Shown here one piece after another: positions 1-53,358 of a stretch of DNA of 53,358 nucleotides. Below the pieces are notes generated by a model. The model was not told the origin of the DNA and made no database searches. It saw only the letters and a list, made by a program, of their open reading frames with translations. Numbering within the stretch: the stretch's first letter is position 1; each line of letters begins with the position of its first letter. Location: the NCBI GenBank assembly GCA_946403965.1, contig CAMJBT010000014.1, positions 1-53,358 of the forward strand. Reading direction: 5' to 3'. The stretch comes from an uncultured Pseudobutyrivibrio sp. GTDB lineage: Bacteria > Bacillota > Clostridia > Lachnospirales > Lachnospiraceae. The translations under genes and the position numbers were made by a program.

Positions 1-7
1 CAATGTG

Positions 8-41
8 AAAAATCAGAAAATTCTATGAATTTTCTTTGATT
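8..41 (-). terminator. Possible terminator overlapping the kinase stop codon
   Basis: An imperfect inverted repeat (11-23 with 27-41, two-base bulge) overlaps the kinase stop. On the minus strand it is followed by five Ts. The stem is AT-rich and weak, and the window ends here. Confidence 0.4.
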
Positions 42-1534
42 TTTGTGTCTTTTACTAAAGATAACTCAAACCAAAACTCAACTCCATTTGGGAGATTCTC
101 TACGCCAAACTTTTCGTGTAATAATTCCATAGTTGCCTTTACCACAGAAAGTCCTATACCACTACCGCCATATTCACGACTTCTAGCTTTATCTGCTTTG
201 TAAAATTTCTCCCAAATATGTTTTAAATCCTTCTTGGAAATATTATTCCCAGAATTGTATACACTAATCTTAACTTTTCCTTTTTTTGTAAAATCGTATC
301 GAACATTGAGAATGTTTTCGTTCATAACATAATGAATGGCGTTGCTAATAAAGTTTGTAACAACCTGCTCTACTAAAAACTCATCTGCATGGACAAAACA
401 ATCCTGCTTATTTATAAAGCTATAGGTGATATTCTGTGCTTCAAAATTTATTTTGTTGCTGTCTACAACACTATCAATCATCTCTGTCAAATTAAAATCT
501 ACCATATCCATGTTCATTTGACCGGCTTCCAACTGGTTCAAAATCAGCATTTCACGAACAAGACGATTCATCTTGTTAGCCTCGTCAATAATGATATCAA
601 GATAGATTTGACGACTATTTTCATCGTCCATAATTCCTTCTTGAAGACCTTCTGCATATCCTTGAATAAGAGCAATTGGAGTTTTGAGCTCATGACTCAC
701 ATTTGAAACAAATTCTTTACGCATGTTCTCAGTTTCTTCTCTTAATTCAAGATCATGCTTCAAGCTTTCATTGGCAGTTCGAAGCTGCTCGATTGCACGT
801 TTTAGTGTGGTAGCCATCTCATTGACATGTTCTCCTAAATCATCCATTTCGTTGTAGACTTTCTGAGGATGATAGGTTGCATCAAAATCAAAATTTGATA
901 TACGCTTTGTAATGTTTATCAGTTCAAATAATGGCCTTGTGAAATATGAGATAAAAATTCTACCAATAACCACACTCATAACAGACGCGAATGCAACAAC
1001 GTAAAGCAAAAAGTTATTTGTAAAGGAAGCAACCTGTATCAATGCCGATGTATTTGACCTTATAAAAACTATATTTCCATCAGGTAAGACACCAAGCAAA
1101 ATAATATATGACGCATTAGCCTCACTAATATCCTGCTCTAAGATTTTATAATCTCCAGTAGCTTCGATAGATTCGCTGGTATTATCATTTGAAAGCAGGG
1201 TGTAATTCAATTGTTCTGTTAATAGTTTTGGATCTACGTTAGATTTTACAAGAGACTCCCCGTCTGCACCTGTAACAATTACTGACACAGCATATTTTTC
1301 AAATAAAGCTACATTTATAGCATCATACTCTTCACCATAAAGCTCATTTGCTTCACACTTTTCTGAGAGTATTTCATATAATTCTTTTAGTTCTTTTTTT
1401 GTCTTATAAATATAATAATCGCCTAAAAAGCAGGCTGTCAGGAAGTTTATCAATACTAAAGATAATAATACGATAAATCCTAACAGTCCTACGATTTGGA
1501 GATTAATTTTATTAGACTTTTGCGTCGACTTCAA
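23..1534 (-). CDS. Membrane sensor histidine kinase (HAMP-HisKA-HATPase)
   Basis: Sensor kinase of an OmpR-type two-component pair; it autophosphorylates on histidine in response to an unidentified envelope signal. TM1 is about residues 11-35 and TM2 about 173-197, with an extracytoplasmic sensor domain of roughly 135 residues between them. HAMP follows. The H-box (NVSHELKTP) has its His near 281, the N-box is SNAIHYV, and the G-box is GGSGIGLSVV. Length of 503 aa is typical. The start overlaps the end of the upstream regulator by 23 nt, so the two are translationally coupled. The input signal cannot be read from the sequence; a cell-envelope-stress or PhoR-like role is only a guess. Confidence 0.95.
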   Translation of the reverse strand: MKSTQKSNKINLQIVGLLGFIVLLSLVLINFLTACFLGDYYIYKTKKELKELYEILSEKCEANELYGEEYDAINVALFEKYAVSVIVTGADGESLVKSNVDPKLLTEQLNYTLLSNDNTSESIEATGDYKILEQDISEANASYIILLGVLPDGNIVFIRSNTSALIQVASFTNNFLLYVVAFASVMSVVIGRIFISYFTRPLFELINITKRISNFDFDATYHPQKVYNEMDDLGEHVNEMATTLKRAIEQLRTANESLKHDLELREETENMRKEFVSNVSHELKTPIALIQGYAEGLQEGIMDDENSRQIYLDIIIDEANKMNRLVREMLILNQLEAGQMNMDMVDFNLTEMIDSVVDSNKINFEAQNITYSFINKQDCFVHADEFLVEQVVTNFISNAIHYVMNENILNVRYDFTKKGKVKISVYNSGNNISKKDLKHIWEKFYKADKARSREYGGSGIGLSVVKATMELLHEKFGVENLPNGVEFWFELSLVKDTKIKENS

Positions 1535-2201
1535 ATTTATACCCCATGCCCCAAATAGTCTTGATGTAATTTCCTTTGTCGTCTAACTTACTGCGAAGCT
1601 TCTTAACGTGAGTATCAATTGTTCTCGCATCACCAAAGTAATCATAATCCCATACATGATTTAGGATTTTTTCTCTGGATAATGCAATACCCTCGTTATT
1701 AATGAAGTAATATAAAAGTTCGAATTCTTTAACAGATAGCTCTACTGGATTGCCATCATTTGTAGCAACATGAGCATCTACATCAAGCTGAATTCCTCCA
1801 GCTTCTACAACTTTCTTTCCAAGAGAATCGTCTGTACTTCTACGAAGAACAGCATTTACTCTTGCCATCAAAATCTTTGGAGAAAATGGTTTGTTGATAT
1901 ACTCGTCTGCTCCAAGCTCGAAGCCATTAAGTACATCATTTTCCTCTCCCTTAGCTGTAAGCATCAATACTGGGATAGATGATGTTTCTCTGATTTCTTT
2001 TAATACAGCAAAACCATCAACCTTTGGCATCATGACGTCTAAAATGATAAGTGAAATCTCACTATCCATGTAGAACATATCAAGAGCCTGTTCACCATTT
2101 TCTGCCTCTACAACTTCGTAATCCTCTCTTACCAAATAGTCTCTGATAAGTTTTCGCATACGGCTTTCATCGTCAGCCACAAGAATTTTGTTTTTCGACA
2201 T
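1512..2201 (-). CDS. OmpR/PhoB-family response regulator
   Basis: DNA-binding partner of the downstream kinase. The receiver domain covers about residues 1-120: acidic pocket VADDE, phospho-acceptor Asp in LDVMMP, conserved Thr in MLTAKG and Lys in NKPFSP. A winged-helix effector domain fills about 130-225, with the recognition region ARTIDTHVKKLRSKL and the wing GMGYKF. At 229 aa it is full length. It overlaps the kinase by 23 nt and follows the preceding membrane-protein gene by about 40 nt, so it is probably part of that transcript. Target genes are unknown; the adjacent membrane protein and MFS transporter are obvious candidates. Confidence 0.96.
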   Translation of the reverse strand: MSKNKILVADDESRMRKLIRDYLVREDYEVVEAENGEQALDMFYMDSEISLIILDVMMPKVDGFAVLKEIRETSSIPVLMLTAKGEENDVLNGFELGADEYINKPFSPKILMARVNAVLRRSTDDSLGKKVVEAGGIQLDVDAHVATNDGNPVELSVKEFELLYYFINNEGIALSREKILNHVWDYDYFGDARTIDTHVKKLRSKLDDKGNYIKTIWGMGYKFEVDAKV

Positions 2202-2242
2202 AACACCAACCCCATCCTTGAATAATTTTTGGTTACTTTATA

Positions 2243-2932
2243 TCACTGACTACCTAATTCCTGTTTAATAAGCTTGGCCTCCCTTTCATCAAGGTCCTTC
2301 TCACGTTGATCAAGCTCCTCTTTCCAGGAAGAATACTCGTCAGTAATAGTCTCTTTATAATTTAGTATGTTTGGACTGTTAATTGTTGTGCTAATGTAAA
2401 ACATCCCCCCCACACACAACAATAACGTAATAACACATACTATTAAAAACCTGTTAATCAATTTTAGCCGCTTTATTTCCCCAATATCTGCAGCCACAAG
2501 AGATTTATCGGTCTTTTGTTTTTTTTCTTTAGCTTTAGAGGCATTTTTACTTGAAATATTCTTTGTAACTGCCTCTGTAGTTTTTGTTTCAGGTGTTTTT
2601 TCAACAACTTCAGCACTTTCAACTTTTTCAGAAGAAGGCTTCGCCGCCTCAGTTGTAATACTTTCCTCTAAAATATAAACATCCGGAATATCCGACTCAT
2701 CAAACGCTCCAGACGCTACTAAGTTTTGTCTAAGCTGATTAAGAAAACTCATTCCTATCTGGGTAGAAAAAAGTTTCTGTTTGAGAAGCTTTTTATATAC
2801 CTGTAGAACGCCATTCTCATCTGCTTCCTTAATCTGCCCTAAAATATATTCGACAGCCTTAAGTTCTTTAGCAGCCTTCCTTGCACTATTCTCATCGTTA
2901 AAGATATATCCACCAATGTTATATTTAGCCAT
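2243..2932 (-). CDS. Uncharacterised single-TM protein with coiled-coil tail
   Basis: I do not recognise a named family. The N-terminal ~85 residues form a small helical domain (starts MAKYNIGGYIFNDE). A low-complexity Lys/Glu/Ser/Thr linker (about 90-155) leads to one hydrophobic segment near 160-182. The last ~35 residues are heptad-like and highly charged (DQREKDLDEREAKL), suggesting a coiled coil. Topology looks like a cytoplasmic N-domain with a short extracytoplasmic C-tail. An AAGGAAAG ribosome site precedes the ATG. It sits just upstream of the response regulator and may be part of the same operon, perhaps as an accessory or output protein. Confidence 0.75.
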   Translation of the reverse strand: MAKYNIGGYIFNDENSARKAAKELKAVEYILGQIKEADENGVLQVYKKLLKQKLFSTQIGMSFLNQLRQNLVASGAFDESDIPDVYILEESITTEAAKPSSEKVESAEVVEKTPETKTTEAVTKNISSKNASKAKEKKQKTDKSLVAADIGEIKRLKLINRFLIVCVITLLLCVGGMFYISTTINSPNILNYKETITDEYSSWKEELDQREKDLDEREAKLIKQELGSQ

Positions 2933-2999
2933 ATCTTTCCTTCACAATTTGTATATGAATATTTTAGCAATTTACAATCAAAAAATCTATCTTTTATCA

Positions 3000-4241
3000 T
3001 TATTTTTGTGTATTTATTCTTAAAAGTGACCAGAATGTAATTATTGCCCCTATAAAAGTAACCACAAAACCAAACCACAAAGTCACATTTACACCAAACA
3101 GATTTATCAATATTCCACCTATCACACTTCCAATTAAACTACTGAAAGTCATTGATATTGTAATAAATGCTTGTCCTTTGACGGCATCGGATTTTGGCAT
3201 TATCTCATCAACAAAATGAACTGATGCCGGGATAAATAAGGCAAATGATAAAGCCTGGAAAATCATACTAAAATAAAGCATTCCAACATTTACAGCTATT
3301 GCTGTGAAAAAAATCTTTATAAGGAAAAATACAGATGAAGTTGCAAGTAAAGGCTTTGTGCCAAAACGTTCCCTTAACCAATTAAAGAAAATCATAGCTG
3401 GTAGCTCGACAATAGCCTGTAAAGCAAGCAGACCTCCATTAGATGCCTCGTCTCCTCCAACATTTACGGCAATTTGAAACAAAAAATTGTTTACTATAAT
3501 ATGTCCAAAGAAAAAGCAAACTATTCCTATCAAAAACAGGAAAAACATTTGATATTTATTTATAAAAGATTTTATATAGCTATTTGAAAAATTATTAGTG
3601 ATATCTGGTTCTAACGGATCAAACTCTTTATTTACCTTTATACCTGTAGATTTTAGAGTTCTATAAATAAAGATTATTAGGTAAGTAAATAAAAGTGCAA
3701 CAACAAACCCTAGAAACATAGTGGCTTTTTCAGAAATCACTTTCATAAAAAAGCCTACAAAAAGACTCATAACAAAGAAGAAAAAAGACCCGCTTGCCCT
3801 GGCAACACCATAGTTCATGTGAATCCCAAAATTTTCGATATGAAAATTCAGTGCATTTAAAAAGGGTTGTATCACTGTTGCAAGCATTGCAGCAATCAAA
3901 AATGTAACACCTGTTGCAAATCCTTTTTCTGATGTAAATAAAGCGATAAACAAATCTACTGATATTATTACACCAATAATTGCTAGAACATCAATAACGT
4001 CAAAAGAAATGGAATTGTCAGTAGCGATAGAAACAATCTGTTGTATTATTGCTGCAAACAGATAAGCAATAGCAAACAATAGTCCAATTGAAAATGTCGA
4101 ATAGCCTCTGTTGGATAAATATGCAGAACCCATACTAACAGTACAGCAAACCAACATCCAATACAGACCTTGAGTAACCGTATACAATACATTCATTTTA
4201 AATTCAAAAGAATTTTTATAGCGTTCTAATAATTCTGTCAT
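3000..4241 (-). CDS. Major facilitator superfamily transporter
   Basis: Integral membrane protein of 413 aa with about 12 hydrophobic segments in two halves and a central cytoplasmic loop near residues 195-220. It resembles the MFS_1-like / LacY-related sugar or nucleoside proton symporters, but I see no residue pattern that fixes a substrate. An AAAAGGAG site lies upstream of the ATG. The gene heads the minus-strand group that continues into the coiled-coil protein and the two-component pair, with 67 nt to the next gene, so co-transcription is possible but not certain. Confidence 0.85.
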   Translation of the reverse strand: MTELLERYKNSFEFKMNVLYTVTQGLYWMLVCCTVSMGSAYLSNRGYSTFSIGLLFAIAYLFAAIIQQIVSIATDNSISFDVIDVLAIIGVIISVDLFIALFTSEKGFATGVTFLIAAMLATVIQPFLNALNFHIENFGIHMNYGVARASGSFFFFVMSLFVGFFMKVISEKATMFLGFVVALLFTYLIIFIYRTLKSTGIKVNKEFDPLEPDITNNFSNSYIKSFINKYQMFFLFLIGIVCFFFGHIIVNNFLFQIAVNVGGDEASNGGLLALQAIVELPAMIFFNWLRERFGTKPLLATSSVFFLIKIFFTAIAVNVGMLYFSMIFQALSFALFIPASVHFVDEIMPKSDAVKGQAFITISMTFSSLIGSVIGGILINLFGVNVTLWFGFVVTFIGAIITFWSLLRINTQK

Positions 4242-4320
4242 GATATTTCTCCTTTTGATTCACTCAATTCTATATGTAAGATTTTTATAATATATCTATT
4301 TATATTTAATTTAATTTCAC

Positions 4321-4350
4321 CTTATTGTCTCTAATAAATATGTTACAATC
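4321..4350 (+). promoter_or_regulatory. Extended -10 promoter for the EEP-family gene
   Basis: TACAAT at 4344-4349 is preceded by TG at 4341-4342 (TGn extended -10). A weak -35 (TTATTG) lies 16 bp upstream. The start codon follows about 38 nt later. Confidence 0.5.
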
Positions 4351-4387
4351 TTTACGCTATATTTTTACTCAATTAGGAAGGACAATT

Positions 4388-5470
4388 ATGAAAAAAATAG
4401 TAAAACCATTATTGATGTTACTTGCTTCAATATTTTTAATTATAACAACCTATGTATTATATGTTATATTCACATATCATCGCATTGAGGATAATCTTTT
4501 ACTACAAATCGAAGGCTCTTCTTCAAACAACGTAGTAAACACCAATCAAAAATATCGTATATCATCTGCGAATCTTGGTTTTGGTGCATATTCTGATGAT
4601 TACTCCTTTTTCATGGACGGTGGCAAGGAGTCTTGGGCTTATTCCAAAGAAGCAGTATATACAAATTTAAAAGGTTCTCTCTCTGCAATTGATTCACTAT
4701 CTCCTGACTTCTTGCTTTTTCAGGAAATTGATTTAGATTCCACACGAAGCTACCATATAAATCAGGAAGACTACATTATTGATACATTGCACGACAAGGG
4801 TTATACCAACACTTCATATGAATTTTCCGTAAATTTTGACAGCCCATTTTTAATGCTGCCAATTTATCAGCCCCATGGAAAATCCAAAGCAGGTATGCTG
4901 ACAGTTTCACCTGTTACCATAAGTTCTGCTACTCGACGTAGTCTTCCAATCGAAGATGGATTATCAAAATTTATTGATTTAGATAGATGTTATTCAAAAA
5001 ACGTCATTCCAGCTTCAAACGAAAAAAATTTAATTCTTTACAATGTACATCTTTCAGCCTATACAACGGACCCAAGTACAGCTACAAATCAAATAATAAT
5101 GCTTGCTGAAGATATGCAAACCGAATACAGCAATGGGAACTACGTCATCGCCGGCGGTGATATGAACAAAGATATCCTTTTGGATTCATCCAAATATTTT
5201 CACAAAACCAGCAACGAGAACTGGGCTGCCAGTTTTCCAATCGAAAAACTGCCATCTACACTTCAGTTAGTTCAACCTTTAGACGAAGCAAACCCTATAC
5301 CTAGTTGCCGTAATGCAGACGAGCCCTACACCAAAGACACATTTGTCCTTACTGTAGATGGCTTCATAGTATCCGATAATGTAAAGGTTGAATATACAAA
5401 CGTATTAGATACACAGTTCAAATACTCCGATCATAATCCAGTATTTATGGATTTCATTTTGGAAGAATAA
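4388..5470 (+). CDS. Membrane-anchored endonuclease/exonuclease/phosphatase-fold protein
   Basis: Member of the DNase I-like metal-dependent phosphodiesterase superfamily. One N-terminal hydrophobic segment (about residues 5-28) acts as signal or anchor, placing the catalytic domain outside. Superfamily motifs are visible: an NLGFG start strand, FQEID metal ligand, NVHLSAY, GGDMN (usual GDFN) and the C-terminal SDHNPV. I chose ATG 4388 because AGGAAGG sits just upstream; an in-frame TTG at 4325 lacks a good site. The substrate could be nucleic acid, phospholipid or sugar phosphate. It is transcribed alone and converges with the coiled-coil gene only 2 nt away. Confidence 0.85.
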   Translation: MKKIVKPLLMLLASIFLIITTYVLYVIFTYHRIEDNLLLQIEGSSSNNVVNTNQKYRISSANLGFGAYSDDYSFFMDGGKESWAYSKEAVYTNLKGSLSAIDSLSPDFLLFQEIDLDSTRSYHINQEDYIIDTLHDKGYTNTSYEFSVNFDSPFLMLPIYQPHGKSKAGMLTVSPVTISSATRRSLPIEDGLSKFIDLDRCYSKNVIPASNEKNLILYNVHLSAYTTDPSTATNQIIMLAEDMQTEYSNGNYVIAGGDMNKDILLDSSKYFHKTSNENWAASFPIEKLPSTLQLVQPLDEANPIPSCRNADEPYTKDTFVLTVDGFIVSDNVKVEYTNVLDTQFKYSDHNPVFMDFILEE

Positions 5471-5472
5471 AG

Positions 5473-6684
5473 TTAAGCTTTTATTTTCACACCTGTACTT
5501 GCGCTTGTTCCGCAAAGCTTATCCACAGATTTGATGATTTCCTGAATTTCAGGTAAATAGTGCTCATGCCTTGTCATGAGCCTATCAATTTCATCACGTT
5601 CTTCCTGCACTATCTTTCTGTGATCCTCTAACCTATCACGTATCTTCTTTCTTCTTTGTACAAGTCTATGGCGACAGTCCATCATGTCCTGCTTATTAAT
5701 GAGGGCATTTACCTGATTAAGCCAAATCTTATCATCAGCCAAACCTATACTTCCAAGAATTTTTTCCAGCTTATCATTGTAAAATTCCAAATCATCATTG
5801 TTTTGAATAAAGCGTTGCTGGTCTCTTACTTTATCCTGATACTGTTCCCAAACATACTGTAACTCTGCAGCAGTGTTCACATTATATTTGTCTTTTGAAT
5901 ATTCAATACTATTAGTTACATTAACAAATTTCATACGTTCTACATTAAGCATACTAATAGCTTGATTTAAATGAACTAGTGCAGCTCTGCTTTCTCTGGA
6001 GAGCTTGTTTTGTCTGATAAAAATAATGAAACCACTAACAGCGCATATAAATAAAACAATAAATATCCAAAGTGAAATATCTACCTTTGTAGCTGTATAC
6101 ATTACATACAAAAGAATAATAAGGGTCATGAAAGAAGTCATTACAGCAATAGCCATATGTTTAAAAAGTCTGCTTTGGCTCTTTAAATCTTCTCTTTCTA
6201 TTTCCCAACGACTCTTATCGCCCTCCAAATTCGAAAGATTTCGTTTAAGCTTTGCCTGATAAATCTCATCAGCTGCAAATCTATTTATAATTTCAGGCAT
6301 ATCATCCTCATCCTGTGATATCATCTGAAACTGTACCTCTGAAATATTTCTTTCTATGGCCCTTGCTTCAAGTATATTCTTTTCTAATTCACATATATTT
6401 GAAGCTGTATTTCTAAGATCCTTCGCCGTTTCTTTTGGAAGATTTTCAATAGTCTTTATATCATTGAGATACCTGGTTACAATTCTGTATTCAAGCTTTT
6501 GACGTTCCATAGCTTTTGTAGATGCTATAATTTGCTCACAGGAATCTAGTATATAATGCTCCAATTTTTTCGGATCTTCCATGCTACCAATGCCTTCAAT
6601 CTGAGAATATACTCTATTGAAAGCATCATCAATCTTAGCTGCCTTAAGCTCCCTTTTCTTTTTTCGAGTAGAAAAAATCCCCAT
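5473..6684 (-). CDS. Uncharacterised two-TM coiled-coil protein of the actin-like cluster
   Basis: 403 aa, no named family recognised. The N-terminus is strongly basic (MGIFSTRKKKREL). About 165 residues of predicted helix/coiled coil precede two closely spaced TM segments (about 178-200 and 206-228), followed by another ~170 residues of charged coiled coil. The result is a hairpin in the membrane with both large domains in the cytoplasm. It is the last gene of a minus-strand run with the TPR, actin-like and giant proteins, after a 102-nt gap holding a conserved hairpin. A membrane-anchoring or scaffolding role for that group is inference. Confidence 0.7.
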   Translation of the reverse strand: MGIFSTRKKKRELKAAKIDDAFNRVYSQIEGIGSMEDPKKLEHYILDSCEQIIASTKAMERQKLEYRIVTRYLNDIKTIENLPKETAKDLRNTASNICELEKNILEARAIERNISEVQFQMISQDEDDMPEIINRFAADEIYQAKLKRNLSNLEGDKSRWEIEREDLKSQSRLFKHMAIAVMTSFMTLIILLYVMYTATKVDISLWIFIVLFICAVSGFIIFIRQNKLSRESRAALVHLNQAISMLNVERMKFVNVTNSIEYSKDKYNVNTAAELQYVWEQYQDKVRDQQRFIQNNDDLEFYNDKLEKILGSIGLADDKIWLNQVNALINKQDMMDCRHRLVQRRKKIRDRLEDHRKIVQEERDEIDRLMTRHEHYLPEIQEIIKSVDKLCGTSASTGVKIKA

Positions 6685-6734
6685 AGCAACCTCTCCCCAT
6701 TTTTACATTAAATAAAAATTATACATGCAAAAAA

Positions 6735-6780
6735 TATGACTTCTTGCGGGCTACTTAAGGAAAAAGCCCACAAGAACCTA
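6735..6780 (-). repeat. 46-nt structured element, copy 1
   Basis: Begins 6 nt after the stop codon of the TPR gene, on its coding strand. A 12-bp stem (TTCTTGTGGGCT with AGCCCGCAAGAA) encloses a T-rich loop (TTTTCCTTAAGT) and is followed by GTCATA and then six Ts. It matches 40 of 46 positions with the copy at 16127-16172. It could serve as a terminator here, but the conserved loop and flanks suggest more than a generic terminator. Confidence 0.75.
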
Positions 6781-6786
6781 TACTAA

Positions 6787-7620
6787 TTATATCTTACAAA
6801 GATTAATATATTCTTCTTTCCAGTCCTTAATAACTCCAGATAAGGAGGAAACTGTATTTTCTCTTTTATTTTCATCATTAACTAGTTCATTAATTGCAGT
6901 ATCAAACTCTATAATATTTTCTCGGGAAGTAACAAGAGAAACGACCTTCAATATCTCATCAACCTCTTCCTTTGAAACCAAATATTTAGAAACATATTCA
7001 TCAAAAAGCTTCTTGTCCTTGCCACATCTAGCAGCATATAGAAGACAATGTAAACTTTGCTTTTTCTGATTTCTTTTGTATGCTTCATCAAAACATTTCA
7101 TAGCCTCATCAAAAAGAAATAACCTTGAAAAAGCACATCCTAGATTGTGATATACATCCCCCTCTACAACCTTTGGCATTGTTTTTGCAACATCATCAGC
7201 AAGTAAAGTTTCGTATTCATATATAGCATCAACAAGTTTTTCCTTGTTCATCAAACGATCTGCTCTCATTTTTTTTCGTTCCGCTTCTGACTTGTTTTCA
7301 AAAGTAGAAATAATAGCAAGAGTATCTTTGATTTCTTTTGCCGAAGCATACCCGTTGGAACCTAATATATGACCTACAAATATGTGCAAAGGAGCGTTAT
7401 TTTGAACAAGACCAACAAGCTCCTGAGCAAGCTTAGGCTGCTTTAATTCTCTTCCAATCCAATTACATAGCTCAGAATTCATTAGCTTTGTAGAAAGCAA
7501 ATAGACATTATTAAGTATAAAGTAACTAAGCTCCTCCAAAGAATAAACATTCAAGGAAGCTTCCTCAATAAAATATGGAGTTGCCGATAATGAATTTTGA
7601 CAATAAATTAATGTACTCAT
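6787..7620 (-). CDS. TPR-containing cytoplasmic protein of the actin-like cluster
   Basis: 277 aa, predicted all-helical, no signal peptide or TM segment. One clear tetratricopeptide unit is visible at about residues 153-190 (VYHNLGCAFSRLFLFDEAMKC), with weaker flanking helical pairs. The N-terminal 100 residues have no recognisable domain. It starts 14 nt after the actin-like ATPase stop, so the two are almost certainly co-translated. A binding or adaptor role is plausible given the TPR. Its own stop is followed within 6 nt by the 46-nt hairpin element. Confidence 0.75.
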   Translation of the reverse strand: MSTLIYCQNSLSATPYFIEEASLNVYSLEELSYFILNNVYLLSTKLMNSELCNWIGRELKQPKLAQELVGLVQNNAPLHIFVGHILGSNGYASAKEIKDTLAIISTFENKSEAERKKMRADRLMNKEKLVDAIYEYETLLADDVAKTMPKVVEGDVYHNLGCAFSRLFLFDEAMKCFDEAYKRNQKKQSLHCLLYAARCGKDKKLFDEYVSKYLVSKEEVDEILKVVSLVTSRENIIEFDTAINELVNDENKRENTVSSLSGVIKDWKEEYINLCKI

Positions 7621-7634
7621 AATGTCCCTAAACT

Positions 7635-8867
7635 TTATTTAATAGTAATAGTATGCTCCCATTTTTTGCCGGAAGCAGGTGCAATTTCTCCAAAACCTAA
7701 ATCTGTAATTACAATAGAAACTGCCACATCAGAAACTGGCCTAGCCTCGATACGAAGACGTGTTGTTCTATTTTCTCGTTTAGGTAAGTCTGTAAGCTCT
7801 AAAACTTCTGTGTGTGCTTCTCTTGATTCTGGACGTTGAATGTAAAATTCGATTTCAGGTTCTCCATCTAAAACCACCTCGCATTCGCCGTTGACATCAT
7901 ACCAACTTTGACCAGCATCAATAAGTGTAAAAAATTTTAATACGTTATTTTCTAAAATCTTAATTGAAAGATTTAACTTTAAGTCGTTATCACCTATGTA
8001 AATAAATGGCCAGTCCCGCTTACCATCCTTGGTAAATCCTGCATAACAAGCTCCTTTAGAGTAAAGATTTTTTCCAAGGAATACCTTTCTACCTCGACAA
8101 AGGTGAGATAAACTTGTCTTCATCCACTCTCCATCAAAGCCGTCACCGCACAAATATACCGACGAATATAATGTGCTTCCAAATGTCTGAGAAATAATGT
8201 CATCAAAAGCCTCGTCCTTGTTTTCTGTTACCTCCCCATGATTTATCATGTTCAAAGTAATAAGCTGTGGTCGAGTATTTTGATTTCGATTAAGTGTAGT
8301 GGAAACTATATTTGAGCCACTGTAATCGAATAAAGCTACATTGTAAATAAATAGCTCTGGCTTTTGTGAAAGAGCGTAATAGTAGAAACATTCATTTCTG
8401 TCTACCAGCATAACCCTGTCTAAATTAATGGAAAGCTTTGAAGCAACATAGTTCATTAGTTCCATCACTTCTAAATTTACTTGTGTTACACAAATAACCA
8501 GCTTTTCAATTTCACCAAGGGCAGCCATTGTGCCAGGGATTGAAAACAATTTCTTGAAAAAAATCACCATCAAATCTCTTGCACTATAATTTTCAGCTTC
8601 TATGACAACCTGTCCGTCTCTAAGGGCAAGATTGTATAACTCTTCCACAAGCACTGCTTCTTTTAGACGACTCATTTTAAGGGCATCTTCCCCGAAAAAC
8701 CACTGTCCCATTCCAAACCTTTTTGCAATGACGGTAGGAATAGAATAATTCTCCTCACCAATAATAGTGCTTATAGTGGCAGGTTCATCCATATTCGATT
8801 TATAAATGCTAAGTACTGTGCTCTTTGAGCTAATATCAATACCTACATAAGCACCCTGTGTATTCAT
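7635..8867 (-). CDS. Actin/Hsp70-fold ATPase-like protein (DUF5716-like)
   Basis: 410 aa. It shows the ASKHA nucleotide-binding layout: phosphate-1 motif GIDISSKST at about 9-17, a GEDALKMSR segment near 59, phosphate-2 motif ALFDYSGSN with Asp near 181, and an adenosine-type motif VYLCGDGFDGEW near 237-249. There is no Hsp70 peptide-binding domain. The last ~120 residues look beta-rich and end after LGFGEIAPASGKKW. I recall this as the DUF5716 family common in Lachnospiraceae; that name is from memory. It sits 55 nt downstream of the giant protein gene and 14 nt upstream of the TPR gene. ATP hydrolysis and polymerisation are untested inferences. Confidence 0.8.
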   Translation of the reverse strand: MNTQGAYVGIDISSKSTVLSIYKSNMDEPATISTIIGEENYSIPTVIAKRFGMGQWFFGEDALKMSRLKEAVLVEELYNLALRDGQVVIEAENYSARDLMVIFFKKLFSIPGTMAALGEIEKLVICVTQVNLEVMELMNYVASKLSINLDRVMLVDRNECFYYYALSQKPELFIYNVALFDYSGSNIVSTTLNRNQNTRPQLITLNMINHGEVTENKDEAFDDIISQTFGSTLYSSVYLCGDGFDGEWMKTSLSHLCRGRKVFLGKNLYSKGACYAGFTKDGKRDWPFIYIGDNDLKLNLSIKILENNVLKFFTLIDAGQSWYDVNGECEVVLDGEPEIEFYIQRPESREAHTEVLELTDLPKRENRTTRLRIEARPVSDVAVSIVITDLGFGEIAPASGKKWEHTITIK

Positions 8868-8922
8868 ACAACTCCTAAAAAATAATTTATAATTCTTAAA
8901 CTAAATAAACCAGCTAATCAAA

Positions 8923-11900
8923 TTAAATAGTAGTAAATAATTCCCGTGTAATTGCATCAAGTCCCTGATATGTTTTTACATCTTCAGCCAGTTCATATAC
9001 TTCTCCATAAAGGCTATGGCGACAAATGCTATTCATCATTGCATAACGTCCCTTCTTTTCATCAAGCTCATCGCTGAGAACAAAAGTCTTTGATTCTAGT
9101 GGCTCATCCGAAACATCCTCGCAATTAATCTCATACTTTAGCTCATCGCCATAAAAGAGAATAAACTGTTTTACATATAGACCGTCATACATTTCAAACA
9201 TATCCTCTTTTTTGAATTTAGCTCCGTTTATCGAATATGTTATCGAAACATTTTTTCGTTTTTCTGTGTTTATTTCAATAAAATGCTTGTCGTAAAGATG
9301 ATATTTCACCTTCAGACGGTTATCACATTTTGCAAAAAATCCAAAATATTGATTTCTTAGTATTGCATCAGCCAGAAGAATATCAAGCATATCGTAGTCA
9401 TCCTCATCCAGCTTGCTTTGACAGCATAAATATTTAAGAAGTGCTATCCTCATGCTTTCATTAAAGCTCTGACCTCTCTTAAAGCGATTATAAATGTAAG
9501 CAAAAATTGTTTCAGGAATTTTTGTACCATTTGCAAGATAATCATGTGCCTCGTAGGTTAAAACCGCCTCAACAATCATCCTATTATTTTTTCGAGAAAT
9601 GTAAGTGTCAAACACCTGCAAAATATCTTCATCAAGGAAATCTCTATAGAGAGCCTGTGTAAGAATACGTTCACCAAACTCTACAACATCCTCCCCCTTC
9701 TCCAATGCATTATCGTATATACGAAGCATCACTGGTGTCGGTCCAACAAAATATTTAATCATATATCGAACCATATCAGTATGTATGAAACCTTGTTTTA
9801 TTAATCCCTCAGTCATAATGATCAAAAAATCATCTGGGGAATCTGGTTTTTGATTAATGAGATAGCGGCAAAGCTTTGTAGTAACTGCAGGCCTTAATTG
9901 TGTACCGTTTGTATGTTTAAGCATATAATAAGCTTCATCATATTTACTTCTCGAAATAAATACTTCAAGCACAGCAGCTATTACTTCAGCACTAAGAGAT
10001 TTCAAATCAGCTTCATTCATAAAATGCTGTTCCAATAAAGGCTCTCTATCTTTGAACCTAAGAACTTCAATAAGCTTTGGATAAAGACTACGTAGATACT
10101 CTGCTGAAATCTGTTTTGATCCCAAAATAAGTTCTGCTGCCTTTACGTCTTCTTCATCATAATCTGAAGATGGCTTATTTGAGTTGAGTCTGTCAATTGC
10201 ATAAGCAAAATTTAACGGAGTCAGTTCTCTTAGTTTCTCTGTATATCCATCTGTATTTAAAATTTCTTCTGTAAAATATGAATCATCATCCACAAATAAA
10301 TAGCCGTTATTATCTTCTAGGAAAATAACACCTTTGCTTCCGATGTAATTTATGTATGCCCTATGATCAGAGATATTGGCAATTGTTGGTGCCTTATATT
10401 CCTCTTGATATAAAAATACTCTTCGTATATCCGGATTGATAACAGCAAGTTTTTTCTTGAAAGAAAGCTCTGAAATAAGCCTTGCAACTTCTTTGTCAAA
10501 AATTCCAAGCTCCATCAATCGCTGGTAACATACCGCAAGATTATCGTCCAATCTACCAAGCTTTAATTGTTCTAATGCGAATGCCTCGATAGCACTCTCA
10601 TATTTTTCATAAGTCTGATAATCATCTTCTTTGTGTAAAATGATATTTGCGTATAATAGAGCTTTTTTATCATAAGATAGATTACTATTATATTTGAAAA
10701 ACATTGTGACAAGCTGAGGAAGCTTATCAACGGAATAAGAAGGCAAAGCATCCATATAAGCTTCAAAAATACCTGAAACATGAAGATTAGATTCTATTGC
10801 CATCTGATACCATTTAAGAAAACTTTCATCTACATATGGAGCCTTTAATAAATATGTGACAATTCCAAGAAGCAGCTGCTTGTCAGGGTAGATAGCATAG
10901 CAAGATTCCAAAATAGGAAGAACTTTTGGATTGAAGGTTCTTTCTGTTTCTAGAACATGCATCATCTGGATAGCAAATTCCCTGGTAATAGCGTTCTTCT
11001 TTTTGGCCCAATTTAGCACTTTTAATGTAAGTTCATTAAACGTAGTGATAAGATATGGATCCTGTACAAAAATATAATAAGCTTCTATGTATAGAAGTGG
11101 TGAATCAAAGCCCTGTTCAACCCACGCAGAAATATCTCTAAGCTTAGCTGTAGGATTTTTTATATATTCTTTGCGAAGGAAAAGTAAAAACCAGAAAATA
11201 TGAGGGTCGTCATTGTGCTCTCTATAAATGGTCTCTATGTTTTCAGTAAGACGATCTACATAATCCTCTTCTCTTTCTATTAAGGTACATATATAAAGCA
11301 AAAATGCCCAGTCTCGGCTTCTCTTATCCTCAATTGTACGTTTTAAATCTTGAATAATCCAAAGTGCTTCCTGTTTTTGATTGTTTGTTACATAAAGGAA
11401 GGCCTTTAAAAGAAGAAGGAAATTATCTGGTTCCTCTTTATCTTCGAAAGATTCAACTATTTCAAGAGATGAAGTACACCACTGACCCGTAGTGATTCTT
11501 CTAAGTCTAAAATCTTCGTATAAACGAAATGCTTTAAGAACCTTTTTATTTTGAATGTGTTCCTCTGATTCTAAAGAAACGCCCTCTTTATCAACAGTAG
11601 CAAGAATAGATATTTCCTTATGAATATCTCTGTAGTCAAAGGAAATTGTTGCATAATTTAATCCAGCATGCATCTTGTCCCTGTGAATGTAATAGCTCAT
11701 GTTGAAAATGGAACCAAGGAAAAAATCTCCGGTAATATGATCTTTTTCAACAGAAACAAAGTCTGCATCAGAAGTGACAGCAATATCGATAAATCCCCAA
11801 GTTGATCGTGTGATTTCGATTTCGCCTTTTACATTTTCATCAACCTCAAAATATCTTCTAGGTTTTTCATCAATGCCAAAAGTCATCTTTGCTTTCAAGC

Positions 11901-12456
11901 CACATGCAACTAAAAACTCATCGATATTTACAGGAGCTATAGGTGCAGCTTTGAAGCCGCGATACAGAAGTCTTGTGCGTTTATCAAGTCCATTAATAAA
12001 ATCTGAAAAACGATCTGAATAGAACAATGTAACAGCTTCGGCAAATCTATTCTGTGCAAACTGAGCGTACTCCTCCAAAGTTTTAATCTCTCCAGTAGAA
12101 GCCACCAACGCTGGATGTACATAGCTGATTTTAAAGGGTATAGTCTTCTCATATCCAACGGCAACCACAATAAAATTGCCTTCAAGATATTCCCCACATT
12201 TAAAAGTACAATCCTCCACAGAATAATCCACTTTAACGCTTACTGCATCAAACCATGGATCGTTTATCTTTATGTATGGATTATCGCAATATATGACACC
12301 ACGAATCCTAACATCATTCAAACTTTTAAAGTATAAACTACCAGAAAAAGGCTCATTAACATAGCATGTTTCATCGAGCTGTTCTCTTTCAAATTCTATA
12401 TTAGGTTTTAAGTCATCGAATTTATCTTCGGAAATACGATAGATTCTTTTTCTCAA
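8923..12456 (-). CDS. Giant beta/helical-repeat protein (DUF5717-like)
   Basis: 1177 aa, cytoplasmic by appearance (no signal or TM). Two beta-sandwich-like domains occupy about 25-115 and 200-290. A long helical region resembling degenerate TPR/HEAT solenoid fills about 310-1050, and a short beta domain closes the C-terminus. I recall similar proteins as DUF5717, next to DUF5716 actin-like proteins. The start is TTG at 12456, chosen because GAGGAG lies 8 nt upstream. A strong promoter at 12509-12536 drives it, and the actin-like, TPR and coiled-coil genes follow on the same strand. Function unknown; a scaffold for the ATPase is the simplest guess. Confidence 0.8.
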   Translation of the reverse strand: MRKRIYRISEDKFDDLKPNIEFEREQLDETCYVNEPFSGSLYFKSLNDVRIRGVIYCDNPYIKINDPWFDAVSVKVDYSVEDCTFKCGEYLEGNFIVVAVGYEKTIPFKISYVHPALVASTGEIKTLEEYAQFAQNRFAEAVTLFYSDRFSDFINGLDKRTRLLYRGFKAAPIAPVNIDEFLVACGLKAKMTFGIDEKPRRYFEVDENVKGEIEITRSTWGFIDIAVTSDADFVSVEKDHITGDFFLGSIFNMSYYIHRDKMHAGLNYATISFDYRDIHKEISILATVDKEGVSLESEEHIQNKKVLKAFRLYEDFRLRRITTGQWCTSSLEIVESFEDKEEPDNFLLLLKAFLYVTNNQKQEALWIIQDLKRTIEDKRSRDWAFLLYICTLIEREEDYVDRLTENIETIYREHNDDPHIFWFLLFLRKEYIKNPTAKLRDISAWVEQGFDSPLLYIEAYYIFVQDPYLITTFNELTLKVLNWAKKKNAITREFAIQMMHVLETERTFNPKVLPILESCYAIYPDKQLLLGIVTYLLKAPYVDESFLKWYQMAIESNLHVSGIFEAYMDALPSYSVDKLPQLVTMFFKYNSNLSYDKKALLYANIILHKEDDYQTYEKYESAIEAFALEQLKLGRLDDNLAVCYQRLMELGIFDKEVARLISELSFKKKLAVINPDIRRVFLYQEEYKAPTIANISDHRAYINYIGSKGVIFLEDNNGYLFVDDDSYFTEEILNTDGYTEKLRELTPLNFAYAIDRLNSNKPSSDYDEEDVKAAELILGSKQISAEYLRSLYPKLIEVLRFKDREPLLEQHFMNEADLKSLSAEVIAAVLEVFISRSKYDEAYYMLKHTNGTQLRPAVTTKLCRYLINQKPDSPDDFLIIMTEGLIKQGFIHTDMVRYMIKYFVGPTPVMLRIYDNALEKGEDVVEFGERILTQALYRDFLDEDILQVFDTYISRKNNRMIVEAVLTYEAHDYLANGTKIPETIFAYIYNRFKRGQSFNESMRIALLKYLCCQSKLDEDDYDMLDILLADAILRNQYFGFFAKCDNRLKVKYHLYDKHFIEINTEKRKNVSITYSINGAKFKKEDMFEMYDGLYVKQFILFYGDELKYEINCEDVSDEPLESKTFVLSDELDEKKGRYAMMNSICRHSLYGEVYELAEDVKTYQGLDAITRELFTTI

Positions 12457-12508
12457 AACAAGTTCTCCTCAATCAATTGCTATTGTAATAGTTAGCATAT
12501 TATTTATA

Positions 12509-12536
12509 AGTATACCACAACATATAGTGTTTTCAA
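12509..12536 (-). promoter_or_regulatory. Sigma-A type promoter of the actin-like cluster
   Basis: -35 TTGAAA (12531-12536), 16-bp spacer, -10 TATACT (12509-12514) with the TGn extension. It lies about 52 nt upstream of the giant protein's TTG start. Confidence 0.7.
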
Positions 12537-12576
12537 ACGAATTGCACAATAAAATATGGAAAAACCAAGACATGAG

Positions 12577-12585
12577 TGATATGAT
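12577..12585 (+). promoter_or_regulatory. Extended -10 element for the CobD-like gene
   Basis: TG at 12577-12578 followed by TATGAT at 12580-12585, 38 nt before the start codon, with no convincing -35. The gene has a good AAGGAGG ribosome site. Confidence 0.4.
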
Positions 12586-12623
12586 TAGTTGCAAAAGAAT
12601 AAAGGTCCCTAAGGAGGCTGACA

Positions 12624-13712
12624 ATGATAAAACACAAAGATCATTTTCACGGTAGTGATTTAGAAAAAATTGAAAAAATATATGGTATTAAAAAAGAGGA
12701 TATCATCAGTTTTTCAGCTAATGTAAATCCCCTTGGCATTTCTCCTCTTTTGAGAGATGGCATTGCCAATCATATCGATTGCATAACTACCTATCCAGAT
12801 CGTGATTATATTGAACTTAGAAACAGTATTGCAACTTATTGTAAAACTGAGTTGGAAAATATAGTTGTTGGCAACGGCTCCACCGAGCTTATTTCACTTT
12901 TTATTCAAATGATAAAGCCTAAAAAAGCAATGATTCTTGGTCCTACATATTCTGAGTATGAACGTGAAATCAGTTTGGAAGGTGGTAAAACAATCTACTA
13001 TCCTCTTCGTGAAGACAATAATTTTATTCTTGATCCTACTCATTTCATTAGCAAACTCACAGAAGATATAGATATGCTTGTGATATGTAATCCAAACAAT
13101 CCTACAGGCACAGCCATTAATAACCACCACATGAGACTCATTTTGGATGCCTGCAAAGAATGTAGTATTTTTGTTATGGTTGATGAAACTTACGTTGAAT
13201 TTGCAGAAAATATCGATGAGATTTCATCTGTATCACTAACCCGCACATATGGAAACATTGCTATTCTTAGAGGTACTTCAAAATTCTTCGCTGCCCCAGG
13301 CCTTCGTCTTGGATATGCGATTTGCTCAAACACAGATTTAATGCAGCAAGTAAATCAGCGTAAGGATCCTTGGAGTATAAATTCTATTGCAGTGGTTGCT
13401 GGAAATTTGATGTTTAGTGATGAAGAATATATTAATAAAACAAAGATGTTAATAAAATCTGAAAGAGATAGATTATATAATCTTTTTGAACAGTCTGATA
13501 GATATAAGCCTTACAAGCCTCAGGGTAATTTTATGTTGCTTAAAATTCTCGAAGATGGTCTTACAAGCCAAATGCTATTTGACAAGTGCATCAAGCAAGG
13601 ATTAATGATTAGAGATTGTTCTACATTCCCATATTTAGATGAGAAATACATTCGATTCTGCTTCATGAATCCCGAAGATAACACAAAACTTGCCAACCTA
13701 TTACTTAATTAA
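12624..13712 (+). CDS. PLP-dependent class I aminotransferase, CobD/HisC-like
   Basis: 362 aa, fold-type I PLP enzyme. The opening (HFHGSDLEKIEKIYG, then SFSANVNPLG) is the pattern of L-threonine-O-3-phosphate decarboxylase CobD and related HisC proteins. Further motifs are NGSTELI, CNPNNPTGT, the VDETYVEF strand with the cofactor-nitrogen Asp, the Schiff-base Lys in RGTSKFFAAPGLRLGY, and the C-terminal phosphate-binding Arg region RDCSTFPYLDEKYIRFC. No cobalamin or histidine genes are nearby, so the substrate is open. It is a single-gene unit ending in a strong hairpin terminator. Confidence 0.85.
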   Translation: MIKHKDHFHGSDLEKIEKIYGIKKEDIISFSANVNPLGISPLLRDGIANHIDCITTYPDRDYIELRNSIATYCKTELENIVVGNGSTELISLFIQMIKPKKAMILGPTYSEYEREISLEGGKTIYYPLREDNNFILDPTHFISKLTEDIDMLVICNPNNPTGTAINNHHMRLILDACKECSIFVMVDETYVEFAENIDEISSVSLTRTYGNIAILRGTSKFFAAPGLRLGYAICSNTDLMQQVNQRKDPWSINSIAVVAGNLMFSDEEYINKTKMLIKSERDRLYNLFEQSDRYKPYKPQGNFMLLKILEDGLTSQMLFDKCIKQGLMIRDCSTFPYLDEKYIRFCFMNPEDNTKLANLLLN

Positions 13713-13745
13713 AATAATCCCTGGCTTAAAAAAGCCAGGGATTTT
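13713..13745. terminator. Bidirectional terminator
   Basis: Stem AATCCCTGGCTT with AAGCCAGGGATT around a short A-rich loop. T-rich flanks on both strands let it serve the CobD-like gene (+) and the lysozyme gene (-). Confidence 0.85.
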
Positions 13746-13766
13746 CATCATTTACTCTATAATCTT

Positions 13767-14768
13767 TTATTCTGAAAGCCAAATATCTAAGTCAACATTT
13801 CCCTTGATTCCATTAACGGAACCCTTTTCAGAATATTGCCAAATGTTGTATTCGTATGGCCAATAAAATTCTTTATTATATCCGGCAAACCATTTTGGGA
13901 ATTCTGTTAGCTGGGACAAATCCAAGAGCATCGCCCCCATTTCGGTATTGTGATAAAACATAGGTTTATATCCTGCAGATTTGACAGCATCAAGGAATGT
14001 CTTTGTAAGTGCAGTTCTGTCTTCCACTGTCAATGAATTTGTTCTAGCAGTTGAATCGCTGACCTTTTCAACATCAAATACTATTGGAAGTTGAAGCTCG
14101 TAGCCTTGTAATAAATCAAGAACTGTCCCTGCCTCTTCTAAAACTTCTGCCTTAGAAACAGCCTGAGAAAATACATATACTCCTACATCAATGCCAACAG
14201 CCTGTGCACCTTCAATATTCTCAATACATTTCTCATCAACAACAAGCTTTCCAGTGCCATATCCGCGATATACAGCTCTCACAAAAGCAAATTCAACTCC
14301 GTCATCTTTAACAGCTTGCCAATCAATATCCCCTTGATGTGAAGAAACATCGATTCCAAATTTAGATGTGACTGAACCGTTTTCAGAATAGCTATATCGG
14401 CCAGTATTTTCATCTACAATAAGATTATCAATTTCAAAAGAATTCTTTTCAAGAGACTCATCAATTGGAACAAAATTGTATTTCTGATTAGCCGCTACCA
14501 CTATATACTCAGGATAGAAAGACTTTAATACAGATATAATCGTGCTTCCATTTTCAAGAGAATCCTTTATTGACTGAAGAACAGAAGCCCTTCCCTCTTC
14601 CATAGCCTTATCAACCATTTCTTCAACTTCTTCTGATGAATATGTTTGACCATCTTCTACCTTAATGCGATTTTTAGTATCCACAACAACATACAATACT
14701 CCAACCGCAACAAGAGTAAACATAATTGATAAAATAGATATTAAAAAGTATCTTAAAGCTTTTTTCAT
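13767..14768 (-). CDS. Membrane-anchored GH25 lysozyme-like hydrolase
   Basis: 333 aa. One N-terminal TM/signal anchor (about 8-30), a helical spacer of about 100 residues, then a glycoside hydrolase 25 catalytic domain at about 140-333. Diagnostic pieces are FGIDVSSHQGDIDW at the barrel start, the catalytic DxE in PIVFDVEKVS, and the closing NIWQYSEKG with NVDLDIWL. It would cleave the muramic acid to GlcNAc bond of peptidoglycan at the cell surface, in wall remodelling. The start codon abuts the GNAT gene's stop, indicating a two-gene operon. Confidence 0.93.
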   Translation of the reverse strand: MKKALRYFLISILSIMFTLVAVGVLYVVVDTKNRIKVEDGQTYSSEEVEEMVDKAMEEGRASVLQSIKDSLENGSTIISVLKSFYPEYIVVAANQKYNFVPIDESLEKNSFEIDNLIVDENTGRYSYSENGSVTSKFGIDVSSHQGDIDWQAVKDDGVEFAFVRAVYRGYGTGKLVVDEKCIENIEGAQAVGIDVGVYVFSQAVSKAEVLEEAGTVLDLLQGYELQLPIVFDVEKVSDSTARTNSLTVEDRTALTKTFLDAVKSAGYKPMFYHNTEMGAMLLDLSQLTEFPKWFAGYNKEFYWPYEYNIWQYSEKGSVNGIKGNVDLDIWLSE

Positions 14769-15296
14769 TTATATATTTAATGTCATATCTGTAAGCGAAC
14801 CAATCTGCTTACGATACCACACTATTCCTTTCCACGTTCCAAATTTGTAGCCAATGTTTTCAAAATGGCCAACCTCAGTAAATCCCAGTGCCTTATGAAA
14901 TTCTATACTAGGAATATTGTCGTCAGTGATTACTCCATACATGAATTTATAACCGATTTCAGAAAGACGTTTTTCAAGCTCAACATATAGCTTGGTACCA
15001 ATCCCTGAATGTTTTGGTGCATCTTTAGAAACATAAATAGTAGACTCCACTGAAAATCTATATGCATCATGATGACGAATCTGCCCTGCATATGCCATAC
15101 CAACAACTTTATCTGATTCGTCAACTGCCACTATGTAAGGATAGGCTTTTTTAGTCTCTATAATAGAATTTTTATACTCTTCAACTGTAGGATTTTTCTC
15201 AGTAAAAGTCACATAGGTATTTTTAGTATAATAGCCATAAATATCGTGAATAGCACCAGCATCACTAGGCTGTGCTTCTCTAATTCTAATATCCAT
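14769..15296 (-). CDS. GNAT-family N-acetyltransferase (phosphinothricin acetyltransferase-like)
   Basis: 175 aa, one GNAT domain. It begins IRIREAQPSDAGAIHDIY, carries the acceptor-side signature IYVSKDAPKHSGIGTKLY (acetyl-CoA pyrophosphate loop GIGTKL) and ends in the IEFHKALGFTEVGHFENIGYKFG segment typical of the PAT/Pat-like subgroup. The acceptor is probably an amino acid or amine and is not predictable. It is the first gene of a pair with the GH25 lysozyme and has its own promoter. Confidence 0.88.
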   Translation of the reverse strand: MDIRIREAQPSDAGAIHDIYGYYTKNTYVTFTEKNPTVEEYKNSIIETKKAYPYIVAVDESDKVVGMAYAGQIRHHDAYRFSVESTIYVSKDAPKHSGIGTKLYVELEKRLSEIGYKFMYGVITDDNIPSIEFHKALGFTEVGHFENIGYKFGTWKGIVWYRKQIGSLTDMTLNI

Positions 15297-15325
15297 AACA
15301 AAATCTCCATAAATTAACTATTAAA

Positions 15326-15354
15326 ATGATAACAAAGCCAGTGTAATAATTCAA
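15326..15354 (-). promoter_or_regulatory. Promoter of the GNAT-lysozyme operon
   Basis: -35 TTGAAT (15349-15354), 17-bp spacer, -10 TATCAT (15326-15331) with TGn extension. It lies 30 nt from the ATG. Confidence 0.65.
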
Positions 15355-15392
15355 TGTTATAGCAAACAATTAAGGTTTGTTTATATTTTATC

Positions 15393-15421
15393 TTTACAAA
15401 TAAATTTATTTAATCTATAAC
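15393..15421 (+). promoter_or_regulatory. Promoter of the HAD phosphatase gene
   Basis: -35 TTTACA (15393-15398), 17-bp spacer, -10 TATAAC (15416-15421). The leader is about 55 nt long. Confidence 0.6.
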
Positions 15422-15481
15422 ATCATAAGAATATATTTCTGGCTCATTTTTAATCAGCCGGTATTTAATCAGGAGATAGCA

Positions 15482-16129
15482 ATGAAATACGACACCATAC
15501 TTTTTGATTTAGATGGCACACTTCTCTACACTTTAGAGGACTTAGCTGATAGCATTAATTACATGCTACAAAAATATGATTTACCGACCCATTCCATCGA
15601 CGATGTTAGACGTTTTGTGGGCAACGGTCTTAGAAAGCTTGTAGAACGAGCCCTTCCAAATGGCACTGAATACGAACACTTCGATTTATTTTTGGAAGAA
15701 TTCATTTCATATTACAACTCACACAACCGGATAAAAACTCGTCCATATGATTATGTAATTGAAACTACCGAAAAGCTTGCGTCAAAAGGCATTAAAATGG
15801 CCATTGTTACAAACAAAGGGCAAACCGCCAGCAATACTCTTATCGAGGACTATTTTTATCCTCATATAAGCATTGTAATTGGAGATAATGGTAAGCATAA
15901 AAGGAAACCAGATCCAGAGCCAATCGAAATAGCACTTAAAGAACTTGGTGTTACAGAAAAATCCAAAGTGCTATATGTAGGAGATTCTGAAGTAGATGCA
16001 ACTACAGCAGAAAATGCAGGCTTAGATTATGTACTTTGTACCTACGGTTTCAGATCAATGGATGACCTTAAACACTTCAGCCCAATCGACTATATAGATT
16101 CATTTAAAGAAATCTTGTCTTTTGTATAG
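15482..16129 (+). CDS. HAD-superfamily hydrolase, phosphoglycolate phosphatase-like
   Basis: 215 aa, HAD subfamily IA. Motif I is FDLDGTLLYT (nucleophile and acid/base Asp pair), motif II is IVTNKG, motif III Lys is in KRKPDPEPI, and motif IV is YVGDSEVDATTAENAG. The helical cap at about 15-85 matches Gph/PGMB-type enzymes. It probably dephosphorylates a small sugar phosphate or phosphoglycolate, and the exact substrate is not visible. It is monocistronic, with its own promoter and an AGGAG site, and its stop runs directly into copy 2 of the 46-nt hairpin element. Confidence 0.88.
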   Translation: MKYDTILFDLDGTLLYTLEDLADSINYMLQKYDLPTHSIDDVRRFVGNGLRKLVERALPNGTEYEHFDLFLEEFISYYNSHNRIKTRPYDYVIETTEKLASKGIKMAIVTNKGQTASNTLIEDYFYPHISIVIGDNGKHKRKPDPEPIEIALKELGVTEKSKVLYVGDSEVDATTAENAGLDYVLCTYGFRSMDDLKHFSPIDYIDSFKEILSFV

Positions 16130-16172
16130 GTTTTTGCGGGTCTTTTCCTAAAGTGGCCCGCAAGAAGTCATA
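16127..16172 (+). repeat. 46-nt structured element, copy 2
   Basis: Starts at the stop codon of the HAD gene, on its coding strand. It has the same layout as copy 1: stem TTTTTGCGGGTC with GGCCCGCAAGAA, loop TTTTCCTAAAGT, then GTCATA. It differs from copy 1 at 6 of 46 positions, and the changes inside the stem keep it paired (C-G to U-G, U-A to C-G, U-G to C-G). No run of Ts follows, which argues against a plain terminator. Confidence 0.75.
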
Positions 16173-16226
16173 ACTATTTATTTCATCTTAAAAATTTACA
16201 ACAAATATATGATTGTTCATACCCAT

Positions 16227-16260
16227 AAAAATAGCCTAATCCATTAACAAGATTAGGCTC
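16227..16260 (-). terminator. Terminator of the D,D-carboxypeptidase gene
   Basis: Nine-bp stem (16233-16241 with 16251-16259) followed on the minus strand by ATTTTT, directly after the gene's stop. Confidence 0.8.
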
Positions 16261-16264
16261 AATT

Positions 16265-17395
16265 TTATTTAGCGTAATTTTTATAAATATCTACATGATC
16301 ATAGATACATCTCCATGAGGAAGAAGAATGTGCTGTACAACAAATATACTCCGTGCCACCTTCTGTCACCATTGAGCTTACCGCGCAGCTTCCAGATTCA
16401 TCTACATATCCAGTCTTTGCGCCTTCAATCTGACCACCTATGTCCTTATCCTCTATTCTTCGTAAAAACCAATTAGAGATAGTGATTCCCTCTGGATTAA
16501 CGTTAGTTGCTGTGGAATTATAAACTTTTGTAGTGACAACCTCTTTGCAAATATTATTATCCAGTGCAGCCATCATTATGACTGCAATATCATATGGTGT
16601 ACTATAGTGTTCTTTGTTATGAAAACCTACAGGATTCGTGAAATGAGTTGTGTCATTGATTCCCAAATTCTTACATTCCTCATTCATCATATTAACGAAA
16701 CTATCTATATCTCCTGCTACATACATAGCAAGCTGAGCGGCAGCGTCACCACCAGATGGAAGAATGGTACCATAAAATAAATCACGCACCGTCACTTCTT
16801 CATCTTCTACAAAACCAGATGTAGACCCACCACCTGCATAAGAATAATCAATTGCTTCATGGCTCATAACAACTTTCTCATCCAGCTGTTCTTCTTTTAT
16901 ATTTTTGGCAGCCACGAGAACAGTCATAACCTTTGTCATTGATGCTGGAACAATCTGTTCCTTTGCATTTCGAGTAGCAACAATTTCTTTGGTATTATTG
17001 TTTATTAAAATTCCAGACTGGCTGACTACATCACCGCCAATCTCAACTGTGCTCTCACTGTCCTTAGCACTATAAACACCAGCTAAAGCTGGTTCTTCTT
17101 CTTCAATTTTCTCTTCTACAGGCTCCTTATCATCTGCCTTAGAAGAAACTTTCAAGCCTTTTGCATCTTCTTTCAAATCACTGGCAGCTTCAACTACTTG
17201 TTCCTCAGAAGCAGCTACCTTTATTGATTTATCATTCTTACCATTTATATGTGATACTATTAAAACACCACAAAGAATAATAGTAATTGCTATAAGCGAC
17301 ATTTCAGTATATATTTGAATCTTACGAATAAATTTCTTGCGTTTACGGTAAGCTATACGCTCTTCGTAAGACATAGCTTTAGTATTTTTAGTCAT
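16265..17395 (-). CDS. D-alanyl-D-alanine carboxypeptidase (peptidase S11)
   Basis: Low-molecular-weight penicillin-binding protein that trims the terminal D-Ala of stem peptides. The N-terminus is cytoplasmic and basic, then one TM segment (about 25-45), an acidic Ser/Glu/Lys linker, and the S11 domain. Catalytic SxxK is in PASMTKVMT and KTG is in GAKTGYVDES. The middle motif reads SGG (ILPSGGDAAAQ) where SxN is usual. I chose ATG 17395 because GGGAGAG lies about 9 nt upstream; a GTG six codons earlier overlaps that site. It is monocistronic with its own promoter and terminator. Confidence 0.92.
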   Translation of the reverse strand: MTKNTKAMSYEERIAYRKRKKFIRKIQIYTEMSLIAITIILCGVLIVSHINGKNDKSIKVAASEEQVVEAASDLKEDAKGLKVSSKADDKEPVEEKIEEEEPALAGVYSAKDSESTVEIGGDVVSQSGILINNNTKEIVATRNAKEQIVPASMTKVMTVLVAAKNIKEEQLDEKVVMSHEAIDYSYAGGGSTSGFVEDEEVTVRDLFYGTILPSGGDAAAQLAMYVAGDIDSFVNMMNEECKNLGINDTTHFTNPVGFHNKEHYSTPYDIAVIMMAALDNNICKEVVTTKVYNSTATNVNPEGITISNWFLRRIEDKDIGGQIEGAKTGYVDESGSCAVSSMVTEGGTEYICCTAHSSSSWRCIYDHVDIYKNYAK

Positions 17396-17453
17396 AACAG
17401 TAAACTCTCCCACTCCCCTTAAGAATTAATTACATAAAATAACTTATAGAAAA

Positions 17454-17482
17454 AGTTTATCATTAGAAGATACTTATCACAA
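17454..17482 (-). promoter_or_regulatory. Promoter of the D,D-carboxypeptidase gene
   Basis: -35 TTGTGA (17477-17482), 17-bp spacer, -10 TAAACT (17454-17459) with TGn extension. About 58 nt from the ATG. Confidence 0.5.
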
Positions 17483-17532
17483 TTCAGAACAGACATTCCG
17501 TATATATTGTCCAAACTTAAGAAGTTTGTTTC

Positions 17533-17568
17533 AAATAAAAAAGACATCTGCATAAAACAAATGTCTTT
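17533..17568 (-). terminator. tmRNA terminator
   Basis: Eight-bp stem AAAGACAT / ATGTCTTT (17540-17547 with 17561-17568) followed on the minus strand by a T-rich tail, starting 7 nt beyond the mature tmRNA end. Confidence 0.8.
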
Positions 17569-17575
17569 GAAGTAG

Positions 17576-17914
17576 TGGATCTGACGGGAGTCGAACCCGT
17601 GTCCAAAAGCCAATTCCCGGCCCTTCTACGAGTGTAGTTTGTATTTTTACATTCCCTCCACATGACGCCCACAAACAGGCTGCATGCTTTAGTAGCTTCA
17701 TGATACGCCCATCATCTCAAAGCTTTGACGACGTCGTTTCCTACAGAGTCGAAGTCTGAATCCTAAAGTGTAGGTGCTCTAGGTCAGACTGCCGCAACTA
17801 GGCAGCGTATGCTAAATTATCGTTAGCGTTTAATTTTAAGTTTGGCCATTTAACCCATCGCCATGGGACTCGCTTCTTCCGCTGCATGACCCCTGTCGAA
17901 ACCATGACAGACCC
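17576..17914 (-). ncRNA. ssrA: Transfer-messenger RNA (ssrA)
   Basis: Rescues stalled ribosomes together with SmpB. The 7-bp acceptor stem pairs GGGTCTG at the 5' end with CAGATCC at the 3' end (one G-U). The T-arm reads ACGGGTTCGACTCCCGT, and the conserved 5' block GTCATGGTTTCGACAGGGGTCATGCAGC is present. The discriminator A is followed by CT, so CCA is not encoded and must be added. The open tag frame ends NLKLNANDNLAYAA before TAG; I cannot fix the resume codon. The mature length is about 339 nt. The neighbours smpB and rnr act in the same pathway. Confidence 0.95.
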
Positions 17915-17921
17915 ATAAATT

Positions 17922-17956
17922 TTATAAACTGAGTGGTCACATCACTCAGTTTATAA
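17922..17956 (-). other. Perfect 14-bp hairpin just upstream of tmRNA
   Basis: TTATAAACTGAGTG pairs exactly with CACTCAGTTTATAA around a 7-nt loop. It ends 7 nt before the mature tmRNA 5' end. It may end maf transcription or form the pre-tmRNA leader; no good T-run follows it. Confidence 0.6.
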
Positions 17957-17983
17957 TTATAATGTATTTATTGATAAAATCAA
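17956..17983 (-). promoter_or_regulatory. Probable tmRNA promoter
   Basis: -35 TTGATT (17978-17983), 16-bp spacer, consensus -10 TATAAT (17956-17961). The predicted start near 17949 would place the hairpin in the precursor's 5' leader. Confidence 0.6.
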
Positions 17984-18005
17984 TAAACTTTTGGTTGAAT
18001 ATAAT

Positions 18006-18563
18006 TTATTTTTCAAGCCTTTTGAGCTCTCTATAAACTCTTGACAATGGAAGTCCAACTACATTGTTGTAGTCACCCTTGATTCCTTTTACAAGAATAG
18101 CTCCTAATCCCTGAATGCCATAAGCTCCAGCCTTATCCATTGGTTCTAATGATGTAATATAACTTTTAATTGCCTCAGGTGAATTTTCAAACATTTCAAC
18201 ATCAGTGCACTCTGAGAATGTAATATTACTTCCATCAGAATCAACTATTGTAACACCTGTATATACTTGATGAACTCTTCCAGAAAGATCCGTAAGCATC
18301 TTAAAAGCCTCGTCTTCATCAACTGGTTTTCCAAGAATTTTATCATCAAATGCAACTACTGTATCAGCAGCAAGAACAATTTCTCCATTATGTTTTTCAG
18401 CTACCGCCAATGCCTTTTGACGGCTTAAATCTTCGACAACTCTTGAAGGAATCGTCTCCGCTGTCACTTCTTCAATATCTGCAGGATCTACAATATATTC
18501 TATTCCTGCTTGAGTAAGTAATTCACGCCTTCTTGGTGATCCTGATGCAAGTACTATTTTCAT
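18006..18563 (-). CDS. maf: Maf-family nucleotide pyrophosphatase
   Basis: 185 aa, normal length. House-cleaning enzyme that hydrolyses dTTP/UTP and modified nucleotides to monophosphates; also linked to septum inhibition in Bacillus. Signature N-terminus LASGSPRRRELL, catalytic segment AADTVVAF followed by LGKPVDEDEA, and the YTGVTI and AGAYGIQG blocks. It lies downstream of smpB in the same direction with a gap of about 56 nt, and its end faces the tmRNA region. Its presence in the smpB-rnr run is probably just operon context. Confidence 0.94.
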   Translation of the reverse strand: MKIVLASGSPRRRELLTQAGIEYIVDPADIEEVTAETIPSRVVEDLSRQKALAVAEKHNGEIVLAADTVVAFDDKILGKPVDEDEAFKMLTDLSGRVHQVYTGVTIVDSDGSNITFSECTDVEMFENSPEAIKSYITSLEPMDKAGAYGIQGLGAILVKGIKGDYNNVVGLPLSRVYRELKRLEK

Positions 18564-18619
18564 TTATGTTCCCTCCGATATCAGAACTTAATTCGTATTA
18601 TGTCAAAAAATTTATACTT

Positions 18620-19090
18620 TTAATATGATAGATTTCTAATTTTGAAATCTCTTTCAGCCTCACGTTTCATATCCTTTTTTTGGATATCTGCACGCTTATC
18701 GTAAAGTTTTTTACCTTTAGCCAGAGCAATTTTCACTTTTACAAGGCCATTATTTAAATAAACTTCCAATGGTACAATTGTATATCCACTCTCTTTTATT
18801 TTACTAAGCAGCCTATTAATCTCAGCCTTATGTAGAAGAAGTTTACGTGGTCTAAGTGGATCTCTGTTGAAGATATTTCCTTTTTCGTATGGATTTACAT
18901 GCATTTGGTAGATAAACATTTCCCCATTATCAATACGAACAAATGCCTCTTTTATAGAACATTGGCCCATACGCATTGATTTAACTTCTGTACCATGAAG
19001 CTCGATGCCTGCCTCGTATTCTTCCTCCATAAAATATTCATGGTAAGCTTTTTTATTATTAGCAATTAATTTTCTGCCTTCTTTATTCAT
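18620..19090 (-). CDS. smpB: SsrA-binding protein SmpB
   Basis: 156 aa, standard size. Binds tmRNA and delivers it to stalled ribosomes, mimicking the missing anticodon arm. Recognisable blocks are IANNKKAYHEYF, the GIELHGTEVKS barrel strand, SIKEAFVRIDNGE, HVNPYEKGNIFN, and the basic C-terminal tail (GKKLYDKRADIQKKDMKREAERDFK) that enters the decoding centre. It is 15 nt downstream of rnr and close to ssrA, so both partners of trans-translation sit within about 1.5 kb. Confidence 0.97.
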   Translation of the reverse strand: MNKEGRKLIANNKKAYHEYFMEEEYEAGIELHGTEVKSMRMGQCSIKEAFVRIDNGEMFIYQMHVNPYEKGNIFNRDPLRPRKLLLHKAEINRLLSKIKESGYTIVPLEVYLNNGLVKVKIALAKGKKLYDKRADIQKKDMKREAERDFKIRNLSY

Positions 19091-19105
19091 AATATATTCT
19101 CCACT

Positions 19106-21361
19106 TTAAAATCTTTGAAATTCCTCAAGGATAAAATCTATTGTGCGAGCTTGTTCATCAACAGAATCAAGAATAACTGTAACAGGTTGACCAAGTTTAA
19201 ATATACGTCCTGTTCTTTCTCCAACTAATGTCAAATTTTCTTCGATGAATTCGTAATGATCATCGTATAGGGTAGATATATGCACCAAACCCTCGACTGT
19301 GTTTTCAAGCTCTACATACATTCCCCAGCCAGTAATTGACGAGATGCTACCTTCAAACTGTGTACCGATGAAATCCTTCATGTACTGTACCATCTTTAGT
19401 TTATCAACCTCTCGTTCACAATCCTCTGCTCTACGCTCAAGTCTGCTTGTTTCCAAAGCTACCTCAGGAAGAATCGATTCATAATGAGAAATCTTTCTCT
19501 CGTTCATACGACCTCTGAGATAATCTTTTATTATACGATGAATCTGCAAATCAGGATATCTACGTATAGGCGATGTGAAATGACAATAATATTTTGCAGC
19601 CAGCCCAAAATGTCCTTTGCACTCAACATCATACTTTGCCTGTTGCATGCTTCTGAGCGTCATCTTTGTAATAACAGCTTCATCCTCATGCCCCTTTAAT
19701 GTATCAAGCATTTTTTGAATTTCTTTTGGCTTCACAGAATCTGTCTTGCCTTTGAAAGCATATCCGCATGCCCCTAGAAAATGAGCAAGTCCCTGCATCT
19801 TTTCAGGCTCTGGCGCACCATGTACACGATAAACAAACGGCGCTTCCATTATACAAAAATGTTCAGCCACAGTCTCGTTTGCAGCTAGCATAAAGTCTTC
19901 AATAAGCTTGTGGGCATCATTTCTCTCATATGGAGCCAGACCTACAACCTTACCATTTTCATCGATAATAATATGTGTCTCCGGAAAATCAAAATCAATA
20001 GAGCCTCTCTTCTTTCTTCTACCGCGAAGTATCTGTGAAAGCTCATACATTTTATCTATCATCTCTGCCACATCTGAATATAATTTGCGTTCCTCATCAT
20101 CCCCTGTCATTATGGCATAAACAGATGTGTAAGTCATACGATGTTTGCTGTGAATAACAGATTCACAAATATTATGATCAATTAACTCTCCTTTATGATT
20201 GAAAGTCATAATACAAGATAAAGCCAATCTATCCTCTCCTTCGTTCAAGGAACACATTCCATTTGAAAGAGTATGAGGAAGCATAGGAATCACTCTATCA
20301 GCAAGGTATACAGATGTGCCCCTCTTCAGAGCCTCCACATCAAGTGCAGAAGATTCCTGTACATAATTTGTAACATCAGCAATATGAACACCTAAAACAT
20401 AATTTTCTCCATCCATCTCAAGAGAAACACCATCATCAATATCTTTTGTATCCTCGCCATCAATTGTTACTACACATAAATCTCTTAAATCCTCACGTCC
20501 GGCCATATCAGCTTCAGATACAGGTTTCGCCACATTAGTAGCCTGCTTTAACACCTTATCAGGAAATTCTGGGGCAATACCAAAAGCTCTCACAATTGAG
20601 AGTATATCAACCCCTGGATCATTCTTATGCCCAAGGATCTCTGTAATATGGCCTTCAGGTTTGTGGCTGTCATCACCATAATCATCAATATGACACACAA
20701 CCTTATGTCCTGTGACGGCTCCCTTATCCTTGCCTGCTGGAACAAACACATCTCGTACCATTTTCTGACTGTCTGGTACAACAAAACCAAATGTGCCACT
20801 GCTTTCGAATGTACCAACTACATCAGAAAAACCATGGGTGATGATACGAACAACTTTTGCTTCCTTGCGTTTACCTGGTGCACCAAAAGTAAGCACTGCA
20901 GCAACTATATCGTCTTGCATAGCATAACCAGTGTTATCTCTTCCCACAAAGTAGTCCTCTTCCTGGCCTTCCACTTCAATAAAACCAAAACCATCCTTGT
21001 GAGAAATAAATCTACCAATAATATCCGGCTCAACATTGAGGTTTTCAGGCTTGTTTGCTCTCTTAGCCACGTCATTTAATGATTGTTTTTTATGAAGTGT
21101 CTCTGCTTTTGTAGGCTTCTTTGTTTTGTGATCCTTTGTCTTTATAAATTTAGGACGATTCTCTGGAATCTGATATTTACCTCTCTTTGTAATTTCAACC
21201 TGTCCGTCTTCAACCAGTTCTGCAAGAACATCAGCAAATTCCCCTCTTTTATCCTTTTCAACATCAAGAAGAATCTCTAAATCCTTCTTTTTCATTGGAA
21301 TATATGCTGGGCTTTTAAATACGTCCATTAAAAAATGTTTTTGTTTATCTAAATCTTTCAT
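19106..21361 (-). CDS. rnr: Ribonuclease R
   Basis: 751 aa processive 3'-5' exoribonuclease that degrades structured RNA and, with tmRNA-SmpB, the faulty message. An N-terminal winged-helix and basic region (about 1-85) precedes two cold-shock OB domains (from GRFISHKDGFGFIEVEG). The RNB catalytic domain holds the metal-binding Asp run in VTIDGEDTKDIDDGVSLE. The S1 domain lies at about 665-750 (EGSISSITGWGMYVELEN). It is translationally close to smpB. The secG terminator sits in its leader, so rnr is fed by read-through or by an unrecognised promoter. Confidence 0.97.
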   Translation of the reverse strand: MKDLDKQKHFLMDVFKSPAYIPMKKKDLEILLDVEKDKRGEFADVLAELVEDGQVEITKRGKYQIPENRPKFIKTKDHKTKKPTKAETLHKKQSLNDVAKRANKPENLNVEPDIIGRFISHKDGFGFIEVEGQEEDYFVGRDNTGYAMQDDIVAAVLTFGAPGKRKEAKVVRIITHGFSDVVGTFESSGTFGFVVPDSQKMVRDVFVPAGKDKGAVTGHKVVCHIDDYGDDSHKPEGHITEILGHKNDPGVDILSIVRAFGIAPEFPDKVLKQATNVAKPVSEADMAGREDLRDLCVVTIDGEDTKDIDDGVSLEMDGENYVLGVHIADVTNYVQESSALDVEALKRGTSVYLADRVIPMLPHTLSNGMCSLNEGEDRLALSCIMTFNHKGELIDHNICESVIHSKHRMTYTSVYAIMTGDDEERKLYSDVAEMIDKMYELSQILRGRRKKRGSIDFDFPETHIIIDENGKVVGLAPYERNDAHKLIEDFMLAANETVAEHFCIMEAPFVYRVHGAPEPEKMQGLAHFLGACGYAFKGKTDSVKPKEIQKMLDTLKGHEDEAVITKMTLRSMQQAKYDVECKGHFGLAAKYYCHFTSPIRRYPDLQIHRIIKDYLRGRMNERKISHYESILPEVALETSRLERRAEDCEREVDKLKMVQYMKDFIGTQFEGSISSITGWGMYVELENTVEGLVHISTLYDDHYEFIEENLTLVGERTGRIFKLGQPVTVILDSVDEQARTIDFILEEFQRF

Positions 21362-21384
21362 ATGTCTCCTAAAATTTTTCTTTA

Positions 21385-21412
21385 AAAAGCAAAAGCCACC
21401 CTGACGGGTGGC
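21385..21412 (-). terminator. Terminator between secG and rnr
   Basis: GCCACCC (21395-21401) pairs with GGGTGGC (21406-21412). On the minus strand the stem is followed by TTTTGCTTTTT. It lies 3' of secG and inside the rnr leader. Confidence 0.8.
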
Positions 21413-21426
21413 ATAATAATCAAATT

Positions 21427-21669
21427 CTAAAAACTTCCAATATTAAGAACTGCAGAAAGTACAAAGAAAAGGATTACACATACGCTTGTAAGCTTAACCA
21501 ATAAGCCCTCGCGTGAACGTCCCTTGTTACGACTCCAATATGAATCGAACTGCTGTCCTGATAATGAACCAAGACCATTCTGCTTGCCTTCCTGAAAAAG
21601 AATGATTACTGTAAGTGCCACACAAATGATGATTAATAATATAATAAGAACTAACTTTAATGTTTGCAT
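21427..21669 (-). CDS. secG: Preprotein translocase subunit SecG
   Basis: 80 aa, two TM segments (about 3-24 and 57-78). Small non-essential subunit of the SecYEG channel. The connecting loop contains the family signature (ILFQEGKQNGLGSLSG) and the basic SYWSRNKGRSREG stretch. secG just upstream of rnr and smpB is a widespread Firmicute order, which supports the call. A terminator follows immediately. Confidence 0.93.
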   Translation of the reverse strand: MQTLKLVLIILLIIICVALTVIILFQEGKQNGLGSLSGQQFDSYWSRNKGRSREGLLVKLTSVCVILFFVLSAVLNIGSF

Positions 21670-21755
21670 AATTTCCTCCTAATAATGGTTACGATGATTC
21701 GCAACATACGAAGTATATCATAGCAAAAATCTATTTTCAATACTTTAGAAGCACT

Positions 21756-22283
21756 TTATACCCCAACATCAAAATTCATTCCAGAAAGTAATTTTTGGTC
21801 TGCTGCCTTCTTAGATTTTTGATAAGGATTATCTTCATTAGGATATTTTATCTGCGTAGTTGTGGTTCCTCCCGAAACATAAGTACGACCACACTCCGGA
21901 CATACCGCAGTATGTATGGCCACAGAAGCATTTACTACTTTACCGCCTTTTTCCATTGCCTTATCGTAGGCATTGTTTACATGTTCCTGTTCATGTCCTC
22001 GGACTCTTGCAGCGGCTGCCTCAGGTGCTATATGTGCCGCAGATTTAAAGGAAACCTGCTCATCACTGCCATCCTGATACTTCCTATTGGCGCACGTTTC
22101 ACACTCTATAACTCCAGCTCTTTTTGCAGCGCGCTCCGAGCCATAGCTTTTTGCTAAGGCTTCACTTTTTCCCTCTGCCTTTAATTCTTTTGCAACCTGT
22201 GATGAGCCCTGCGTCGTTTGGGCATGAAAAACAGCTCCTGAATAAAAAGGATAAGACAATCCAACCGAATCAACACCCAGCAT
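21756..22283 (-). CDS. SprA-related putative metalloprotease
   Basis: About 175 aa. It contains an HExxH zinc motif in VRGHEQEHVNNAY and two Cys pairs (CETC about 40 residues from the N-terminus and CPECGRTY after the motif). This resembles the SprA-related / CJM1_0395 putative metalloprotease family. An internal run of alanines (APEAAAARVRG) precedes the motif. ATG 22283 was chosen because AGGGTGG lies 8 nt upstream; two GTG codons upstream overlap that site. There is no signal peptide. Peptidase activity is untested and the role is unknown. It is divergent from the CmpB-like gene. Confidence 0.7.
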   Translation of the reverse strand: MLGVDSVGLSYPFYSGAVFHAQTTQGSSQVAKELKAEGKSEALAKSYGSERAAKRAGVIECETCANRKYQDGSDEQVSFKSAAHIAPEAAAARVRGHEQEHVNNAYDKAMEKGGKVVNASVAIHTAVCPECGRTYVSGGTTTTQIKYPNEDNPYQKSKKAADQKLLSGMNFDVGV

Positions 22284-22422
22284 AAATATCACCACCCTAT
22301 AAAAAAATACAACTATAGGTAATTTAATATTACAACAATAATCGTAAATTTCTATGAACTAAAACCATAAGTCATTTTAATTATTACTCACTTGTTTTAT
22401 ACTTATACCAGAGGAGAAAGTT

Positions 22423-23283
22423 ATGATTGTTACAAAATATTTTGTTTATTTTATTATATATAGTTTCTTTGGTTGGATTTACGAAACATGCTTTTGCATT
22501 ATCCATGACAAAGCTTGGGACAACAGAGGATTTCTATACGGTCCATGTATCCCACTTTATGGTGCAGGTGCGACGCTGGCTCAAATCCTTTTTTTAGATA
22601 TTCCTAATTATCTTAAAATTAAACCCTCATATTTGACAATCTTCATAGGATGCGCTCTAGGTTCATTTGTTTTAGAATATGGAACCTCCTATTTCTTAGA
22701 AAAACGCTTTAACGCAAGATGGTGGGATTACTCTGAATTCCCATTTAATATAAACGGGCGAGTTTGTATCCCATTCACACTATGCTTTGGTTTTGCTGGA
22801 ATAATAGTTACACAGGTCATTATTCCACCAATAGTGTATGTTATTTCAGTAATTCCCGTTTTTATAGTAGAATTTCTTGCTTTATTATTTATGTTTCTTT
22901 TTGGCATGGATATGGCCCTTACCGTATCAGCTCTTACAAGCTTTGCCAAAGAATTTGAACGTATAAACGAGCAGATAAATCTGCAAATGGCCGAACGAAT
23001 CGAAATATGGCAAACAAATCGAGCCGATGCAAAACTTGCCAGAATAGAAAAAGCCAACGAACGTAAAGAAGCTGCAGTAATCAAAAAAGAAATGACCGCT
23101 GAGCGCTTAGCAGAAATGAAGGATCAGATATCTACCGAAGCAGTAAAACAATGGATAATAAATGCTACCGAACCGCAACGTAGACAATTTAGACACATAG
23201 CTAAATTCACTCATCCTGTTGCGTCCACCAAGTCACTACTTGAAAAAGGATCTGATTTCATTCGTAAGAAAAGAGATGCATAA
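22423..23283 (+). CDS. CmpB-family membrane protein (putative ABC permease)
   Basis: 286 aa with four to five TM segments in the first ~180 residues and a charged helical C-terminal tail of about 100 residues. It opens with VTKYFVYFIIYSFFGWIYET, the hallmark of the family annotated as putative ABC transporter permease (Pfam ABC_trans_CmpB), along with RGFLYGPCIPLYG, the GTSYFLEKRFNARWWDY block and GRVCIPFTLCFG. No ATPase is nearby, and real transport function is unproven. An AGAGGAG site precedes the ATG. It is monocistronic and convergent with yajC across a shared terminator. Confidence 0.85.
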   Translation: MIVTKYFVYFIIYSFFGWIYETCFCIIHDKAWDNRGFLYGPCIPLYGAGATLAQILFLDIPNYLKIKPSYLTIFIGCALGSFVLEYGTSYFLEKRFNARWWDYSEFPFNINGRVCIPFTLCFGFAGIIVTQVIIPPIVYVISVIPVFIVEFLALLFMFLFGMDMALTVSALTSFAKEFERINEQINLQMAERIEIWQTNRADAKLARIEKANERKEAAVIKKEMTAERLAEMKDQISTEAVKQWIINATEPQRRQFRHIAKFTHPVASTKSLLEKGSDFIRKKRDA

Positions 23284-23296
23284 GAATATATAAAAA

Positions 23297-23338
23297 AAAA
23301 ATAGCCCTCTGCATACTATCTATGCAAAGGGCTATTTT
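23297..23338. terminator. Bidirectional terminator between the CmpB-like gene and yajC
   Basis: AAAATAGCCCT pairs with AGGGCTATTTT around an inner GCAT/ATGC stem. A and T runs on the flanks suit both directions. Confidence 0.85.
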
Positions 23339-23352
23339 ATTCGTTTCAAAAA

Positions 23353-23655
23353 TTATTTAGCATCTGTAGCTTTCACTGCGTCTTCAGGCTTTTCTACCTG
23401 AGCAATGGCGTTCTTTGTCATTGGGATACGGCAGTGCTTATCGCTACCAAACTCGACGATAACAGTTGTTTCATCAGGGATAGCAATGATAACACCGTAA
23501 AAACCACTTGTTGTAAGTACAGTATCACCAACTGCAAGAGCTGACATCATAGCTGTCTTTTCCTTCTGCTCTTTCTGCTGTGGGCGAATCATAAAGAAGT
23601 ACATGAATACAAAAAGTACTACGACCCAAATAATCAAGCTGATTGAACTATTCAT
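23353..23655 (-). CDS. yajC: Preprotein translocase accessory subunit YajC
   Basis: 100 aa. One N-terminal TM segment (about 5-23) followed by the conserved MIRPQQKEQKEK motif and a small cytoplasmic beta domain containing GDTVLTTSGFYGVI. It associates with SecDF-YidC. It is 122 nt downstream of tgt in the same direction, the usual bacterial pairing. Confidence 0.95.
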   Translation of the reverse strand: MNSSISLIIWVVVLFVFMYFFMIRPQQKEQKEKTAMMSALAVGDTVLTTSGFYGVIIAIPDETTVIVEFGSDKHCRIPMTKNAIAQVEKPEDAVKATDAK

Positions 23656-23777
23656 TAACTTATTCCTCCTAAACTAGGCTTATGCCAAATCACTGAAAAT
23701 AATTTTACCAAAACTATGTATATTAGCGCAAGTTATAAGCTGTATTTTATAAAAAATTAAGAATAATGATTATTTCA

Positions 23778-24914
23778 TTAAACCTCTCCAGCTTCCATAC
23801 TTTCCAGTTTTCTCTTTTTATATCCAGCAAAATCTCCTGCATCAAGAGCATCTCGAATCTCTTCCATCATTGTATTGTAAAAATACAAATTATGAAGTAC
23901 ACAAAGTCTCATTCCAAGCATTTCTTTTGCCTTTAACAAATGACGCACATAAGCACGTGAGTATGTTTTACATGTAGGACATCCACAGCCCTCTTCGATT
24001 GGTCTCATATCCTTTTCAAATTTTTGATTGAATAGATTAAGTTTGCCATGATTTGTATAAACATGTCCATGACGACCATTACGGCTAGGATAAACACAAT
24101 CAAAGAAATCAACACCACGTTCTACGGCCTCTAAAATATTAGCTGGAGTTCCAACGCCCATAAGGTAAGTAGGCTTGTTCTGTGGAAGGTATGGAACAAC
24201 ATGATCAAGAACATCATACATCTGCTCATGACTCTCTCCAACAGCAAGACCACCAACAGCGTATCCAGGTAAATCAAGCTCCGAAATACGTTTGGCGTGT
24301 TCTATACGAATATCATTGTATACAGCACCCTGATTAATACCAAAAAGAAGCTGCTCTTTATTGATTGTATCGGAAAGATTATTGAGACGAGTCATTTCTT
24401 CCTTACAACGGTAGAGCCATCTTGTTGTACGAACGACAGAATCCTCTACGTATTTACGTTCAGCAAGAGCTGGCGGACATTCATCAAAAGCCATTGCAAT
24501 TGTAGAGCCAAGATTTGACTGAATTTGCATAGACTCCTCTGGACCCATAAATATCTTTCGGCCATCAATATGAGAATTAAATGTAACTCCTTCTTCTTTG
24601 ATTTTTCGAATTCCAGCAAGGGAAAATACCTGAAATCCTCCAGAATCAGTAAGAATTGGTCTATCCCAAGCCATAAACTTATGAAGGCCACCAAGTTCCT
24701 TTATGAGCTTATCGCCTGTTCTAACGTGAAGATGATAAGTATTAGAAAGCTCCACCTGACACTTTATTTCACGCAAATCATCAGTTGAAACCGCACCTTT
24801 GATAGCTGCTACTGTTCCAACATTCATAAACACAGGTGTTTCAATTACACCATGAACAGTATGAAAGCGACCTCTTTTTGCCTTTCCTTCTGTTTTTAAT
24901 AATTCGTACTTCAA
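23778..24914 (-). CDS. tgt: tRNA-guanine transglycosylase
   Basis: 378 aa. Exchanges G34 of GUN anticodons for the 7-deazaguanine base in queuosine synthesis. Catalytic Asp pair in LTDSGGFQVFSL and in VDFFDCVYPSRNGRHGH. The zinc site is CGCPTCKTYSRAYVRHLL with a later His. The pocket segment VGGLAVGESHEQM has Leu-Ala-Val as in preQ1-using bacterial enzymes, which is only suggestive. It overlaps aroC by 4 nt (ATGA). The riboswitch-controlled queT at 41146 is probably functionally linked through preQ1 supply. Confidence 0.97.
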   Translation of the reverse strand: MKYELLKTEGKAKRGRFHTVHGVIETPVFMNVGTVAAIKGAVSTDDLREIKCQVELSNTYHLHVRTGDKLIKELGGLHKFMAWDRPILTDSGGFQVFSLAGIRKIKEEGVTFNSHIDGRKIFMGPEESMQIQSNLGSTIAMAFDECPPALAERKYVEDSVVRTTRWLYRCKEEMTRLNNLSDTINKEQLLFGINQGAVYNDIRIEHAKRISELDLPGYAVGGLAVGESHEQMYDVLDHVVPYLPQNKPTYLMGVGTPANILEAVERGVDFFDCVYPSRNGRHGHVYTNHGKLNLFNQKFEKDMRPIEEGCGCPTCKTYSRAYVRHLLKAKEMLGMRLCVLHNLYFYNTMMEEIRDALDAGDFAGYKKRKLESMEAGEV

Positions 24915-26008
24915 TTGTTATAAAACTCCTTTATATAATCCACTCTATCAGTCATGTGTGATAACATTGCATCGCAAATTGTAATAGCACACATAGCCTC
25001 AACTACAACAACTGCTCGAGGAACAACCACCGGATCATGTCTTCCATGAATCTCGATATCAAGCTCTTCCCCCTGTTCATTAACAGTGTGCTGCTTTTTA
25101 GAAATCGATGGTGTTGGCTTAATAGCTGCTCGAACAATAATATCATCACCATCCGAAATTCCTCCCAAAATACCACCACTGTGATTTGTAGACTTAATTA
25201 TTTTTCCTTTTTCATCAAGCTCAAAGCAATCATTGTTCAGACTTCCAATTGATTTTGCTGCAGCAAAGCCATCACCAATCTCTACGCCTTTAACTGCACC
25301 TATTGATACAAGAGCCTGTGCTAACTTTGCATCAAGCTTGTCAAAAACAGGATCACCAATTCCGGCAGGTACACCTGTAATTACGCATTCAATCACGCCT
25401 CCTGCACTTTCACTATCGTGAATGCAGGCCTCCAAATATTCTTGTGCTAATTTAGCAGCATCTGAATCTGGCATAGCTAAAGGATTAATATCTCTTTCTC
25501 CCAGCTCAAACTTTGATATTTTAATATCTCCAATAGACTTCGTATATGCGAATACTTCAACTCCAAGAGTTTTTAGAAGCTTAGCACAAACAGCACCAGC
25601 TGCTACTCTTCCAATTGTCTCCCTTCCGGAAGAGCGTCCACCACCTCGATAATCTCTAAAACCAAACTTTTCATAGAAGCCATAATCCGCATGACCCGGT
25701 CTAAAGCTATGAGCTATATTGCCATAGTCCTTTGAATGTTGGTCCATATTTCTAACCATAAGTGAAATTGGTGTACCTGTAGTCTTTCCTTCAAATACAC
25801 CAGAAAGAATCTCAACCTTGTCTCCCTCTGAACGGGCAGTGGTGAATTTAGACTGACCAGGTTTTCTTCTATTAAGATAAATCTGTATATCCTCATCACA
25901 AAGAGGAAGACCAGCTGGAAAGCCATCGATAACTACCCCCAATGCCTCACCATGTGACTCTCCCCAAGTTGTTATTTTAATAGTATTACCAAATGATGAA
26001 CCCGACAT
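24911..26008 (-). CDS. aroC: Chorismate synthase
   Basis: 365 aa. Last step of the shikimate pathway: reduced-FMN-dependent conversion of EPSP to chorismate. Signatures: ITTWGESHGEALG at the N-terminus, FRPGHADYGFYEKFGFRDYRGGGRSSGRET in the middle, and GRHDPVVVPRAVVVVEAM near the C-terminus. An AGGAGG site lies 6 nt before the ATG. It overlaps tgt by 4 nt. The lactonase terminator lies directly upstream, so its promoter must be in the short gap, although I could not pick one. Confidence 0.97.
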   Translation of the reverse strand: MSGSSFGNTIKITTWGESHGEALGVVIDGFPAGLPLCDEDIQIYLNRRKPGQSKFTTARSEGDKVEILSGVFEGKTTGTPISLMVRNMDQHSKDYGNIAHSFRPGHADYGFYEKFGFRDYRGGGRSSGRETIGRVAAGAVCAKLLKTLGVEVFAYTKSIGDIKISKFELGERDINPLAMPDSDAAKLAQEYLEACIHDSESAGGVIECVITGVPAGIGDPVFDKLDAKLAQALVSIGAVKGVEIGDGFAAAKSIGSLNNDCFELDEKGKIIKSTNHSGGILGGISDGDDIIVRAAIKPTPSISKKQHTVNEQGEELDIEIHGRHDPVVVPRAVVVVEAMCAITICDAMLSHMTDRVDYIKEFYNN

Positions 26009-26052
26009 ATCAAGCCTCCTAAATTAAGCAACAAAAACAAGTTAGTAATATT

Positions 26053-26077
26053 AAAAAAGGGCTGTCATAAACAGCCC
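26053..26077 (-). terminator. Terminator of the lactonase gene
   Basis: GGGCTGT (26059-26065) pairs with ACAGCCC (26071-26077) around a 5-nt loop; six Ts follow on the minus strand. Confidence 0.9.
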
Positions 26078-26085
26078 CACTAAAA

Positions 26086-27138
26086 CTATTTAATCTTTAC
26101 AACCACTATACTGTTTGGCTTAGCAATCTTGATTGGCGCATTCTGCATTAAAGAATGACCTGCCTTCTTGTCAATTGTAAAGCTTCGAATTTCATTTGTA
26201 TCGTGATTTAATGACACAAAGTATTTATCCTTTGGAAGAACAGCAAAGCTCTTTGGATAATCTCCACTAATAAAGCTGTGTGAGAAGTATGTAATCTTTC
26301 CAGATTTCTTATCTCTCTCATACATGCAAATAGCATTAAGTCCATCAACACTAGCGTATAAGAACTTATCATCCTCGCCAAACTTGATATTTGTACCAGT
26401 ACTGATTTCCTCATCTACACCTACAAGAAGCGAAACAGTCTGAATGCATTCAAAATCTGGATGATCACCAATAATATGATAATCATATACAAGAATTTCG
26501 TTTGACATCTCTGTAATAACATAAGCATATTTACCATCGTTTGAGAACTTCATCTTTAATGGAGCACACCCCATAGTACATCTGATGATATCAGCAAGTC
26601 GAAGCTTTCCTGCCTCATAATCTACTTCATAAATCTTAATCTGATGAAGACCATTTTCTACAACACAAAGGTAGCGCTCATCTGGTGTAAGCTCAACACA
26701 TGTGCAATGTGGATAAAGAGGTCTGTCAGCAACCGACTTTCCAATACCCTGATGGAAAATACCATCAGCTATACCGCCAATACTACCATCCTCATTAAGG
26801 CGCATCATAGTAACACGACCATCATGATAGCCAGCAACAAATAAATATCTATTCTGAGAATCAACGCAAAGATTGCAGCCTCTCATACCGCCAACCCATT
26901 CCTGATTCATTTTTTCAAGATCACCATTTTCAAGAATCTTGAAGGATGCAACACCTTCGTCTGCTATAGAATAAAGGAATTTGTTATCCTTTGAATTAAT
27001 AATATCTGAAGGATTATTGATTGGAGCAACGCTCTGCTCTGTAAGAACTCCTGTGTCAGGATTAACATCATAAACATATATACCAACACTAGTCTGATGT
27101 GTGTAGGTACCAACGTAAGCTACATATTTTTCTGCCAT
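26086..27138 (-). CDS. Lactonase-fold seven-bladed beta-propeller protein
   Basis: 350 aa, cytoplasmic. Matches the 6-phosphogluconolactonase-like family (YkgB/Pgl type): YVGTYTHQTSVGIYVYDVNPDTG at the start, repeated blades with DNKFLYSIAD, RYLFVAGYHDG and YLCVVENGLHQIKIYEVD, and a final SFTIDKKAGHS. It may hydrolyse a sugar lactone, but no pentose-phosphate genes are adjacent and many homologues are uncharacterised. It is 19 nt downstream of the U32 gene and ends in a strong terminator, making it the last gene of the tRNA-modification/RNase J run. Confidence 0.82.
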   Translation of the reverse strand: MAEKYVAYVGTYTHQTSVGIYVYDVNPDTGVLTEQSVAPINNPSDIINSKDNKFLYSIADEGVASFKILENGDLEKMNQEWVGGMRGCNLCVDSQNRYLFVAGYHDGRVTMMRLNEDGSIGGIADGIFHQGIGKSVADRPLYPHCTCVELTPDERYLCVVENGLHQIKIYEVDYEAGKLRLADIIRCTMGCAPLKMKFSNDGKYAYVITEMSNEILVYDYHIIGDHPDFECIQTVSLLVGVDEEISTGTNIKFGEDDKFLYASVDGLNAICMYERDKKSGKITYFSHSFISGDYPKSFAVLPKDKYFVSLNHDTNEIRSFTIDKKAGHSLMQNAPIKIAKPNSIVVVKIK

Positions 27139-27157
27139 TGTATTCTCCTTGTAAACC

Positions 27158-28384
27158 TTAAGCTTCTTTTCTTCTTAGTAAATCAAACTCTGAAGGTGTA
27201 ACGCTTAACTTAATGAAAAGCTTTTGCTTTGGATGAGGACAGCTCTCCATAGCATTTCCTTCTTCATCTTTGATTCCTAAAACTTCTACCTCTACATTAT
27301 CACCGTTTGGCTTCATAATTTCAATAGTTTCACCTACTGAAAATTTATTTCTCTGTTCTATTTCAAAATATCCTTCAGAATCTGCCCCGCCACAAATTCC
27401 TAAATAGGTATATCCGATGTTGTAGGTATTGTTGTCATATATTTGAGATTCCTCTGATGGCTTACCATAGAAGAAACCTGTTGTAAACTGACGATATGTA
27501 CAAGCAGCAATCTGCTCCTTATACCAATCAAGATTTGCTAAATATTTGTCAACTGATTCCTTGCAATCATCAATAGCCTTTCGATATGTACGTGCCACTG
27601 TGGCAACATAGAGAGCAGTCTTCATACGCCCCTCAATCTTGAAACTATCAATACCAGACTCAAGCAAATCTGGAACGTGCTCAATCATGCATAAATCCTT
27701 TGAGTTAAAGATATATGTTCCACGTTCATTTTCCTCTACAGGAAGATACTCTCCCGGTCTCTGCTCTTCAACAACTGCATATTTCCAACGACATGGATGT
27801 GTGCATTCACCATGATTTGCATCTCTACCTGTGAAATAATTTGAAAGAAGACATCTTCCAGAATAAGAAATACACATTGCACCATGAATGAAAGTTTCAA
27901 TCTCTAAATCATCTGGGATATTAGCTCTGATTTCCTTGATTTCAGCAAGAGAAAGCTCTCTAGCTGAAACAACTCTTGTAGCACCAAGGTCATACCAGAA
28001 CTTGTAGGTTCCATAATTTGTATTATTAGCCTGTGTACTAACATGACGTTCGATATCTGGACAGATTTCCTTTGCCAGCATAAATACAGCTGGATCTGCA
28101 ATAATAAGAGCATCTGGTTTAATTTCCTTAAGTTCTTCAAAGTATTCTCTCACACCCTGAAGATCCCCATTATGTGCCAAAATATTAGCAGTAACATAAA
28201 CCTTTACACCATGTTCATGAGCGAACTTAATTCCTTCAATCATGTCTTCCTTAGAGAAATTCTTTGCCTTTGCTCTAAGACCATAAACTTCTCCACCAAT
28301 ATAAACTGCGTCTGCTCCATAAATAACAGCAACCTTAAGTACTTCAAGGCTGCTTGCTGGAACTAATAACTCTGTATTTCTCAT
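27158..28384 (-). CDS. trhP: U32-family protein, tRNA 5-hydroxyuridine formation (TrhP-like)
   Basis: 408 aa. The U32 domain starts ELLVPASSLEVLKVAVIYGADAVYIGG. The conserved core is HGAMCISYSGRCLLSNY followed by HGECTHPCRWKY, giving a four-Cys cluster. Known relatives (Bacillus YrrN/YrrO, E. coli TrhP) make ho5U34 in tRNA, using prephenate. It overlaps by 4 nt the methyltransferase that converts ho5U to mo5U, matching yrrM-yrrNO order, which is why I prefer TrhP to a peptidase. The substrate is not proven by sequence alone. Confidence 0.85.
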   Translation of the reverse strand: MRNTELLVPASSLEVLKVAVIYGADAVYIGGEVYGLRAKAKNFSKEDMIEGIKFAHEHGVKVYVTANILAHNGDLQGVREYFEELKEIKPDALIIADPAVFMLAKEICPDIERHVSTQANNTNYGTYKFWYDLGATRVVSARELSLAEIKEIRANIPDDLEIETFIHGAMCISYSGRCLLSNYFTGRDANHGECTHPCRWKYAVVEEQRPGEYLPVEENERGTYIFNSKDLCMIEHVPDLLESGIDSFKIEGRMKTALYVATVARTYRKAIDDCKESVDKYLANLDWYKEQIAACTYRQFTTGFFYGKPSEESQIYDNNTYNIGYTYLGICGGADSEGYFEIEQRNKFSVGETIEIMKPNGDNVEVEVLGIKDEEGNAMESCPHPKQKLFIKLSVTPSEFDLLRRKEA

Positions 28385-29028
28385 TTCTTTCCTTTCACAC
28401 TAATACTAACACCATCTCCCAACGGAAGAATCGTAGTAGAAAAACCTTCATCGTGAGTCAATTCATAAAGATAATCTCGCATTCTTTTGTGAATCGTGCG
28501 ATTTCGTCTTGTAATTGCAAACCTGGACTCAATAATATCCCCATCTTGTAACACATTGTCAGTTACTATTACGCCACCATCTCTTGTCAGCCTTTTTATC
28601 TCTGGCCAAAAGTTTATATATTGGCCTTTTGCTGCATCCATGAAAACAAAATCAAAAGAGCCATCCAAGGTAGGTAATATTTTCATTGCATCTCCTTCCA
28701 AAAGTGTAATCTGAGAATCGTGACCACATCTTTTGAAATTCGCTTTTGCAATAGGAATGCGCGGTTCATAATTTTCAATAGTTGTAATTTTTACATCAGG
28801 ACCAGCTGTTTGAGCCATAAGATTTGCTGAGAACCCCACAGCTGCCCCAACCTCCAAAATACTTTTTGGTTGATTCATTGTGATTAGAAGTCTCAACAAA
28901 TTGACAGTTTCAGGTCTGATGATAGGGACATATGTCTCCAATGCCTCCTGCCTAATAGCCTCAAGCTCGCCAGTAAGCTCCGGATAGAGGCTATTTAGAT
29001 AGGTGGTATATCTTTCATCAACAATCAT
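28381..29028 (-). CDS. trmR: O-methyltransferase, tRNA 5-hydroxyuridine methyltransferase-like (TrmR)
   Basis: 215 aa class I SAM methyltransferase of the caffeoyl-CoA/catechol OMT family. Motif I is ILEVGAAVGFSANL, an acidic SAM ribose ligand lies in TTIENYEPR, DFVFMDAAKGQY holds the metal-binding Asp, and GGVIVTDNVLQDG follows. In Bacillus the equivalent YrrM methylates ho5U34 of tRNA. It is tightly coupled to the U32 gene (4-nt overlap) and to RNase J (1-nt gap), supporting the TrmR assignment. Confidence 0.85.
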   Translation of the reverse strand: MIVDERYTTYLNSLYPELTGELEAIRQEALETYVPIIRPETVNLLRLLITMNQPKSILEVGAAVGFSANLMAQTAGPDVKITTIENYEPRIPIAKANFKRCGHDSQITLLEGDAMKILPTLDGSFDFVFMDAAKGQYINFWPEIKRLTRDGGVIVTDNVLQDGDIIESRFAITRRNRTIHKRMRDYLYELTHDEGFSTTILPLGDGVSISVKGKK

Positions 29029-29029
29029 T

Positions 29030-30706
29030 TTAAACTTCCATTATAATTGGAATAATCATTGGGCGACGTTGTGTCTCATGCCATACAAAATCAGAAAGGT
29101 TGTCTCTGATATCTGACTTAATCTTATTCCAATCTGTAATATTCTTTTCTTCAAGGACTTCCATTGTATCAGACAATACTGCTCTTGCACTTTCCATAAG
29201 ATCCTCTGAATCTCGTACATAAACGAAACCTCGTGACACAATATCAGGACCTGCAAGAACTGTACCAGAAGCACTGTCAAGTGTGAGAACAACAATAATA
29301 ATTCCATCCTCAGCAAGCTTCTGTCTATCGCGAAGAACGATATTCCCAACATCTCCGACGCCTATACCATCAACCATTATAGCGCCAGTATGAACATGTC
29401 CTGTAATCTTTGAGTAATTATCTCCAAGCTCAAGAACATCACCTGAACGTATAATTTTGATATGATCATGATCCCAACCAAGTGATTCAGCTATTCTTGC
29501 CTGAGCAGTAAGATGCTTGTATTCACCATGTACAGGAATTGCATATTGCGGACGAACCAGTGAATATATCAGTTTGATTTCCTCTGCACAAGCATGTCCT
29601 GAAACATGAACATCCTGCATAACAATTTCTGCGCCACGCATTGTCAAGTCATTGATAACATTTGAAACGGCTTTCTCGTTACCAGGAATTGGATGTGAAG
29701 AAAATACAATCATATCACCTGGTTTAATCTGAACCTTTTTGTGAGTTCCATTTGCCATACGAGAAAGAGCTGCCATAGACTCACCCTGTGAACCTGTTGT
29801 AACAAGTACAACCTTCTCATCCGGATAAGATTTAAGGGATTCAATATCGATAAGCGTATTGTCTGGAATATGAAGATATCCAAGCTTCTGGGCTGTATCG
29901 ATAGTATTAACCATAGAACGGCCTTCCACACAAACCTTACGACCATATTTATCAGCAGAATTGATAATCTGCTGAACACGATCTACGTTTGACGCAAAAG
30001 TTGCTATGATAATACGTGTTTTGTCATTGTCAGCAAAAATAGAATCGATTGTTTTACCAACAGTCTTTTCTGATGCTGTGAAACCTTGGCGCTCAGCATT
30101 TGTAGAGTCGCACATAAGGGCAAGAACGCCCTTCTTTCCAATTTCGCCAAGACGCTGAAGATCTATAGGGTCACCATATACAGGTGTGTAATCAACCTTG
30201 AAATCGCCTGTATGTACAACGATACCAGCAGGTGAATAGATTGCAAGTGCAGCTGCATCCTGAATACTGTGATTTGTGCGAATGAACTCTACTCTAAAAT
30301 CACCAGCATTAATGTGAGTACCATACTTAACAACCTTTCGCTTTACCTTGGTAAGCATTTTGTGTTCCTCAAGCTTATGCTCAATAAGACCGTTAGTAAG
30401 CTTTGTGGAATAAATTGGGCAAACATTCAATTCCTTAAAGACATAAGGAATCGCACCTATATGGTCTTCATGACCATGGGTGATAAAAAATCCTTTAAGC
30501 TTATCCTGATTATCCTTCAGATAAGAAACATCTGGTATTACCAGATCCACGCCCAACATATCATCCTCAGGAAATGAAAGTCCGCAATCCACCACAATAA
30601 TACTGTCTTTATATTCAAAAGCAGTAATATTCATGCCGATTTGCTCAAGACCTCCAAGTGGAATAATCTTCAGCCTTTCAGCTGTCTGTTCAGTTTTCTT
30701 CTTCAA
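29030..30706 (-). CDS. rnj: Ribonuclease J
   Basis: 558 aa, typical length. Metallo-beta-lactamase/beta-CASP nuclease with endonuclease and 5'-3' exonuclease activity on RNA. Motif II is THGHEDHIG, further ligands lie in TNHSIQDAAA and VHTGDFKVDYTP, the beta-CASP phosphate-binding part is VTTGSQGE, and the late His motif is HVSGHACAEEI. AGGAGG precedes the start. It lies between the DUF1292 gene and trmR in a run of RNA-related genes. Whether this is J1 or J2 cannot be told from one copy. Confidence 0.96.
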   Translation of the reverse strand: MKKKTEQTAERLKIIPLGGLEQIGMNITAFEYKDSIIVVDCGLSFPEDDMLGVDLVIPDVSYLKDNQDKLKGFFITHGHEDHIGAIPYVFKELNVCPIYSTKLTNGLIEHKLEEHKMLTKVKRKVVKYGTHINAGDFRVEFIRTNHSIQDAAALAIYSPAGIVVHTGDFKVDYTPVYGDPIDLQRLGEIGKKGVLALMCDSTNAERQGFTASEKTVGKTIDSIFADNDKTRIIIATFASNVDRVQQIINSADKYGRKVCVEGRSMVNTIDTAQKLGYLHIPDNTLIDIESLKSYPDEKVVLVTTGSQGESMAALSRMANGTHKKVQIKPGDMIVFSSHPIPGNEKAVSNVINDLTMRGAEIVMQDVHVSGHACAEEIKLIYSLVRPQYAIPVHGEYKHLTAQARIAESLGWDHDHIKIIRSGDVLELGDNYSKITGHVHTGAIMVDGIGVGDVGNIVLRDRQKLAEDGIIIVVLTLDSASGTVLAGPDIVSRGFVYVRDSEDLMESARAVLSDTMEVLEEKNITDWNKIKSDIRDNLSDFVWHETQRRPMIIPIIMEV

Positions 30707-30736
30707 AAATAAACCTCCTATATCAAATAAAAATAT

Positions 30737-31000
30737 TTAAAAATCAATGTCAGCATCGTCGCCAACTAATTCTTCAAAAAGTTTTGCTACAGCATTAAAT
30801 TCAACTTCATCTTCTACATCTTCGTAGATGATTTCATCTCCTTCAACTCCAACTTCCTTTAAGATGCGCGCTTCAGCATCTTCATTTTCATCTTCATTAT
30901 CACAAACTAATAGATATTTAACACCGGATAACTGTGTATCCTCGATAACATACCATTTAGTGTCATTGCCATTTTCATCTGGTAAAATAATTGGTTCCAT
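30737..31000 (-). CDS. DUF1292 family protein (YrzB-like)
   Basis: 87 aa, strongly acidic. It opens with a strand-rich block (IILPDENGNDTKWYVIEDTQLSG, then YLLVCDNEDENEDAEA) and ends in an acidic helix. It belongs to the small DUF1292 family (Bacillus YrzB), which is almost always found next to ruvX and ireB, as it is here (9-nt gap to ruvX). Function unknown. Confidence 0.9.
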   Translation of the reverse strand: MEPIILPDENGNDTKWYVIEDTQLSGVKYLLVCDNEDENEDAEARILKEVGVEGDEIIYEDVEDEVEFNAVAKLFEELVGDDADIDF

Positions 31001-31009
31001 TAATAACTC

Positions 31010-31432
31010 CTATCTGCGATTATCTAAATAATCCTGTAAAATTATGGCGGCAGCAATTTGATCAATGACTTTTTTTCTATCCTTTTTCGCTACGCCTGAT
31101 TCTTCTAATATTTCATCCGCATATACGGTTGTAAGTCGTTCATCCAATAACTCAATTGGAATATCAACTCGCTTTTCTAAAAGCTTTTTAAATTCAAGTG
31201 TTTCTTCACAACGAAAACCCTCGCTATCATCCATATTTCGAGGATAACCAAGAATAATTTTTTCCACTTGATATTCGTCACATATTTCCTTTATACGAAC
31301 CAAAGTGTGACGTAACGCACTAGGTCTTTGACGTGTAATTGTTTCAAGTTCCTGTGCAGTCAAAAGTAAGGGGTCACTTATCGCGACCCCTACAGTTTTT
31401 GTCCCATAATCAAGACCAAGAATCCTACTCAT
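31010..31432 (-). CDS. ruvX: Holliday junction resolvase-like / pre-16S rRNA nuclease YqgF
   Basis: 140 aa, RNase H-like fold. ILGLDYGTKTVGVAISDP carries the first catalytic Asp, EKIILGYPRNMD the central Glu/Asp strand, and LLDERLTT plus DQIAAAIIL the remaining acids. E. coli YqgF matures the 16S 5' end; a resolvase role is less certain. The start is ATG 31432, which overlaps the ireB stop as TAATG with GGAG 6 nt upstream; an earlier TTG lacks that spacing. Co-translated with ireB. Confidence 0.95.
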   Translation of the reverse strand: MSRILGLDYGTKTVGVAISDPLLLTAQELETITRQRPSALRHTLVRIKEICDEYQVEKIILGYPRNMDDSEGFRCEETLEFKKLLEKRVDIPIELLDERLTTVYADEILEESGVAKKDRKKVIDQIAAAIILQDYLDNRR

Positions 31433-31698
31433 TATTTGCTCCAACTCTCGTTAGAAATATATTCCTTAAGAAGCTCCTCTACGAGCTCATCACGTTCAAC
31501 TTTCATAATAAGGCTTCGCGCATTATTGTGACTTGTAATATATGTGGGATCACCAGACATAATATACCCCACAATTTGATTCACTGGATTGTAGCCTTTT
31601 TCCGAAAGAGCACTATACACCTGTTCAAGTACCTCTTTAACTCCAACAGGATTCTCCTTTTGAACCTTAAAATATTGTGTGTTACTTAAATCTGCCAT
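31432..31698 (-). CDS. ireB: IreB-family regulatory phosphoprotein
   Basis: 88 aa, matching the DUF965/IreB family: [49 protein letters not shown] is nearly invariant in Firmicutes. In Enterococcus IreB is a substrate of the Ser/Thr kinase IreK and lowers cephalosporin resistance. The Thr-rich N-terminus phosphorylated there is shorter here. First gene of the ireB-ruvX-DUF1292 trio, about 70 nt downstream of mtaB. Confidence 0.95.
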
Positions 31699-31767
31699 AA
31701 TAACCTCGTCTCTGTACTAATCCCACAAATTAAATAAATTTTCAACATAATTGTAATATAAAAAATT

Positions 31768-33093
31768 TTATATTTCAACAATCAAGTACTGTTTATCACT
31801 TGATAACTCAACGCCCTTGGCTAACACAATTTCATTTGTGTAATCCTTGTCACCTGAACATTCAATTGCACATTTGATATATTCCTTAGAGAAACCAACA
31901 AAATATTCCTTGCCATCAATATTAGTCTTCTCTTCAAACAGAATATCAAGCTCTTTGCCAATAAATGAACGTCTATAGCTTTCGGTTGATTCATTACCAG
32001 TTGAAATAAGCTTAGCGCTTCTTTCCTTTTTTACAGCATTTGTAATCTGTCCTGGCATTGTTGCTGCCTTTGTACCCGCACGCTTTGAATAAGCAAAGAC
32101 GTGTAGCTCATAAAAAGCTATTTCCTTTACGTACTTATCAGTGATATCAAATTCTTCTATTGTTTCGCCAGGGAAACCTACAATTATATCTGTTGTGATT
32201 GCAGGATTAGCAAAATATTTTCTAATAATTTCTACTCCTCTAGTATACTCTTCAATTGTGTATTTTCTGTTCATTCTTTTAAGAACTGTATCACATCCTG
32301 ATTGAAGCGACAAATGAAAATGAGGACACATTTTTGAAAGTGCTGAAACGCGCATTGCAAAATCCTCAGTAACAATTTGTGGCTCTAAGGAACCGAGACG
32401 GATACGTTCTATACCATTGATTTTTTGAATAGCTTCAAGCAAATCAGCAAGAGTATACTGTGTACCAGTTCCAAATGAACTTAGATGAATACCAGTAATG
32501 ACAACTTCCTTATATCCATTTGACGCAAGACCTGTAACTTCCTCAACAACATCCTCTATGGATCTGCTTCTAATACGTCCTCTTGCAAATGGAATAATGC
32601 AATATGAGCAAAACTGATTGCATCCATCCTGAACCTTTACAAAAGCTCTAGTATGCTCTGAGTCCTTTTCTATATGCATGTTTTCGTAATCAACATTTCC
32701 TTCGTTGATATCAATGCAATCAAGAAGTGGCCCATCGGCATTGTCAAGATTTTGGAAATACTCATGTACTTTTTCTACAAGCTCATTTTTCTTGTTGTTT
32801 CCCAAGATGATATCTGCACCTAGTTCATCAGCAATATCTTTTCCAAAATTCTGAACATAACAACCAGCTGCTACAACACAAGCATCAGGATTAAGCTTTT
32901 TACATTTATGTATCATCTGTCTTGATTTTCTATCTGCAATATTTGTGACTGAGCAGGTGTTGATCACATATACATCAGCCTGCTCATCAAATCCTACAAT
33001 TGTAAATCCATCCTTTTTAAGAAGCTCTTCCATTGCCTCTGTTTCATAGGCATTAACTTTACATCCAAGATTATGTAATGCTGCTTTTTTCAT
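31768..33093 (-). CDS. mtaB: tRNA (t6A37) methylthiotransferase MtaB
   Basis: 441 aa radical-SAM enzyme that adds a methylthio group to t6A37 of tRNA. N-terminal UPF0004 domain with three Cys ligands of the auxiliary cluster (LGCKVNAYET, INTCSVT, AGCYVQ). The radical-SAM motif is GCNQFCSYCIIPFARGRIRS, and a C-terminal TRAM domain begins near residue 375. ATG 33093 was chosen because AGAAAGG lies 7 nt upstream; an in-frame codon 29 residues earlier would run through the HPr promoter region. It fits the MtaB/YqeV class rather than MiaB by its N-terminus. Confidence 0.95.
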   Translation of the reverse strand: MKKAALHNLGCKVNAYETEAMEELLKKDGFTIVGFDEQADVYVINTCSVTNIADRKSRQMIHKCKKLNPDACVVAAGCYVQNFGKDIADELGADIILGNNKKNELVEKVHEYFQNLDNADGPLLDCIDINEGNVDYENMHIEKDSEHTRAFVKVQDGCNQFCSYCIIPFARGRIRSRSIEDVVEEVTGLASNGYKEVVITGIHLSSFGTGTQYTLADLLEAIQKINGIERIRLGSLEPQIVTEDFAMRVSALSKMCPHFHLSLQSGCDTVLKRMNRKYTIEEYTRGVEIIRKYFANPAITTDIIVGFPGETIEEFDITDKYVKEIAFYELHVFAYSKRAGTKAATMPGQITNAVKKERSAKLISTGNESTESYRRSFIGKELDILFEEKTNIDGKEYFVGFSKEYIKCAIECSGDKDYTNEIVLAKGVELSSDKQYLIVEI

Positions 33094-33115
33094 ATATAAA
33101 CCTTTCTTCCATTTG

Positions 33116-33157
33116 TTGACTTTTAAGGATTGTTGTTTTAGTATACGTATATATAAT
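33116..33157 (+). promoter_or_regulatory. Promoter region of the HPr-like gene
   Basis: Two overlapping candidates: TTGACT (33116-33121) with TAGTAT (33139-33144), spacer 17; or TTGTTG (33130-33135) with consensus TATAAT (33152-33157), spacer 16. Confidence 0.55.
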
Positions 33158-33187
33158 ATAAAAATACACGGAGGAGGCACACAAACG

Positions 33188-33418
33188 ATGAAAACAGTTC
33201 AAATTTCTCTTAACTCAATTGACAAGGTAAAGTCATTTGTTAACACAATCAGTCAGTTTGATTATGATTTTGATCTTGTTAGTGGACGTTACGTGATCGA
33301 TGCTAAGTCAATCATGGGAATTTTCTCACTTGACCTTTCTAAGCCAATCGATCTTACTGTACACGCTGAAGGCGATGCAGAAGATGTAATGTCTACATTA
33401 AAGGATTACATTGTTTAA
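33188..33418 (+). CDS. HPr-fold protein lacking the PTS phosphorylation histidine
   Basis: 76 aa, similar throughout to HPr phosphocarriers (ISQFDYDFDL, then AKSIMGIFSLDLSKPIDLTVHAEG). The active-site loop that normally reads GLHARPA is replaced by NSIDKVK, so His15 is absent. The regulatory Ser equivalent survives at about 41 (KSIMG). It cannot act as an ordinary PTS carrier; a Crh-like regulatory role is possible inference. GGAGGAGG lies upstream of ATG 33188. It is a single gene with its own promoter and strong terminator. Confidence 0.88.
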   Translation: MKTVQISLNSIDKVKSFVNTISQFDYDFDLVSGRYVIDAKSIMGIFSLDLSKPIDLTVHAEGDAEDVMSTLKDYIV

Positions 33419-33443
33419 TCTTTTAATCAAGTTAGAAATTTAT

Positions 33444-33475
33444 GAGCTTTGCTATTATAGCAAAGCTCTTTTTTT
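33444..33475 (+). terminator. Terminator of the HPr-like gene
   Basis: Perfect 11-bp stem GAGCTTTGCTA / TAGCAAAGCTC with a 3-nt loop and seven Ts. Confidence 0.95.
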
Positions 33476-33484
33476 GTACCTCAT

Positions 33485-34666
33485 TTATTTTACGTGAATA
33501 ACCTCTACTGATTCTATAGCCTGTTTCATAAGTTCATCTATCTTCTCATCTAATAAATGCTCATGTTTTTCAATTGCTTCAAGCTTTGGCTTAGTAACCG
33601 GATGCTTTGCAACAAATATTGTGCAGCAATCCTCATACGGAAGGATCGATGTTTCATATGTATCAATCTTTTCAGAAATATCAACTATATCCTGCTTGTC
33701 AAAGGCAATAAGAGGTCTATATACAGGAAGTGAACAAACAGCGTTTGTACAATTAAGTGACTGCATAGTTTGAGAAGCAACCTGTCCAATAGATTCTCCA
33801 GTAACAAGACCTAAGCAATCATTTTCTTTGGCAAAATGCTCTGCTATTCTCATCATGTAGCGACGCATGATAATTGTAAGTTCATCATGAGCACACTGCT
33901 GATAAATATAAAGCTGAATATCAGTGAAATTTACAATATGTAAATCAATTGGTCCAGAATACTTTGCTACAAGTTTTGCAAGATCTACAACCTTCTGCTT
34001 TGCCTGATCTGATGTATAAGGTGGCGCATGGAAATATGTAGCAGAAAGATTAACACCTCTCTTTGCAATCATATAACCAGCAACAGGAGAATCAATACCA
34101 CCAGATAAAAGAAGCATTGCCTTGCCTGCTGTACCAACTGGCATACCATGTGGTCCAGGAATTTCTGTGGAATAGATTGCAATGTTCTCTCTCACTTCAA
34201 CATAAATTATCTTTTCTGGTTTGTGTACATCAACATGCATCTCAGGGAATGCATCCAAAAGACGTGCTCCAATTTCTGCAGCGACTTCCATTGAAGTCAT
34301 TGGATATTGCTTGTTTGCACGACGTCCCATAACCTTAAAGCTGAAGTTTTTATCTTCAAACTCTTCATCAACATATTTGATAACTGCCTCTGCCATTGCA
34401 TCAAAGCCCTCATCAGGAACTACAACTGTTGGGCAAATAGCACTAATACCAAAGACATGAGAAAGTGCATCGACAGCTTCTTCATAATCATAGTCGCCTT
34501 CAACCGAAATAAAAATACGGCCACTTTGCTTCTTTACAATAAAATTTCCCTCAACAGGGTAAAGAGATCTCTTTATTTGACGCACAAGAGCATCTTCGAA
34601 CACATAACGGTTCTTGCCCTTAACACCAATTTCTGAATACTTAATTAAAAATGCCTGATATGTCAT
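33485..34666 (-). CDS. thiI: tRNA 4-thiouridine synthase ThiI
   Basis: 393 aa, the short Firmicute form without the C-terminal rhodanese domain. An N-terminal ferredoxin-like plus THUMP region leads to an ATP-pyrophosphatase domain with the PP-loop LLSGGIDSPVAGYM. It adenylates U8 of tRNA and receives sulfur from a cysteine desulfurase; it can also supply thiamin thiazole sulfur. The desulfurase gene is 14 nt upstream in the same operon, the usual pairing. The conserved Cys in the later CCTIF segment may carry persulfide. Confidence 0.96.
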   Translation of the reverse strand: MTYQAFLIKYSEIGVKGKNRYVFEDALVRQIKRSLYPVEGNFIVKKQSGRIFISVEGDYDYEEAVDALSHVFGISAICPTVVVPDEGFDAMAEAVIKYVDEEFEDKNFSFKVMGRRANKQYPMTSMEVAAEIGARLLDAFPEMHVDVHKPEKIIYVEVRENIAIYSTEIPGPHGMPVGTAGKAMLLLSGGIDSPVAGYMIAKRGVNLSATYFHAPPYTSDQAKQKVVDLAKLVAKYSGPIDLHIVNFTDIQLYIYQQCAHDELTIIMRRYMMRIAEHFAKENDCLGLVTGESIGQVASQTMQSLNCTNAVCSLPVYRPLIAFDKQDIVDISEKIDTYETSILPYEDCCTIFVAKHPVTKPKLEAIEKHEHLLDEKIDELMKQAIESVEVIHVK

Positions 34667-34680
34667 AAATACCTACTTTC

Positions 34681-35835
34681 TTATAAAATCTGCATAGGAA
34701 CTAATTCTTTCATAGCTTTAATAGCTGCTTCAACCTCGTCCATTGTATTTTCAGGACAGAAACTGAATCTGATTGTTCGTTCCAACAAATCCTTTTCGAG
34801 TCCAATCGTCTTTAGTGTTTCGCTGATACCAGGTTTGTTTGAAGAACATGCTGAGCCAGCTGAAACGTAAATATCATAGCCTGCCTGTAATGCATTAAGC
34901 ATAACCTGGGCCTTAGTACGATTGCCTTTGATTGATACACTCACAATGTGAGGTGCACTATTTTCATCCTTGTGCCCATTGATTGAAACACCATCAATTT
35001 CGCTCAAACCTTTAATCAAACGATTTCTCATAGCATACATGTGTCTGGCATTCTCGTCAAGGTTTTCACAGGCCATTTTTGCTGCAATACCAAGAGCTGC
35101 AATTGCAGGAACATTTTCTGTACCTGAGCGCATCTTTCTTTCATGTCCACCACCGAGAATTTGTGGAACCATAATATTATATATATCCTCATTAATATAA
35201 ATAAATCCAGACCCTTTTGGACCATGAATCTTGTGACCACTAACTGTCACCATATCGATTTTTAACTTTTTAGGTAGAATTTTCACCTTTCCAAAAGCCT
35301 GTATGCAATCTACATGGAAAATAATATCTTTGTTAAATGACTTTATGATTTTGGCTGCATCTGCAATTGGTTGAAGAGCGCCAATCTCATTATTGACCAT
35401 CATAATAGAAACAAAAATAGTATCCTCACGTAAAGCAGATTTTAAATCTTCAAGACGAATTACACCAAATTCATCAGTATCAAGATATGTAACATCAAAC
35501 CCGGATTTTTCCAAAGCTTTTATTGGATTTAAAACAGATGGATGTTCAATTTTTGTTGTGACAATATGATTACCACGTCTTTTCTTAGCCTCTACTCCGC
35601 CTTTGATAGCAAGATTATTTCCTTCTGTTCCACCAGAAGTAAAATATACTTCCTTTGGCTGGCATTTAAGAATACCTGCAATTATATCTCTAGATTGCTT
35701 AAGATAGTCTTTTCCTATAGCGCCCATATTATGTAAAGAAGATGGATTTCCAAAATCCTCTAAAAGGCACTTGTTCATTATTTTAACCGCTTCTTCGGCA
35801 CATCTTGTTGTGGCCGAATTATCAAAATATATCAT
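34681..35835 (-). CDS. Cysteine desulfurase (NifS/IscS-like)
   Basis: 384 aa PLP enzyme releasing sulfur from cysteine as persulfide. It starts MIYFDNSATTRC. The PLP-contact block is YFTSGGTEGNNLAIKG, the Schiff-base Lys lies in TVSGHKIHGPKGSGFIYI, and the catalytic Cys is in SAGSACSSNKPG. Pairing with thiI (14 nt) makes it the dedicated NifZ-type donor for 4-thiouridine, rather than the general Fe-S enzyme; this is inference from context. Its start overlaps the rsmE stop by 1 nt. Confidence 0.95.
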   Translation of the reverse strand: MIYFDNSATTRCAEEAVKIMNKCLLEDFGNPSSLHNMGAIGKDYLKQSRDIIAGILKCQPKEVYFTSGGTEGNNLAIKGGVEAKKRRGNHIVTTKIEHPSVLNPIKALEKSGFDVTYLDTDEFGVIRLEDLKSALREDTIFVSIMMVNNEIGALQPIADAAKIIKSFNKDIIFHVDCIQAFGKVKILPKKLKIDMVTVSGHKIHGPKGSGFIYINEDIYNIMVPQILGGGHERKMRSGTENVPAIAALGIAAKMACENLDENARHMYAMRNRLIKGLSEIDGVSINGHKDENSAPHIVSVSIKGNRTKAQVMLNALQAGYDIYVSAGSACSSNKPGISETLKTIGLEKDLLERTIRFSFCPENTMDEVEAAIKAMKELVPMQIL

Positions 35836-36566
35836 TACAATTCCTCACATTTAAGCATCAACATAGCAAGCGAGCAGATTGCTGCTGTATCTGTTCTAAG
35901 AATTCTATGACCAAGTGAAACTATCTTCATAGAATCCTGTACCATTTCTATTTCAGATGGGGCAAAGCCACCTTCAGGCCCTATAAATACACCAATACTT
36001 TGGCCCTTTTTCAATTCCGCCAAAGCATCAAAAGTGTCTTGCATTCCATTTTTACTTTCATAAGGAAGCAAAAGCACATCCAGATTTTTCGCATATTCAA
36101 AAGCTTCTTTAAAGCTCATCACAGAATGAATCTGAGGAATAATTGAACGCTTTGACTGCTCAGCTGCAGATTTCGCAATAGCCTGATATCTTTCAACCTT
36201 GGACTTTTTCTTTTTGTCATCCAGCTTCACAATACAATTTTTCATTTCTACTGGAATGATTTCATAAGCCCCAAGTTCTACACTTTTTTCAATAATGGTC
36301 TCCATTCTATCCCCTTTTGGAATAGCCTGAAAAAGATAGATTTTATTTGGAAGCTCCGTGGATGGAACCTCTTCAATAACATTTACAATCATATCTTTAT
36401 CAACCACTTGTGACACTTCACAGATAAAATTGGTCCCTAAAGATGTAGACACTCTGATTTTTTCGCCTACTCGAAGGCGAACCACCTTTATAAGATGATG
36501 AGCATCAGAGCCAGAAATATTGAATTTTCCCTCAATAGGACCATCATTAACAAATATTTGCTGCAT
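35835..36566 (-). CDS. rsmE: 16S rRNA m3U1498 methyltransferase RsmE
   Basis: 243 aa SPOUT-class methyltransferase that modifies U1498 of 16S rRNA. A PUA-like N-domain starts QQIFVNDG and contains ISGSDAHHLIKVVRLRVGE. The knotted SAM-binding C-domain has KSVELGAYEIIPV, IGPEGGFAPSEIE and SLGHRILRTDTAA, all diagnostic. It is one nucleotide downstream of prmA, forming the common prmA-rsmE pair, with coupling onward to the cysteine desulfurase. Confidence 0.96.
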   Translation of the reverse strand: MQQIFVNDGPIEGKFNISGSDAHHLIKVVRLRVGEKIRVSTSLGTNFICEVSQVVDKDMIVNVIEEVPSTELPNKIYLFQAIPKGDRMETIIEKSVELGAYEIIPVEMKNCIVKLDDKKKKSKVERYQAIAKSAAEQSKRSIIPQIHSVMSFKEAFEYAKNLDVLLLPYESKNGMQDTFDALAELKKGQSIGVFIGPEGGFAPSEIEMVQDSMKIVSLGHRILRTDTAAICSLAMLMLKCEEL

Positions 36567-36567
36567 A

Positions 36568-37527
36568 CTAATTCTTTCTTGCGGTGATATTCACCCATTC
36601 ACCCTGATAATTTACCTCGATAATTTCAAGGCCTACCTCTATAAGTGCTTTTTTAACCTCTTCTTCTTTAAAATTAATAATTCCAGAAGAAATAAAATAA
36701 GCACCCGATTTCATTGTAGGAGGTATAGCTGGAGCCATAGCGATGATAATGTCTGCCAAAATATTAGCAACTACAACATCGTATTTATCATACCCAACCT
36801 TGTCCTGCAATTCTTTATCGTCAATTAAATTTCCAACAAAGAAATCTCCTGCTTTTTTATCAATATGATTTACCTGGAAATTCTCATAAGTAGATTCAAT
36901 ACAATCTTCATCAATGTCTGTACCAACCAAATGGCAATCGCCATTTAACAGCTTATTAGCAATGATTGAAAGAATGCCGCTACCACATCCAACATCAAGA
37001 ATCTCATCACCTGGTTTTAAATATTTTTTCAGCTGTCTGATACAAAGCTGAGTAGTCTCATGCTTGCCTGTTCCAAAAGAAACTCCAGGATCAATTTCCA
37101 CAAAAATTTTTCCTTCATCTGATGGAGCAATGTCCTCCCATGTAGGCTTGATAAGAATATCGTCAATATAAAAGGACTTAAAAAACTGTTTCCAGTTGTT
37201 TATCCAATCCTCCTGTTTTGTGATTGAAGTATCTATAGTTCCCTCACCAATATCCATAGTCTCTTTCAACTCTTCGAGAGCCTTCTTTACAGAAAGAATT
37301 AAGGATTCATGATCATCATCCTCGCCAAGATAAAAAGAAACCTTCGAAATCCCATTGTCTTCTGGAAGATCCGGCTGAAGCTCTTCGAACTCACCACCCT
37401 GCTTTTCCCCTGATACAGGAACATTATTTTCTATTTCTATTGAAACAATACCAAGTTCCATGAGAACTGCACTTACAAAGTCCTCTGCAAATGTAGTTGT
37501 ATTTATTGAATATTTAATCCAGTTCAT
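36568..37527 (-). CDS. prmA: Ribosomal protein L11 methyltransferase PrmA
   Basis: 319 aa. Trimethylates lysines of ribosomal protein L11. An N-terminal substrate-recognition domain is joined to a class I SAM domain with FGTGKHETTQLCI, motif I ILDVGCGSGILSI, and the NPPY-like VANILADIII. ATG 37527 gives the usual MNWIKYSIN start and has GAGGAG directly upstream; an alternative six codons earlier lies before that site. Overlap-free 1-nt gap to rsmE. Confidence 0.95.
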   Translation of the reverse strand: MNWIKYSINTTTFAEDFVSAVLMELGIVSIEIENNVPVSGEKQGGEFEELQPDLPEDNGISKVSFYLGEDDDHESLILSVKKALEELKETMDIGEGTIDTSITKQEDWINNWKQFFKSFYIDDILIKPTWEDIAPSDEGKIFVEIDPGVSFGTGKHETTQLCIRQLKKYLKPGDEILDVGCGSGILSIIANKLLNGDCHLVGTDIDEDCIESTYENFQVNHIDKKAGDFFVGNLIDDKELQDKVGYDKYDVVVANILADIIIAMAPAIPPTMKSGAYFISSGIINFKEEEVKKALIEVGLEIIEVNYQGEWVNITARKN

Positions 37528-37546
37528 AAATCTCCTCATTAACATG

Positions 37547-37581
37547 AAAAATCACATATCAAGGTTTCCCTTGATATGTGA
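37547..37581 (-). terminator. Terminator of the glnS-DUF2225 operon
   Basis: 13-bp perfect stem TCACATATCAAGG / CCTTGATATGTGA with a GAAA tetraloop and five Ts on the minus strand. It also lies in the prmA leader. Confidence 0.9.
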
Positions 37582-37595
37582 AATAAACAAAATTG

Positions 37596-38459
37596 TTAGC
37601 CTTGTGCTTTTTCAGCTGCCGCTTTTGCAGTAATTTCATCTTTAAGCTCAACGCATTTATCCTTGAGCTTTCTAGATGTACTTGCCGACTGAATAAGACG
37701 CGCAATGAGCTTCATTGCTGCATCATATTTCTTGAAATGCACAGACATATTAGCCAACATAAACTCTACAGCCTCTGATGCCATTCCGCAATATGGAGGT
37801 GTTTCAGAAGATACAGCCTTCATAAATCCTTCGTAAGCCTGGCTGTAAAAGCCTTCATATTCCTTGGTCACCATCTCAACAAGCTTTGGATCTGCTTCTT
37901 TATTGCCCTCTAATTCCTTAAGCTGCGCACGACGCAACCAGGCAATTTTCAAACATACATATGCCTTTTCTGACATCTTGGCACGTTTTTTCATTGTACA
38001 AATCAGTGCAAGCTTGAACTTTTCAATGGAATAGTCATAATCATAGGTCTCAGGAAGCTTCTCATCTGATTGAGGCTTGAAACTAGGGCAGAACTCTGCA
38101 CGTATCAGCTTCACACGAGCTGTATCTATCTTTGAAAAAGTGGTATCAAGTGCTGAATAACCACAATTAGGACAAGACATAAAATCATATTTTATCTTAT
38201 CTACATGCTCGTAATTAGGCCTTAAATCGAAATCTGGCTCCAGTCTTTTTAGCTTTGTAGCAAGTACTGCTTTAATTGGGAACTCCTTGTCGCATACTGG
38301 ACAACGAACCTTTTTATCTATAACAAAATCCTTTTCCTGTTTTACAACAGGTGCTGCCTTAGCAGTAGCTGCTTCTCCCTTTTTTGGTTTTTCATCAGCT
38401 AGAATATCAAGCTCATCCATGGAAAAACCAAATTTCTCCATTCCAGAAAGTAAATTCAT
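37596..38459 (-). CDS. DUF2225 family zinc-ribbon protein
   Basis: 287 aa. After a 45-residue variable start, a zinc-binding part is visible: VRCPVCDKEFP and about 40 residues later SCPNCGYSAL. The remainder is helical with TPR-like character (EKFKLALICTMKKRAKMSEKAYVCLKIAWL). This is the DUF2225 family of Firmicutes; function unknown. It is 19 nt downstream of glnS and ends in a strong terminator, so it is the last gene of that operon. Confidence 0.88.
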   Translation of the reverse strand: MNLLSGMEKFGFSMDELDILADEKPKKGEAATAKAAPVVKQEKDFVIDKKVRCPVCDKEFPIKAVLATKLKRLEPDFDLRPNYEHVDKIKYDFMSCPNCGYSALDTTFSKIDTARVKLIRAEFCPSFKPQSDEKLPETYDYDYSIEKFKLALICTMKKRAKMSEKAYVCLKIAWLRRAQLKELEGNKEADPKLVEMVTKEYEGFYSQAYEGFMKAVSSETPPYCGMASEAVEFMLANMSVHFKKYDAAMKLIARLIQSASTSRKLKDKCVELKDEITAKAAAEKAQG

Positions 38460-38478
38460 AACTCGTCCTCATGTGTTG

Positions 38479-40149
38479 TTAATTGTTTGTTGGCAACTTA
38501 AAAGAACTCTTCAAAGATACAATTCTATTGAATACTAAGGCATCCTCCCTTGAATCCTTAGCATCAACACAGAAAAATCCCTGTCTTACAAATTGGAAGC
38601 TATCATATGCCTTTGCAGCCTTTAAAGATGGCTCCACAAGACAGTTTTTAAGAACTGTAAGTGAGTTTGGATTGATATTCAAACTACCATCTTCATTATA
38701 CACTCCTTTTTCTTCGTCTACAATATTTTCATAGAGACGAACCTCTGCATTAAGAGCAGTCTTTGCAGCAACCCAATGGATTGTGCCCTTAACCTTACGG
38801 CCGTCAGGAGCATCTCCACCTTTTGTAGCTGGATCATAAGTACAATGGATACATGTAACATTTCCATCTGCATCTGTTTCATATGATGTACAAGTAACAA
38901 AGTATGCATTCATAAGTCTAACTTCATTACCTGGATAAAGTCTAAAATATTTCTTTGGAGGATCAATCATGAAATCCTCTCTGTCGATATAAAGCTCTTT
39001 GCCAAATGGAACCTGACGACTTCCAAGCTCTGGATTTTCAAGGTTGTTTGGAGCATCGAGCCACTCAACATCATCACTTTCGTAGTTATCAATCACAAGC
39101 TTAACTGGATCAAGGACTGCCATAACACGACCTCGACTAGTTTTCAAATCCTCTCTGATACAATACTCAAGCATTGCATAGTCAGATGAAGAATTAGCTT
39201 TTGAAACACCAGAAAGCTCAACGAACTTTCTGAGGGATTCTGGTGTGAATCCACGACGACGAAGTGCGGCAATTGAAACAAGACGTGGGTCATCCCATCC
39301 ATCTACAACGCCATCTTCTACAAGCTTTTTGATGTAGCGCTTACCTGTGACAACATTTGTAAGGTACATTTTTGCAAACTCAATCTGACGTGGTGGATTC
39401 TTAAAACCTGCTGACTTAACAACCCAATCATAAAGAGGTCTGTGATCCTCAAACTCAAGTGTACAAATAGAATGTGTAATTCCTTCAAAAGCATCCTCAA
39501 GAGGATGTGCAAAATCGTACATTGGATAGATACACCACTTATCACCTGTATTGTGATGTGTCATATGTGCAACTCTATAAAGAATTGGATCGCGCATGTT
39601 TATATTAGGGCTTGCCATATCAATTTTTGCACGAAGAGTATGAGAACCATCCTCGTATTTTCCAGCCTTCATATCCTCAAACATCTGAAGATTCTCTTCT
39701 ACTGAACGGTTTCTATTTGGATCATCCTTTCCTGGATGTTCAAAATCACCTCTGTATTCTCTCATCTCATCTGCTGAAAGATCTGAGACATAAGCCAAGC
39801 CTTTCTTAATAAGCTCAACAGCAACTTCGTACATCTTGTCAAAATAGTTTGATGCAAAATAGAGATGATCTCCCCAATCTGCACCTAACCACTGAATATC
39901 AGCTTTGATTGAATCAACAAATTCTACTTTTTCCTTTGTAGGATTTGTATCATCGAATCTCATGTGGAACTCGCCGTTGTATTTTTTAGCAAGACCATAA
40001 TTCAAGATGATTGACTTTGCATGACCTATATGTAAATATCCATTAGGCTCAGGAGGGAAACGAGTACAAACATGATCATAAACCCCTTCCTTTAAGTCCT
40101 TATCGATTTCTAGCTCGATAAAATTTTTGCTTACTACTTCCTCACTCAT
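38479..40149 (-). CDS. glnS: Glutamine--tRNA ligase
   Basis: 556 aa class I aminoacyl-tRNA synthetase. HIGH motif in [22 protein letters not shown]-equivalent VMAVLDPVK region preceded by the class-specific [16 protein letters not shown], and GlnRS-type recognition [16 protein letters not shown]-terminal anticodon-binding beta barrels run from about 330. The presence of GlnRS in a Clostridia member implies direct charging of tRNA-Gln. It is co-transcribed with the rhomboid-like gene upstream (26-nt gap) and DUF2225 downstream. No T-box leader is present in front of it. Confidence 0.96.
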
Positions 40150-40175
40150 TTTCTGCTAAATATCCCTTCAAATTT

Positions 40176-41048
40176 TTATCTTACATGTGTATGTGTAAAC
40201 AAATGCTCAGAACAATATTCGTAGTTTCCACTGCACTTGCTACAAAATCTAAAATCAAGTTCTGGGTTTGAAACCTCAGTACGACCACATACCACGCATT
40301 TATGTCTGGCTATTGGTGTGCCATCCCTGTACTGAGTACGAGGCGGTGTGGCTTGTCGTCTAAATTCATTTCTTCTATGTATTTCCTTAGGATTATATCT
40401 GTTGTAATTTCTCGTCATCAAAAAGAAAATCAGATAATTCAATAATGATGCAATAATTGGAACAGCAATATACCATTGCCCTGACAAAAAGTGCTGAATA
40501 ATCTCGAAGCCTATAATTACCATGTAAAAGATAGACATCCATTTCATCTTTACAGGAATGATAAAATATAGCATGACCTGCATATCTGGGAAACAGGTGG
40601 AAAATGCTAAAAATATCGATAAATTCACATAGTATGTGCTAATAAGATCACCAATTCCTATTGGAGCTGTTTTGTTGATAGCAAAATATACTATATATGT
40701 AATAAAAGCACCAATAATGGTGAACAAAAATCCTCCGAAGATATAGACATTAAATCTGAAAGCTCCCCATGTATTTTCTAGTGTATTACCAAGCTGATAG
40801 TACAAAAAGAACATAATGACAGCCCAAAGAATTGATGTCTGTGGTGGAATAATAATCCATGTAAAAAGACGCCAAATCTGTCCATGTAAAATATAGTATG
40901 GTTCTAACGTCAGATATCTTAAATATGGAGTATTTGTAAAAGTTTGCCCAAACTGCAGCAAGTATCCTAATAAATAACATCCAAGAAGATATATCATTAG
41001 ATTGTTTATAGCATGTTTACCAAACTTTTTTTCTAATTTATCTAGCAA
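40176..41048 (-). CDS. Rhomboid-like membrane protein without catalytic residues, C-terminal zinc ribbon
   Basis: 290 aa, six TM-like segments in the first ~205 residues. The pattern GQIWRLFTWIIIP and QLGNTLENTWGAFRFNVY resembles rhomboids and derlins (L1-loop and GxxxExxWG positions), but there is no GxSG serine motif and no catalytic His in the last TM segment. The C-terminus is a zinc ribbon with CVVCGR and FCSKC plus CSEH. The start is TTG with GGAGG 7 nt upstream. It precedes glnS by 26 nt. Probably an inactive rhomboid-fold adaptor; function unknown. Confidence 0.7.
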   Translation of the reverse strand: MLDKLEKKFGKHAINNLMIYLLGCYLLGYLLQFGQTFTNTPYLRYLTLEPYYILHGQIWRLFTWIIIPPQTSILWAVIMFFLYYQLGNTLENTWGAFRFNVYIFGGFLFTIIGAFITYIVYFAINKTAPIGIGDLISTYYVNLSIFLAFSTCFPDMQVMLYFIIPVKMKWMSIFYMVIIGFEIIQHFLSGQWYIAVPIIASLLNYLIFFLMTRNYNRYNPKEIHRRNEFRRQATPPRTQYRDGTPIARHKCVVCGRTEVSNPELDFRFCSKCSGNYEYCSEHLFTHTHVR

Positions 41049-41080
41049 AATATTACCTCCAAAACATAAATTTAGACATA

Positions 41081-41126
41081 ATAATAGACTTTAAAGATTA
41101 TAACCCTTTAAAGCCTATTATAGCAA
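41081..41126 (-). promoter_or_regulatory. Promoter overlapped by a long inverted repeat (glnS operon)
   Basis: -35 TTGCTA (41121-41126), 18-bp spacer, -10 TATAAT (41097-41102). An imperfect 16-bp inverted repeat (41081-41096 with 41106-41121) brackets the -10. It may be an operator, or a terminator for queT; no T-run follows. Confidence 0.5.
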
Positions 41127-41145
41127 CTACATATTTATTAATTAA

Positions 41146-41640
41146 TTACATTTCATTGGAATTGAAAATGTTGCGACGCTGCTTCCACAATGCTGCCTTA
41201 AGAAGCATTCCAAGAATACATACGCTAATAATCTCTCCCGCTGCTACAGTTACAACAAGGTACCAGTGTGCATCGTTAACCTGATAAGCATATCTAAGCA
41301 CGAAAGGTACAATAACTGCATTTGAAATAACAGGTGGCAATGTAAAAATGAATTTTGTTTTACGAAGTAAGTATGTACCAATTGCTCCAAGCAATGTTGC
41401 AATACTTCCGAAAACAATATCCCAAATCACACACCCTGTAAGGATGTTTGAAAGAAGACATCCTACAAAAAGCCCTGGGATTGCAGCTGGTGTAAAAATA
41501 GGCAAAATACATAGTGCCTCTGAAAAACGAATCTGAATTGCTCCGTTTGCTAAACCAAGTGCATTGGCTACATAAGTAAGTACAACATAAACTGCAGCAA
41601 TCATAGCACCTTGGCAAATTTTTAATATGTTTTGTCTCAT
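41146..41640 (-). CDS. queT: QueT-family 7-deazaguanine (preQ1/queuine) transporter, ECF S-component
   Basis: 164 aa, five to six TM segments. Typical QueT pattern: IRFSEALCILPIFTPAAIPGLFVGCLLSNIL and the following GSIATLLGAIGTYLLR. It is the substrate-binding S unit of an energy-coupling-factor importer; the shared EcfA/T module is not in this window. A preQ1-I riboswitch directly upstream overlaps the ribosome site, which strongly supports the substrate class. tgt at 23778 would use the imported base. Confidence 0.94.
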   Translation of the reverse strand: MRQNILKICQGAMIAAVYVVLTYVANALGLANGAIQIRFSEALCILPIFTPAAIPGLFVGCLLSNILTGCVIWDIVFGSIATLLGAIGTYLLRKTKFIFTLPPVISNAVIVPFVLRYAYQVNDAHWYLVVTVAAGEIISVCILGMLLKAALWKQRRNIFNSNEM

Positions 41641-41649
41641 ATTACCTCT

Positions 41650-41690
41650 CCTTAGTTTTGTTTTACGTGAGGATGGTTACGAACTCACGA
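41650..41690 (-). promoter_or_regulatory. PreQ1-I riboswitch controlling queT
   Basis: P1 pairs CGTGAG (41684-41689) with CTCACG (41666-41671). The loop is GTTCGTAACCATCC-like and the A-rich tail TAAAACAAAACTAAGGAG pairs back to the loop in this class. The tail includes the queT Shine-Dalgarno, so ligand binding should block translation. Matches the Bacillus queC-type layout. Confidence 0.88.
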
Positions 41691-41760
41691 TGTGAAATTG
41701 TATCACAATATCAAGAAAAATGCACTATAAAACAATTAATTAAATCTTATATTAAAAATT

Positions 41761-42798
41761 CTATCTATAATCGTTTATGTTTTCTCTGGTAATTTTCTCA
41801 TATGGAACATAATAATATTTACCATGTTCAAGAACTAAATCTTTAGGAGGCTTTCCTGAATTTGCAATACTAAATGCCAATTTAGCTATTACTCTCCCCT
41901 TTTCACTTGCATTATTTAATGCGGTACCCTCTATAAGTCCCTGAGCTATCTCATCAAGAGCTTCCTGCTGACCGTTAACTCCAACCACGAGAGGCATTGT
42001 CTGAATCCCAAAACCCGTCAAAGCATCAACAGCACCTAGAGCCATATTATCATCATTTGCAAGAATTAGCTCTATTTGTCTTGGATACCCCTGCAAAAGA
42101 GACGTAATTTTAGTATGAGCCTGTTGACGATCCCAATTTGCAATTTCGTCTCCAAGACGTTCAAGCTCCACACCTCCAGCAATGATTGTGTCAACCGAAA
42201 CACGACTTCTAATGATGGCATCTTTATGTCCTGCTTCACCTTCAAGCATGACATATTGAATCACTCCATCTTGATTCAAATCAATATCTTCAAATCGTTC
42301 TTTCCAGGCATCTAATACAATTTCCCCTTGAATTCTACCGCTTTCTTCAGGTTTGGCCCCTACGTAATAAAATTTATCAAACCGATTCATATCATCTTCA
42401 ACAAGTTCTCTGTTAAAAAATATGATTGGTGTATCACTAGCCTTTGCCTTTTCAATAATAACAGATGCATTAGTTCTATCAACCAGATTTACGCATATAG
42501 CGTCATAATCCTTGTCTATAAAATCCTCAACCTGATCATTTTGAACCAATTGATTTTTCCCTGCATAAACTACAGTAGTAATCAAATCAATATTGGAGGC
42601 CTGACTATATTTCAAAAGATAGTCTTCGATATTATGGCGGATTTCCTCTGTAAATGGATCATATTCATAATACATTGTGACCCCAATTTTAAGAGTTTTT
42701 TCGGATGAAGTCGATGTACTAGCCTCCACATGGCAACATCCGCAAAAGCTAAAAATCAATATAAAAAAACTAGTAAGTAAATAAGCAAATTTTTTCAC
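41761..42798 (-). CDS. MglB-like galactose/glucose-type periplasmic binding protein
   Basis: 345 aa, periplasmic-binding-protein fold 1. An N-terminal signal ends in SFCGCC, a non-canonical lipobox. The segment DLNQDGVIQYVMLEGEAGHKD matches the calcium-binding EF-hand-like loop and following strand of galactose-binding protein MglB. It is the last gene of a regulator-kinase-SBP-SBP run, 10 nt after the preceding binding protein, with no permease or ATPase of its own. It may serve the nearby ABC importer or act as a sensory co-receptor. Confidence 0.85.
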   Translation of the reverse strand: MKKFAYLLTSFFILIFSFCGCCHVEASTSTSSEKTLKIGVTMYYEYDPFTEEIRHNIEDYLLKYSQASNIDLITTVVYAGKNQLVQNDQVEDFIDKDYDAICVNLVDRTNASVIIEKAKASDTPIIFFNRELVEDDMNRFDKFYYVGAKPEESGRIQGEIVLDAWKERFEDIDLNQDGVIQYVMLEGEAGHKDAIIRSRVSVDTIIAGGVELERLGDEIANWDRQQAHTKITSLLQGYPRQIELILANDDNMALGAVDALTGFGIQTMPLVVGVNGQQEALDEIAQGLIEGTALNNASEKGRVIAKLAFSIANSGKPPKDLVLEHGKYYYVPYEKITRENINDYR

Positions 42799-42807
42799 AA
42801 CTAACTC

Positions 42808-43611
42808 CTATTTTGCAAATGGGAATAATACGTTTTCCATTTCCATTGAATACATAGAATCTTTATCTACGATATAATACACAGGCACATTTTTCGAAAG
42901 TTTATCTACGGATTTTCCTGTTAATAGATGACTTATAGTAATATACCCCAAGGAATAATCATCTCTATAAGCCAACCCTTTTAACATCTCTTTGTCCAAA
43001 TAATATACTGCTTCTGAACTATTATCTATAGCGTAGATATCATAATTTTTAAAAGCGTCATTTTCTTCAAAAGAAAATTTAGCGAAATTCATTGTTTTAA
43101 AATATATGTCTTTTTCATTTAACAGCTCTTCCAGCTTTCCATAAGACTGGTTCGTAAGAAGCAATACACTTTGAGTGTTTGTCTTTTCGATAAAGTCCGC
43201 AAAATCCTTTTGCATATTTTCATCATCTTTAATATCACTTGAAAGAAATGATACCTTATGGCTTAGATTATTGTTGGAAATATAGTCTAAAATCTGTTCT
43301 TTGTAATCACCAGCTACAACAACATAGTCTGCTCCTTCTTTAAGTTGACGACCAATAGTGTCTATTTCTCCTTCAACCCCAGCATCATTAGAACAATTCA
43401 CAAAGTTTACAACACAATCTTTATCAAGTGCAGCTGTCTCAGCGCCGGCTTGTAAATTCTCCCAGGAGTCCATATTGTCTCCTGTCACGACAAAGGATAT
43501 ATTGGTTATCTTTCTGGAGAGTGTCCCATAATTTATATAAATAATATATTCAATTAAAATAAGTACCATCAAACTAAGAAAAAATCCAATTAACAACTTA
43601 TTTTTTTTCAT
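42808..43611 (-). CDS. Membrane-anchored sugar-binding protein, XylFII-like sensory SBP
   Basis: About 267 aa. One uncleaved-looking N-terminal TM anchor (about 6-27) followed by a periplasmic-binding-protein domain (ISFVVTGDNMDSWENLQAGAE, with DYVVVAGDYKEQI later). It is shorter than ordinary ABC binding proteins. Its start overlaps the end of the LytS-type kinase, as in clostridial XylFII-LytS-YesN systems where the anchored SBP senses sugar and signals through the kinase. ATG 43611 has the better-spaced AAGGG; 43617 is an alternative. The sugar is unknown. Confidence 0.75.
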   Translation of the reverse strand: MKKNKLLIGFFLSLMVLILIEYIIYINYGTLSRKITNISFVVTGDNMDSWENLQAGAETAALDKDCVVNFVNCSNDAGVEGEIDTIGRQLKEGADYVVVAGDYKEQILDYISNNNLSHKVSFLSSDIKDDENMQKDFADFIEKTNTQSVLLLTNQSYGKLEELLNEKDIYFKTMNFAKFSFEENDAFKNYDIYAIDNSSEAVYYLDKEMLKGLAYRDDYSLGYITISHLLTGKSVDKLSKNVPVYYIVDKDSMYSMEMENVLFPFAK

Positions 43612-45439
43612 TTTCATTACCCTTTATGTACTCTTCATAAGTTATTTTTGGCAAATGTATAATAGCAGTTGTCCCTTCATCCAATTCACTTTGAATTGTA
43701 AGGCCATAATCCTCTTTAAAATAAAGATTAATTCGCTGATTAATATTCCAAAGACCAATACCTGAACCTTTTCCTTTAGTTTTAGTTTTCTCTTTTAAAA
43801 GATTCTCAATTACATCCTCTGGAATGCCCATACCATTATCACGAACCTCTATGAAAATATCGCCATCCCTCTCATAGCCTTCAATATCGATTATACCTTC
43901 ATCATCCAAATCGCCTACAGCATGATAGATAGCATTTTCGATTAAAGGTTGAATAATAAGCTTAATAGTAATGCAATCTTCTATAGCAGGATCAATATTT
44001 ATGTTTGCCTCAAATTTATTTTTATATCTAACCTTTTGGATAGCTAGATAATTTTCAGCATGAGTGATTTCATCTTTAATTGTGATGATATTGTTCCCCT
44101 TGCTAAGTGATATCCTAAATAAAGTAGCAAGACTAGTAATCATAGAAATAGCTTCAGGATATTTTTCTGTTTCTATCATCCAAACAACCGAATCCAAAGT
44201 ATTATATAAGAAGTGCGGATTAATTTGTGCTTGGAGAGCGTTTAATTCGGATTTACGTTTTTCTCGTTGCTCTGCTACTCTCTCATCCATCATCTTTCTC
44301 ATTTGTACCACAAGAGATTTGATTGTTCTTCCTAGGTGTCTGATTTCATGAGAACCTCCAATGTAGATCTTATCTGCATCAAAATGTCCATCTTCTATAT
44401 CCTCAAGTGAATTTTCAAGTCTTCTTATTGGTTCAGTCACAATCTTTGAAATGACAATATTTCCAAAGAGGATCAGAAAAACTGTCACTGTAATTATAAT
44501 CAACATAAACAATCTAACCTGGTTGTAGTTGGCAGCAAGCTCCGAAGTTGGAATTACTGATACAATCTTCCAGCCAGTATAGCCCACTGTTTTTACTGTG
44601 ACAGAACGACTGCTTCCATTGAAAATCTCTGTATAATTACCATCACTGTATTCAGCAGCTTTAAGGTTGTTCTCTGCAGCAAGACCTGAATAAATTGCCT
44701 TTTGTCTAGGGTGATAGATTATCTCTCCATCCCCATCGATAAGATAAACATAGCCTACTCCTCTTTCATTCAATCTGGAAAACATCTGTTGAATAGCAGA
44801 ATAATTCATATCAACAAGAAGTATTCCTCTACGTTGATGCCCCATGTAGTTTAAGTCCACACTTCGACTAAGGGAAATCACCCAGTAATACCTATAATTA
44901 CTGCTTTCAAACATATTTTGAACATGTGGTGTAGAAAAATGGAAATTTTCGATGTTTTCCTCAGTATTTGTAAACCAGATTTGTTCAGTGAAATCCACCC
45001 CGGACTTTCTTGTTGCAATAGGGGCAGCAGAAATTAAAGCACCATCTTGTGATATAAGGGCAATGCTTATCATATTGTCTTTGTTAGCTGCGTATAATAA
45101 GTCCATCTCCTTTGTCATGGTATCACTGGTTAAATCCAGATTCTTGATTACGTTGTAATACATACTATCGGAGACACCCATCATATTTCGTAAATACGTA
45201 TTGAGATTCCAGCTAATCTGATCAATTATCTGATCATTATTATCTATGGCACTCTGTCTTGCAGTATTAATATAGTTTGTATAAATAGCCAGAGTCATAA
45301 AGGTCATACTAAGAATCGAAACTATAGTAAAAGATAAAGAAATGATAAGCTGAATACTTCTTCTTTTCGATGCTCTTCTAACCCGTTTAAACTGACCTTT
45401 AAAATCGGAAATATTTGGTAGTTTAAATTCTAAGTCCAT
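43598..45439 (-). CDS. LytS/YesM-type sensor histidine kinase
   Basis: 613 aa. TM1 at about 22-45, a large extracytoplasmic Cache-like domain, TM2 at about 280-303, then HAMP. The His_kinase domain has QINPHFLYNTLDSV (phospho-acceptor His) and HATPase has PLIENAIYHAV and GSGIGLWNIN. Pairs with the YesN-type regulator just upstream (7-nt gap) and the anchored SBP downstream (overlap). ATG 45439 was chosen because longer starts would run back into the regulator gene. Likely reports extracellular monosaccharide. Confidence 0.92.
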   Translation of the reverse strand: MDLEFKLPNISDFKGQFKRVRRASKRRSIQLIISLSFTIVSILSMTFMTLAIYTNYINTARQSAIDNNDQIIDQISWNLNTYLRNMMGVSDSMYYNVIKNLDLTSDTMTKEMDLLYAANKDNMISIALISQDGALISAAPIATRKSGVDFTEQIWFTNTEENIENFHFSTPHVQNMFESSNYRYYWVISLSRSVDLNYMGHQRRGILLVDMNYSAIQQMFSRLNERGVGYVYLIDGDGEIIYHPRQKAIYSGLAAENNLKAAEYSDGNYTEIFNGSSRSVTVKTVGYTGWKIVSVIPTSELAANYNQVRLFMLIIITVTVFLILFGNIVISKIVTEPIRRLENSLEDIEDGHFDADKIYIGGSHEIRHLGRTIKSLVVQMRKMMDERVAEQREKRKSELNALQAQINPHFLYNTLDSVVWMIETEKYPEAISMITSLATLFRISLSKGNNIITIKDEITHAENYLAIQKVRYKNKFEANINIDPAIEDCITIKLIIQPLIENAIYHAVGDLDDEGIIDIEGYERDGDIFIEVRDNGMGIPEDVIENLLKEKTKTKGKGSGIGLWNINQRINLYFKEDYGLTIQSELDEGTTAIIHLPKITYEEYIKGNENEKK

Positions 45440-45446
45440 ATACTTA

Positions 45447-46304
45447 TTATTTTTCTTCCTTCTTTTGTCTATACTTTGATGGTGAAATACCATATGCCTT
45501 CTTGAACACATAACTAAAATAGTTTGGTTCATCAATACCAATCATACCGGCAATAATATATGCTTTTTCATCTGTATTATCCAAAAGCCATTTTGCTTTT
45601 TCCATACGAAGATTAGTAAGATATGTAACAAAAGTAAACCCTGTCTTTTTCCTAAACAGAGTTGAAAAATAATTTGGTGTCACATTCAAATGTGAACAAA
45701 TCTTGTCAACTGACAAATCAGAGTCACTATAGTGCTCCAAAATGTAGACCTTCGCCTTTTCTACTAAGTCATTGGCATTTGCAGAAAGATTTTTAAGCAT
45801 ACCAAAATCCGCAGAAATAGCGTCAAATCCTGAAGCAACCGTTGCATCTAAAAGCTGCTCCTTGAAATAAGGAAAACTCTCTTGATAATACTTTTCTAAA
45901 TTCTCAAGATTCCGTCTTTTTTCTAATTCATCATCAAGACGATTTTTTAAACGTGAAAATAGCTGATATAGCTCATCAGAATTGACAGGCTTTAGGATAT
46001 ACTCCTCAACAGATAGTTCGATTGCCTCCTTGGCGTATTCGAATTCGTCATAGCCTGATAAGATAACAAATTTAGTGGTTGGTAGCTCAGCTTTTAGCTG
46101 TTTTGAAAACTCCAGTCCATTCATAAATGGCATATTAATATCAGTCATTACAACATCTGGACGTTGTTGTAAAGCCATATCTAAGGCATCAAAACCATTG
46201 CCGGCTGTTCCGACAACATTAAAACCAAGCTCTCCCCAATTGATTTTCTTTTCAATAGCGATGCGGACTTCCTCCTCATCGTCTACAAGCATAACATTAT
46301 ACAT
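45447..46304 (-). CDS. YesN-type response regulator with AraC HTH
   Basis: 285 aa. Receiver domain: MLVDDEEEVRIAIEKKINW, phospho-acceptor in VVMTDINMPFMNG, ILSGYDEFEYAKEAI, and Lys in LKPVN. A short coiled linker leads to the AraC-family double HTH at about 185-283 (HLNVTPNYFSTLFRKKTGFTF, then PNYFSYVFKKAYGISPSKY). It lacks the long middle domain of classical YesN. ATG 46304 has GGGAG 8 nt upstream; TTG 46319 is weaker. Probably activates the chvE-gguA-gguB operon through the repeats near 50421-50454. Confidence 0.93.
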   Translation of the reverse strand: MYNVMLVDDEEEVRIAIEKKINWGELGFNVVGTAGNGFDALDMALQQRPDVVMTDINMPFMNGLEFSKQLKAELPTTKFVILSGYDEFEYAKEAIELSVEEYILKPVNSDELYQLFSRLKNRLDDELEKRRNLENLEKYYQESFPYFKEQLLDATVASGFDAISADFGMLKNLSANANDLVEKAKVYILEHYSDSDLSVDKICSHLNVTPNYFSTLFRKKTGFTFVTYLTNLRMEKAKWLLDNTDEKAYIIAGMIGIDEPNYFSYVFKKAYGISPSKYRQKKEEK

Positions 46305-46337
46305 ACACTCTTCTCCCAATTTCCCCTCATAGTGGAT

Positions 46338-46365
46338 ATTATATCAAAAAAACTGGCCAGAGCAA
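46338..46365 (-). promoter_or_regulatory. Promoter of the regulator-kinase-SBP operon
   Basis: -35 TTGCTC (46360-46365), 16-bp spacer, -10 TATAAT (46338-46343) with TGn extension. It overlaps the gguB terminator's stem and T-run. Confidence 0.65.
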
Positions 46366-46376
46366 AGTCTGACCAG
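46346..46376 (-). terminator. Terminator of the chvE-gguA-gguB operon
   Basis: Nine-bp stem CTGGTCAGA / TCTGGCCAG (one G-U) followed by seven Ts, 22 nt after the gguB stop. Confidence 0.85.
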
Positions 46377-46398
46377 CATGTAGAAGGGAGGGCTATCC

Positions 46399-47565
46399 TT
46401 AATTCTTTTTGCGCTTTGAAAGCACATCTACAGTAACGGCACCAAGGAGAACAGCACCCTTAACAATCTTCTGAATATCTGTTGACCATCCAAAAAGTGA
46501 CATACCATTGTTCAGAACACCCATTACGAAAGCACCTACAACTGCACCAAGGATTGTACCAGAACCACCAGCTACGGCAGCACCACCAATGTAGCACGAT
46601 GCAATTGCATCCATTTCGAATCCATCACCAGCTTTTGGTGTAGAGGAACCGTTTCTTGCTGAAAGTACAATACCTGCTATAGCTGCAAGAACACCCATGT
46701 TTGTGTAAACCCAGAAGAACACCTTGTTGGTATCAATACCTGAAAGGTTTGCAGCCTTTCTGTTACCACCAAGTGCATAAATCTGACGACCTGCTACTGT
46801 CTTTGTTGTAACAAAGGCATATATTCCAATAAGCACTACCATGATAAGAAGTACAAATGGGAGGCCATTGTAACGAGCCAGTTTGTAGAAGAAGAACCAA
46901 ATTATAAAGAGTTCAATTCCAAGCTTCAATACTGTCTGCCATGTAGGAGCAAGCACAAAATTGTACTTTTTCTTTGTCTTAATACCATTAAACTCTGTCC
47001 AAACAAGTGCGACTGATGCAATAATTGCAACTGCAATAGAAACTAAATCAAGAATTCCATCACCAAAGAAAATCTTGTATGTAGGAAGGAATCCTGCACC
47101 AATAAAGTTGTAATTGGTTGGGAGTGGTCCTTTTGTCTGGGCTTGAAGCAATGTATATGTAAGACCACGTCCCATAAGCATTGTTGCAAGTGTCACTACG
47201 AAAGGAGGAATGCTTAAATAAGCAATGAAGAAGCCTGCAAACATGCCAACCAAAAGACCAATTGCAAGTGCGGATAAAATTGCAACCCACATATTCATCT
47301 TGTAGTCCATCATAATGATACCGGCTGTAGCACCACAAAGTGCAACCACAGATCCAACGCCCAGGTCGACGTTACCGGTTAATACACAAAGCAACATACC
47401 GATTGCCAGGATAACAACATAACCATTTTGCATTACCAGGTTATTGATGTTCATAGGTGTTAAGTTTTTACCATCTGTAAGTGCAGCAAATATTAAATAA
47501 ATAACAATCAAGGCAATAAACATGCCATATTGTTTCATACTAAGATTAACTCTTTTATTATTCAT
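46399..47565 (-). CDS. gguB: Monosaccharide ABC importer permease (GguB/MmsB-like)
   Basis: 388 aa, about ten TM segments, of the BPD_transp_2 family. Typical blocks are [15 protein letters not shown] near the N-terminus and [20 protein letters not shown] with [21 protein letters not shown] later. It is longer than RbsC/XylH-only permeases and of the ChvE-associated GguB size. Start 47565 has AAAGG 9 nt upstream and overlaps the gguA stop region. Imports pentoses and hexoses as a dimer with the GguA ATPase. Confidence 0.92.
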
Positions 47566-49117
47566 TTCCATCATCCTTTCTATTGTGTGCCATTACGCAC
47601 TGCATAATTCTCTCCTGAGAAACCTCGTCGCTTGTAAGTTCACCTGCTATTTCGCCTTCATTAATTACATAAATTCTGTCACAGGTACCAATAATTTCAG
47701 GCATTTCAGAAGAAATAACTATGACCGCCTTGCCAGCTTTTGCCAGCTCATTTATGACACAGTATATTTCGTATTTAGCACCTACATCGATGCCTCGAGT
47801 TGGCTCATCTAAAATCAGTACATCCGGCTGTGTAAGCATCCATTTAGCCAACACTACCTTTTGTTGATTTCCACCTGAAAGTGAGCCAACCACCTGATTG
47901 ATGGAATTCGCTTTTACGTTAATTCTCTTTCTATAATCTTCAGCAGCCAAAATCTCTTCGTTACCATTAATAACTCCATGTTTTGAGAAGAACTTTGGAC
48001 GTGCTGCAATGGTCATATTCTCTTTAATATCACCAATAAGATTTAGACCATTTGTCTTTCTATCTTCAGTAACATAAGCTAGCTTGTTATTAATAGCATC
48101 TTTAACTGTATGTATATTTACTTCTTTACCGTTAATCTTTACAGTACCAGAGATTTTTTGTCCATAGCTGTGTCCAAATACACTCATGGCAAATTCTGTA
48201 CGACCAGCACCCATAAGTCCAGCCAGACCAACTACCTCTCCTGCTCTAACTTCGATATTAATATCTTTAAGAACCTGACGCTCAGGATCATCTGGATGAA
48301 ATACATTCCAGTTTTTTACTTCGAAAATTGTGTCACCTATTGTGACACCTTCTCTTGCAGGATATCTGTTTGTAAGCTCACGACCAACCATGGCCTTGAT
48401 AACTCTATCCTCAGAAAAATCATCCACTCCTTTTATAAGAGTTTCAATAGTTTTACCGTCACGAATAACTGTAACGGCATCTGCCACATAACTAATTTCA
48501 TTTAGCTTGTGTGAAATAATAATACAGGTTATTCCCTGCCTCTTAAGCTCCAACATAATATCAAGAAGCTTTTTTGATTCTTCATCATTTAATGCAGCAG
48601 TAGGCTCATCAAGAATAAGGAGCTCAACTTTTTTTGCCATTGCCTTTGCAATTTCAATAAGCTGCTGCTTTCCTACACCAAGTGAATTGACTGGTGCATT
48701 TACGTTTTCATTCTCAAGACCAACTCTTGCAAGAACCTCTTGCGCACGCTGTCTTGTCTTAGTCCAATCAATAACCCCCTTCATAGAAAGCTGTTCGTTA
48801 CCTAAGAACACATTCTCTGCAATTGAAAGAAGGGGACTTAAAGCTAACTCCTGATGAATAATAACGATGCCCTTGGCTTCCGAATCCCTTAAATTATGGA
48901 ATTTACAAACCTCTCCATGATATACAACATCGCCCTCGTATGTTCCAAAAGGATATACTCCTGATAGAACATTCATCAGTGTGGACTTACCTGCTCCATT
49001 TTCCCCACATAGGGCATGGATTTCTCCCTTTTTTACCTGCAGATTAACATCATCTAGTGCTCTTACTCCGGAAAATTCCTTTATGATATGTTTCATTTCC
49101 AAGATGTAATCTGACAT
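47558..49117 (-). CDS. gguA: Monosaccharide ABC importer ATPase, two NBDs (GguA/MmsA-like)
   Basis: 519 aa with two fused nucleotide-binding domains. First: Walker [14 protein letters not shown], signature [14 protein letters not shown], Walker [12 protein letters not shown]. Second: a degenerate Walker A ([13 protein letters not shown]), signature [14 protein letters not shown], Walker [14 protein letters not shown]. This pattern is that of the RbsA/XylG/GguA group; context with ChvE fixes the subgroup. ATG 49117 has AAAGGAG 6 nt upstream. It overlaps gguB slightly. Confidence 0.94.
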
Positions 49118-49194
49118 ATTCTTCTCCTTTAAAATCCACCTCACCAGCACAGAAAACTGACTGATGAGGTGTTTTAGTATAATTTTAAATTAAA

Positions 49195-50331
49195 TTATTC
49201 AGCTAACTGTTCTTCTGTATAATATCCGCCATCAACAATAATCTTCTTATAGTTATCCTTATCTACTGCAACTGGTGTGCAAAGATATGAAGGAACAACA
49301 AGTTTTCCATTGTCATACTGCTCAGTATCGTTAATCTCTGGCTCTCCGCCTTCAAGAACAGCCTGTACCATTGTTACACACTTGTCTGCAAGGAGACGTG
49401 TATCCTTGTAGATTGACATTGTCTGAGAACCAGCAATGATGTTCTTTGTAGCCATAAGCTCTGCATCCTGACCTGTGATAAGTGGCCAATCTTCGCCAAC
49501 CTTATATCCAGCACCTTCAAGAGCTGCTTTACATCCATATGCAAAACCATCAAAAGCTGTTGCACAGATATCTAACTTTTCGTCTGCATAGAAACCTGTA
49601 AGATAGTTTTCACAATTCTGCTGAGCTGTTTCCTGAGACCATCTTAAGATACATGTATCATCGAAAGATGTTCTTCCTGACTTGCAAACTAATGTACCAT
49701 CATCAAGATATGGCTGTAAAACCTCCATAAGACCGTTGTAAAGCATTACAGCGTTGTTATCATCTGGAGAACCCATAAAGAACTCAATTGTATAAGTCTC
49801 GCTTGTATTCTTAAGATCTTTAGACTCCTCAATATACTTTCCAATAGCTGTTCCTACGCCCTTGTTATCAAATGTTGCATAGTATGATACAGCATCTGTA
49901 TCCATAAGAAGACGATCATAAGCAATAATAGGAATACCGGCTTCTTTAGCCTGCGCTTCTACATTTACAAGAGCTGATGAATCTACAGCAGCGATAACTA
50001 AGCAATCAGCACCTGCAGCAATCATGTTCTCAATCTGAGAAACCTGTGCTTGAACATCATCCTCTGCATACTGAAGATCTACTTCATAGCCAAGAGCCTC
50101 AAGCTTTTCCTTCATATTACTTCCATCATTAATCCATCTTTCAGATGACTGTGTAGGCATTGCAACTGCCACTCTTTTTACACTACCATCAGATGTCTTT
50201 GACTCAGATTGTTCTGTTGTTGTATCACCAGTTGTGTCAGGAGCTTTTCCTGTATCAGCAGGTCCACATCCAACCATCATACCCAGCGACATAGCTGCAG
50301 TAAGCAATAATCCCAATACTCTTTTTTTCAT
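49195..50331 (-). CDS. chvE: Monosaccharide-binding lipoprotein ChvE-like
   Basis: 378 aa. Lipoprotein signal with lipobox MVGC (Cys 22), a Thr/Asp-rich spacer, then Peripla_BP_4 domain: RVAVAMPTQSSERWINDGSNMK, AAGADCLVIAAVDSSAL, IIAYDRLLMDTDAV and GQDAELMATKNIIAGSQTMSIYKDTR, all ChvE-group features. Binds xylose, arabinose, glucose or galactose in relatives; the specific sugar is not determined here. AGGAGGAG precedes the ATG. First gene of the importer operon with its own regulated promoter. Confidence 0.93.
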   Translation of the reverse strand: MKKRVLGLLLTAAMSLGMMVGCGPADTGKAPDTTGDTTTEQSESKTSDGSVKRVAVAMPTQSSERWINDGSNMKEKLEALGYEVDLQYAEDDVQAQVSQIENMIAAGADCLVIAAVDSSALVNVEAQAKEAGIPIIAYDRLLMDTDAVSYYATFDNKGVGTAIGKYIEESKDLKNTSETYTIEFFMGSPDDNNAVMLYNGLMEVLQPYLDDGTLVCKSGRTSFDDTCILRWSQETAQQNCENYLTGFYADEKLDICATAFDGFAYGCKAALEGAGYKVGEDWPLITGQDAELMATKNIIAGSQTMSIYKDTRLLADKCVTMVQAVLEGGEPEINDTEQYDNGKLVVPSYLCTPVAVDKDNYKKIIVDGGYYTEEQLAE

Positions 50332-50362
50332 TATTTCTTCTCCTCCTAGAAAAATTGTATTA

Positions 50363-50377
50363 CAGCCCCCCCGGCTG
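50363..50377 (-). other. G7 tract with short stem in the chvE leader
   Basis: Seven Gs on the coding strand (50366-50372) inside CAGCC-GGGGG-GGCTG. Striking in this AT-rich sequence and located in the untranslated leader. Confidence 0.5.
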
Positions 50378-50391
50378 CTTGTTATGTTTAA

Positions 50392-50420
50392 ATGATATCA
50401 ATTCACATTTTGGACATAAA
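50392..50420 (-). promoter_or_regulatory. chvE operon promoter
   Basis: -10 TATCAT (50392-50397) with TGn extension, 17-bp spacer, poor -35 TTTATG (50415-50420), as expected for an activator-dependent promoter. Confidence 0.55.
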
Positions 50421-50454
50421 TATAAAAATCTACTCTCAATCTTAAAAATTCTAC
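50421..50454 (-). promoter_or_regulatory. Candidate YesN-type operator: direct repeats 21 bp apart
   Basis: On the coding strand GTAGAATTTTTA and GTAGATTTTTAT recur with 21-bp spacing (GTAGA at 50454-50450 and 50433-50429). They abut the -35 element. Two helical turns between direct repeats is the usual AraC-family arrangement. Confidence 0.5.
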
Positions 50455-50490
50455 ACATAAAAAAGAATTACATAATAATTTCCTATAAAC

Positions 50491-50553
50491 AAAAAATGCT
50501 TTTCCGTTTTGATATATCTTCAAAATATTTGAAAATACTCAAAACAGAAAAGC
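50491..50553 (-). terminator. Terminator of azlCD
   Basis: 15-bp stem GCTTTTCTGTTTTGA / TCAAAACGGAAAAGC (one G-U on the minus strand) with a long loop and six Ts, just after azlD. Confidence 0.85.
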
Positions 50554-50558
50554 TTTAT

Positions 50559-50867
50559 TTATACAAGAATCAGCTCTGCAATAAATACCACTATGCAACA
50601 AATAGACGCCACTCTAAATAAACTTTGATTAAGCCAAGCAGCTACCATACCACATAGTAATGCCAAAATGCCTGCCAACTTGTTTTGTGTGGCATCTACG
50701 ATTGCAGGAAATGTCATAACTGCAAGTGTTACATAAGGTACATAGTAAAGAAACGATTTAACAAAACGATTGCTTATGGGTTTTCTAAAAACCGTAACAG
50801 GCAATACTCTGATTAATGTGCTGACAAATGCCGCCACAAGTATATAGAAATAGATATTAGTCATCAT
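50559..50867 (-). CDS. azlD: AzlD-family branched-chain amino acid transport subunit
   Basis: 102 aa, three to four TM segments (FYILVAAFVSTLIRVLPV at the start). Small partner of AzlC in an exporter of branched-chain amino acids or analogues. It overlaps azlC by 11 nt, so the two are translationally coupled, and ends before a strong hairpin terminator. The nearby ilvC suggests a link to valine/isoleucine balance, though the genes are not in one operon. Confidence 0.9.
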   Translation of the reverse strand: MMTNIYFYILVAAFVSTLIRVLPVTVFRKPISNRFVKSFLYYVPYVTLAVMTFPAIVDATQNKLAGILALLCGMVAAWLNQSLFRVASICCIVVFIAELILV

Positions 50868-51588
50868 CTTCTACCTCCGGATGTGGAAATAAAATGGCAG
50901 CCACACTGGCAATAACCACAGTTAAAATGATTGTCTTTGTCCCAGCTGAAATATTTTTAAAAAACTCCATACGATTTGCAACATAACTTAATATGAAAGA
51001 AACCCCTATAAGGACTGCCACAATCCTATGCTTTCTGGCCTCCGGCATTATACAAGCCAAAAACATACCATAGAGAGCTACAGAAAGTGCACTAACAATA
51101 CTTGCTGGCATAAGCTCTCCAGCAACAATTCCACAAGAAGTACCCATGGACCAGCAAACAGCTGCAATTAAAAAAGCGCCATAGTTGTACATAGGATTAA
51201 TAAAGCCAGGTCTTTTTATTGTAATTGCAAATAACTCATCTGTTACTGTAAAGCCCACAAGGATTCTATGTATCATGGATGTTTTTTCATCAAACTTTTG
51301 ACTTAACGCTGTGGACATAAGCAAATATCTTGCATTAACTACTAAGGTCATAATAGCCATTTCAAGAAACCCAGCAGCTGCAGAAGCAACTGTATACACA
51401 GCATACTCTCCTGCACTGGCATGATTCAAAAGTGAATTTATAAAGCCCTGCAAAGGATCAAAATTGGCCTTTCTTGCAAGTATTCCAAGAGAAAAAGCCA
51501 CTGCAAAGTAGCCCAGTCCAATAGGAAATCCATCTATAAAGCCTTCACGAAAAGCCTGTTTTTTAGAATTATTATAAAAATTATTCAT
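50857..51588 (-). CDS. azlC: AzlC-family branched-chain amino acid permease
   Basis: 243 aa, multi-TM. FREGFIDGFPIGLGYFAVAFSLGILA opens the family domain; NARYLLMSTALSQKF and GFTVTDELFAITI are conserved AzlC blocks. Works with AzlD as an exporter. Divergent from the AP2-like gene across about 100 nt; I could not choose a clear promoter there. No Lrp/AzlB regulator lies beside it. Confidence 0.93.
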   Translation of the reverse strand: MNNFYNNSKKQAFREGFIDGFPIGLGYFAVAFSLGILARKANFDPLQGFINSLLNHASAGEYAVYTVASAAAGFLEMAIMTLVVNARYLLMSTALSQKFDEKTSMIHRILVGFTVTDELFAITIKRPGFINPMYNYGAFLIAAVCWSMGTSCGIVAGELMPASIVSALSVALYGMFLACIMPEARKHRIVAVLIGVSFILSYVANRMEFFKNISAGTKTIILTVVIASVAAILFPHPEVEDDD

Positions 51589-51692
51589 AGAATTTTAATA
51601 CTTTCATCTTCTCATAAGTGTAGAATAACAATAGATATATTAAACCCATGTTTTTTCAAACTTTAGTTAATCCTCAACTTAGGAGGCATAAT

Positions 51693-52502
51693 ATGAAACC
51701 TGGCGTATATCAGGCAACACGTAAAAATGGAACAACTTATTATCGTGGCAACATCACCTACAACGGAAAGCATATAAGCATCGGCAGCTTTGATTCCGAA
51801 AAGGAATGCAATCTGGCATATAATGAAGCCTGGGATATTTTAAGTCATAGAGAAATATCGCTTCTTTCCTACCAGAATAATATTTCTCATCTACCCTTTG
51901 AAAAAGTTGTTACACTAATTAATTTTAGAGATAATCGTATTTATATCAAAAATCCAATCTATCTTCAAAAAAATTATTTTGTTTACTATATTAATCAATC
52001 TATAGTTTTGAAGTTTGATAACGACGATTTATTTTATTATTCAAGTCATAAGATTCAAAACCGAGGGGGTCATATGTTTGTAAGCGACTATGGAACCCAA
52101 TATAACATCCTTTCTCGTTATGGAATAAAGCCTTACAGCGTAAAGGATAGAGATTATAAATTTGCCAACGGTGATGATACTGACTTTAGATATTCAAATA
52201 TCATTTTGGTAAATAAATATCATGGCGTTTCAAAAGAAGAAAAACGTGGCAAAGTGAAATATGTTGCCAAGATTCACCTAAATGGCGATTTCATCGTAGG
52301 TAGATACTCCAGCGAAGCAAAGGCTGCAATAGCTTACAATAAAGCTGTAGATTTATGCAAAGCAAGAGGAATGACAAGAAAATTTCCTACAAACTTTGTT
52401 TCAGAATACACACCTCGTGAATATGCTGATATTTATACCGAAATAAAAATATCATCTCATCTTTATAAATTCTTCAGAAACAAAAACTTTAGAGATGCCT
52501 AA
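51693..52502 (+). CDS. Protein with two AP2-like domains around a decayed HNH region
   Basis: 269 aa. AP2/ERF-like DNA-binding folds lie at about 3-47 (GVYQATRKNGTTYYRGNITYN) and 176-226 (YHGVSKEEKRGKVKYVAKI). Between them, 135-175 aligns by eye with the HNH core of AP2-HNH homing endonucleases (usual VDHINGDxxDNRRSNL); here it reads DYKFANGDDTDFRYSNI, so the catalytic His residues are gone. It probably binds DNA but does not cut it. ATG 51693 has AGGAGG 6 nt upstream; an earlier in-frame ATG 15 codons upstream lacks one. Confidence 0.7.
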   Translation: MKPGVYQATRKNGTTYYRGNITYNGKHISIGSFDSEKECNLAYNEAWDILSHREISLLSYQNNISHLPFEKVVTLINFRDNRIYIKNPIYLQKNYFVYYINQSIVLKFDNDDLFYYSSHKIQNRGGHMFVSDYGTQYNILSRYGIKPYSVKDRDYKFANGDDTDFRYSNIILVNKYHGVSKEEKRGKVKYVAKIHLNGDFIVGRYSSEAKAAIAYNKAVDLCKARGMTRKFPTNFVSEYTPREYADIYTEIKISSHLYKFFRNKNFRDA

Positions 52503-52510
52503 AAATAATG

Positions 52511-52547
52511 AGCCACCCTGCAAAGCTTATCGCTCTACAGGGTGGCT
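52511..52547. terminator. Bidirectional terminator between the AP2-like gene and ilvC
   Basis: Ten-bp stem AGCCACCCTG / CAGGGTGGCT with a 17-nt loop; TTTTAATT follows on plus and a T-rich ATTATTTTT on minus. Confidence 0.85.
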
Positions 52548-52564
52548 TTTAATTCATCTCAATA

Positions 52565-53358
<794 letters not shown>

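Follow-up and report, generated by a model that had tools for sequence, protein, structure and literature searches.

In the canonical DnaK/DnaJ/GrpE system, nucleotide exchange acts on one part of the chaperone: according to the accessible text of the sources, all exchange factors target subdomain IIB (PMC4753570), which GrpE rotates to open the cleft (PMC4753570; PMC10825016). Ssz1 of the yeast ribosome-associated complex is described, in the accessible part of the report, as a lidless Hsp70 with a complete SBDbeta, which binds ATP without hydrolysing it and is held in a fixed complex with a J-protein as its partner (PMC7083937). As far as the available text of the two reports goes, degenerate Hsp70-like CnuD proteins belong to the McrBC-type restriction systems named CoCoNuT (PMC11090510), and the GTPase-centred GAP1-N2 conflict systems hold HSP70 and GrpE genes with TPR/FNIII proteins, a subset of them having a second HSP70 without the peptide-binding domain (PMC7159879). 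A survey of DnaK paralogues (PMC11019930) names, in its accessible text, neither Lachnospiraceae nor Clostridia by those words.

The window, i.e. the whole stretch of 53,358 nucleotides from an uncultured Pseudobutyrivibrio sp. that was analysed here, carries a cluster of four genes related to a longer operon with four Hsp70 paralogues (Hsp70-A to Hsp70-D) in other families of the order. Two of the window proteins are members of the Pfam families DUF5716 and DUF5717, whose names carry no function. In the accessible literature, no function was found in print for either family (DUF5716 was mentioned once, in an unrelated study), nor was a description of the long operon or of its reduced form, nor a link to DUF3731. 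Like DnaK/DnaJ/GrpE, the system has N-lobe and SBDbeta homology, catalytically intact Hsp70 proteins (A, C and D in the long operon) and a GrpE domain, but Hsp70-A, B and C have no lid, no J-domain was recognised, and DUF5716 is without the catalytic residues and most of IIB. Ssz1 is the nearer likeness, although DUF5716 is short of most of IIB and its operon has no recognised J-protein. No match to McrB or McrC was obtained among the operon proteins scanned, unlike the setting of CnuD. Unlike GAP1-N2, neither a GTPase nor an effector was detected by Pfam among the four window proteins and seven proteins of L072, a long-operon locus from a one-contig genome. Judging from the accessible literature, Hsp70 operons with GrpE and TPR were already known from conflict systems, and this operon and its reduced form appear to be new.

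Layout of the gene cluster and its promoter

The four genes were predicted to lie on the same strand with gaps of 55, 14 and 102 nt, and their positions, the minus strand and all three gaps were verified. The features of the region are as follows.

8923-12456, minus strand: DUF5717 gene, 1177 aa, TTG start
7635-8867, minus strand: DUF5716 gene (pseudo-Hsp70 of the Hsp70-B lineage, by homology), 410 aa
8226-8231, minus strand: junction at approximately residues 213/214 of DUF5716, where the residues matching IIB are absent
7635-8000, minus strand: C-terminal region of DUF5716, residues ~290-410 (approximate), with SBDbeta homology and a conserved DxGFGE motif
6787-7620, minus strand: TPR-like gene, 277 aa
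5473-6684, minus strand: coiled-coil two-TM (2TM) gene, an optional member, 403 aa
about 6004-6168, minus strand: hydrophobic stretches of the 2TM gene, residues 173-199 and 194-227
12509-12536, minus strand: sigma-70-type promoter TTGAAA-N16-TATACT, 5' of the DUF5717 gene
12530-12515, minus strand: palindrome-like box ACACTATATGTTGTGG, inside the promoter spacer
12624-13712, plus strand: divergent CobD/HisC-like aminotransferase, not part of the machine

The region has 34 promoter-like sites against 32.7 expected, which is no excess over chance. The predicted promoter at 12536-12509 was borne out by conservation: its spacer element was common to 21 upstream regions of the window's genus type, and in 20 of these both hexamers were kept, with TTGAAA and TATAAT or TATACT flanking the element (the exception was L097). 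In L098 and L101, also named Pseudobutyrivibrio, the spacer element was diverged or absent. The palindrome in the promoter resembles an NrdR box. NrdR binds paired boxes according to the accessible part of the source (PMC12051234); as a single box is present here and the next best second box had 5 mismatches, NrdR control of the operon was not concluded.

Conservation of the cluster

DUF5717_N was detected in 196 of 200 genomes of the window's family, the Lachnospiraceae (163 of the 165 of good quality), and in 4 of 299 genomes of the phylum, all 4 of which were of the same family. Of 295 genomes sampled from the order, 142 had a DUF5716_C match at E 0.001, and 134 of these exceeded the cut-off. 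A genus sample covered 25 genera with 26 loci, two of which come from one genus; 25 of the loci belong to the family, and the remaining one is from G167, a possibly contaminated draft that carries the label of another family. The genes for DUF5717, DUF5716 and the TPR-like protein were adjacent in all 26 loci. The named loci, for which the best 80 of 499 relatives were kept and several of which run into a contig end, had all four genes in 69 cases, three in nine and two in two; the nearest named genomes among these 80 were Pseudobutyrivibrio and Butyrivibrio fibrisolvens 16/4.

The original prediction, that the four genes belong together as neighbours in related genomes, thus held for the first three, which also occur in the longer operons of other families, and not for the coiled-coil gene (15/26); the opposite outcome, genes that are not neighbours, was not observed. 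It can fairly be inferred that DUF5717, DUF5716 and the TPR-like protein would form one complex, since their genes adjoin in 26/26 loci and are joined in the longer operons as well. Of 40 gene comparisons, 23 yielded a dN/dS value, which lay between 0.015 and 0.066, most dS being saturated; in the two pairs with dS < 1 for all four genes, dN/dS was 0.017-0.055. These ratios suggest that purifying selection acts on the cluster.

A longer operon elsewhere in the order

The order DUF5717-A-CC-GrpE-B-C-D-TPR was present in 14 of 16 loci from other families (12 of 14 and 2 of 2 in the two sets read). In L072, from which the Hsp70 proteins were named, DUF5717 and Hsp70-A (559 aa) are followed by a 644-aa protein that ends in a GrpE domain (3e-13), Hsp70-B (523 aa, carrying DUF5716_C, 1.5e-26), Hsp70-C (551 aa), Hsp70-D with a vWA domain (692 aa) and a TPR protein (387 aa). 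The lid was absent from Hsp70-A, B and C, and the vWA domain was found in D. Some loci held extra open frames between the genes, and in L060 the D and TPR frames were each in two pieces. L065 and L073 had A, CC-GrpE, B and C only, and DUF5717 was not found in either; several long-operon stretches cut DUF5717 at the fetched edge. The two genomes read from family f22, which had given only weak DUF5716_C matches, had a very divergent full operon. No J-domain or DnaJ match was obtained by Pfam in the four window proteins and the seven of L072, and HPD tripeptides occurred in Hsp70-C and some flanking frames, in a setting that was not J-like by eye. The CC-GrpE profile matched 17 of 245 genomes of the class, one in an internal part and 16 at the GrpE end only; these 16 were considered ordinary GrpE because their open frames were of 173-235 aa. 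Hsp70-A, CC-GrpE, Hsp70-C and Hsp70-D were all missing from the cluster of the window's family.

The proteins on either side of the Hsp70 genes have counterparts in the window. The 1177-aa protein matched DUF5717_N (1.7e-212, 708.2 bits) and DUF5717 (2e-73, 247.7 bits; Pfam cut-off 25), with an N-terminal part and a long helical-repeat part, and its profile matched the form of other families with an E of 1.7e-86. In family f22, G038 and the window's family a single gene encodes it, and in 8 of the 9 upstream stretches read from other families the homologue consists of two genes, for about 400 and 900 aa. The profile of the other-family form matched a designed TPR protein (8.4e-7), and that of the window's family matched only a designed PPR protein (0.001). 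The 277-aa protein had been called a TPR protein, a call that was not sustained by Pfam: the best match, TPR_2, reached 4e-5 over one stretch, with 23.9 bits against a cut-off of 27, and all other TPR models were below threshold too. The protein was nevertheless homologous to the TPR protein of 380-415 aa of the long operon, and is referred to as TPR-like.

DUF5716 is related to Hsp70-B

The 410-aa protein was identified as DUF5716_C (5.1e-101, 338 bits against a Pfam cut-off of 34.7); the family labels DUF5716 and DUF5717, given in the original prediction, were therefore correct, both proteins matching far above the cut-off. Profile comparison of DUF5716 with Hsp70-B gave a probability of 100 and an E of 2.3e-59 over 421 columns, at full length. 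Hsp70-B in turn matched the DnaK sequences of solved structures (3.7e-22) across NBD and SBDbeta, and the direct match of DUF5716 to DnaK was modest (1.3e-5), with a weak SBD part. When the profile scores of the window's family were ranked, Hsp70-B came first (1e-47), followed by C (2.3e-24), D (1.9e-8), A (2.1e-7) and DnaK (2e-5). In a tree of 76 rows, with a midpoint root for drawing, some very long end branches and several rows that differ in composition, the 26 rows of the window's family and the Hsp70-B of G003 formed one branch (100/100), and Hsp70-A, C and D formed one clade each. The genome G003, which belongs to another family and has the complete set of genes, carries the closest B relative of the window gene in the sample. 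Tree and profiles together argue that the window's DUF5716 descends from Hsp70-B.

Homology of DUF5716 to both NBD and SBDbeta was thus strong through Hsp70-B and modest directly. The protein had been predicted to have no chaperone domain, but its C-terminal part proved homologous to the Hsp70 SBDbeta through this longer relative. Its nearest kin among the families compared, Hsp70-A to D and DnaK, were Hsp70-B and C, with SBDbeta homology. By these comparisons, DUF5716 is a pseudo-Hsp70 with a recognisable N-lobe and SBDbeta.

Absence of catalytic residues, of most of a lobe and of the lid

Intact phosphate-1, phosphate-2 and adenosine motifs had been reported for this protein; they were found to be eroded across the family. 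A lysine at the K70 position and the GGGT phosphate-2 motif were seen in none of the 26 aligned rows of the window's family. The D8 equivalent persists in 22 of the 26 rows and in 61/61 closer rows, and the D194 position was acidic in 21 of 26 rows (D14, E7). A glutamate, E159, two residues off the E171 position, was kept in 23/26 and 61/61 rows respectively, and a GxNLYSKGAC segment following the adenosine motif was strongly conserved in the window's family. From the kept D8 and the acidic D194 position, DUF5716 may bind nucleotide. The equivalents of D8, T11, K70 and E171, together with GGGT, were present in every row of Hsp70-A (12 rows), C (13) and D (10). In Hsp70-B, D8 was kept in 14/14 rows and K70 in 0/14, and the last G and the T of GGGT were absent from all rows.

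The distance from the phosphate-2 to the adenosine motif was 60-78 residues in the window's family (60 in the window), against 135-152 in Hsp70-B and 143 in DnaK. The missing residues, about 80 matching IIB, fall within DnaK positions 192-279, and most rows of the family were gapped at DnaK 192-199, 207-219, 228-231 and 236-279, a region which, going by domain limits, we take to be subdomain IIB. In Hsp70, IIB supplies part of the adenine clamp. Of the predicted ASKHA fold and nucleotide pocket, the fold was upheld by the Hsp70 homology and the pocket was not, as its residues and most of one lobe are gone; the label "ATPase" lacks support for the same reason. After a motif close to where the beta domain ends, the family has only 22-33 residues left, compared with 170 in DnaK, so the SBDalpha lid was judged absent. 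In the accessible sources, IIB is the lobe that exchange factors target, and the GrpE gene of the operon is absent as well; most of the lobe and its exchange factor thus appear to have been lost in one and the same lineage. The window genome has one ordinary DnaK (799 bits), plus two weak HSP70 matches (50 and 32 bits).

The coiled-coil two-TM protein

The predicted membrane hairpin was confirmed as two adjacent hydrophobic stretches (residues 173-199 and 194-227). The counts for this gene rest on a coiled-coil profile built from clean sequences, with GltX excluded. Matches of about 485 aa to "CC2TM" were taken as GltX, on the basis of one that was scanned by Pfam (L118); in L054, the 2TM protein and GltX are in one open frame. 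The gene joins the cluster in 15 of 26 genus-sample loci. At the other 11 it was missing, and searches of those whole genomes gave no match in ten and a partial one (9.2e-4) in G283, which weakens the idea that this protein tethers the complex to the membrane. At the end of the long operon, the 2TM gene follows TPR in 4 of 16 loci (L060, L070, L197 and L198), and from these placements a functional link between the protein and the operon may exist. In all five genomes tested from other families it was present away from the operon, and in four of these it was adjoined by a valS homologue (ValS by Pfam in one). The 2TM protein is an old companion of the cluster, not an obligatory one.

Shared flanks and a probable reduction in place

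The divergent aminotransferase flanked 5 of the 11 long operons whose stretch extends far enough to tell. It was beside the cluster in 53 of 64 named loci (from the best 80 of 499 relatives) and in 7 of the 24 genus-sample loci with room, most being without it. In L197 and L198, the full long operon was bounded by both flanks of the window, the aminotransferase and the coiled-coil gene, which argues for a deletion in place. From the B tree, the degraded motifs and the shared flanks, the change is inferred to have been a loss and not a gain. The reading preferred here, with a probability of roughly 60%, is that the cluster is an in-situ reduced remnant of a multi-Hsp70 operon, in which DUF5716 would serve as a nucleotide-independent scaffold or peptide holder within a complex.

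Under this reading, the ancestral operon would have comprised DUF5717, Hsp70-A, CC-GrpE, Hsp70-B, Hsp70-C, Hsp70-D with vWA, TPR and sometimes the coiled-coil 2TM gene. The window's family would have lost A, CC-GrpE, C and D in place and kept DUF5717, the B descendant and TPR. The B lineage would already have been short of catalytic residues, and its surviving descendant would in addition have lost most of IIB. The three core proteins would make up one cytosolic complex, with DUF5717 as its platform and the TPR protein as its adaptor. The lidless beta domain of DUF5716 might hold a short client or partner peptide without a cycle of ATP and GrpE, a proposal modelled on Ssz1 in the yeast ribosome-associated complex. 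By this analogy, DUF5716 is probably a scaffold or passive holder, Ssz1-like in kind.

Alternative explanations

Conservation of D8 (22/26 and 61/61 closer rows), of E159 (23/26 and 61/61) and of the GxNLYSKGAC segment would also be expected if DUF5716 were still a nucleotide-switched Hsp70-like chaperone or ATPase, with an unusual pocket and exchange independent of GrpE. This is unlikely, given that the K70 lysine and GGGT are absent from all 26 rows, most of IIB is gone and the operon GrpE is missing. The neighbours of the cluster could point instead to translation, for instance to the holding of nascent chains or the organisation of aminoacyl-tRNA synthetases: of the 26 genus-sample loci, four have a valS homologue and two have gltX, gltX is also present in 38 of the named loci (the best 80 of 499 relatives), a valS homologue occurs in 3 of 25 long-operon stretches, L054 joins the 2TM protein and GltX in a single frame, and the analogue Ssz1 acts at the ribosome according to the accessible part of the report (PMC7083937). 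All but the last of these observations concern neighbourhood, however, the synthetase varies by lineage, and neither synthetase adjoins the cluster in the window, so that such a role seems quite improbable.

Hsp70 and actin have the ASKHA fold in common, and the 2TM gene is adjacent in 15/26 loci. These two facts lend some credit to a machine that forms actin-like filaments or works at the membrane, with the two-TM protein as its tether. Such a machine is very unlikely in view of the SBDbeta homology and the kinship of DUF5716 to Hsp70-B, and of the 11 genomes without the 2TM gene at the locus, ten of which had no match elsewhere and one a partial match. The Hsp70, GrpE, vWA and TPR parts of the long operon would also suit a conflict or defence module related to the GAP1-N2 GTPase systems, some of which, in the accessible part of the report, have HSP70 and GrpE accompanied by TPR or FNIII proteins (PMC7159879). 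The TPR, D, C and CC-GrpE proteins of the long operon were scanned with PADLOC; Hsp70-C and D matched, through their Hsp70 residues, the candidate model PDC-M61B (8.7e-11 and 4.4e-7), and the TPR protein matched PrimPol (4e-6) and PDC-M71B (4.3e-6). These matches cover common Hsp70 regions and TPR repeats, however, the window proteins gave only 0.0048 and 0.026, both for the 2TM protein, and no GTPase domain was found by Pfam in the seven long-operon proteins. Presence of DUF5717 in 196 of 200 family genomes is also unlike the patchy distribution of defence genes, and a defence role is accordingly very unlikely too.

Significance

If the preferred reading of a reduced multi-Hsp70 operon holds, two DUF families carried by almost all sampled genomes of a family that dominates in gut and rumen would gain an origin and a mechanism open to testing. 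The operon from which the cluster would derive is described here with seven to eight genes, which encode four Hsp70 paralogues, one of them fused to vWA, as well as a GrpE fusion protein and a giant protein with repeats. Together, cluster and operon would offer a natural experiment in the stepwise loss of the ATP cycle by an Hsp70. More tentatively, and with somewhat less than even odds, a machine of four Hsp70 proteins with its own GrpE may have become a nucleotide-free Hsp70 complex that retained SBDbeta while the exchange factor and the lobe gripped by it disappeared in one lineage; as a near-universal core component of the family, this complex would act as a static peptide-holding scaffold with an important role.

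Promoter palindrome

An NrdR-box-like palindrome lies within the spacer of the promoter preceding the DUF5717 gene:

Window 12515-12530, minus strand: NrdR-box-like palindrome, within the promoter spacer

This palindrome was common to 21 genus-type upstream regions, and in the shuffle control two or fewer mismatches were obtained in 2 of 960 shuffles. In the same comparison of upstream regions, the spacer palindrome was not shared by L098 and L101, two loci also named Pseudobutyrivibrio, nor were palindrome and promoter together shared by other genera. Similar boxes, in tandem, were present in the same genome on contig C89, upstream of an ATP-cone gene that is probably a ribonucleotide reductase. 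A clear second NrdR-like box was absent from the window operon.

Elsewhere in the window, a tmRNA gene (17575-17914, minus strand) encodes the tag ANDNLAYAA.

Related loci

An Hsp70-type protein and a further probable one were found in relatives:

L072, 4495-6573, minus strand: Hsp70 with a vWA domain in place of the lid
L117, 3063-4949, plus strand: 628-aa frame matching the ATPase profile, upstream of the cluster

The former, from a long operon, has homologues of similar length in the other long operons; the latter is probably DnaK. The long operon of family f22 (L197 and L198) was very divergent, with a DUF5717 protein of 931-1006 aa, and was scarcely detected by Pfam DUF5716_C. A cluster of the window-family type was present in a draft genome labelled as another family (L059, G167:C40), reflecting either contig contamination or transfer.

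At one locus, the two-TM coiled-coil protein shares an open frame with a synthetase:

L054, 4261-7113, minus strand: two-TM coiled-coil protein and glutamyl-tRNA synthetase, single open frame of 950 aa

A charged linker connects the two parts of this frame, which represents either a fusion or an internal start. In other families, a valS homologue was located near the two-TM coiled-coil gene (L180, L181, L182 and L184; Pfam identification at L180 only). Further along, the first three of these loci harboured a Mur-ligase-type gene, probably folC.
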